Shown here: positions 1 through 31,274 of the stretch, in pieces | How positions within the stretch are numbered: position 1 is the first letter of the stretch | Layout: every line of letters begins with the position of its first letter | IMG/VR virus record: IMGVR_UViG_3300009059_000042 | Coordinates: 1-31,274 of that record | DNA length: 31,274 nucleotides | Reading direction: 5' to 3' (one strand) | Origin: a virus | Position numbers and translations under genes: made by a program | Notes under the pieces: model-generated | Database searches by the model: none | What the model was told of the DNA's origin: nothing | Seen by the model: only the letters and a program-made list of their open reading frames with translations

Positions 1-1
1 A

Positions 2-3000
2 GTCATGGAAGCTGCCAACTTCAACACTGAGCGTGAGAACGCATACAAAGAAACCATTGAAGCTAAAACCGATGGTGACTTTGTGGCTGGCCTTAAACGA
101 ATTGGCCGCGATGCAATCGACAGCGTTACCAACTCGACTATGGACGGTTCAACCCTCGCAGACGGGACATTGAATGCTCTTGGTTCCCTGCTTGCAGCTG
201 GTCCTTTGAGCAAAGGTGTTCGTGCCCTCGGTGGTGCAGTGTTGCCCACTGCTGTTAAGACAGCCGTTCCTGCAAGCACTGCTGCTGCAATCAGCAAGAC
301 AGCACCTGTGCTTACTTCTATTGGTGGTATCGAGGCTGGTGGCTCTTACCAGCAAGTCGTATCCGACATCATGGGCCGTGACCATGAAACGCTCATGGCT
401 GAGTCGCCAATGTACCGTGAACTCATTGGCCAGAATGTCAGCCAAGAAGACGCCAAAGCTGAAGTGGCAAACAAAACTGGTTTGCTGTCTGCTGCCATCA
501 CCTTCCCGGTTGCGGCTGCAACAGGTTCGCTTGTCAGCAAGTTTGAAGCAGCGCCCTTCGTAAACCAGGGGATTGCCAAAGCTGCCAGTACCTTACTTCG
601 TGAGCCAACTGAAGAAGCTATCCAAGGTGGTGCTTCCCAGCTGGCACAGAACTATGCCGAAACCCAAATCTCAAATGAAAACAAAGACTTGGCTGAAGGC
701 GTTGGCCGTCAAGTTGGTGAGGGTGCTCTCTACGGTCTAGGCATGACCGCAATCACCCAAGGTCCGGGTGCTGCTGTTCGTACCGGGGCTAAAACACTTG
801 CTGCTGCTGGCAGTGCAATTGGTGGCAGTCTGAGTGCCCGTGCTGACGCTGTACGTGAAGCAAACGAAGCTGCCTCCCCGATCTCTGACTCGGTTGTATT
901 TGAAGCCGCAACTGGTGCAGCAGCTAACGCAGAAGAAGCCAGTGCTGCTATGCGTGAGGCTGTGGCCACTTCGGAAGCTGCTCCAGAAGAGCAAGCAAAA
1001 GCCAACAGCTACATCGACAAGCTGGTATCCGCAGCTCGCTTTGATGAAGCAGAGCTGGCAAATCCCTATGTGCCTGAAGCAGCCCGTACTGCTCTCGTTG
1101 GTTCAAGCAGCCGTGTCGAAGCTGCTCAACGTCTGGTTGATGTCATTGATGCAATGGAAGACGGCTCGTCTGAACAACTCAGTGCAAGCTACGCTCTGCA
1201 ACAGATCATTGAGCCAATCAACAACATTCTGATGAGCGAAGAGTTCTCTGATGACGCTATCCCAGAGAACAGCCCAGCAGGCGCTATGCTGCGTGAATAC
1301 GATGGGATGATGGCATCGGCTATGGGTAGCCCCAAAGTCACTGCTGGCATGGCCCGTATCGCCCAGATCGCAGCCAAAGTAGCTGCTGAGCAAGTAGCCA
1401 ATCCTCCAGTGATCAATGATGAGACAGTCGCTACCCCTGAAGGTCAGCAGAACGTACAGAACACAATTGCCGTGGCTTCTATTGAGCCAGGCAAAGGTGA
1501 TTTGGGGACTGTGGAACAGGTGCTGTATCAGGTTTCCAAGGGCAACGTGACCGTCACCCCTGAACAAAAGGCTGCACTAGATACGACTGTTGCTCTGCTT
1601 CGTGCTGCACGTTCTGCTAGTGCGAAAGCAGAAAGTCTCGGACTCAATTCCCGTGAGGAACTTGTATCCCGGAATATTAAGACCGATGACGGTGAGAAGG
1701 GGAAATCTGCGGTGCAGTTTGCACAGGAAGTTATGTCTGCGTGGAAGGCGGGTAACCGTGATCTCGCAGCTGACACCCTGCTCCATCTCCGTGAATTTGC
1801 GGAGCACATGGGCAACAAGGTCAAAGCCCTTAATGCACATTTTGTTGCGGGCAATCCGCAAGCTCCAGGAATCGGTTATGACTCCCTTACCCCTGATCGT
1901 AGTTGGGTGTCGTCTAACACCCGTCTGTTTGTAAACACAGGCAACCAAAAGTCTATCGAAAAGGCTCAACGTATTGCCGGTGAAGCGGCTTTCGTGGCCG
2001 ACGTGCTTAATGGGTTGGCTGATGCCTTTCCCGATTTGAGTGTTGAACATATTGATGTTACTCCGCTGGATTCGGCACTGAACAAACCAGCTTCTGAGAT
2101 TTTCTCGGACTACAAAGCGGCTCGGCAGCGTTCGTCTGTTGCTGAGTCTGATGCTACCAGTACGGTTGTGCCGGAAGCACCTATTGTTGCTCAGGAAGAA
2201 GTGCAACCTGTCACAGCAGAAACTACCCAAGAAACCGTTGATACGGTGGTAGAACCTGTAACTGAAGTTGTCGATGCCCCGGCTGAGACTGTTGCTCCTG
2301 TAGCTACAGTAGCGCCTGCACCTGTGAAAGCACCCACCGTTGGTCAGGGACTGGCTGCACTTTTCCCTTATCTGGCTGGCAAGGTGAACTACTTCACCAA
2401 GTCGTTTACTCTGCCGGAAGAACCACGCACTCGTACCATTGGTACTGAAGCGCCACTTGCCTTTGTAAAACAAGCACTTAGCAGTTCGATGAACCAGGCT
2501 GTTCTACAAAAAACTGGCACGGACATTCCTGTTGGCGTGATCTCGGCGTACCAGGATTATCTAGGTCTGGGTGACAAGATGGTTTCTGCTTTGCAGAAGA
2601 ACCTTGGAAAATTCCTGACCGAGAAAGGTGTTGGTGAGCGATTCAAAAACGGTGTGGATGTGAACCGTTGGGTTGAAGGCAAAATCCTGAACATCACTGA
2701 AGAGGTAAATGGGAGTTTTGTTTACAACCAAGAATTGGTTGAAGGTGCTGTTCTTGCCGGCCTCCAGTGGCTGCTGACTGCTGATCAGCTTGGCTCCATT
2801 CTGGATCACACTGATGTGGCTGAAATCACCGGGCTGAACGAAGAAGTCATCTCTGAGGACTTGGTGACTGACTTCAACGAAGGCATGGCCTCCTTTGAAG
2901 CTGTGCAGTCTCTGGCTGCAAAGATCACAAATTACTGGGGTGTTACAGCTTCCCCGGATGGCCTGCGTGGCTACACCAAAGGCATTCCTGAAGTCATGGC

Positions 3001-6000
3001 TTCTGAGATTCTGCGTGTCTTTGCTGACAACGGTGCAGTGACGATTAAAAAAATTGCCCTGCCAAAAGTGGAAGGTGTTACCCCTAAAACCCCGGAACGT
3101 GTTGTTCCTATGGTGTTTGCTCGGGATACCAAAGACAGCGAAGGTTCCCCACTGTTGAAGTTTGTGGATGCCATTGAGCAGACAGTGATGCTGGAACCGG
3201 AAGAGACCTATTTCATTGGTGACGATGCAATCCCACCTGTCTCGCCTACTCAGATGCGCAACCCACTTGTGCAGAACACACCACAGCAGTTGGAAGCTAT
3301 TGAGAACGAACAGGCTACGCCGTACTACGTGGATACACGTATGGCTGCGTTGTACCAGTCGCTTGGTATGGACAAGGTGCTTGATTTGTTCGGGTTGGTT
3401 CCACCGGAACAAAAGACACTGAACATCAACCACGCTGCATCTGAAGATGGCAAATACCGTGGCATGGTTGCAGCTTTCCAGCACATGACTGGTTACCTTG
3501 ATTCTGTGTCGAACTACGCACGGAACAACGGCAAAGCTCTGGGTGAAACTGTCTTCCGTTACGGATTCAATATCAGCCGAGTTGGTCGTTTGCAGATGCT
3601 TGGTAAGTACAGCCCACAAGCCAACAAGATGGTTCGTGAGTTGTTCATGCCTACTCGCACCACTCTCGATATGAACCAAGGGAAAAGCCGTAAGCTGTTT
3701 ATGCTTGCTGCTGCACAGGCTCTTGATATCAAAGTGCACAAAAAAGACACCAATGCTGCAATTGCTGAAGCAGAGCTGCTTGTGTCTGGTTCTTTGGCTC
3801 CAGCTATTGAAGCTCTGTCTGGCTTCTTTGGTAGCTTTGCTGAGCCGGTTGACGCGAATGTCCCAGTTATCGAAGCAAGCCCTGAGCTGAATGGCACCAT
3901 CAAAAAAGCATTTGCTGATGCTGGTGTTCCGCTGACTCCAGCTGCTTTGCATGTAATCACTGAACTTGCTTGGCTGGGAAAACTGACGCCAACACAGAAA
4001 GCAACATTCACTACCAACTTGTATCTAGAAGCGGACGGCATTACCAACGGGCCAATCAATGCCATGATGCTGTTTGCTTCTGGGATGTTTACAACCAGCT
4101 GGCTGAAGAACATGGCCAAAGGTGGTCTGTTTGTTAATCGTGGTCCAATGACTGCGAACGAACAGTACAGCCAGTACGACAAGAAAGACTTGTACCAGGC
4201 CACTACTGACGTACTCCAAGAGCAGGTAAATACCCTGCGTGAATCTCTGGGTAATGATCCTGTCATGAGTAAGCACCTCAATGAGTTGCTGTCGCTGATG
4301 GATTCTTTGCTGCCTACTCTGAGCTTTGATGGAACCAACTTGGTTCTTGATCGTGGCATTACCAAAAACCCACTGACCATTACGATTTACGGTTCTGGGG
4401 CTACTGGTATTGCTGCCAAGCTAACCAAAGCACTGGCTGACTCGATGTACGAAAAGATGTCTCTGTTGGCTCAAGCTCGCATTGATAATCCATCCATCTC
4501 GTTGGCTGATGCCGTGTTCAACGGGGATGAAGTGCAGGCCAAGAAATTCACTTCGGCTCTGTATCGAATTGGTAATTACAAAGTCTCGTTGGACAAGAAG
4601 AAGCTTGTTCTTGAAAAAGTAGCTACTTCCCGTAATGACGGGGTTGATCCTCAAACTTACACACTGACACCGGCTGAGTTCAGCAACATTCAGTCGAGCA
4701 TGCTGCACCTGTTTGTTCAGCCAATGCGTAATGCAATTGAGCAGACTGTCGGTGCAGCAACTATGGAATCTGCTGTGCTTCTTCGTCAGGCCACACAGGT
4801 TCAGTCGATCATTCTGGAACAACTGTTCAAAGATCAAGTTGCTGCTGAGATGGCTCGTAAAGCTAAGACTGACAGTGATTGGACTAAGACAGAGTTCCTC
4901 AGTGATAAAGAGCTGAAGCGCATCTACAAAAAATTGGAGCGTTTCTCTCCTCTGATCAAAACCCCACACCAGACTTTTTACGTTGCTGGTTCCAGTTCTG
5001 TGGATGTGAACGCCTCCCAGTCTTCCCGTGCATTGGACGGCTCTTTCCGTACTGACGCATTCATTCATGGGCCTAAGAATGCTGGCGTGTCGGGCATTCC
5101 TTTCCTGAACATCGGGGCAGGTGATGCGAACATGATGCAGATTGCATCCACCATGAATGGTGCACCTGATCGCACTCTCAAAATCTTTGACGGTGTGCAT
5201 TTGCCCCTGGACCTGATTCAGGATGGTAGCGTCAAGATGAACGAGGCTGTTTGGGAAACCTGGATGGGCAACCCAATGCAGGCAGTGGCTGACAGCTATG
5301 TTGCCTTTATGAAAGAGGCACCATTGACCGGGTACACCGATGCAACTCGTAGTGCATTGGTTCGTGCGTTGTTCCCACCGTCTATGTGGAAGAAGCCGGT
5401 TCCTGATGCTGAGATTGTTGCTGGCATGCAGAACCTGGTAGGCAAGCTGACAACAGCGGCAGAAAGCATTGAAGCCCGTCATCGTGTTATGGCCAAGGTG
5501 GAAACCTCTGTTGACCAGATGGCTGCTGGTGCCTCTCCTTATTTCAAAGCAGGTGAGATTGCCCTTACCGGGATGTCAAATGAGGAAGTGACCTCAGAGT
5601 TGAATGCCCTTTACCAAGAAGAGTTGGCTGAGCTTCGTAAAAACAAAGCACCTTCTGGTGATTCCACTGCTGCTATTTTGCAGGTTGCTCAGAAGCACGA
5701 GAGCGGTGCTTTTGTTATGCACAGCAGTGACTTGAAGCAATTCAGCAAAGCAACAACATTCCCAGCTGACCAGCAGAAAGTCTTGGATGAGGTTACGAAA
5801 TCTCTGGCTGCTGACGGCTACAAGATTGTGTTTGGTAACCCGCTGAAAGTGAACGAGTACATCAAAGCCACAGGTGCTGCTGGTGCTCAAGGTAGTGCTA
5901 TTCCAGCCGGTGAGATCAAGGGCTTCACCAACGTGGGTGAGAAAACAATCTACCTGTTCAACCCATCAACTGAGACTTTGATCCATGAGTTGATTCACGC

Positions 6001-9000
6001 TTCTACCTTTGAAAAGGTGTTGGCGTACTACAACAAGCAGCCTATGGGCACTGTAGAAAAAGAATCGGTACAGCGTATCGAGTCGATGATGAAACAGTTC
6101 CTGGCCATGGAAGACAACTTGGATCAGCCTAATCAGCAGCTGGCCCAGTCGTACACCGACACCGTTTCTGCCATCAAGGGCTACCTGAACAATGCTTCGC
6201 TTCCTGGTTCTGTGGCCAAAGCCGGTGCACTGAACGAGTTCATGGCTTGGTCTCTGTCCAATGAAAGTCTGATCCGTTTGGGTCAGCGGACCATGCTGGA
6301 CAAAATGGCCCGCATTGCTCGTGAGGTTGTGAAAGCCATTAAGGCCATCTTCTTCAAAAAAGAAAATGCCCCTTATGTTGGTAATGACCTGTTCAGCAAC
6401 TTGCTGTTCAACACTGCCGTTGTTATGCGAGGCAACCCAACGACTGCACAGCGTATGGCAAGCAGCGTGCTTTATCAGAACAGCCAGTACGGCCAAGATC
6501 AGCGTTTGACTGATGTGGGTGTGGCTTACCAGACACTGATTGGTCGATACCTGAACGCACCTATCCGAGCTGGTGAAGTGGCTCCACGGGATGCCGTTGA
6601 TAAAGGGATTATGGCTGGCCTGAACATCGGTAAGTCTTTCCAGGCTCGTGGCTTTAGCATGACCCAGCAAGAAGCCCATGTGTTTGAGAACATCATCACT
6701 GCTCTGGCTACAGAAGCAGCTATTGATCCAAACGCAATGGCCACTGCACAGCAGCTTTATTCTTGGGTAACCAAGCAGCTGACTGTTGAGCATTTCATGG
6801 ATGACGCAGACAGCCTGAACCCGGCTACCCGGTATTACGCTCAGGAAAAGTTCAACAGCATCATGGGTAAAAACCTTGTCGAGAATGACTTGGCTGGTCG
6901 CTCCAGTCTGCTGCCTGCTTTCCTCGCATTGGCTACTGTGAACGCTGAGTTCCGTTCTGTGCTGTCCGGTATGAAGCTGCCTAAAACAGCAAAGGATACT
7001 TCTGGTGGTCTTGATGCTCTGCTGACCAATGCTGGTAACGCTGCAATGGATAGCCTCTCCAGCCGTTTGGCTGGCATCAAGAAAGGTGACATCACCGTCG
7101 ATGCTGCCATTGATGCCCTTAACCAACGCATTGCCGATCAGGTACAGAACAACGAAACCTTCATTGACCAGTTTGCTCAGACCACTGGACGTGGTGTTGA
7201 CCGTGCAAACGAAATCGTCATAGAGGGTATGACCAAGTTGGCAGATGCTGCTTATGAGAAAGGTGCTGACCTCAACAAAGCAGAGAACAACACGATTACT
7301 CGTGCTGTTGGTGCAAGTGCTCAGGCGATTGGCATGATCCTTTCTGAAGAGCGTGGTGCTCTTGCAGCACAGGGTTTGACTGAGGCCATGAACAAAGTGA
7401 ATGGCTGGGCACCGGTGCGTTCTTTGCTGAATGACCTGGTAGGCCGTACCGACTCAAACGCCAAGATTTACGACATGATCAAAGGCGTTCGTTCTGTGAT
7501 TCAGCAGGCACGTCAGCAATTCCGGGAAGACCTGCCGACTCTGATTGCCGACAAGTTCACCCGTTCTTTGAGCAAAAAAGAATGGTCCAGCCTGTTCCGT
7601 GGTATGGGTAAAACTGACTTGGCCGTTCTGCGTGCGTATTTCGATAACAACGCCATCCGTAAAATGCTGACTGATGAACAGGATTTGGCTGCAAAAATCA
7701 CTACCTTGGAGAACTACATTCAGGGCATTGATCCAGCCAACTACGCCACTTACCAACGCAAGATGGTGCAGCTGGCCAAGTACATGAACACTGGTGTGGC
7801 CGGCCAGTACCTGCTGCGAAATGCTGAAGCCATCTCCATGCTTATTGGGCAGGAGATTCAAGGCACCTTCCAACCGAAGGATGCAACCTTTGTTGCTTCG
7901 ATTGACCAGCTGGTGACTATGTACAGCCTGCAAGACTTGGCAGTTGAAGACAAAGCTGTCTTGGCTCAATTGGCTAAAGACGAAACCGTGGGTATGGATT
8001 TTGCATTGGATTATCTGGTTGGCCAGCGTAAAGAAGAAGTGAGCAAGGCAACTCCCCGTGCTCGACTGAACGCTTTCAAAGGTCACATTCCAAGTGAACC
8101 TGCTAGCTCGCTGTCGATGGTTGTTGCCGACGACAAAGACTTTGCAAAGCTACGTGGCAAGAGCTACGTGCGTGTCGGTGATTACGTTGGCTCTAAAGCT
8201 GAAAAGAGCAAATTCAAAAAGGGCTACTACTTTGCCCCTGTAGCTGCCCGTGCCACCTTTGAGCAAGGCATCATGCAGAACGTCCGTACATCTGTGTCTG
8301 GTGTGGATGCAGTGACTGGCTACAGTAATTTGGCCACTGCTGGCCGTGTCACATCGCCAGTGATGCTGAAGCGCTTTGCTACTGCCATGCTCAAGGACAA
8401 CACCGAAGCAGAAAGCCTGATGCCTGTTTTTGGTGAAAACGGTGAGCTTGTCGCTGTAGAGCGTGCTCTTGATCCAGTGATGATGGAACGCATGCAGGGT
8501 GAAACCAGCCTGGCTGTCTCTATCGGCATCTGGCGTGGTCGTCAGCACGAGGAGTCGATTGCTGGTATCTACAACAAGGCTTTGGTTGATGCTCAATACG
8601 AAATGTACAGCAAGGACATTGCCGAAGATGCAAGCAAGCAGGATCAGTACGTTGATCTGTTTGGCTCAAATCTTGATCCTGTTGTGGCTGATGCAGTGTC
8701 GTTGCTGACACCGGAAACTCGTGCCCACATCCAAAGCGTATTTGGCAGCGAATACTATGTCCGCAAAGATATGTTGGAAGACGCAATGGGTTACCGTTCT
8801 GCTTCCATCGGTGATGCCTGGACTGGCAACACTCGTTGGTCGCCTGAAACTCAGAAGGCAGTTCAAAATTTGGCAATCAGTGCCTTTGGAAATAAGGCAT
8901 ATCAGTACCTCACTAATGCTGAGCGAATCACTAATAACTTGGTGAGCGACATGCGGGTGCTGATTGTTGTTAAGTCGGTGGTTGTTCCTGTTGCCAACTT

Positions 9001-9826
9001 GATGTCCAACGTCTTCCAGTTGGTTGGCCGTGGTGTGCCACTGGCGAATATCGTCCGTGGTATGCCCAAGAAAACAGCTGAGATTGACGCTTATGTGAAG
9101 AGCCGTCTGCGCATGATTGAGGCAGAAGCTGAATTGCGTGCTGCTGTAGGCAAACCAATTGCCGAACGCCGACTGCAAGCAGAGATTCGTTCGATCACTG
9201 ACAGCCACAAACGTATGAGCATTTGGCCTTTGATCCAGGCTGGTGAGTTCAGCTCCATTTCGGATGCTGGTGTAAGCCGCGATGAGATCATGCTGAGTGA
9301 AGGGCGCTTGCACGCTTACATTGAGAATGCGGTAAACAAGTTGCCACAGCCTCTGGGTACGCTTGGTCGTTACGCCTTGATCACCAAGGACACTGCCTTG
9401 TTCCAGGGTCTTCAGAAAGCGGTGGAGTACGGTGACTTCCTAGGTAAAGCTCTGCTGTACGATGATCTGGTCAAGCGTCAGGGTAAGTCCAAGGAATATG
9501 CACTGGGACGAATTACTGAGGAATTTGTGAACTATGATCGTCTGTCCGGTCGTTTCCGGGCAACGCTGGAGAACCTTGGTCTCCTTTGGTTCTACAACTT
9601 CAAAATCCGTTCTACGAAGGTGGCGTTGTCAATGATCCGCAACAACCCCGTACACGCTCTGATTGCAGGCGCAGCACCTGCTCCTAGTTTGTTTGGGTCA
9701 GTGGGTCTACCGACTACCGATAACATCTTCAGCAAGCTGGTTGACGGCTCCCTGGACTACTCCATTGGTCCTGGCCAAGGCTTGAGTGCTCCAGAATTGA
9801 ACCCATGGATGAATTTGGTTCAATAA
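2..9826 (+). CDS. Giant virion-encapsidated RNA polymerase (N4 vRNAP/gp50-like), 5' end cut by window edge
   Basis: This protein is a single-subunit T7-like RNA polymerase embedded in a giant virion protein that, in N4, is injected with the genome and transcribes early genes. Counting from the ATG at base 5, the TxxGR-like motif is SRVGR (1191-1195), motif A is DGITNG with D1344, motif B is RGITK...Y with R1450, K1454 and Y1462, and motif C is FDGVHLP with D1729. The R/K/Y spacing (+4, +8) equals my recollection of N4 (R666, K670, Y678). The first 280 residues are rich in Gly/Ala hydrophobic stretches, followed by a Pro/Val/Glu linker near 720-780. An HELIH motif (1994-1998), with a candidate third ligand E2078, suggests a zincin domain after the polymerase. 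The frame is open upstream of the ATG and no ribosome site is visible, so the true start is probably outside the window; 3273 residues are visible against about 3500 in N4. Confidence 0.93.
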   Translation, partial: VMEAANFNTERENAYKETIEAKTDGDFVAGLKRIGRDAIDSVTNSTMDGSTLADGTLNALGSLLAAGPLSKGVRALGGAVLPTAVKTAVPASTAAAISKTAPVLTSIGGIEAGGSYQQVVSDIMGRDHETLMAESPMYRELIGQNVSQEDAKAEVANKTGLLSAAITFPVAAATGSLVSKFEAAPFVNQGIAKAASTLLREPTEEAIQGGASQLAQNYAETQISNENKDLAEGVGRQVGEGALYGLGMTAITQGPGAAVRTGAKTLAAAGSAIGGSLSARADAVREANEAASPISDSVVFEAATGAAANAEEASAAMREAVATSEAAPEEQAKANSYIDKLVSAARFDEAELANPYVPEAARTALVGSSSRVEAAQRLVDVIDAMEDGSSEQLSASYALQQIIEPINNILMSEEFSDDAIPENSPAGAMLREYDGMMASAMGSPKVTAGMARIAQIAAKVAAEQVANPPVINDETVATPEGQQNVQNTIAVASIEPGKGDLGTVEQVLYQVSKGNVTVTPEQKAALDTTVALLRAARSASAKAESLGLNSREELVSRNIKTDDGEKGKSAVQFAQEVMSAWKAGNRDLAADTLLHLREFAEHMGNKVKALNAHFVAGNPQAPGIGYDSLTPDRSWVSSNTRLFVNTGNQKSIEKAQRIAGEAAFVADVLNGLADAFPDLSVEHIDVTPLDSALNKPASEIFSDYKAARQRSSVAESDATSTVVPEAPIVAQEEVQPVTAETTQETVDTVVEPVTEVVDAPAETVAPVATVAPAPVKAPTVGQGLAALFPYLAGKVNYFTKSFTLPEEPRTRTIGTEAPLAFVKQALSSSMNQAVLQKTGTDIPVGVISAYQDYLGLGDKMVSALQKNLGKFLTEKGVGERFKNGVDVNRWVEGKILNITEEVNGSFVYNQELVEGAVLAGLQWLLTADQLGSILDHTDVAEITGLNEEVISEDLVTDFNEGMASFEAVQSLAAKITNYWGVTASPDGLRGYTKGIPEVMASEILRVFADNGAVTIKKIALPKVEGVTPKTPERVVPMVFARDTKDSEGSPLLKFVDAIEQTVMLEPEETYFIGDDAIPPVSPTQMRNPLVQNTPQQLEAIENEQATPYYVDTRMAALYQSLGMDKVLDLFGLVPPEQKTLNINHAASEDGKYRGMVAAFQHMTGYLDSVSNYARNNGKALGETVFRYGFNISRVGRLQMLGKYSPQANKMVRELFMPTRTTLDMNQGKSRKLFMLAAAQALDIKVHKKDTNAAIAEAELLVSGSLAPAIEALSGFFGSFAEPVDANVPVIEASPELNGTIKKAFADAGVPLTPAALHVITELAWLGKLTPTQKATFTTNLYLEADGITNGPINAMMLFASGMFTTSWLKNMAKGGLFVNRGPMTANEQYSQYDKKDLYQATTDVLQEQVNTLRESLGNDPVMSKHLNELLSLMDSLLPTLSFDGTNLVLDRGITKNPLTITIYGSGATGIAAKLTKALADSMYEKMSLLAQARIDNPSISLADAVFNGDEVQAKKFTSALYRIGNYKVSLDKKKLVLEKVATSRNDGVDPQTYTLTPAEFSNIQSSMLHLFVQPMRNAIEQTVGAATMESAVLLRQATQVQSIILEQLFKDQVAAEMARKAKTDSDWTKTEFLSDKELKRIYKKLERFSPLIKTPHQTFYVAGSSSVDVNASQSSRALDGSFRTDAFIHGPKNAGVSGIPFLNIGAGDANMMQIASTMNGAPDRTLKIFDGVHLPLDLIQDGSVKMNEAVWETWMGNPMQAVADSYVAFMKEAPLTGYTDATRSALVRALFPPSMWKKPVPDAEIVAGMQNLVGKLTTAAESIEARHRVMAKVETSVDQMAAGASPYFKAGEIALTGMSNEEVTSELNALYQEELAELRKNKAPSGDSTAAILQVAQKHESGAFVMHSSDLKQFSKATTFPADQQKVLDEVTKSLAADGYKIVFGNPLKVNEYIKATGAAGAQGSAIPAGEIKGFTNVGEKTIYLFNPSTETLIHELIHASTFEKVLAYYNKQPMGTVEKESVQRIESMMKQFLAMEDNLDQPNQQLAQSYTDTVSAIKGYLNNASLPGSVAKAGALNEFMAWSLSNESLIRLGQRTMLDKMARIAREVVKAIKAIFFKKENAPYVGNDLFSNLLFNTAVVMRGNPTTAQRMASSVLYQNSQYGQDQRLTDVGVAYQTLIGRYLNAPIRAGEVAPRDAVDKGIMAGLNIGKSFQARGFSMTQQEAHVFENIITALATEAAIDPNAMATAQQLYSWVTKQLTVEHFMDDADSLNPATRYYAQEKFNSIMGKNLVENDLAGRSSLLPAFLALATVNAEFRSVLSGMKLPKTAKDTSGGLDALLTNAGNAAMDSLSSRLAGIKKGDITVDAAIDALNQRIADQVQNNETFIDQFAQTTGRGVDRANEIVIEGMTKLADAAYEKGADLNKAENNTITRAVGASAQAIGMILSEERGALAAQGLTEAMNKVNGWAPVRSLLNDLVGRTDSNAKIYDMIKGVRSVIQQARQQFREDLPTLIADKFTRSLSKKEWSSLFRGMGKTDLAVLRAYFDNNAIRKMLTDEQDLAAKITTLENYIQGIDPANYATYQRKMVQLAKYMNTGVAGQYLLRNAEAISMLIGQEIQGTFQPKDATFVASIDQLVTMYSLQDLAVEDKAVLAQLAKDETVGMDFALDYLVGQRKEEVSKATPRARLNAFKGHIPSEPASSLSMVVADDKDFAKLRGKSYVRVGDYVGSKAEKSKFKKGYYFAPVAARATFEQGIMQNVRTSVSGVDAVTGYSNLATAGRVTSPVMLKRFATAMLKDNTEAESLMPVFGENGELVAVERALDPVMMERMQGETSLAVSIGIWRGRQHEESIAGIYNKALVDAQYEMYSKDIAEDASKQDQYVDLFGSNLDPVVADAVSLLTPETRAHIQSVFGSEYYVRKDMLEDAMGYRSASIGDAWTGNTRWSPETQKAVQNLAISAFGNKAYQYLTNAERITNNLVSDMRVLIVVKSVVVPVANLMSNVFQLVGRGVPLANIVRGMPKKTAEIDAYVKSRLRMIEAEAELRAAVGKPIAERRLQAEIRSITDSHKRMSIWPLIQAGEFSSISDAGVSRDEIMLSEGRLHAYIENAVNKLPQPLGTLGRYALITKDTALFQGLQKAVEYGDFLGKALLYDDLVKRQGKSKEYALGRITEEFVNYDRLSGRFRATLENLGLLWFYNFKIRSTKVALSMIRNNPVHALIAGAAPAPSLFGSVGLPTTDNIFSKLVDGSLDYSIGPGQGLSAPELNPWMNLVQ

Positions 9827-9827
9827 A

Positions 9828-9852
9828 ATAAGCCCCCGTCATGGGGGCTTAT
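9828..9852. terminator. Bidirectional terminator between convergent vRNAP and replication genes
   Basis: A perfect 10-bp stem (ATAAGCCCCC at 9828-9837 with GGGGGCTTAT at 9843-9852) closes a 5-nt loop. It begins one base after the vRNAP stop codon. Read on the minus strand it is followed by TTATTTTATT, so it should stop the leftward operon; on the plus strand no U-run follows. The stop codon of the 58-aa gene lies in its loop. Confidence 0.85.
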
Positions 9853-10015
9853 CGTCATTGTCTGATGGGAAATCAACGTCCCGGTATAGCCAGGCTAGAA
9901 ATCCCACCACAATTACAACTGCTATCGCAGGCGCTGCTGAAATGATGGCTGCTGTTGTCGCACCAACCATCAGGACAACAAGGAACCCTCGAAGCAGGAT
10001 TCCTTGCAACGTCAT
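9839..10015 (-). CDS. Small two-helix membrane protein (58 aa)
   Basis: A 58-residue frame starts at an ATG that overlaps the TAA of the upstream gene (TAATG), typical of translational coupling; no separate strong ribosome site is visible. Residues about 5-18 (GILLRGFLVVLMVG) and 22-44 (AAIISAAPAIAVVIVVGFLAWLY, in two parts around P29) are hydrophobic. A single Arg (R45) and an acidic, Lys-containing tail (DVDFPSDNDDK) follow, so it is probably an inner-membrane protein with the acidic tail on one face. It is the last gene of the leftward operon, and its TGA lies inside the terminator loop. It could be a holin-like or host membrane-modifying peptide, but nothing in the sequence proves this. 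Confidence 0.65.
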   Translation of the reverse strand: MTLQGILLRGFLVVLMVGATTAAIISAAPAIAVVIVVGFLAWLYRDVDFPSDNDDKPP

Positions 10016-10557
10016 TACGACGGCATATTGTTGTCGGGACGACGCAGACCGGCAAACAACGAAGGCTTGGCAGGCTCAGCCTGTACCACGGCTTCAGTTT
10101 CTGCGGTTGCAGTGGCCTCGGCATCAACGGCAGGACCGTTGTTTTTGGCCTCGATTGCAGCTTCAACAGCCGAAGGTTCGTCAGAGTGCAGAACTACTTC
10201 GCCCTCTTCCTCTTCTTCTTCCTGCTCTTCAACTTCAGCAGGCAAAGGCTCTGCTTCGTTTTTGGCTACAGTCTCGACCGCAGCTGGTTGCTCAACAGGG
10301 GTTTCCTGCTTTGCAGCACGAGGCTGACGGGGTTGGCGTCCAGCAGGGGCCGGAGCAGCAGCTTGCTCTTGCACAACAGGTGCAGGGGCGGCCACAGTAC
10401 CGATAGGCAGGATGTCGATGATGGCAGTGGTGCCTTGGTCACCACGAGTGGCTTTCAGATCAATGTTGATCTCCATGCCCTCGTTGATGTTGATTTGCTC
10501 AAGAATGTAGTTCTTGAGGGCTTGTTCAATCTCGGATTGATTCAACGTGATTTGCAC
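10015..10557 (-). CDS. Acidic linker protein with conserved N-terminal domain and SLF-type C-terminal tip
   Basis: This 180-aa protein of unknown function starts with GTG, preceded by AGAGG eight bases upstream at the end of the resolvase gene. Residues 1-55 look like a compact folded domain (hydrophobic alternation, then ATRGDQGTTAIIDI). Residues 56-110 are a Pro/Ala/Gln linker and about 110-118 is an almost pure Glu run. The last 18 residues (from KPSLFAGLRR onward) are basic and hydrophobic. The layout of domain, disordered acidic linker and short tip resembles proteins that dock through their tail. The SLF in the tip is also found at both ends of the SSB encoded two genes upstream. It lies between the RuvC-like gene and the small membrane protein, so a role beside the replication proteins is an inference. 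Confidence 0.75.
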   Translation of the reverse strand: MQITLNQSEIEQALKNYILEQININEGMEINIDLKATRGDQGTTAIIDILPIGTVAAPAPVVQEQAAAPAPAGRQPRQPRAAKQETPVEQPAAVETVAKNEAEPLPAEVEEQEEEEEEGEVVLHSDEPSAVEAAIEAKNNGPAVDAEATATAETEAVVQAEPAKPSLFAGLRRPDNNMPS

Positions 10558-10560
10558 TGG

Positions 10561-11115
10561 TTAAACCTCTGCGTAAAGACGCATTAAATTTTGGAATACC
10601 GGGGTAGTTACCCCAGCATGTATGGCCGCAATGGCGTCTGCTACGTGCTCAGCTTTCTCGGCAACATTGCCACGATGCCGGGGAAAATTTGCAAAAGGGT
10701 AAAATGCGACAGCTTGGTCAATCATCTGCCTTTTGCTGGCGTTCTTGTCACCGGTGAAAACCTTTTTCACTTCAGTGGGGGTCACCTCGATGACCGGAAT
10801 GCCTAAAGCACGAATTGCAGCAAGAATGCCTACGACTACCCCGTAAGCTTTCATGCCACTGGCACTTTGAGTCCCAACAGGTACTTCAACGAAAATGACT
10901 TTGCTCTGCCTTGCAACTTCGATTGCACGCTTTGCTAGGTCTTCTGCACGTTGCAGATCGTCCGAATTAACCCGGACCTGCTTCGCTTTACCTTTGGCCG
11001 TTTCAATGGTTTCCAGGTTCAGATCGTCCAAGTACCCCGTCGAGAGGTCTAATTGCCCGAAGGCAATACCCCAGTTAGTGAAACTGGGGTCAAATCCTGC
11101 GACGGGGATTTTCAT
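10561..11115 (-). CDS. RuvC-like Holliday junction resolvase
   Basis: This 184-aa protein has the RNase H-fold acidic residues of the RuvC family: D9 in GFDPSFTNWG on the first strand, E77 in IFVEVP, and D160 in the C-terminal HVADAIAAI helix. The family cuts four-way DNA junctions with two metal ions, which in a phage resolves replication and recombination intermediates before packaging. Length fits RuvC (about 170-180 aa). It follows the SSB gene by 10 bases and ends 3 bases before the GTG of the next gene. The ribosome site is weak (AAGTAG upstream of ATG at 11115), so coupling to SSB translation is likely. A related nuclease role cannot be excluded. Confidence 0.85.
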   Translation of the reverse strand: MKIPVAGFDPSFTNWGIAFGQLDLSTGYLDDLNLETIETAKGKAKQVRVNSDDLQRAEDLAKRAIEVARQSKVIFVEVPVGTQSASGMKAYGVVVGILAAIRALGIPVIEVTPTEVKKVFTGDKNASKRQMIDQAVAFYPFANFPRHRGNVAEKAEHVADAIAAIHAGVTTPVFQNLMRLYAEV

Positions 11116-11125
11116 TGCTGGCTAC

Positions 11126-11872
11126 TTACTTCTGGAAGAGGGACTTCTTCGCTTCTGCACCAGCTGCCGGAGCACTCGTCGGACGTGGTGCACCCGGCTT
11201 ACCGGCTTGGCCGTCCTTGTTCTTGCGCTTGTCACGGACCTTGCCGTTGTTGCGCTCGGACCAGGAGTCCCAGAACTTGGCAGTATCAGCACCTTCACGG
11301 GCCTCAACAACGGTCATGCGGGTCTCGGTGTGGAACACCTTGTCAACTACGTTGACTTCACGAGTTTCGCCGTTTGGCTCGTACTCACCGGTGGTCTGGT
11401 TCTTCACGGTCTTGTCTTCCAAGACCTTCAGAACGCCCAGCGACAGCTCTTTGCCCAGGACATCCACCAGCATAGGAACGGATTTTGGCAGTTCCTTTTT
11501 GGCGTCGGTGTCCCAGATTTTGACGACCTTATCTTCGGTCTGCTGATCGGCCAGTGGTGCACCGGAGGTGACCAGACAGATATCGTCCACGATGGTGAAG
11601 CCCGGAAGTGGCACTTTCTTGCTGTTGTCATCCCGGTTCAGGAAGAAGTTTTCCTTCTTCTTGTTGGTGACGTAGAAGGTTTCACGGTATTCGCTACCGT
11701 CCTTCAGGCCAAGGATCAGGGTGACGGACTGAGCACCGCCTTGGGATTCACCGGCGTACAGTGCTTTGACCACACCAGTGTAAATGGCAGTTTCTTTGAC
11801 GCCGAAACCACCGCCCAGACGGTCTTGAGTTTCTTCCAGACCGTCATTTTTCAGGTTACCGAACAGGCTCAT
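11126..11872 (-). CDS. Single-stranded DNA-binding protein, N4 gp45-like
   Basis: At 248 aa this is close to N4 SSB (about 265 aa) and sits in the same position, downstream of the RecA-like ATPase and upstream of the resolvase. An N-terminal MSLFGNLKND segment and a Gly-rich turn precede a beta-rich core (about 25-185). A basic, low-complexity tail (about 200-240) ends in AKKSLFQK. In N4 this protein coats single-stranded DNA during replication and recombination and also activates host sigma70 RNA polymerase at late promoters; the C-terminal end is the part known to matter. That the same holds here is inferred from family and position. Start: ATG at 11872 with GCGAG eight bases upstream. Confidence 0.85.
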   Translation of the reverse strand: MSLFGNLKNDGLEETQDRLGGGFGVKETAIYTGVVKALYAGESQGGAQSVTLILGLKDGSEYRETFYVTNKKKENFFLNRDDNSKKVPLPGFTIVDDICLVTSGAPLADQQTEDKVVKIWDTDAKKELPKSVPMLVDVLGKELSLGVLKVLEDKTVKNQTTGEYEPNGETREVNVVDKVFHTETRMTVVEAREGADTAKFWDSWSERNNGKVRDKRKNKDGQAGKPGAPRPTSAPAAGAEAKKSLFQK

Positions 11873-11907
11873 TAAATATCTCGCTTTGCTGATTGAAGGG
11901 GGAAAAG

Positions 11908-11929
11908 CTATAGCGATTACTCGCTATAG
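11908..11929 (-). terminator. Perfect hairpin overlapping a stop codon, possible weak terminator or processing site
   Basis: CTATAGCGA (11908-11916) pairs perfectly with TCGCTATAG (11921-11929) around a 4-nt loop, and the TAA of the RecA-like gene falls in the loop. On the minus strand it is followed by CTTTTCC. The stem has only four G-C pairs and the U-run is short, so full termination is doubtful. It may attenuate or stabilise RNA upstream of the SSB gene. Confidence 0.5.
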
Positions 11930-12660
11930 AATTTTTGCAGGTGATCAAGGAGAAGCTGACAGTCGTTGTCCATGTAGGTCTGCGACTTATCAAACATCCC
12001 CATGGGGGAACGAATCCGTTCACCAGTCGTTCCTTTGGTGATGCGTGTCTGGAAAACGTGCTTGTAGCCCAACTCACGTTCCTCATCGGTGATGGTCAGC
12101 AAGTTGCTGCCATACGCCTCCAGCTCTTTGATGGGTACTTTTTTTGCTGCTACCACGGTGGAGAAGTAAGCTTCTACCCCGTTATTGCGGAGAGCGCCCT
12201 TGATTGGGACGGCAGTTTTCATCTCCATGTTTTTCTCGTCCAGGTCATCTTTGACGTGGGCGGTGATGATCACAGGTTTACCGAAACGTGCAACTTTCTC
12301 TTGCATCACAGTCTTGAAAAACTGCTGATAGTTGCCCCAGCCTGCCATGGTGTTTGCGCTGTTGACCACGTACATGGTCTCAAACATATCCATGAGGAAA
12401 GTCATGGAGTCGATCACAGCACCATCAACTTGGTCGGAATGCTCGATGCAATCATCAAGGTAAGAGATCACCTCGTATGGATCGGTAATCCGCACACTGT
12501 TGAACTTGTTCTTGAACGGCAGGCGTTTCCCAGCTTCGGTGCCCAAGTAAACCCAGCGATCTTGGTTACGGATGTTCCGCAAGCTTGCAGATTTACCCGT
12601 AGTGGAATAACCCACTACCAAGATCAGCTGGTCAATGGACACGATTGAGTCTTCACTCAT
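11917..12660 (-). CDS. RecA/Sak4-like P-loop ATPase, N4 gp44-like
   Basis: This 247-aa protein is a RecA-fold ATPase. Walker A is GYSTTGKS (17-24, K23), and Walker B is AVIDS (81-85, D84). IITAHV near residue 150 matches the sensor strand seen in phage Sak4/Rad51-like proteins. Such proteins bind single-stranded DNA and promote annealing or strand exchange with the phage SSB. Here the SSB gene follows directly, which supports a recombination or recombination-dependent replication role. The start is well defined by GGAGGA four bases before ATG at 12660. A pure DNA-packaging or helicase role seems unlikely given the short length and the neighbours. Confidence 0.8.
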   Translation of the reverse strand: MSEDSIVSIDQLILVVGYSTTGKSASLRNIRNQDRWVYLGTEAGKRLPFKNKFNSVRITDPYEVISYLDDCIEHSDQVDGAVIDSMTFLMDMFETMYVVNSANTMAGWGNYQQFFKTVMQEKVARFGKPVIITAHVKDDLDEKNMEMKTAVPIKGALRNNGVEAYFSTVVAAKKVPIKELEAYGSNLLTITDEERELGYKHVFQTRITKGTTGERIRSPMGMFDKSQTYMDNDCQLLLDHLQKFYSE

Positions 12661-12683
12661 TGGTTCCTCCAGGTTTATGGATT

Positions 12684-12711
12684 ACCCCGAACCAAGAAAA
12701 GCATTCGGGGT
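12684..12711. other. Intergenic hairpin between primase and RecA-like genes
   Basis: ACCCCGAA (12684-12691) pairs with TTCGGGGT (12704-12711) around a 12-nt loop, in the short gap between two minus-strand genes. No U-run follows on either strand, so a Rho-independent terminator is unlikely. An RNA-stabilising or processing hairpin is more plausible. Confidence 0.5.
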
Positions 12712-12716
12712 GGGAT

Positions 12717-14867
12717 TTAGGAGCGTTGGAAGCGTTTGGCGACAGTGACCAAAATGGTATTGTCGATCTCTTCTTCGTCCATCGGGTTGTTCAGCTTCTG
12801 GTTGAAAGCGTGAACCTGCTTGCTGACATCGAACAAGCTCATGCCGTTGTCTACCAGAGCCAGTGCGTACTTGATCATCTGGTTGTTCCGGTTGCCCGAA
12901 GCAATGCGTTGAGCGAACCAACGCTCCAGATTATCCAGTGACTCAACAGCCTGGAAACCACTCTTGAATTGCTCGTTTTTGCTGGTCTTTGGGATGAACC
13001 CAAGCACGTCCAGCAACTCGCCTTCCAAGTTATAGTGGTAGTTGCCACCGTCAAAGCATTCCCACTTCTTAGCCCGCTGATTCGCTGAATCGTCGGTCTT
13101 GAAGGGTAGCCACATCATCACGGTGTTCATGAACTCTTTGTACTCCTGGGTATCAAGCTCCAGGTGATAGTTCATTGGGATGATCAGACGGAAGCGGTTC
13201 TCTTCTTCCGTGTGGCGTTTGGTGGTGTAAGTCATGAACTTGTAATCTGCCATGATCTCGTGAACTGTCGTCAACGGAATGTCGCCATCCACGTCAATAA
13301 CGATCATGTTGAAGCCGATTAACACGTTCTCCTCGGCACGGTGTCCGGCTTTGAAGTGGTGGTTGGCCCAGTGGTAACCGGGTGCCTGTGTCAAAACGTG
13401 CAGCTGGTCGAAGGGCACTTTTTCGTTGTTGTAGTTGTATGCCCAGTGGTCACTGTAGGAGATGACCATTTCGGCCAAATCGGTTTCTTGCAAGGTTTCC
13501 CCCTTGAAGAACTCGATACCATCAGTGAAAGTTTTCTTGATGATGATGTGCTTTTTGTAGCCCCATGCCGTTGCAAGGGTCATCATCTCGTTGCGTGCAG
13601 CGTTGCCTGACTTGTAGAAGGGCAGTGCCTCCAGCAAGTCAGCGTGAGTGACCTCAGTGCCAACATCTGCGATGTACTTGGCCAGTTTCACGTAGGACTT
13701 TTCACGGTTCAAGATTGACTGGAATGCAGCACCAGACTCTTCAACAAGCAGGATTGCTTGTTTCAAGTGGCCCATTTCGATCTCAAGGCTTTCATCGACA
13801 AATGCCAGTGCACCGGCCAGTTTCAATGCTCGGAAGTAGCGGTGACTGATTTCGGACTTACGAATTTCTTCGTGGTCGGCCATCAGATCAGCTGCTTTTT
13901 CGCATTCGATTTTGTAGGTCAGAAGCTCAATACCCACAGCATCTTCAACGACCATCTTCCAACCAAACATCGCTGGATCAGCCAGTTTGTGAAATTGACT
14001 TGCCCACTTGTCCACAGATGCTGTGTTGCTTTGCTGGGTCAGCTTTGCGTAAATCTCAGCCGCACTTTGGGTGTTGTGTGCTTTGCGATCATGCTGACCA
14101 ATTGCAAACAGACAACGACGGGCGTAGCCAGTGTCCAAGAAGGAGTAGAACTGGTCTTCGGTTTGACCACCATCAAGCAGCTTGCTTGGAGTACCAAACA
14201 GCAGCATGTTGGTTGGGGTCTTGCCGTCGATTTCTTCACCACGGGTGTTTTCAACCGTGTTCTTGGTCAGCTTCTGCTTGACCATGCCCTGATCGTAAAG
14301 CTCAAGGAACAGGGTCAACACGTCAGTTGAGCCAATCAGGTTTGAACCGATCTCGTCAATCTGAAGGTTGATGGAGCCACAATTGCCCATCATCAGCTTA
14401 TGGCGAAGCTGTTTAACCGCAGGCGGGGTGCCTGAGTCAAAGGTGAATGGTATGGCACCAGCACGTTTGAACTCAGAGTTCACTTTCTCAAACTCTTCTT
14501 GCTGATCAGTGCCGTTACGGGCAGCTCGATCATTGGCAATTTCCCAGAGGTGCTTTTCAGCAACAACGGGGAAAGTGTCTTCCATGAAACGCTTTTTGAA
14601 GCCTTTCATGAACTCGGTTTCAACGATGTTGACCGAGTGCCCTTTACCGAAACCAGAGGTTGCCAGAGCCAGGGCATAGATGTTGACTGGAATTTCACCT
14701 CGATCTTTGGTGACGATGATGGCGCGCATGGAGCTGGCCATCTTAGCCAAGAAGTAGGCTACCTCCACACGGAAGAAGCCACGGTCGGTGTTCTGGGTCT
14801 TGTTACAGAGCACCTCAACAATTTCTTCAATTGCCGGGTGATGGGTAACCCCTTCGAGATTGATCAT
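12717..14867 (-). CDS. Primase-helicase-like fusion: N-terminal P-loop ATPase plus C-terminal AEP primase (N4 gp43-like)
   Basis: A 716-aa protein with two enzymatic parts. Residues 30-260 look like a DUF3987-type P-loop ATPase: TSGFGKGHS (70-78, K75) as Walker A variant, LQIDE (D171, E172) as Walker B, and GYARRCLF near 247-254 as a possible arginine finger. Residues about 515-570 match an archaeo-eukaryotic primase core: IDVDGD (D525, D527), then TTKRH (H552) and RFRLIIP. Residues about 660-715 resemble the PriCT helix bundle found after AEP primases. The order, ATPase before primase, is the reverse of many plasmid and phage fusions. I chose the ATG at 14867, which overlaps the upstream TGA as ATGA; the longer in-frame start at 14921 would run through the end of the neighbouring gene. 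It probably primes lagging-strand synthesis for the family-A polymerase. Confidence 0.82.
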   Translation of the reverse strand: MINLEGVTHHPAIEEIVEVLCNKTQNTDRGFFRVEVAYFLAKMASSMRAIIVTKDRGEIPVNIYALALATSGFGKGHSVNIVETEFMKGFKKRFMEDTFPVVAEKHLWEIANDRAARNGTDQQEEFEKVNSEFKRAGAIPFTFDSGTPPAVKQLRHKLMMGNCGSINLQIDEIGSNLIGSTDVLTLFLELYDQGMVKQKLTKNTVENTRGEEIDGKTPTNMLLFGTPSKLLDGGQTEDQFYSFLDTGYARRCLFAIGQHDRKAHNTQSAAEIYAKLTQQSNTASVDKWASQFHKLADPAMFGWKMVVEDAVGIELLTYKIECEKAADLMADHEEIRKSEISHRYFRALKLAGALAFVDESLEIEMGHLKQAILLVEESGAAFQSILNREKSYVKLAKYIADVGTEVTHADLLEALPFYKSGNAARNEMMTLATAWGYKKHIIIKKTFTDGIEFFKGETLQETDLAEMVISYSDHWAYNYNNEKVPFDQLHVLTQAPGYHWANHHFKAGHRAEENVLIGFNMIVIDVDGDIPLTTVHEIMADYKFMTYTTKRHTEEENRFRLIIPMNYHLELDTQEYKEFMNTVMMWLPFKTDDSANQRAKKWECFDGGNYHYNLEGELLDVLGFIPKTSKNEQFKSGFQAVESLDNLERWFAQRIASGNRNNQMIKYALALVDNGMSLFDVSKQVHAFNQKLNNPMDEEEIDNTILVTVAKRFQRS

Positions 14868-15832
14868 GAAAAATACTTGTCCTTTTGGGTGCAAGCAGCG
14901 AAGGCATCGCAATAGTCGCAACGCTTCGGCATACCTGGAACGGTTAATACAATGCCCTTGCCACCTTTACTGGCCATGTGGGAATTGGCTTCAGCAAGGG
15001 AATCAAAGTTTTTGGTGGAGCGGCCCGATGTTTTACTTGGATCGGCGTAATACTTAAAGGCCGGGTCTGACATCCAGAGTTCTTCGTCAGTGCAGTTTGG
15101 GATGTCCTTTTCAGGACTATTCCAATACTTTTCAATGAGTTGGAGTTTCCACTCAACCCAACGCTGAATTTCTTCTGGTGTAGACAACTCAATGTCTTTC
15201 GACTCCACTCGCTTCTGCGGGTAGTTCGGATTCTGTCGAGCTTGGGCCTTCTGCCAATCGGTGAAGATGTAGTTGATTCGGATAAAATCTTCAGTGATTT
15301 TGTCCGGGTTCAGCCAGCGATAGAGCGAGCCTTGCAGCTTGTGCTCATCGTCACGGCCACCGTAAACCCAGGTGTAGGCCGACGTGGACTTGTTGTCGTG
15401 CACGATGCCTTCAGCAACCATGTCGAACTTGCCACCAACAGTCCACTTGCCGACCTTTTTGGTAGCTCGCTGCTCCAGGTAAATTGGGATATCGCCTGGT
15501 TGCAGTTCACTTGGTTCAGGGTTGATCTTCACCTTTTTGATGACGTTTTCTGGGTAGCCCATTAACGCCAAGGAACGCTGATAGCCTGTCTTCCATGCCT
15601 TCTCAATGGAATCGTGCAGGGAATGCCCCAGAGCACGAGCAATGAAGTCAGACACGTCTACCTGACGCAGCTCAGGGGCTACACGACGAGGCAGAATGAT
15701 TTGCCGTAACGGCTTCATCAGGCTGGTTGCCGAAATGTAATTCGGCTCAGACACGTAGTCGTACTCATCATGCAAAAGCCAGACGGCCAGAGACAATGAA
15801 ATGTCTGAATTGTTGGTGATCTTGTTCTTCAT
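14864..15832 (-). CDS. Cas4/RecB-like PD-(D/E)XK nuclease with C-terminal cysteine cluster (N4 gp42-like)
   Basis: This 322-aa protein has the RecB/Cas4 nuclease signature: GHSLHDSIE with H70, GGKFD with D137, HDNKS with D146 and K148, and QGSLY with Q167 and Y171 (the QxxxY motif). Near the C-terminus one Cys (NCTDEE) and a CDYC...C group could hold an Fe-S cluster or zinc, as in Cas4 and AddB. The family digests or trims DNA ends, and here it is coupled to the primase gene by an ATGA overlap. The start is ATG at 15832 with GGAG six bases upstream; an in-frame TTG at 15844 would place that site inside the gene. Directionality and cofactor are not visible. Confidence 0.82.
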   Translation of the reverse strand: MKNKITNNSDISLSLAVWLLHDEYDYVSEPNYISATSLMKPLRQIILPRRVAPELRQVDVSDFIARALGHSLHDSIEKAWKTGYQRSLALMGYPENVIKKVKINPEPSELQPGDIPIYLEQRATKKVGKWTVGGKFDMVAEGIVHDNKSTSAYTWVYGGRDDEHKLQGSLYRWLNPDKITEDFIRINYIFTDWQKAQARQNPNYPQKRVESKDIELSTPEEIQRWVEWKLQLIEKYWNSPEKDIPNCTDEELWMSDPAFKYYADPSKTSGRSTKNFDSLAEANSHMASKGGKGIVLTVPGMPKRCDYCDAFAACTQKDKYFS

Positions 15833-15845
15833 GGAAGACTCCAAG

Positions 15846-15865
15846 AAGGGGCTAAATAGCCCCTT
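15846..15865. terminator. Intergenic GC-rich hairpin before the Cas4-like gene
   Basis: AAGGGGCTA (15846-15854) pairs with TAGCCCCTT (15857-15865), separated by only two bases, so the outer eight pairs form the stem. It lies 3 bases before the stop-side end of the upstream minus-strand gene. On the plus strand ATTTT follows; on the minus strand only TTCTTGG follows. As a minus-strand terminator it is weak and may attenuate. Confidence 0.5.
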
Positions 15866-15868
15866 ATT

Positions 15869-16333
15869 TTAGATGTGACGGAACTTCAGTATGGAGCTAT
15901 TGGCTTGAGTTATCGGCCAATAAAAGCTCTTCACAAAGCCACGACTTGTTGTTCCATCCCGAAGCTGTACCTCGACAAAGAGATCAGGATTTTTGGGGGG
16001 AACGCCGTCACTTTCTATCCAAGCATGGATAACAACCCCATCATTGTTGGCTTGTTCTTCTTCAGCTTGCTGAAGCTGACGCAATGAAGCTTGTGCGTAA
16101 TGCACCCGCTTTTCTGCGTCATAAAGGGCTTTTTGATTCGGCTTGCCATTACCCAATCGAGCAGCAGCAGTACGCCAAATAGCCTTGAACTCACAACCCT
16201 CATCGAAGGTCATGTCCAGTGCACGGATGATGTCTTCGCACTCTGCTTGATAAGCAGGTTGCTCTTTCCGTTGGGGGTGCTTTACCAAGCACAGGTAGTA
16301 GTTGACCAGGCCACCTGTGAGCTTAGCCAGCAT
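15869..16333 (-). CDS. Conserved-looking phage protein of unknown function (154 aa)
   Basis: I do not recognise a named function. Residues 1-90 form a helical domain with a characteristic run (YYLCLVKHP, ECEDIIRALDMTFDEG, FKAIWRTAAARLG, YDAEKRVHYA). A short Gln/Glu-rich linker follows, then a small beta domain (about 98-154) ending in SSILKFRHI, reminiscent of compact domains that present a strand over a Trp/Tyr-rich sheet. The ATG at 16333 is preceded by GAGG nine bases upstream and lies 11 bases inside the end of the preceding gene. A longer in-frame start at 16390 would overlap that gene more and has no better ribosome site. It sits inside the replication module. Confidence 0.7.
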   Translation of the reverse strand: MLAKLTGGLVNYYLCLVKHPQRKEQPAYQAECEDIIRALDMTFDEGCEFKAIWRTAAARLGNGKPNQKALYDAEKRVHYAQASLRQLQQAEEEQANNDGVVIHAWIESDGVPPKNPDLFVEVQLRDGTTSRGFVKSFYWPITQANSSILKFRHI

Positions 16334-16655
16334 TTGCTGCTGCCTCGGTGCCCCCGGCTTTTTGGACACCCTGGCCGTAAAACTCTTCATCGGTCATGTG
16401 GCCGAGGTAGCTGATGGAGTTGAACACCACGTCAACAACTTCGACTTGGTTTTCACCCATGCGTTTGTGCAACTGAACCTGGACGTTCTGCTGAGCAACG
16501 CCCAGATCACGAGCGGTTACGATTTGCTGCTCCGAAGGAACAACCACGTTCATTGGAACGCTGTGCACCGGACCTACACCAGTACCATCCTGAATGTCCT
16601 GAAACAGGGCAAAGGCGGATGCCAGAAAGAAGTGACGCTTACGCAATTCAATCAT
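16323..16655 (-). CDS. Hypothetical phage protein (110 aa)
   Basis: The product starts MIELRKRHFFLASAFALFQD, with a short amphipathic or hydrophobic N-terminus not clean enough for a signal peptide. It continues with beta-prone segments (VPMNVVVPSEQQIVTARDLG, in two strands) and ends in a low-complexity Gly/Ala tail (GGTEAAANAG). The ATG at 16655 has AGAGAG six bases upstream; an in-frame TTG at 16673 lies before that site and is less likely. The preceding terminator at 16679-16710 makes it the first gene of a new transcriptional segment that continues into the unknown 154-aa gene, nuclease and primase. Function unknown. Confidence 0.65.
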   Translation of the reverse strand: MIELRKRHFFLASAFALFQDIQDGTGVGPVHSVPMNVVVPSEQQIVTARDLGVAQQNVQVQLHKRMGENQVEVVDVVFNSISYLGHMTDEEFYGQGVQKAGGTEAAANAG

Positions 16656-16678
16656 GTGAAACTCTCTTTTCAAGTGGG

Positions 16679-16710
16679 AAAAAAAGCGGCCTCTTTTTAG
16701 GAGACCGCTT
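16679..16710 (-). terminator. Rho-independent terminator after the DNA polymerase operon
   Basis: On the minus strand a stem (AAGCGG/CCGCTT plus GAG/CTC across one mismatch, 16684-16710) closes a 7-nt loop and is followed directly by seven or more U residues (A-run at 16679-16685 on the plus strand). It ends the polymerase plus 109-aa transcript. This is one of the strongest minus-strand terminators in the window. Confidence 0.85.
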
Positions 16711-16728
16711 CAGGAAAACTGATGAAGG

Positions 16729-17058
16729 TCAGATAGGTGTGATGCCTTTCTGAATCTCCACAGTTTGCTTTTCGGTGCGATACGTTTGACCACCTGGGGA
16801 GGTCAGCACCACGTCGAACTCAAGCACACCGGTTGGCCACTTGGATGTGTCCTTCACAGTGAGCGTAAGCTCTTTGGTGGTGATGCTGTCTACCCAGGTA
16901 ATGTCGGTTGTCTCAAAGACGAAACCGCTTGGCATGTCGTTGCCCTTCTTGCGAAATTGGGCTTTCGGATGCCAGTTGGAGTAGGTGCCGTCTTCTTCGT
17001 CAGCCGGTAAAGCGATGCTGAGTATCAGGGGGTTTCCGTGGCGGATTACGTGATTCAC
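16729..17058 (-). CDS. Hypothetical beta-rich phage protein coupled to DNA polymerase (109 aa)
   Basis: This small protein has a beta-sandwich-like pattern (PLILSIALP, FVFETTDITWVD, KELTLTVKD, GVLEFDVVLTSPGGQTYRT in successive strands, then VEIQKGITPI). The pattern recalls small immunoglobulin-like phage domains, but I do not recognise a functional family. It starts with GTG that overlaps the polymerase stop codon (GTGA), with GGAGAG five bases upstream inside the polymerase gene, so the two are translationally coupled. It is the last gene before the strong terminator. A polymerase accessory or processivity role is possible from context only. Confidence 0.75.
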   Translation of the reverse strand: MNHVIRHGNPLILSIALPADEEDGTYSNWHPKAQFRKKGNDMPSGFVFETTDITWVDSITTKELTLTVKDTSKWPTGVLEFDVVLTSPGGQTYRTEKQTVEIQKGITPI

Positions 17059-19766
17059 TTTGGCTCTCCGTTGAGGTAAGCAATGTGCTTGGCTGTGAGT
17101 TCCTGAATCTCGGATTCAGTGGCCCCATTATGCACCGTTACCTCTTCACTCCAGTCCGGGAAAAACAGCGATAAATCGCCCCCCAATTTTACCTCGTCGT
17201 GAGCAATGTCAGGGTGATCCTGCCATTGTACTGCCTTCACGAGATGCTCATTGACGTATAGCACAACACGAATGTCGTCCTTTATCAACATATATTGGGC
17301 GTCGTGGATGTGTGCACACGGGCGTATTGCCGTGCGGTATTCGCTCTTACGAACGCCGCCCATAAACTCAGCACTGGCCCGGTTGTTGAGTAGACACCAG
17401 CTCTGGCCGAGGGCGTTACCGGCAGTCCTGCCTTCAGCTTCTGCCTCAAATGGAGTTGAACGGTTACCCCGTATCACTTGATGCAGCAAAGGTGTTCTCA
17501 CACGCAGGCCGAAAGCCACGGTGACGTAGCCATCCTTGCTTGCTTGGTTCAATTTTTCCTGAACCCAGTTGATTGAAACGGCGTAAAGCTCTTTGTACTT
17601 TGCCTCGATCATCTTGGCTTTGGATTCAGAGAACCCGCAGTTTGTCATCAAGGTGATGTACGTTCCCTGATAGGTCAGAGCAAAGGTAGGTGCCTTGGAT
17701 TCCTGACGAAAATCCTTATATTTCAGTTCGATAGAGTTGATTGACGCTACCGAATTTGAATCAATGTCAGGCATCTCATTGCCGAAATACGCATAAGAAC
17801 GTAGGCAATGACCGTCGTAGCCATCGGTGTAGACCTTGAGCTTGTTTGGGTCTTTGGTTGTCAGGGCACTGATGCGGTCTTCCAATGATGCGAAGTCCAG
17901 CCCAGCGAATATCCAGCCCGGTGGTGCTTGGAAGCACGATTTCACCAGGGAACCCAAACTGAGTTTTCCTTTTTTCATGAAGCGTTTCAGCAAGGGGAAC
18001 TTCTTGAGAAGAGCCTCACTGATTTTCATTGTTACGTTGGCCGGTAGGTTCTGTAGATTTGGTGAATTACTACTCAATCGTCCAGAAACAGTGCCACCCA
18101 GAACCGAATTACCAAAGAGGTAATGCCAGCCGTCTGGCCCCAATGCTGCCTCTTTGAATGCAGGTATGAAAGAGCCAAGGATTTTATCTACAGCAGCGAA
18201 GTCGATGAGTGCTGACAACAGTTCCAAAATATCTGGATCAGTTGTGTGGTGTTGCAGCTTATCAATTGTGTCTCCGTCACAAGAGGGCTGCTTGCTGTCT
18301 GTGTAGGACAGCACTGGCAAGTTCAGTTGCTCGTAGAGCAGGTGCTGCAATTGAGGATTACTGCGTGGGTTGAACTTGATCTTGTCTGGCACTTCATCAA
18401 TCGTGATTCTTTTGTTCTTCCACTCCTTGTGCTTTTTCTCAATGTACATCTCTTTCAAGCTGTACTGAAATTGCTGAACACAGCGTGTTGAGAGCATGCG
18501 ATTAACAGCATCATCGAAGACACCTTGGAGTGCTTCCTCAACTGCCAAAACAGTTGGCATGTGCAAAGGCAAGCCAGTCAGCTGCATTTGAACAATGTCG
18601 AGTGTGGAGGGTTTGAACAGGTTTTCGTAAATCTCCAGTTGCTGATCTTGGATCATGGTTGGTTGATGTTTTCTGAAAGTAAACCAAGTGGACAGAGAAT
18701 CCACCAAGTTGTATTCCAGAAGTTTAGGCAACGGGATACGGCGAATGTCTTTTATGTCATCACCGTCTATTGCGTAGTTGCCCGCAAATTCATGGGCCTG
18801 ATGTTTTAAACCAAGCTTGTTACCGGCACAGCTATTTGTTGCCAAATAGGTGATGAGTTTTGTGCAGTCCCAGTTTTTCAGCAGTTTGCTCATGCCCTCA
18901 AGCAAACCTTCTGTGTCCAACAAGTCAGACATGAATAACTGATAGACCAGGACGTATGCGTCGAAAGCGATGTTGTGGTAAATCGCTGTCTGCATGTACC
19001 GGGTGAAGAAGCTTTTTAACAGGGCACGAACTTCAGCATTGAAGCCTTTCTTGCCATACATCTGAACTTCGTCTTTGCCTTCACCCATGACCCAAGGCTC
19101 ATTGACGTAATCAACGGCGAAGGCAATACCTTCGTGTTGGTTCCATGCAAATGAGATTGTGCCAATACCGCACTTGTGGTGCTTGAGATCAAACCCCTCA
19201 ATGTCAATGGCCAGGGGGCAGTTCATCGCCAACAGTTTTTCAAGCCAGGCAGCGATGTCTTGGGTTGTTTCTGGGTACTCTGCAAAGTGAATAATGCCGG
19301 TGCCCAGTGCTTGATACGACCCTGCCCGGTGGGCAGTTAAAGCATCCATGCCCAGTTTGATCCTGGCTTTCACCTTATCTGGATCGTAGAAAATCTGGCG
19401 ATAATTGGGCACGTAGATGACTTTGAAATTACCAAAGACAGAATCCATCACGTAACCAATGTGGGATTCCACTTTGGCTGCTTTGGTCAGTATCTTGAAG
19501 TAGTCAGAGTCAGCACAAAGAACGTACTTTGTCTTGATTCCTTCCAAGATTGGAACAAGCTCAGAGGTGATGTATTCCTTCATCTCTGCTGCTTTGGTTT
19601 TCTTCTGACCAGGGGTGTAGTGCAGCGTCATCACCATCAAGTCGTCTTTATTCAAAGACGACGTGTCGATGTACGCTTTCTTGATTTCATCTTTCTTAAT
19701 CGAAGGAACCAACAAACACACAGGGTATTCGTTGTTCTCCTGATCGGAGAAATAGGCATACGCCAT
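17055..19766 (-). CDS. Family-A DNA polymerase with 3'-5' exonuclease domain (N4 gp39-like)
   Basis: This 903-aa enzyme replicates the phage genome. The exonuclease motifs are intact: DIE (D188, E190), NIAFD (N265, D269) and YNLVD (Y352, D356). The polymerase domain has GRLSSNSPNLQNLP (562-575), motif A DFASLEDR (D624, E629, R631), motif B R687...K691...Y699 and motif C HIHDA (H821, D822). There is no 5'-3' exonuclease domain. Motif C has Ala (A823) where bacterial Pol I has Glu (HDE). The first 170 residues are an N-terminal extension unlike Pol I. Start: ATG at 19766 with GAGGAAT seven bases upstream. It follows a 168-aa gene by 11 bases and overlaps the 109-aa gene. Confidence 0.95.
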   Translation of the reverse strand: MAYAYFSDQENNEYPVCLLVPSIKKDEIKKAYIDTSSLNKDDLMVMTLHYTPGQKKTKAAEMKEYITSELVPILEGIKTKYVLCADSDYFKILTKAAKVESHIGYVMDSVFGNFKVIYVPNYRQIFYDPDKVKARIKLGMDALTAHRAGSYQALGTGIIHFAEYPETTQDIAAWLEKLLAMNCPLAIDIEGFDLKHHKCGIGTISFAWNQHEGIAFAVDYVNEPWVMGEGKDEVQMYGKKGFNAEVRALLKSFFTRYMQTAIYHNIAFDAYVLVYQLFMSDLLDTEGLLEGMSKLLKNWDCTKLITYLATNSCAGNKLGLKHQAHEFAGNYAIDGDDIKDIRRIPLPKLLEYNLVDSLSTWFTFRKHQPTMIQDQQLEIYENLFKPSTLDIVQMQLTGLPLHMPTVLAVEEALQGVFDDAVNRMLSTRCVQQFQYSLKEMYIEKKHKEWKNKRITIDEVPDKIKFNPRSNPQLQHLLYEQLNLPVLSYTDSKQPSCDGDTIDKLQHHTTDPDILELLSALIDFAAVDKILGSFIPAFKEAALGPDGWHYLFGNSVLGGTVSGRLSSNSPNLQNLPANVTMKISEALLKKFPLLKRFMKKGKLSLGSLVKSCFQAPPGWIFAGLDFASLEDRISALTTKDPNKLKVYTDGYDGHCLRSYAYFGNEMPDIDSNSVASINSIELKYKDFRQESKAPTFALTYQGTYITLMTNCGFSESKAKMIEAKYKELYAVSINWVQEKLNQASKDGYVTVAFGLRVRTPLLHQVIRGNRSTPFEAEAEGRTAGNALGQSWCLLNNRASAEFMGGVRKSEYRTAIRPCAHIHDAQYMLIKDDIRVVLYVNEHLVKAVQWQDHPDIAHDEVKLGGDLSLFFPDWSEEVTVHNGATESEIQELTAKHIAYLNGEPK

Positions 19767-19777
19767 CTGGTAATTCC

Positions 19778-20284
19778 TCAGTAAAGTAAACGGGTTGCCG
19801 AGTAAAACTCGATCTTCGGTTTCAGTTTCTTAAACTGAGCCATGCCACGCTCATCACCTTCCAACAAGAATGCTTCTGGGCAGTTTCTCACCATGCCGCT
19901 AAGGTCAGGAACGAGTGCCACTAAACACTCAGGGAGAGTGTCTCTTAGGTGTTGAAGTGTTTCGGCCTTGTAGATCAACTTGAACAAAATCTGCTGAATC
20001 TGTTTCTCATCCAGCTCGATTTCTTTGGCATCTTTCAAGTAGTCATTCATTTGCTTGTTGAGGGAAAAGTCCAAAGTTGGTATGCCAGGACCAACTTTGA
20101 TTGTGCTTGCGTTATGGGGGCGGTAAAGCGCCCCATTAAACAAAAAGCCCTGTTGGCCGGTGTGCTTGATCTCGTTGTTCTGTTTATCCAGATCAACAAT
20201 GACACCGGCCAGACGGCGTTTCTCTGCTTGGAACAGGGATTTGCTTATTAGGGCAATTACCTCTTGTAAGTTTGAAACGGCCAT
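19778..20284 (-). CDS. Hypothetical protein between helicase and DNA polymerase (168 aa, N4 gp38 position)
   Basis: The function is not recognisable. The N-terminal half (about 20-70) is beta-prone with LAGVIVDLDK and GFLFNGALYRP, and the C-terminal half is helical with a Leu-rich segment (IQQILFKLIYKAETLQHLRD). The protein ends with a basic, aromatic segment (PKIEFYSATRLLY). It starts at ATG 20284 with GGAAAA close upstream, nine bases after the helicase stop. The fixed position between helicase and polymerase suggests a replication accessory protein, but that is inference. Confidence 0.72.
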   Translation of the reverse strand: MAVSNLQEVIALISKSLFQAEKRRLAGVIVDLDKQNNEIKHTGQQGFLFNGALYRPHNASTIKVGPGIPTLDFSLNKQMNDYLKDAKEIELDEKQIQQILFKLIYKAETLQHLRDTLPECLVALVPDLSGMVRNCPEAFLLEGDERGMAQFKKLKPKIEFYSATRLLY

Positions 20285-20292
20285 TCTTTTTC

Positions 20293-21591
20293 CTAAAACT
20301 GAAGGCCACCGAACCTATCTGCAAGATTGCCGAAGGTAAATACACGGTAGCGAGCGCGAGAGAATGCCACGTAGAGCATACGGGCTGCTTGGTTTGGATT
20401 TGGGCAGGCCGACAGATCACCTAAGTCGATAAACACATCGTCGTAGGTGCTGCCTTGCGCTTTGTAGACTGTTGCTGCATCGCGTGGGCGAAGGTCTGGG
20501 TAGTTGTTCTTGAGATGGAAGTAACGATTCCAGTTTTTGGTTCGCTTGTAGTAAGCGATCAATTGACTGAAGTGGTTGCGGTCCACCGGCAAAAGAACAT
20601 TGCGGATAGTGTCGTTGTATCCATTACGGAGAGTCGTATTGATGACTTCCAAATGGACATCATGCTCAATCTGGATCAGCTCTGAAGATGAGCTTTGTTC
20701 CAGAATTTCCACTTCCTCTTCCACAGACAGCATGCCTTTACCGATGCGGATAGCGTTGTTGTTGATCAACAACTCACCCACTGAGTAATTCAAAGACAGG
20801 CCGCGAATATCACGGATGTAGTCGTTGTACTCGTTCACACGTTTGTTGCGGTACGCCAGGATGCGAGATGAGGCCGTTTGATGACCAAACGTCTTCAGAA
20901 GCTCTTCCTGCATGCGGTCATTGTCCAAATGGTCAATGATGCCTGGGATGATCTGAATGGGCTGAAACACACCAGTTTCAACGGTGCTGCGTAGTTGCAG
21001 GTTGATGGCGTGTAGCTCAGGCACATTGGTTCTCATCGGAATCGTGAGGTCTACCGAGGGCAGATTGCTTTTGTATACCGGGGAGATTGTTTCTTTAACC
21101 GGGGCGCATTGGCAATGGTCACCAACGTACACGATCTTACAGCCGATGGTGCCTTCCAACAGAAGCACACGCAGAGCGTGATCAATCATGGAAGCTTCGT
21201 CCACGAAAATGATCTTACGGGTATGGATGTACCAGTTGCCCGTTTTGGTTATTTTTTGCTCACCAGTGGAGTAGTCGTCCTGAACTTTCAAATTCAGGAA
21301 GGAATGCAGGGTGCTTGTTGGCCTGCCTGTTGCAACACCGAGAACTTCGGCTGCTTTGTTTGTCGTAGCAGTCATGACGACTTCATCGTATTCAGAGGTG
21401 ATGCCCATAAGGCGGCAAGACTCAAAATACTGGGGCAACACTTTGTCGATTAGATGACCCATCAAGAAAGTTTTGCCGACACCGCCCGGTCCACGGATGT
21501 TCATTTCCCGGTCGTTGTTGAATAGGAAGCTGAAGAAGGCATCCGCAGCTAACTGCTGCTCAGCATTCAGGGGAGTAGCTGCTTGGTTCAT
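20293..21591 (-). CDS. SF1 DNA helicase, Dda/RecD-like (N4 gp37-like)
   Basis: A 432-aa superfamily 1B helicase, probably moving 5'-3' on single-stranded DNA to open the fork or restart replication. Motif I is GPGGVGKT (34-41), motif II is FVDEAS (DEAS 131-134), motif III is VGDHCQCAP (156-164), motif V is VYKAQGSTYDDVF near 385-397, and motif VI is YVAFSRAR near the C-terminus. The length matches T4 Dda (about 440 aa) rather than RecD2. Start: ATG at 21591 with GGAA five bases upstream, directly after the terminator of the previous transcript. It heads the block helicase, 168-aa protein, polymerase, 109-aa protein. Confidence 0.92.
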   Translation of the reverse strand: MNQAATPLNAEQQLAADAFFSFLFNNDREMNIRGPGGVGKTFLMGHLIDKVLPQYFESCRLMGITSEYDEVVMTATTNKAAEVLGVATGRPTSTLHSFLNLKVQDDYSTGEQKITKTGNWYIHTRKIIFVDEASMIDHALRVLLLEGTIGCKIVYVGDHCQCAPVKETISPVYKSNLPSVDLTIPMRTNVPELHAINLQLRSTVETGVFQPIQIIPGIIDHLDNDRMQEELLKTFGHQTASSRILAYRNKRVNEYNDYIRDIRGLSLNYSVGELLINNNAIRIGKGMLSVEEEVEILEQSSSSELIQIEHDVHLEVINTTLRNGYNDTIRNVLLPVDRNHFSQLIAYYKRTKNWNRYFHLKNNYPDLRPRDAATVYKAQGSTYDDVFIDLGDLSACPNPNQAARMLYVAFSRARYRVFTFGNLADRFGGLQF

Positions 21592-21604
21592 GGTTATTCC
21601 TACG

Positions 21605-21630
21605 AAAAACCCCCAGAGTTGGGGGTTTTT
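21605..21630. terminator. Bidirectional-looking terminator upstream of the helicase
   Basis: AAAAACCCCC (21605-21614) pairs with GGGGGTTTTT (21621-21630) around a 6-nt loop. U-runs are available on both strands. It ends the MazG-like transcript on the minus strand, only 14 bases before the helicase start, so the helicase mRNA either starts elsewhere or depends on readthrough. Confidence 0.85.
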
Positions 21631-21644
21631 TGTGAAAGGTGGGA

Positions 21645-22112
21645 TTAGCCTGGGATGTAGGGTGCCAGGTCCGGTTTGAAGAAGTTCGGGCCTTTCATGA
21701 TCTTACCGTTTTCATTGAAAATCGGCTGACCATCTTTGTCGAACTTACTGAAGTTGGAGGCATTCACTTCAGTCATGGCCCCAACAATGTCGTAGCCTGC
21801 CATGTAAGCGGTGCCAGTGGCAGTTACGATCTGGTCGCACAGACCGTCCAAGAACTCAACGGAGTTCGTGATATCAATGCAGCCTGGATGGGTTTTCATG
21901 AAATCACCCAAGGCTTCAAGCGCATCACTGGCCAGCTGAAGAAGCTGCTCGCCTTCCAGGGTTTGCATTTGGATTGCGGCCAGGGATTCCCCAACTTCTT
22001 CCAGATGCACGCCGAATTGGGTGCTCAGGTTGCGTGGTTGTGGCTCAGGTACTGCTTTCTTGAACCAGGTGTGCGTATCCAGCAGGGTGCAATTTTCAAA
22101 GGTACGATTCAT
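21645..22112 (-). CDS. MazG-like all-alpha NTP pyrophosphohydrolase
   Basis: A 155-aa helical protein with the two acidic helices of MazG/HisE-type pyrophosphohydrolases: HLEEVGES near residues 36-43 and EFLDGLCDQIV near 86-96. The segment TATGTAYMAGYDI follows, and the C-terminal run (SNFSKFD, GQPIFNENGKIMKGPNF) is typical of the phage members I know of this family. Such enzymes cleave NTPs or dNTPs to the monophosphate and pyrophosphate, cleaning nucleotide pools or altering host (p)ppGpp-linked signalling. The nucleotide substrate cannot be read from the sequence. GGAG six bases before ATG at 22112 overlaps the stop of the upstream HTH gene, so the two are co-translated. Confidence 0.75.
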   Translation of the reverse strand: MNRTFENCTLLDTHTWFKKAVPEPQPRNLSTQFGVHLEEVGESLAAIQMQTLEGEQLLQLASDALEALGDFMKTHPGCIDITNSVEFLDGLCDQIVTATGTAYMAGYDIVGAMTEVNASNFSKFDKDGQPIFNENGKIMKGPNFFKPDLAPYIPG

Positions 22113-22115
22113 GGA

Positions 22116-22439
22116 TTACTCCGTTGAAGGGGATTTTTGTGTGTGAGACTCAAACTCTTTGGTGATGAGATTTTTGACAAAATCTTTGATCAGAGCACCA
22201 TTGCTCATCTGATCCGCCAGCCATTCCTGCTGTTCTTCGCTGAGCGTAACGAAGATGTCTTCCATAAATGTTCGACGAGTATCCGCAGGAGCGATCCCCA
22301 AACTTTTCAGTCGAAGGGTGATCGTGGTTGGGTGACAACCAAGAACACCAGCGATTGTGGAAAGCGATAGGCCGACGCTGTTCAAACGAACGATGTCTGC
22401 ATCACTGGCTTTGCGGTTTGCTCGAAATACGGTAGACAT
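22116..22439 (-). CDS. Helix-turn-helix DNA-binding protein (107 aa)
   Basis: Residues about 11-48 form a resolvase/sigma-type helix-turn-helix (ADIVRLNSVGLSLSTIAGVL, then GCHPTTITLRLKSLG as recognition helix). A second conserved-looking block (about 59-95, with EDIFVTLSEEQQEWLADQ and IKDFVKNLIT) resembles a dimerising helical or ribbon-helix-helix segment. It is probably a transcription regulator acting on host or phage promoters. Just upstream lies the 22-nt dyad at 22462-22483, a natural candidate operator. GAGGTGA is five bases before ATG at 22439. No sign of a recombinase catalytic domain. Confidence 0.75.
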   Translation of the reverse strand: MSTVFRANRKASDADIVRLNSVGLSLSTIAGVLGCHPTTITLRLKSLGIAPADTRRTFMEDIFVTLSEEQQEWLADQMSNGALIKDFVKNLITKEFESHTQKSPSTE

Positions 22440-22461
22440 AGGATCACCTCAATAAAAGATA

Positions 22462-22483
22462 CCTCCAGTCTATAGACTAGAGG
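22462..22483. promoter_or_regulatory. Dyad between rIIB and the HTH gene: candidate operator or weak terminator
   Basis: The 22-nt sequence has a perfect 12-bp palindrome AGTCTATAGACT at its centre, flanked after one mismatch by CCTC and GAGG, which also pair. It lies 23 bases upstream of the HTH gene start and 17 bases after the rIIB stop. As DNA it looks like an operator for a dimeric HTH protein. As minus-strand RNA it is a hairpin followed by TATCTTTTATT, so a weak terminator for rIIB is an equal alternative. Confidence 0.5.
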
Positions 22484-22499
22484 CATCTTAGTGAAGCGC

Positions 22500-24167
22500 T
22501 TACTTCCCAGCCAATTTCAAGATGTTTTTTTCCTCTTTCGAGGAAACACCCAAAGCTGTCCAGCTTTTCTTGGCTTTGGCTTTGATGGCGATGACCGCTT
22601 TTGCAACGTCAGCAGTCAGAGTGCCACCGTCGAGCAGATTGCGAATACGCTGACGAGGCGTACCGGTTCCTTCTGTAGCCAGAACCAGTGGTGCAGCATC
22701 AGCTTCTTCAGCAGCAACTTCTGGGATTGTGTGGCGACCTTCGGCAACGCCAGCAACAAACTCAGCTGTTTCTGCATCAATGCCCAACTTGTCCCACGAC
22801 ACCTTGGCTTTCTTTTTGAACTCCATCAGTGCCTTGGCAGCACTGACATAGGTGTCGTTTGTTGTGGCATTGGTGATTGCCAAATACAGCTCAGCTGCTT
22901 TGGCCTGACGCACAGACATGCCAGCAGAATGGGCTTTGCCCAGATCGGAAGCGACAGCAGCTGCATCTACCGATTGGTTCTCTTTGCGCACTTCTTCCAG
23001 TGAATCAAGCGAGCTGGAAGTGATCGACTCATCCATGGTGCCAACTTCGGCATGATCCATGGCTGTGATGATCAGGCCACCGCCTTTCTGTTCAGTGATC
23101 TGAACGTGCTCAAGGATGCCAATGTGGTTACCTGCAATGGCATTGCCAAGCAGAACCTTATCGGTCATTGGACGGTCACTACACACGGCAGCAGCGTCTT
23201 CTTTGCTGAGCTGGGCGATGATGTGATAGCCCTTAGCACGAAGCTTACGGGCATCGCTGTGTGGTACGGCAATCACATCTTCAGGAGCCAGCTTTGCCAG
23301 CACGGTTACGTCACCACTGAAGGTGCGCAGGTAATCCCGGCGAGCCACATGCAGACCGTTGGAGCAGTCCTGGTGGCGGTTGGGATCGACCAGTTTCTCG
23401 TCCATGAAGACGTAAGAGCCGACACGCTGCATGACTTTTTTGGAATGGCAGTCACGGAACACGCCTTCTTGCCCAGTGCTCTCCAGTCGCTTGTAAACAA
23501 GGATGGAGCCATCATCGGCAATCGGCAGCTCGCCCTTTTGCATGAACTTCAGCAAATCTTGGACAGTGTGATTGCGTTTGACAGTAGCAACACGACGGAA
23601 GAAGTTTTCCACCCCGATAGGGTTGCCCAGTTTTGCAGCAACACCTTCAAGAAGGTTTCCGATGGCTTCCACACCAGGGATGACTGTGTTGTCTTCCAGC
23701 ACAGCAACAACGGTGGTTTTTTCGTCGTTTTCTGCGAAAGACGGTTCAGCCGAGGTGGTTGCATTGGCCATGATCTCAGCTACAGCGGCACTGCTACGGG
23801 TAACCGGAGCATTGCTTGCTGCTTCGCTGATTGTTTGTGGCACAGCACCAGCTACCAGTGGTGCCACTGGCTCTTCCATTTGACCGAAACGAGCCAGGAT
23901 TTCATCAATCTGGGTCTTGGCTGCACGGAAGAAACGGATGAAGCCATTCATGCTTTTTTCGGCTTCTGCGTAGTAGTTTTCGAGCTGGGTTTCAGTCAGA
24001 TCAATGTCACAGAAGCCATTGGCTTCCAGTTCAGGAACGACCATATCCACCAAAGGACGGATACGAGCATCCCCTTGCGGGATAATGATGCTGGAGCCGT
24101 CCTCTTTGTAGAGGGTCAACTGCTGGGTATCAACCACAGCACTGATGATGCGAATTACTTCGGTCAT
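22500..24167 (-). CDS. rIIB: rIIB-like protein
   Basis: A 555-aa protein whose central part (about 200-320) matches T4 rIIB: SILVYKRLE, then DCHSKKVMQRVG, YVFMDEKLVDPNRHQDCSNG, LHVARRDYL and PEDVIAVP. Outside this core, residues 100-150 are a low-complexity Ala/Pro linker and the C-terminal 180 residues contain two similar helical segments (KKKAKVSWDKLGID and KAKAKKSWTALGVS), probably a duplicated small domain. T4 rIIA/rIIB protect against the RexAB exclusion system; the biochemical role elsewhere is unknown. It follows rIIA by 9 bases and starts at ATG 24167 with AAGAGA upstream. It is longer than T4 rIIB (about 310 aa). Confidence 0.88.
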   Translation of the reverse strand: MTEVIRIISAVVDTQQLTLYKEDGSSIIIPQGDARIRPLVDMVVPELEANGFCDIDLTETQLENYYAEAEKSMNGFIRFFRAAKTQIDEILARFGQMEEPVAPLVAGAVPQTISEAASNAPVTRSSAAVAEIMANATTSAEPSFAENDEKTTVVAVLEDNTVIPGVEAIGNLLEGVAAKLGNPIGVENFFRRVATVKRNHTVQDLLKFMQKGELPIADDGSILVYKRLESTGQEGVFRDCHSKKVMQRVGSYVFMDEKLVDPNRHQDCSNGLHVARRDYLRTFSGDVTVLAKLAPEDVIAVPHSDARKLRAKGYHIIAQLSKEDAAAVCSDRPMTDKVLLGNAIAGNHIGILEHVQITEQKGGGLIITAMDHAEVGTMDESITSSSLDSLEEVRKENQSVDAAAVASDLGKAHSAGMSVRQAKAAELYLAITNATTNDTYVSAAKALMEFKKKAKVSWDKLGIDAETAEFVAGVAEGRHTIPEVAAEEADAAPLVLATEGTGTPRQRIRNLLDGGTLTADVAKAVIAIKAKAKKSWTALGVSSKEEKNILKLAGK

Positions 24168-24176
24168 GTCAGTCTC

Positions 24177-26615
24177 TTACTTGAGGAGTTTCAGGGAAAG
24201 TTCAACTGCAATGTCGCTTTCAGTAGAACCAGGAACAGCACTGTTGAGGCGGCTGGATAGGTGCACCATATCCAAAAACGCAACATACGGGCTTTTTTCT
24301 ACTTTTTTTACCAACTTACCAAATTGCGGATTTGGTTTGATTTTTTGAGCTTTAGCGTGAGCTTGTGGGAACCGCTCTTTTGTTTCGCGGCGATGGGAGT
24401 TGGCGTTATAAAACGTCAACAACATCGCTGTTTCCGGGGAAACATGAAAACGCAGGTTCAGCTCTTTCATTACGTGTTCATGCAAAGCAGCAGCACAAAC
24501 AATTTTAGTAGCGCGGTCGTAATGACGTGCTTCAATGCCTTGATAACCAAAAGCGATATAACGCGGAAAGTCTTTGCTTTCTGTAAGTTTTTGATCCACG
24601 TAGTTGTCAATGAAATTAGACAATTGAGGTACTCCATCTTTCAAAAGTTTATTGGCTTGGGGTGTAGTTACAACAGCAATTTGCCCACCGAAGAGTTCAT
24701 TAATAGCTAAACACTCCTCTTCGTTCAGACGGGCAAATGTCTTAGCCCCTTCGCTTTTATTTTTGAGGACCACCCAAGCTACAGGGTCATGTATACCACC
24801 CCCTGCTGGAGTATTCTCTCGCGCTGTATTCAGCAAAAACTCTTTAGTTCTTGGCACCATGCTACTTGCCAGAGACAAGTAACCAATGCGTTTTGGCGAT
24901 TTAACCTGTGGCTTTACTTCTTTGACTACAGGGACACCATCAACCAAAACAGCTTCTTCTTTTACTGGTTCAGGTATTTTTACAACTACCTCGAAACCTA
25001 GTTTTGTGAAGAAATCAAGAGCATAAGCAGCTTCTTCTTCTTTACGTCCTACTTGGTAAATCAACCAAGCACCGTGCATATCCGTAGGACAGCCTGCGTA
25101 AAAAGTTTCAGAAATTGTTTGTTTGTTTTTGACAATCATCACTCGTGTTTTGAGAAACGAAAGCAAAGCACCCACAGTTACTATTTCAAACTTTGGCCAG
25201 GCCATTGGTGTTGCACTGTAGCGAGGATTTCTGACTAAAACAGAAAGCTTATTTGCTTTCATGTTTTCATCGTTTTTAATGCCTATAACGACCGGAGCCA
25301 TTACGTGTTTGTTTACTGGTGTTTTTAATAGACCAGCACCGTGGATGTGTTCATAGGCGCGAGTCTCACCTTTTAGAACACGAACGGTTTTTAGAATGTC
25401 TTTTGCAAACTTACGCAATTGAGGTTCTTTTTTAGAGAACTCTTCGATATAGCGAATAATGCGTTTTGCTTGTGGAATAGTCCACTCACTTTTAGCAAGT
25501 TTACTTCCCAAAAATGCTTTACGAAAACTGAAGAAGTTTTTGTCGTCAACATACGTGGGAGAGATGCTTACATCAAAGCGGCTGTTGCCTGTAAGAAATA
25601 CTTCAAAGTATTCTTTAGGCGATTTGTTTTTCAGCTCTTCGTTGAATGTTTTACGGGCTAACTGGTTTACAGTGACACTCGCTTTATCCAAATCTTTTTC
25701 TTCAAACAAACCCAACAACTCTTTGATAGTTGCCAAGGTATTATCTGTAAGAATAAGAGCTTCCCGGCTTGGCGCAATAGACACGCTGTCTGGTGGGGCC
25801 ATGAAAATGATTTTAGCGTTGACCCAGAGATTCCCAATAGCTCGGCTCATTGCTGTCCATTCTTGTTCATACGAAGGGTGGACTGGAATTGGGTAAACGA
25901 CGTTGCCGTATCGCAAATTTATGCGAGTGAGCTTGGTGCCCATAGCGCTGGTGATGATAAAGCCACTTGGAGAATCCAAGAGCGGAAGAGTTTCTAAAGG
26001 CTCTTCATCATTCACTTTTGCAAGCATTTCACCCAGGATCAAAGTGGACTTGATCATGCTCTGGATTTCAGCAATGTCGTTTTCTTTGATGCTGACCCGA
26101 ACCGTGATTCCACTTGGTTCAATAGACGGCACGGACACGATCTTGTTGATGGAGGGTTTGCCGCCAACTTCCATCGAAGACTTGGACACACGGTAAACCG
26201 TCTTCACACCTTCGTGAATTGAGGTGACCTCAAAGTTGTCGGTGTAAGCAAATGGAGCCTTGGAACCAAGACCGAAACCACCTGTTTGGCGAGAGTCGTC
26301 GCGTTTGGTGGAGTTACCATACACACCGTAAATCTGACCGATTTTCTCGTGAGGGATGCCGGGGCCAAAGTCACGAACAACAAATTGGTTGTTACGGATT
26401 TCGATATTCAGGGGCACATTGGTCTTTTTGACCATGATGTGTGCGTCCCAGCCATTGCAGATGACCTCTTGGACCATCGCAAGCTTGGGGTAGGTGTAAA
26501 GGGTGGATGACAGAATGTGCATCAAAGCTGCACTGTCGCTGACACCCATTTCAACGGATTCTTGGCTACCGATTACAGCATGGGTGATGTGATCTGCGGA
26601 TTGGCTGACTTGCAT
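24177..26615 (-). CDS. rIIA: rIIA-like GHKL ATPase
   Basis: An 812-aa protein with an N-terminal GHKL (Hsp90/MutL-type) ATP-binding fold: E50, N54 and D57 in MVQEVICNGWDAH, DFGPG (82-86) and GGFGLGS (112-118). This is the pattern of phage rIIA proteins, which act with rIIB at the host membrane in T4 and oppose exclusion systems. The start is supported by GGAG six bases before ATG at 26615. The segment about 24540-25760, coding for the middle of the protein, is about 35-40 percent GC by line counts, against about 50 percent in the ATPase domain and in neighbouring genes, which suggests domain exchange. rIIB follows 9 bases downstream. Confidence 0.9.
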   Translation of the reverse strand: MQVSQSADHITHAVIGSQESVEMGVSDSAALMHILSSTLYTYPKLAMVQEVICNGWDAHIMVKKTNVPLNIEIRNNQFVVRDFGPGIPHEKIGQIYGVYGNSTKRDDSRQTGGFGLGSKAPFAYTDNFEVTSIHEGVKTVYRVSKSSMEVGGKPSINKIVSVPSIEPSGITVRVSIKENDIAEIQSMIKSTLILGEMLAKVNDEEPLETLPLLDSPSGFIITSAMGTKLTRINLRYGNVVYPIPVHPSYEQEWTAMSRAIGNLWVNAKIIFMAPPDSVSIAPSREALILTDNTLATIKELLGLFEEKDLDKASVTVNQLARKTFNEELKNKSPKEYFEVFLTGNSRFDVSISPTYVDDKNFFSFRKAFLGSKLAKSEWTIPQAKRIIRYIEEFSKKEPQLRKFAKDILKTVRVLKGETRAYEHIHGAGLLKTPVNKHVMAPVVIGIKNDENMKANKLSVLVRNPRYSATPMAWPKFEIVTVGALLSFLKTRVMIVKNKQTISETFYAGCPTDMHGAWLIYQVGRKEEEAAYALDFFTKLGFEVVVKIPEPVKEEAVLVDGVPVVKEVKPQVKSPKRIGYLSLASSMVPRTKEFLLNTARENTPAGGGIHDPVAWVVLKNKSEGAKTFARLNEEECLAINELFGGQIAVVTTPQANKLLKDGVPQLSNFIDNYVDQKLTESKDFPRYIAFGYQGIEARHYDRATKIVCAAALHEHVMKELNLRFHVSPETAMLLTFYNANSHRRETKERFPQAHAKAQKIKPNPQFGKLVKKVEKSPYVAFLDMVHLSSRLNSAVPGSTESDIAVELSLKLLK

Positions 26616-26654
26616 GTGTTGCTCCTGTTGGTAGGTGGGAAAATCCCGTTCAAT

Positions 26655-26687
26655 AAAAAAGCCCTAACCATTACTGATTAGGGCTTT
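26655..26687 (-). terminator. Rho-independent terminator after thyX
   Basis: On the minus strand a 10-bp stem (AAAGCCCTAA at 26678-26687 read in reverse, TTAGGGCTTT at 26658-26667) closes a 10-nt loop and is followed by TTTTTTATTG. It lies 17 bases after the thyX stop and 42 bases before the rIIA start, so rIIA probably has its own promoter or relies on readthrough. Confidence 0.85.
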
Positions 26688-26703
26688 GCACCAAGAAACA
26701 GGC

Positions 26704-27489
26704 TTACACTTTTTCAGTGTTGAACTTGATTTCGAGGATGCCGTTTACAACGGTGGCGTTACCGTCGCTGTAAATTGCTGGGTAGCGTTCCAGCATTGCG
26801 TAAAAGACGGGTACGAAAGCCTTGCGTACTTCTTCTTCGGCGTGCCGATCAGTACGCATCTGGATGATGTGACGCATTGCCCGGTGGTTGGCCGAGAAGA
26901 AGATGGCATTGGCTCGACCTTCAGGAAGGACGCGGCGTAATGCCGAAGTCATCTTCTTCTTCCAGTCGAAGTCAGTGGTGTCGTTGACACCGGACAGCAC
27001 TACCAGCTTGGTGTACTGGGCTTCGATGTTCTCCGCAGCCTGAATGAAGCCTGCCAGCAGCTCAGGGTTCTCTTTGATGATGTCTGGGATATACATGCCC
27101 AGCTCACGACGGACATAGCGACCGGATTCTTGGGAGAATGCAGTGCCATCACCGTGGCGGACCAATTCGTGTGTCAGGACACGAGACACGTCCAGCAACA
27201 CCAGGTTCACTACAGTGTGTTCCAGCACGGAACCATGCTTCGTGGCAATGATGCCTTCTTGCAGGTACTTCTCGTTGTTACGAGTGCCTGTGCGGGTCAG
27301 GTTGTCGTTGAGGCTGGTGTCGAAGCTCATGTAACAGAGCTTACCGGCCATCTCACTGAGCAGCTCAGTGTCAGAGTGAGCATCGGTAGTCCAGTCAGGT
27401 ACACCGAGATGGTCAAGCATGGCTTCGATGCCTTCTGGAATGGCAGCAGATTCACCGATGATGAATACTTTTGGTTCAATGAGTTTCAA
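26704..27489 (-). CDS. thyX: Flavin-dependent thymidylate synthase ThyX
   Basis: This 261-aa enzyme would make dTMP from dUMP using FAD, NADPH and methylene-tetrahydrofolate. It has KHGSVLEH (84-91), the signature region RHGDGTAFSQESGRY (111-125) and NHRAMRHIIQMRTDRHAEEEVR (201-222, shown here in its conserved order), all typical of ThyX. The usual RHR is RHG here (G113). I chose TTG at 27489 because GGAG lies seven bases upstream and MKLIEPKVFIIG is the normal N-terminus. A longer in-frame ATG at 27627 would run through a terminator and into the next gene. The gene is isolated between two terminators. With Dcd it fits a phage thymidylate supply pathway. Confidence 0.93.
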   Translation of the reverse strand: MKLIEPKVFIIGESAAIPEGIEAMLDHLGVPDWTTDAHSDTELLSEMAGKLCYMSFDTSLNDNLTRTGTRNNEKYLQEGIIATKHGSVLEHTVVNLVLLDVSRVLTHELVRHGDGTAFSQESGRYVRRELGMYIPDIIKENPELLAGFIQAAENIEAQYTKLVVLSGVNDTTDFDWKKKMTSALRRVLPEGRANAIFFSANHRAMRHIIQMRTDRHAEEEVRKAFVPVFYAMLERYPAIYSDGNATVVNGILEIKFNTEKV

Positions 27490-27523
27490 GATAAAGCTCC
27501 AGGGTTGGGATGTTCTCAAAAAC

Positions 27524-27550
27524 AAAAAGCCCCCATTTAGGGGGCTTTTT
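27524..27550. terminator. Strong terminator between the exported protein gene and thyX
   Basis: AAAAAGCCCCC (27524-27534) pairs perfectly with GGGGGCTTTTT (27540-27550) around an ATTTA loop. On the minus strand it is followed by TTTTTGTTTTTG, so it should end the accessory-gene transcript. It stands 35 bases upstream of the thyX start. Confidence 0.88.
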
Positions 27551-27565
27551 GCGCAGACCAGGTGA

Positions 27566-27877
27566 TCAGGTATTGGCAGTGAGGCTGACCGTACTGCCGG
27601 TCGTGCCCTTGGCCACCTCGTCAGCACTTACTTGCAGGTAGCCATGACTGTCATTCACCAAACCACCAGACAAGCTGGGTATTCGCTCTCGATTGAGGGC
27701 GTACATATGAGCCTGGCTGGCCTCATACTTCGCGGTTGCGACGCCGAATTTACCGCAATCAGCGGTGAGGTAGGCGACGACTTCGGGACGGGGCAGGTCG
27801 TAAGCATAGCTCAGACCCGAGAACGCCAGGGCAAGAGCCGAGGCCAGATACAGGATGGAACGGGACAGCATACGCAT
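27566..27877 (-). CDS. Small exported (periplasmic) protein, unknown function
   Basis: A 103-aa protein with a clear Sec signal peptide: Arg-containing n-region (MRMLSR), hydrophobic core (ILYLASALALAF) and a likely cleavage after SGLSYA, near residue 25. The mature part of about 78 residues has one Cys (C41), no lipobox and no transmembrane helix, so it is probably soluble in the periplasm. Start: ATG at 27877 with GAGGAA six bases upstream. It is the last gene of the accessory cassette, followed by a strong terminator. Exported small phage proteins can block superinfection or modify the envelope, but nothing here identifies the target. Confidence 0.75.
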   Translation of the reverse strand: MRMLSRSILYLASALALAFSGLSYAYDLPRPEVVAYLTADCGKFGVATAKYEASQAHMYALNRERIPSLSGGLVNDSHGYLQVSADEVAKGTTGSTVSLTANT

Positions 27878-27957
27878 GGCGTATTCCTCTTGGTTGGTGA
27901 GTTGGCACTATGCCAAAGTTATGTTGGGGTTATCAAGGAGAATAATTGTAGGAATTG

Positions 27958-28113
27958 TCAGTAGTTACTAGCAATAGCCTCCAAGGTCTTCATCGGTGAT
28001 TTGGTTGGATCGTAGATGCCTTTGGCATACTGATACGATTCTTCAATAGTCCACATGCCTGCCCAGCACCAGACAAGCAAGGTGCATCGGGCAATCCAAA
28101 AAGACTTTTTCAT
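27958..28113 (-). CDS. Small single-pass membrane peptide (51 aa)
   Basis: The frame MKKSFWIARCTLLVWCWAGM begins with two Lys and a hydrophobic helix (about 5-21), followed by a polar C-terminal part (EESYQYAKGIYDPTKSP). GAGGTG stands five bases before ATG at 28113, and the frame starts 14 bases after the stop of the upstream gene, so it fits the cassette. A weak signal sequence is an alternative to a membrane anchor. No function recognised. An 80-base gap separates it from the exported protein gene. Confidence 0.6.
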   Translation of the reverse strand: MKKSFWIARCTLLVWCWAGMWTIEESYQYAKGIYDPTKSPMKTLEAIASNY

Positions 28114-28127
28114 GTATGCACCTCTGG

Positions 28128-28394
28128 CTACCAGCGACGTTTTACGTGGTAATAGGGCTTTGGCTTCCCTCTCTTAGTAGAGCTGACGTCCAGTGCAATT
28201 GGCTCTGGTATGCAATAGTGAAGGGAATCAATCCAGATTTGGTCTAGGTTATTCCCCTGACACTTGCGGTCACCAAAATACTGAACGTCAACAACCACAC
28301 CTGGTAGATTTTTCAGGCCATCGATGAGCCTACCGGCTCTACCAACGTGGCCAGGATTGCCCATGACAATCAGTATTTTGACTGGCTCAGTCAT
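28128..28394 (-). CDS. Hypothetical protein with Rossmann-like N-terminus (88 aa)
   Basis: The protein opens with EPVKILIVMGNPGHVGRAG, a strand followed by a glycine turn, and continues with a helix (RLIDGLKNL) and a second strand (VVVDVQYFG). This resembles the first half of a nucleotide-binding alpha/beta fold, but the protein is too short to be a complete enzyme. The C-terminus is basic (KRGKPKPYYHVKRRW). It starts at ATG 28394, overlapping the zinc-ribbon gene stop as ATGA, so the two are coupled. Function unknown. Confidence 0.65.
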   Translation of the reverse strand: MTEPVKILIVMGNPGHVGRAGRLIDGLKNLPGVVVDVQYFGDRKCQGNNLDQIWIDSLHYCIPEPIALDVSSTKRGKPKPYYHVKRRW

Positions 28395-28549
28395 TGTCCA
28401 GACTTTTTGCCAACAACCACTGGCTTACCATGGGTGAAACGAACAACACCAGAACCACCACAAGCAGAGCATTTGTGGTTGTCAGGTACACGCCCACGGC
28501 AAGCAGAGCATGGCCGCATAGTGTGCGAAGCGGTGGATAAACAGCGCAT
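28391..28549 (-). CDS. Mini zinc-ribbon protein with two CxxC motifs (52 aa)
   Basis: CSAC (14-17) and CSACGGSG (27-34) are spaced by nine residues, a classic four-Cys zinc-ribbon or DnaJ-like knuckle. A basic, Val-rich tail follows (GKPVVVGKKSGQ). AGGAG six bases before ATG at 28549 is one of the best ribosome sites in the cassette, supporting a real gene. The stop overlaps the next start as ATGA. Such mini-ribbons often bind RNA polymerase, RNA or chaperones; which applies here is unknown. Confidence 0.7.
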   Translation of the reverse strand: MRCLSTASHTMRPCSACRGRVPDNHKCSACGGSGVVRFTHGKPVVVGKKSGQ

Positions 28550-28564
28550 GGCTATCTCCTTACA

Positions 28565-28879
28565 TCAAAAGGGGGAGGGCACCTCATAGTGTTGATTTTC
28601 TAGAGGGACTGGGTGTGTTTCTCGACGTTTACCTGTGTAACCACACTCACGGCAGCCAGAAGCACCGTGATTGCAGCCATACATGTCCCCACAGTCGCAG
28701 GAACAGCCAGAGCAAGCCATTGTCTCAGTAACTAAGACAAAGACAGCTTTGGTGGTCATGAAGTAGTTTCTTCGCCTGTCCAGACGGACTCCGGCTTGTT
28801 CTTCAGCTTGAGCAAACGAGGCAGGGAGCCTCATGTTGTTTCCGTCTGGGTCAGTCACCAGTTTCGTAACTTTTCCCAT
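28565..28879 (-). CDS. Cys-rich zinc-binding-like protein (104 aa)
   Basis: Residues 1-45 resemble a small beta domain (MGKVTKLVTDPDG) with a helix. Residues 55-82 hold CSGCSCDCGDMYGC, then NHGASGCRECGYTG, seven cysteines arranged like a shortened DnaJ zinc domain (CxxC and CxECGYTG). It precedes the mini zinc-ribbon gene by 15 bases. The start at ATG 28879 has GAGG only three bases away, tighter than ideal; an internal ATG at codon 41 would give a 64-aa protein with only the Cys domain, without a clear ribosome site. Function unknown. Confidence 0.68.
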   Translation of the reverse strand: MGKVTKLVTDPDGNNMRLPASFAQAEEQAGVRLDRRRNYFMTTKAVFVLVTETMACSGCSCDCGDMYGCNHGASGCRECGYTGKRRETHPVPLENQHYEVPSPF

Positions 28880-28888
28880 AAAGCCTCG

Positions 28889-29302
28889 CTAAGTCACTTT
28901 GCTGTGACTACAAAATTGACAACGAAAAACGTTGGCGTCTTTGTCCCAAAGCATTTCACGTAAATGACATTTTGGGACTATCTTGTTGATTAAGAAGGGA
29001 ATTTCAGGGGAGATCTTCCACATCTCACAAACTCGATTGACGATTTTCAGCGCAGCATTCCACACTTTTTGATCGTCAGGTTCTCGGGAAAGACGCTTCA
29101 TGTTTGGTTGGTGTTCCAAGCACACCTTGTCTTTTAGCTGCCATGCCAGCTTACGAATAGCGTCAGCTGTATTGTGGATGCGGATTACCAAAGCCATGGC
29201 CAAGGCGACATCGCCAGGATGCCATTGGCCCCCTGACTTGGTTATGTAGCTGCGTTGCGGTAGAGCTTTGGGGAGGGTGATGAGATTGGTACGGCTTTTC
29301 AT
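28889..29302 (-). CDS. Hypothetical protein with C-terminal CxxC (137 aa)
   Basis: A mostly helical basic protein. Residues 30-110 contain helices (GDVALAMALVIRIHNTADAI, VWNAALKIVNRVCEMW) and the tail has C113 and a CQFC pair near 129-132, which may form a zinc site. Start: ATG at 29302 with GGAG six bases upstream. It is the first gene after the gene-free structured region and precedes the Cys-rich gene by 9 bases. I recognise no family. Confidence 0.68.
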   Translation of the reverse strand: MKSRTNLITLPKALPQRSYITKSGGQWHPGDVALAMALVIRIHNTADAIRKLAWQLKDKVCLEHQPNMKRLSREPDDQKVWNAALKIVNRVCEMWKISPEIPFLINKIVPKCHLREMLWDKDANVFRCQFCSHSKVT

Positions 29303-29330
29303 CTGCTGCTCCGAAAATACAGGGTCTTGT

Positions 29331-29410
29331 TGGTGCCGGCTTGCGCCTGTTCCGGCTGGCCTTCGGGTCTAGTGGCCCTGGCGGCTTCGCTCCTGCTCGG
29401 CCTGGCCCGA
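29331..29410. other. GC-rich gene-free segment with GGCC inverted repeats
   Basis: This stretch is about 70 percent GC (42 of 60 in 29341-29400) against about 50 percent around it. It holds several short inverted repeats (CCGG...CCGG, GCCGG...CCGGC, GGCC...GGCC), so either strand could fold tightly. It lies between the proposed structured RNA and the 137-aa gene. A frame across it (29163-29426, minus) overlaps the 137-aa gene and looks accidental. It could be the 3' domain of the RNA or acquired DNA. Confidence 0.6.
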
Positions 29411-29502
29411 TTGCTTGACGCCTCACGACGTTACCTTCCTGCCCAGTTGGAATGAAACGGCAGCGTTAAGCGCCTTCCCAACTGGTTTTGATGTGCGATA
29501 TT

Positions 29503-29678
29503 GCACATCGGACTTGAACATGGTCAGGTGCGTCCACCCTACAATTCCCACGCATGGGGGAGTCGAACCCCGGCACGGATGTTGTGTTCTCAGAGGCTGC
29601 CATAACCCTAGTTTCCGCAGCGTGATCACTACCGTGTTGCATCCCGTCCAGAATTGGCCGTGTTCAAGTCCGATGTGC
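29503..29678. repeat. Exact 18-bp inverted repeat enclosing a tRNA T-arm-like hairpin
   Basis: GCACATCGGACTTGAACA at 29503-29520 is the exact reverse complement of 29661-29678; the arms enclose 140 nt. A second, inner pair CAATTC/GAATTG (29542-29547 and 29651-29656) lies inside. Between them the minus strand carries GGTTCGACTCC (29559-29569), identical to the tRNA T-arm consensus, but no cloverleaf can be built around it. Confidence 0.85.
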
Positions 29679-29717
29679 CCTGCATGCAGGCTATCGGGCA
29701 AAACTGATCAACTCACA
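29657..29717 (-). repeat. 61-nt direct repeat, copy 1, with nested hairpin
   Basis: This copy aligns without gaps to 29852-29912 at 48 of 61 positions. Both copies conserve the nested stems CCGAT/ATCGG and CCTG/CAGG, while the apical loop bases differ (CATG here, TTTC in the other). The differences fall mainly in loops and unpaired positions, the pattern expected of RNA under structural constraint. Confidence 0.8.
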
Positions 29718-29851
29718 ATGGTATTGGTAATGAGTGAAAATTCATTCCCTGTTGCTTGCACTAGAAAACTGCGGCGACATAAATGCCCGTGTTCCTCATC
29801 GTCAAAGCTCAGAATCTTGATTCACCCATTCCAATACCATTGCGGGTATAA

Positions 29852-29912
29852 GCCGTGTTTACGTCCGATGTGACCTGTTTCCAGGTTATCGGATAAGACT
29901 AATCAACTTGCA
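29852..29912 (-). repeat. 61-nt direct repeat, copy 2, with nested hairpin
   Basis: Second copy of the hairpin unit, 195 bases from the first. Here the inner stem gains one more pair (A29873 with T29886), where copy 1 has a C-C mismatch. Each copy sits immediately beside one strand of a long helix, as if the same module (hairpin plus long arm) had been duplicated. Confidence 0.8.
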
Positions 29913-30137
29913 TCAGGTGGAACACTCTAACAGGACGCCTCACTCATTCGTCCACATTTCGCCCGTGTAACAAGCCCCGGAGCGGGTTAGAGGTACGTGT
30001 CTTGGCAGCTACTTGAGGTGGGCCGACTCCCACTTGAATTTCTCTTTCTGGCTCAGTGCCCTGAGCTGATTTCGCTGTTGCACACATCAAAGTGTTCCCT
30101 GATGCAAGCTGATTAACCTAGAGGTTACCGCTAAAGC

Positions 30138-30335
30138 TTACTCTTCTTCAGCAGCAGCACCGGCTTCGCTTTTTTTGATGCGATTGCGGATGGCCTGCAT
30201 ACCTTCGATTACCTCGAAAGTATCGGCTTCCGTTTCAACCACGACAACGGCGTTGTCTTCGCGGATGGCGACGATGGCCGAAGTACGGATGTCGATTTTC
30301 TTGCCGTTTTTCTGAGTTGCACGAACGAAGCTCAT
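30138..30335 (-). CDS. Small hypothetical protein (65 aa), FlbD-like beta pattern
   Basis: The pattern of MSFVRATQKNGKKIDIRTSA, IVAIREDNAVVVVETEA and FEVIEGMQAIRNRIKK resembles a small beta protein with a terminal helix, like FlbD-type proteins, but the similarity is only a pattern. The tail is acidic (EAGAAAEEE). AAGGAA lies five bases before ATG at 30335. Its stop codon is 23 bases from the first base of the proposed structured RNA. Function unknown. Confidence 0.7.
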   Translation of the reverse strand: MSFVRATQKNGKKIDIRTSAIVAIREDNAVVVVETEADTFEVIEGMQAIRNRIKKSEAGAAAEEE

Positions 30336-30364
30336 GGATGTTCCTTATTGCTTGATGGATGAAA

Positions 30365-30378
30365 GGGTTAATCAACCC
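30365..30378 (-). terminator. Short hairpin between two small genes
   Basis: GGGTT (30365-30369) pairs with AACCC (30374-30378) around a 4-nt loop. On the minus strand it is followed by TTTC only, so it is at best a weak terminator after the 66-aa gene. Confidence 0.35.
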
Positions 30379-30408
30379 AAAAAAGAGATCACAGTAGCGT
30401 TGTCTTTA

Positions 30409-30609
30409 CTAAGATGTTCTCCGTTTTTGGCAGTCTTCAAGCCACTTTTCCAGATTCTCTGGGGTGACCGTTAAACCGACACAGTTGTTTAGCAAATGAG
30501 CTGCGAATTTTTCCCACAGCTCAAGTTCTTTGATGCGCTCCACTTGCTTAACGATGGTTTTACGCTGACTTTCGTTGCGTTGTTCCATCGTATTTGTTGT
30601 CTCGCTCAT
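30409..30609 (-). CDS. Small helical hypothetical protein (66 aa)
   Basis: A short, charged, mainly helical protein: residues about 10-40 (QRNESQRKTIVKQVERIKEL) look like a coiled coil, followed by WEKFAAHLLNNC and a final helix (ENLEKWLEDCQ). I chose ATG at 30609, with GAGG five bases upstream; a GTG at 30615 is also in frame but overlaps the ribosome site. It starts 14 bases after the dcd stop. No function recognised. Confidence 0.65.
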   Translation of the reverse strand: MSETTNTMEQRNESQRKTIVKQVERIKELELWEKFAAHLLNNCVGLTVTPENLEKWLEDCQKRRTS

Positions 30610-30623
30610 GAGCACCTCACCAG

Positions 30624-31118
30624 TTAAACCGAGTCCCGTGCAGGCACAGGTTTGTCTTCTTGGTTCTGGTATTTACCGTTGTAGCTGGTTGGGTGCTTGA
30701 CCTCAGTGAAAATCACTTGAGCAATGCCCGATCCTGCTTTGATGTGAAGCACATCATTGCCGTGGTAAACGAGTTCCAGCGTCAGAAAGCCATCCCAACC
30801 GGGTTCAATAACTGTGTTGAAAACCGACAAGCCTTTACGTGCCCAGGTCGATTTGTCGTGTACCACGCCAACCAAACTGGTCGGCATTTGGAACTCTTCA
30901 ATGGCAGATGCCAAGGCAAAGCGACCTTCGGAATACACACCATCAACCACTACTTGCGGTCCAAGCGTGCCTTTTGTGAAAAAGGACACATCTTGTTTGA
31001 TGCGTATGTCATAACCAGCTTCACCTAGCCCATAGCTGGTGCCATGGGCAGTTTCTTTCAAAGGAACCATTTCGAGAATTGGCTCCATGGATAGCAAAGA
31101 ATCGCGGTTGATAATCAT
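30624..31118 (-). CDS. dcd: dCTP deaminase / dUTPase-family protein (Dcd-like)
   Basis: This 164-aa protein has the Dcd signature: SYGLGEAGYDIRI (28-40), FALA...EEFQMP (67-79), DKSTWARKG (88-96), then NTVIEPGWDGFLTLEL (101-116) with E115 at the position of the catalytic Glu (E138) of E. coli Dcd, and GSGIAQVIF near 129-137. The family converts dCTP to dUTP, or directly to dUMP in bifunctional members, feeding thymidylate synthesis by the ThyX encoded 3.6 kb downstream. Monofunctional and bifunctional forms cannot be separated by eye. ATG at 31118 follows the VWA-like stop by 2 bases; AAGAGA is upstream. Confidence 0.88.
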   Translation of the reverse strand: MIINRDSLLSMEPILEMVPLKETAHGTSYGLGEAGYDIRIKQDVSFFTKGTLGPQVVVDGVYSEGRFALASAIEEFQMPTSLVGVVHDKSTWARKGLSVFNTVIEPGWDGFLTLELVYHGNDVLHIKAGSGIAQVIFTEVKHPTSYNGKYQNQEDKPVPARDSV

Positions 31119-31120
31119 GG

Positions 31121-31274
31121 TCAGTCTCTTATGTGAATGAGCTTTCCAAAGGGCACTGTTTTACCAGCAGCCCTTATGGCCACCCAAAGCACTGGGATTT
31201 GAAAATCCAGTGGTTGCATTTGAGGACACTGCAAGTCAGAGAAAATGACAGCAGCAGTTGGTTTGTGTTCTTGG
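31121..31274 (-). CDS. 3' end of a VWA-like (DUF2201-type, N4 gp25-like) protein, partial
   Basis: Only the last 51 codons are inside the window. They read ...KPTAAVIFSDLQCPQMQP, then PVLWVAIRAAG and VPFGKLIHIRD, the C-terminal pattern of VWA-like metallopeptidase-associated proteins (strand with SDL, then PVLW and PFG). In N4 the equivalent gene lies next to an AAA ATPase, expected just beyond the right edge. Its TGA lies 2 bases before the dcd ATG, so the two are coupled. Confidence 0.72.
   Translation of the reverse strand, partial: QEHKPTAAVIFSDLQCPQMQPLDFQIPVLWVAIRAAGKTVPFGKLIHIRD

Follow-up and report, generated by a model that had tools for sequence, protein, structure and literature searches.

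A folded RNA outside all catalogued classes is very probably encoded in a gene-free stretch of an N4-like phage

Does the long gene-free stretch of an N4-like phage genome encode an RNA and, if so, on which strand and of which class? The DNA analysed here, termed the window, is an IMG/VR virus record of 31,274 bases from an N4-like phage (Schitoviridae). Simple hexamer-based gene calls leave a single gap of 450 nt or longer in the window, at 29303-30137 (835 nt). The initial annotation placed a single large structured RNA at 29443-30114. The roughly 670 bases that it named are indeed gene-free, but the span is slightly short at both ends, because the gap called extends over 835 nt. This stretch very probably encodes a folded RNA that belongs to no catalogued class.

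The gene-free stretch and its closing helices

The window encodes a DNA polymerase (17055-19766, minus strand) that matches those of Achromobacter, Pseudomonas and Erwinia N4-like phages at 60-68%, and a 3273-aa ORF on the plus strand (5-9826), which by its size and place is a candidate for the N4-type virion RNA polymerase. The order of the minus-strand genes upstream of the polymerase is dCTP deaminase, two small ORFs, the gene-free stretch, a DUF7740 gene, small ORFs, ThyX and rIIA. Promoter and terminator signals around the stretch do not exceed chance, and its flanking ORFs yield no finds when they are used as search bait. The positions of the features are summarized in Table 1.

Table 1. 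Positions of features in the window and of the RNA elements compared with them in related phages
Feature	Position	Strand	Details
dCTP deaminase, upstream syntenic marker	30624-31118	-	Pfam DCD 2e-16; phrog_1663 1.7e-54
Upstream ORF, 68 aa	30409-30615	-	
Upstream ORF, 65 aa, adjoins gene-free stretch	30138-30335	-	weak phrog_7594 match
Gene-free stretch, structured RNA candidate	29303-30137	-	gap in gene calls; MFE -312.8 kcal/mol (835 nt)
Domain 1 (predicted)	29900-30115	-	18-nt helix 30098-30115/29900-29917, and about 12 bp inward (30086-30097/29920-29931)
Domain 1 conserved core	29985-30090	-	helices 30082-30085/29997-30000 and 30074-30077/30006-30009; hairpins 30051-30066 and 30018-30033
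Linker module copy B	29852-29908	-	hairpin CCGAU..CCUG-GAAA-CAGG..AUCGG, GNRA loop; local fold -15.5 kcal/mol
Domain 2 (predicted)	29708-29851	-	closed by helix 29831-29847/29711-29727
Linker module copy A	29657-29713	-	self-complementary CCTGCATGCAGG
Domain 3 (predicted)	29503-29678	-	closed by exact 18-bp helix 29661-29678/29503-29520
tRNA-type T-arm in domain 3	29557-29571	-	GGGG-UUCGACU-CCCC, canonical T-loop
Competing hairpin	29490-29509	-	GAUGUGC-AAUAUC-GCACAUC; alternative pairing of the 3' arm of the domain 3 closing helix
3' hairpin	29443-29485	-	CCAGUUGG...CCAACUGG
Downstream gene, DUF7740 protein, adjoins gene-free stretch	28889-29302	-	Pfam 4.9e-13; phrog_7614 3.5e-43
Five-phage module	L057 2900-3030; L077 3594-3720; L078 3596-3715; L079 3766-3880; L080 3929-4057		
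R2 domain (model R2)	L266 1876-2036; L267 8164-8341; L300 7811-7975		after dCTP deaminase
Hammerhead-like sequences	L057 1650-1698 (RiverRider); L081 2507-2562 (Philippe)		
Hammerhead-like sequences	L279 19312-19266; L286 15636-15590	-	
tRNA-like shells	L276 13393-13190, 13182-13058; L273 19393-19278	-	
tRNA-like shells	L263 9889-9968, 10032-10126		

Three tandem minus-strand domains closed by helices of 18-30 bp are predicted for the stretch, and the mean base-pair probabilities of these closing helices are 0.97-0.999 upon ensemble folding. The exact 18-bp inverted repeat to which the initial annotation had drawn attention (29503-29520/29661-29678) and the 18-nt inverted repeat with 17 matches that closes domain 1 are the top two long-range repeats of the entire 31 kb, and a third closing helix (29711-29727/29831-29847) is present between them. 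Shuffled 31-kb sequences contain on average 0.017 such inverted repeats, and one of 60 shuffles had any as good. The fold of a 715-nt sequence is more stable than those of 20 of 20 dinucleotide-shuffled sequences on each strand, with z values of -6.9 for the minus strand and -7.6 for the plus strand, so that the shuffling control proposed with the initial annotation comes out in favour of the structure. When 62 further 715-nt pieces of the same genome (31 positions, both strands) are folded as a control, the gene-free stretch ranks first among the 64 folds of this length. Coding stretches also beat their own shuffles, by a mean of -15 to -20 kcal/mol with a standard deviation of 10 kcal/mol, as compared with -40 and -45 kcal/mol here, and therefore the fold energy alone makes the stretch just a 2-3 standard deviation outlier. 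The strong signal is the closing helices, not the total fold energy. The gene-free stretch does not stand out in a local folding scan with 160-nt windows, because its helices reach across longer distances than this.

The initial annotation assigned the RNA to the minus strand on the ground that the mismatched positions of the two longest helices would be G-U pairs there. This ground does not hold. In the longest helix (29503-29527/29654-29678), each of the three mismatches reads as G-U on the plus strand and as C-A on the minus strand, and the strand-informative mismatches of the domain 2 closing helix are about even, with about one for each strand. Only the mismatches of the domain 1 stalk favour the minus strand. 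The G-U pairs of the window helices are rejected as an argument for the strand, which must come from other evidence, namely the comparison with phage RiverRider.

Domain 1 and its counterpart in phage RiverRider

In domain 1, a stalk of 18 bp that continues for about 12 bp more is followed by a conserved core and then by more hairpins. The core contains an internal loop, GCAA/CCAAG, between its two 4-bp helices. A search of related records first gave a 47-nt match of 81% in RiverRider, located in a gene-free region on the same strand, 12 kb upstream of the DNA polymerase of this phage. A covariance model, R1, that was built from window 29985-30090 alone matches Xanthomonas phage RiverRider (L076:2518-2624) at 106 of 106 positions with an E value of 8e-8 when 53 relatives (794 kb) are searched, and gives no other match in them. 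RiverRider alone stands out also among 52 whole records (E 7.6e-9; next best 0.15). It is the sole blastn match in the phage and plasmid collections, although at an E value of 0.06 in 2.3 Gb, and it is the only genuine one among the matches listed in motif scans of IMG/VR and GTDB contigs, because the others contain no such domain on inspection. The closest relatives by DNA polymerase (L006 and L037, 78%) are left out of the comparison, because both contigs stop 2.7 kb upstream of the polymerase.

Six of the 19 base pairs of the core differ between the window and RiverRider and none is broken; one pair is changed on both sides, and five are changed to G-U. These five would be mismatches if the sequence were read on the opposite strand. 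RiverRider has the same internal loop and identical UCGGCCC and GCUGCCAAGACAC segments, and it shares the domain 1 core by a full-length structural match with compatible pairs. Thus, a homologue in related Schitoviridae, for which the initial annotation suggested looking, exists for domain 1. Because the pairs are kept with wobbles that are valid on one strand only, domain 1 is probably a structured RNA encoded on the minus strand; with two sequences compared, the evidence is good but not overwhelming. The minus-strand structured RNA proposed earlier is therefore retained for domain 1 on the strength of this comparison, but not on the G-U grounds on which it had been proposed. These wobbles also bear on the question of whether the inverted repeats act in DNA, controlling replication or transcription without any RNA. 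Such a role would account for perfect inverted repeats that are symmetric on both strands and for a plus strand that folds as well as the minus strand, but it is hardly probable, because a homologous domain that keeps five pairs by G-U wobble is workable only in RNA of one strand.

The RiverRider sequence (NC_048703, 17609-17715) resembles that of the window in that the 106-nt core matches end to end with its pairs kept, and in that it is located in a gene-free region downstream of dCTP deaminase. It differs in that its own domain is closed by another, 11-bp helix and is immediately followed by a hammerhead motif and seven tRNAs, whereas the window lacks tRNAs and adds two domains that do not resemble the RiverRider ones.

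The conserved core also helps to judge whether the stretch is merely a cis-acting mRNA element, in which the stalks serve as RNase III sites or decay barriers that part the dCTP deaminase mRNA from the downstream genes, without any function in trans. The stretch sits between co-directional genes, its stalks of 18-30 bp suit RNase III, the promoter search found none, and a switch in processing could arise from the competing pairings at the 3' end. However, a simple processing site needs neither the conserved internal loop, junction and hairpin loops of domain 1 nor about 800 nt, and this explanation is considered unlikely, if still worth keeping in mind.

Domains 2 and 3 and the comparison with known RNA classes

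No homologue of domains 2 and 3 is detectable by blastn in the phage and plasmid collections, and the covariance model of domain 3, R3, gives no convincing match (best E 0.04). Of the single large RNA proposed in the initial annotation, domain 1 is thus backed by a homologue, while the unity of the whole stretch is not. The domains are joined by a 57-nt module that is present in two direct copies with 81% identity and that contains, after domains 1 and 2, the hairpin CCGAU..CCUG-NNNN-CAGG..AUCGG. The 3' half of copy A also serves as the 5' side of the domain 3 helix, and the hairpin of copy A and the domain 3 stalk are mutually exclusive, because both use the same bases. The calculated energy of this hairpin is -13.1 kcal/mol, and pairing with the 3' arm of the domain 3 stalk instead would give a duplex of -41.9 kcal/mol. 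The 3' arm has an alternative pairing of its own (Table 1), and a conformational switch at the domain 3 stalk is possible according to these models.

Domain 3 contains a tRNA-type T-arm, and one such T-arm in 835 nt is unusual, because they occur at 0.017 per kb outside gaps. The minimum-energy fold does not contain this T-arm, but the cost of enforcing it is 0.6 kcal/mol. A tRNA-like fold was taken to require a T-arm stacked beside an acceptor-type helix and a D-type loop bearing GG. The enforced T-arm adjoins the helix CAAUUCU/GGGAAUUG in an arrangement as in the tRNA elbow, which is a post hoc reading of a domain without a homologue. The hexamer GCAACA is found in all three domains (window 29630-30090; GUGCAACAG, AAGCAACAGGGAA and AUGCAACACGG), and GGAACAAG is found in the R2 domain of other phages described below.

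Comparison with 4227 Rfam families by covariance search gives no match at the gathering threshold and none relevant at E values up to 10, in agreement with the earlier impression that the stretch belongs to no known class. The stretch contains no tRNA with cloverleaf and anticodon (0 genes by ARAGORN, none by Rfam). No tmRNA is detected in the window by ARAGORN or Rfam, whereas the same Rfam scan detects permuted tmRNAs (RF04321, RF01849) in gene-free stretches of two related phages, L279 and L286. The hammerhead core CUGANGA...GAAAC is absent from both strands of 29303-30137. GOLLD, whose profile is included in Rfam, occurs in phages and prophages near or around tRNAs, and ROOL contains many helices; both are large ornate phage-borne RNAs near tRNA islands that form RNA cages of unknown function (PMC12286853). 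The stretch resembles them in size, ornate fold and phage origin, but it matches neither the Rfam model of GOLLD, which covers its conserved 3' region, nor that of ROOL. With respect to the tRNA island, relatives have tRNAs or tRNA-like elements near the equivalent position, while the window has none. A very divergent GOLLD, ROOL or other known large RNA that the covariance models miss would fit the size, fold, phage origin and tRNA-island context described for these RNAs (PMC12286853). It is most improbable, because nothing relevant appears among the Rfam families even at the relaxed E value. At most, the stretch works like GOLLD or ROOL without being a member of either class.

Gene-free stretches of related phages and the proposed function

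Long closing helices are found 13 times in 37 kb of gene-free gaps and 3 times in 795 kb elsewhere in all Schitoviridae loci; these counts include one phage twice, and two of the three helices outside the gaps sit in smaller gaps just after dCTP deaminase. T-arms are enriched 50-fold in the gene-free gaps of Schitoviridae. In the nearest fully sequenced relatives, the DNA about 0.5 kb after dCTP deaminase is also gene-free, over about 0.8 kb or more, and contains tRNA-like elements. In Rothmandenesvirinae (JWAlpha, Axy04, Axy12, Axy13, Axy24, phiAxp-3 and inbricus), small ORFs follow dCTP deaminase, and a gene-free region of at least about 0.8 kb then separates them from thioredoxin. ARAGORN reports 'tRNA-???' in two of them, a label that is given because a normal anticodon loop is missing, and T-arms are found also outside any tRNA. 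In JWAlpha (L314 1473-2389; NC_023556), the annotated hypothetical ORFs CH29_gp41-43 overlie a tRNA-like structured stretch and may not be real genes. The tRNA-like shells listed in Table 1 have acceptor, D-type and T-arms with an enlarged or altered anticodon region, and one has an acceptor helix extended to 19 bp.

RiverRider, Pokken, Paxi, Piffle, PB119 and Philippe each contain a region of 2-3 kb in which 5-8 tRNAs occur alongside conserved modules that are not tRNAs. One module common to five phages is closed by CUGCUACCRCAUGU/GCAUGCGGAUAGCAG and has eight doubly compensated pairs and covarying hairpins. L266, L267 and L300 have in the dCTP deaminase slot one helix-closed domain of about 165 nt, the R2 domain, in which 14 pairs are doubly compensated across the three sequences. 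This domain is like those of the window in being helix-closed and in the same genomic slot after dCTP deaminase, but has no conserved core in common with them, and the window is rejected as a member, because model R2 matches the stalk only, with at most 8.8 bits. The slot is not universal: only some of the 28 loci with dCTP deaminase have an adjacent gap of at least 450 nt and many have none, and in L273, L279 and L286 the gap is on the other side, several kb upstream of dCTP deaminase. A full hammerhead core (CUGAUGA, stem II, GAAAC) with closing stems occurs in gene-free tRNA/tmRNA regions of four Schitoviridae loci; the RiverRider motif scores 25 bits with Hammerhead_3, which is below the cut-off. 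Hammerheads are already known from phage intergenic regions (PMC3088659). The permuted tmRNAs of the two N4-like contigs (L279 17532-17914 and L286 15639-16009, both on the minus strand) score 99.8 and 90.8 bits with RF04321 and also match RF01849, while ARAGORN missed both; their tags, read by eye, are ANDNSPVMALRLAA and VNDNDVVSDYRMAA.

The position of the stretch, which equals that of the tRNA-bearing stretches of relatives, raises the possibility that it is a decayed tRNA island, composed of functionless former tRNA genes and spacers. The lone T-arm of domain 3 would then be a relic, and the lack of a detected tRNA in the window would be expected. This is very unlikely, because domain 1 retains all its pairs, partly by compensation, and the long near-perfect stalks persist despite the compact genome.

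The explanation that we prefer, to which we give about an even chance, is that the minus strand of the stretch encodes a noncoding RNA some 700-835 nt long, which has three helix-closed domains, is processed at its stalks and acts in trans like the RNAs of tRNA islands. The stretch would be read from the minus strand together with the neighbouring genes; the strand is given by the comparison for domain 1, and transcription is presumed. The RNA would fold into three tandem long-helix domains joined by the duplicated hairpin linker, as computed, with the evolutionary test limited to the 106-nt core of domain 1. It might then be excised from the mRNA at the long stalks by RNase III or a comparable nuclease. 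The leader-trailer stalks of pre-rRNA, at which RNase III cuts, are a model for such processing. The freed RNA could conceivably act in trans through the conserved core of domain 1 and a possible tRNA-like face of domain 3, most likely, if so, on host translation or a tRNA-directed defence. Both processing and trans action are suggested by analogy. Phages use tRNAs against tRNA-directed defences, as two papers describe (PMC10264068, PMC11555353), which is context and not evidence.

This explanation is supported by the helices beyond chance, the lack of genes, the RiverRider domain 1 with its compensation, and the position where relatives keep RNA genes. Against it count the single homologue of domain 1 and none of domains 2 and 3, the fold energy of only 2-3 standard deviations, the plus-strand wobbles in the longest helix, the lack of promoter or terminator signals above chance and the slot that is not universal. 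A broader reading, which is tentative and somewhat doubtful, is that the gene-free stretches of Schitoviridae gain, lose and recombine whole RNA modules, namely helix-closed domains, tRNA-like shells in which other domains replace the anticodon arm, hammerhead motifs, permuted tmRNA and tRNAs, and that the window encodes a tRNA-free, three-domain RNA with which a new class of large phage RNAs acting in trans begins.

A review of N4-like phages does not mention tRNA, intergenic or noncoding RNA (PMC7650795). A full-text search of open-licence papers gives no report of such gene-free stretches, which is weak evidence of novelty. To our knowledge, only a few large ornate phage RNAs are known, such as GOLLD and ROOL, which lie near tRNA islands and whose function is open. 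The stretch very probably adds to this short list of large phage RNAs without a known job. As a further, unrelated RNA in a comparable place of another phage family, it suggests that large phage RNAs have a general home in tRNA islands. N4-like phages on cultivable hosts (Achromobacter, Stenotrophomonas and Xanthomonas) would provide a system in which the function of large RNAs can be tested by deletion.

What the first reader, a model, noticed from the sequence alone, without database searches (positions are those of the whole stretch)
29490..29697. Mutually exclusive folds: 18-bp long-range helix against two local hairpins
The arms of the exact inverted repeat (29503-29520, 29661-29678) overlap one side of the hairpin at 29490-29509 and one side of the hairpin at 29670-29697. 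Forming the long helix breaks both. The related arm at 29853-29873 could also pair with the same partner at 16 of 18 positions. This is the arrangement of a bistable switch or of an RNA that assembles between copies.
Basis: seen in the sequence. Interest (0 to 1): 0.75.

Follow-up and report, generated by a model that had tools for sequence, protein, structure and literature searches.

The report
Strand-swapping RNA element in N4-like phages
A phage related to N4 carries a stretch of non-coding, heavily folded RNA in which a short early hairpin is predicted to be pulled apart by a long helix as more RNA is made, and cousins of the phage carry the same three-strand arrangement in different letters at the equivalent genome position, which suggests that the folding exchange is selected and not an accident.

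Summary
An 18-bp perfect inverted repeat (29503-29520/29661-29678; never above 15 in 60 shuffled windows) overlaps a 7-bp hairpin (29490-29509) and the outer half of a second hairpin (29670-29697). It lies in an ~835-nt non-coding, strongly folded gap (29303-30137) of an N4-like phage (Schitoviridae), where relatives carry tRNA/ncRNA islands. No Rfam family matches.

A true equilibrium switch is not supported: the long helix has probability ~1 on either strand and the hairpins ~0. Folding growing transcripts gives an exchange in time: the first hairpin forms (p 0.8-1.0) and is displaced once the far arm is made.

Relatives support selection on the arrangement. RiverRider, Pokken, Paxi, Piffle, PB119, Philippe, Zuri, Ebordelon, Holyagarpour, 98PfluR60PP, Arace01 and Meara carry a hairpin whose 3' strand is also the 5' arm of a long helix, in several unrelated sequences, with compensatory changes and one clean three-strand change (CCAAT/ATTGG/CCAAT versus CCGAT/ATCGG/CCGAT). 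Against: Littlefix has weakened the hairpin; no homologue of the window's own helix was found; its strand is ambiguous; no RNA data exist. Most likely it is a co-transcriptional strand-exchange element of an undescribed phage ncRNA. Assembly between copies is untested.

The parts
29303..30137 (-). non-coding structured island between the DUF7740/phrog_7614 gene (28889-29302) and the phrog_7594-like gene (30138-30335), both on the minus strand
   Evidence: minus-strand fold z -4.4, plus-strand fold z -4.7; no Rfam, tRNA, Pfam or plasmid match; in phages only a short match to RiverRider at its 5' end
29661..29678 (.). arm of the 18-bp long helix (plus-strand extension to 29654)
29503..29520 (.). 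other arm of the 18-bp long helix (plus-strand extension to 29527)
29490..29509 (.). competing hairpin GATGTGC/GCACATC, 7 bp; on the + strand it extends to 29487-29512 (10 bp, two G.U)
29670..29697 (.). second competing hairpin; outer 5 bp exclusive with the long helix, inner CCTG/CAGG compatible with it
29405..29411 (-). ATCGGGC, predicted minus-strand partner of 29693-29699 once the long helix has formed (p 0.98)
29852..29908 (-). second copy of the repeated module; hairpin 29864-29893 with GAAA loop, p 0.96 in the full fold; its arm could replace 29661-29678 (duplex -23.8 against -37.1 kcal/mol)
29714..29844 (-). second long-stem domain (29831-29844/29714-29727 and 29821-29830/29729-29738)
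29896..30119 (-). first long-stem domain (30098-30119/29896-29917 and 30086-30097/29920-29931)
29990..30085 (-). element conserved in RiverRider (GTGTGCAACAG ... GCTGCCAAGACACnTACC), with U-A to C-G change in stem 30029-30033/30018-30022
29443..29485 (-). 10-bp helix 29476-29485/29443-29452
29559..29580 (-). T-arm-like hairpin (GGGGTTCGACTCCCC) inside the long-helix domain; no tRNA called there

Best explanation
The finding is a strand-exchange element in an untranslated, structured RNA made from the tRNA/ncRNA island of an N4-like phage. As the RNA is made, the first arm is held in a local hairpin; when the far arm (about 150 nt later) appears, it invades the hairpin by branch migration and the long helix closes a domain, leaving the hairpin's other strand free to pair elsewhere (in the window, 29693-29699 with 29405-29411). 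The final state is the long helix; the hairpin is an obligatory or guiding intermediate rather than a second stable state. Shown: the sequence elements, the energies and prefix folds, and the recurrence and covariation in relatives. Inferred: that the RNA is transcribed, the order of folding in cells, the strand used in the window, and any function (proposed: timing or fidelity of folding of a structural ncRNA).
For: Prefix folding on either strand: the first-made hairpin forms at p about 0.8-1.0 until the far arm is made, then the long helix takes over at p about 1.0. The same trajectory is predicted in 10 relatives: hairpin p 0.99-1.00 before the third strand, long-helix overlap p 0.84-1.00 after it, long state better by 1.2-12.8 kcal/mol. 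In six phages (RiverRider, Pokken, Paxi, Piffle, PB119, Philippe) the long helix has 9 pairs changed on both sides and 93% of cells paired (0/500 shuffles reach the number of double changes), while the overlapping hairpin is 98.5% paired. Zuri/Ebordelon/Holyagarpour and 98PfluR60PP share an upstream motif, so they are homologous, and differ in all three strands together (CCAAT/ATTGG/CCAAT versus CCGAT/ATCGG/CCGAT). Islands: 11 of 30 long helices carry a competing hairpin on the 5' arm against 8 of 135 elsewhere (Fisher 3.5e-5, related phages counted separately), nearly all of one polarity; 13 cases against a shuffled mean of 1.15, maximum 4. The position between the dCTP deaminase and thymidylate synthase genes is shared by most of them.
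Against: No homologue of the window's own helix was found, so its pairing rests on one sequence; only the first domain (29990-30085) is shared with RiverRider. Littlefix, 79% identical to 98PfluR60PP, has a deletion that weakens the hairpin while keeping the long helix and the downstream hairpin. The hairpin in the six-phage set is not significant on its own (83/500), because its core is invariant. The alignment across groups was chosen for the pairings, and the phages within a group are not independent. 98PfluR60PP, Littlefix and Meara carry their copies at other places in the genome than next to the dCTP deaminase gene or slightly displaced from it. The window case has the opposite polarity relative to its genes, and its G.U pattern points to the + strand although the flanking genes and the first two domains point to the - strand. 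No transcript or probing data.
Confidence: 0.5

Rival explanations
1. Static structural RNA: the long helix is the only meaningful fold, and the hairpins are by-products of duplicated or palindromic sequence pieces.
For: At equilibrium the long helix has p about 1 and the hairpins about 0. The window contains a 57-nt duplication and an inverted copy of part of it. Littlefix weakens its hairpin. The hairpin alone is not significant in one set.
Against: Recurrence in the islands of related phages in several unrelated sequences, three-strand covariation, and enrichment against shuffles and other sequence.
Confidence: 0.27
2. RNA that assembles between copies: arms paired between molecules (domain swap), as in the RNA cages of GOLLD and ROOL, which are also encoded in phages near tRNA islands.
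For: Position at tRNA islands in relatives; GOLLD and ROOL precedent (PMC12286853); palindromic CCTGCATGCAGG at 29679-29690 and two possible partners for one arm.
Against: No GOLLD or ROOL match at any threshold. The intramolecular helix is strong and close in sequence. A 12-nt palindrome is expected by chance in 31 kb.
Confidence: 0.12
3. Regulatory switch at equilibrium (riboswitch- or attenuator-like) that controls downstream middle genes by a ligand- or protein-dependent choice between the folds.
For: Mutually exclusive pairings upstream of phage genes, conserved in relatives.
Against: Energy gap of 3.5-8 kcal/mol in the window and up to 12.8 in relatives. No terminator or promoter is coupled to either fold in the window. 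The domain between the arms varies from 53 to about 235 nt with little sequence conservation.
Confidence: 0.06
4. DNA-level element (cruciform, replication or recombination site, hairpin promoter) with no RNA function.
For: Inverted repeats also act in DNA, and N4 virion RNA polymerase uses hairpin promoters (own knowledge).
Against: The hairpins have 4-7 nt loops; no 5-7 bp stem with a 3-nt loop was found in the gap on either strand. Strand polarity and G.U-compatible changes in relatives favour RNA.
Confidence: 0.05

Closest known systems
GOLLD RNA (RF02032) and ROOL RNA (RF03087)
   Same: Large, heavily folded phage ncRNAs of unknown function, often encoded near tRNA islands (PMC12286853; accession numbers from memory)
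   Different: No covariance-model match in the window or in the relatives' islands examined, even at loose thresholds; multimer formation untested
tRNA islands of Schitoviridae (RiverRider, Pokken, Piffle, Philippe)
   Same: Same genomic place between dCTP deaminase and thymidylate synthase; RiverRider shares the first RNA domain
   Different: The window has no recognisable tRNA there, and its spacer sequence is otherwise unrelated
Co-transcriptional strand exchange in riboswitches such as yxjA (PMC9756952, seen as an abstract only)
   Same: An early helix is displaced by a later strand during transcription
   Different: No ligand domain is known here, no coupled terminator, and a much larger domain lies between the arms

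Membership tests
GOLLD RNA | match to the Rfam covariance model of its conserved 3' region | tested here: not met
   cmscan of the window and of relatives' islands, at gathering and loose E-value thresholds
GOLLD RNA | homo-oligomeric cage | not testable with these tools
   needs native gels or cryo-EM
ROOL RNA | match to the Rfam covariance model | tested here: not met
ROOL and GOLLD RNAs | encoded in phages near tRNA islands | tested here: inconclusive
   relatives have tRNAs at the same locus; the window itself has none
strand-exchange element recurring in Schitoviridae islands (described here) | local hairpin sharing a strand with one arm of a long helix of at least 13 bp, in a non-coding island | tested here: met
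   window 29490-29509, 29670-29697 and 29503-29520/29661-29678; 11 islands of relatives
strand-exchange element recurring in Schitoviridae islands (described here) | strong competing hairpin on the 5' arm in the sense of the genes | tested here: not met
   in the window the strong (7-10 bp) hairpin is on the 5' arm only on the + strand; in gene sense the 5'-arm hairpin is 5+4 bp
strand-exchange element recurring in Schitoviridae islands (described here) | sequence homology to the other cases | tested here: not met
   no alignment above the shuffled range except the first domain with RiverRider
riboswitch or attenuator | coupled terminator or ribosome-site sequestration | tested here: not met
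   no intrinsic terminator on the minus strand in the gap; ribosome-site sequestration was not examined

The most novel reading that the evidence does not exclude
N4-like phages encode an undescribed class of large non-coding RNAs whose common hallmark is a conserved strand-exchange junction (hairpin first, long helix later), kept by three-strand covariation while all other sequence turns over; the exchange drives ordered folding or domain-swapped assembly of the RNA.
Probability: 0.3. Interest if true: 0.82.

Novelty: new variant of a known kind. Interest (0 to 1): 0.58.

Why it matters
If right, this is a natural RNA in which a folding intermediate, not only the final fold, is under selection, as shown by one strand that covaries with two partners. 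Such cases outside riboswitches and viral leaders are few. It also points to an unannotated set of structured RNAs in the tRNA islands of a common phage family, at a place where only tRNAs are usually annotated, and gives natural sequence variants on which co-transcriptional folding can be tested.

Tried and rejected
Rfam, tRNA, Pfam and PHROG matches for the gap: none in the gap itself. Degenerate-tRNA idea for the T-arm-like hairpin: ARAGORN calls appear only at a relaxed score and look like noise. Motif scans of IMG/VR for the repeated 17-mer and of IMG/VR and GTDB genomes for the RiverRider element: only chance coding hits, or RiverRider itself. Close relatives by RIIB, thymidylate synthase and DUF7740 protein in IMG/VR: none. 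Plasmids: none. N4 virion-polymerase type hairpins in the gap: none. A first G.U filter missed the window's own case; it was corrected. In one search the fold with both hairpins enforced and the long pairs forbidden failed technically; the free fold without the long helix (-49.9 against -81.8 kcal/mol) was used instead.

Full report
WHAT THE WINDOW IS. The window is a fragment of an N4-like phage (Schitoviridae). It has a 3273-codon open frame on the + strand at 5-9826, which by its size and by the gene order of N4 is taken to be the virion RNA polymerase. On the - strand lie DNA polymerase, Dda-like helicase, RIIB, RIIA, thymidylate synthase and dCTP deaminase genes. The nearest DNA polymerases are those of Achromobacter phages and Pseudomonas phage inbricus at 67-68% identity. 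The finding lies in a gap without recognisable genes at 29303-30137, between two small genes on the - strand. Two open frames cross the gap; they have no Pfam match.

THE OBSERVATION. The inverted repeat and both hairpins are as described. The 18-bp perfect repeat is well outside the shuffled range. On the + strand the helix is 25 bp with three G.U pairs; on the - strand these are A.C mismatches. The long helix excludes the whole hairpin 29490-29509 but only the outer 5 bp of hairpin 29670-29697. The gap holds two other long stems (22+12 bp and 14+10 bp) whose non-Watson-Crick positions are mostly G.U on the - strand (9 against 2). Both strands fold better than shuffles (z -4.4 and -4.7).

ENERGIES. 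In the full-length - strand fold the long helix has probability about 1 and both hairpins about 0. Exchanging the outer 7 bp for hairpin 29490-29509 costs 3.5 kcal/mol; making both hairpins while keeping the inner helix costs 8.0. On the + strand the costs are about 8-9 kcal/mol in local folds. So there is no equilibrium bistability by these parameters. Folding growing transcripts gives an ordered exchange on either strand: the hairpin that is made first stays at p about 0.8-1.0 until the far arm is made and is then displaced. In the - strand fold the freed strand 29693-29699 then pairs with 29405-29411 (p 0.98).

THE ISLAND IN RELATIVES. In RiverRider, Pokken, Paxi, PB119, Piffle and Philippe the corresponding place is a 2-3 kb island of tRNAs with long spacers. 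phiAxp-3, JWAlpha, Zuri, Ebordelon, Holyagarpour, Meara and Arace01 have 0.2-1 kb gaps near the dCTP deaminase gene. RiverRider shares one element with the window (29990-30085): local score 54 against at most 34 in 500 shuffles. The element has a compensatory U-A to C-G change in one stem and a closing long helix in the same place but with different letters. A covariance model of this element finds only these two phages among about 90 records and loci. Rfam finds little but tRNAs and a weak hammerhead in these islands. Conserved spacer blocks with some covariation exist in the Pokken group.

THE SAME ARRANGEMENT RECURS. A scan of the islands for a long helix with a competing local hairpin gave 13 cases where shuffles give 1.15 on average and 4 at most. 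With stricter, strand-aware rules, 11 of 30 island helices carry a competing hairpin on the 5' arm, against 8 of 135 elsewhere in the same and related records (Fisher 3.5e-5; related phages are counted separately, so the true weight is less); only one island case, the window's, has the hairpin on the 3' arm in gene sense. In six phages of the RiverRider/Pokken/Philippe group the strands are CAGATGT, GCATCTG and CAGATGT (CGGATGT as the first strand in Piffle); the domain between them varies from 53 to 140 nt and the inner long helix differs in sequence with 9 double-change pairs (0/500 shuffles). The hairpin is 98.5% paired there, but its covariation alone is not significant (83/500). Zuri, Ebordelon and Holyagarpour have CCAATGCA, TGCATTGG and CCAATGCA; 98PfluR60PP, homologous by a shared upstream hairpin and linker, has CCGATATA, TGTATCGG and CCGATGCA, so strand 2 changed together with both partners. 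Arace01 and Meara give further versions. 98PfluR60PP also has a downstream hairpin placed as in the window. Counts over the groups are; that alignment was assembled for the pairings and is therefore biased in their favour. Predicted trajectories agree in all 11 sequences tested.

COUNTER-EVIDENCE. Littlefix, the nearest relative of 98PfluR60PP, has a one-base deletion that weakens the hairpin, while its long helix and downstream hairpin are kept, the latter with a G.U to A-U improvement. The window's own helix has no homologue. Its G.U pattern and the polarity of its strong hairpin match the relatives if read on the + strand, against the direction of the genes, while the other two domains of the gap and the synteny with RiverRider favour the - strand. 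The strand is therefore open. That the window element belongs to the recurring kind is inferred from position and anatomy, not from sequence homology.

VERDICT. The best account is a co-transcriptional strand-exchange element in an undescribed structured phage RNA, not a two-state equilibrium switch. The function is unknown; ordered folding is the most economical proposal, and multimer assembly as in GOLLD and ROOL (PMC12286853) is a live but untested alternative.

Noticed in passing
L004 5866-5915 (RiverRider, minus) and L110 about 2510-2545 (Philippe): Hammerhead-ribozyme-like cores (CTGATGAG...CGAAA) near the start of the islands; RiverRider scores 25 bits, below the Rfam cut-off.
   Followed up: partly
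L106 4381-4570 and equivalents in L107, L108, L109, L004: A conserved spacer block (CTGGATGACTTCATCCTTCAAGACGG...ATAAATGTC.ACGAAGGGT) with covarying closing pairs, not in Rfam; a weak 50-nt match also lies in Burkholderia phage Mica, a record of only 43.7 kb (E 0.03).
   Followed up: partly
L113 5258-5353 (JWAlpha) and about 4670-4810 of L114 (phiAxp-3): tRNA-Leu-like genes with abnormal anticodon loops: ARAGORN reads a four-base anticodon in JWAlpha, and the anticodon region is expanded by about 30 nt in phiAxp-3.
   Followed up: no
L122 about 2660-2760 (Zuri), with matches in L126 and L127: A tRNA-like element with a 7-bp acceptor-like stem, T arm and CCA end but no ordinary D or anticodon arm; its 3' part (about 45 nt) is conserved in Arace01 and 98PfluR60PP, in the latter at another genome position.
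   Followed up: no
L106 and L004 islands: Conserved inter-tRNA blocks are permuted between Pokken and RiverRider, which suggests modular shuffling of the island.
   Followed up: no
window 29310-29410: G+C-rich end of the gap without matches in phages or plasmids.
   Followed up: partly
window 29559-29580 (-): T-arm-like hairpin GGGGTTCGACTCCCC inside the long-helix domain, without a callable tRNA around it.
   Followed up: partly
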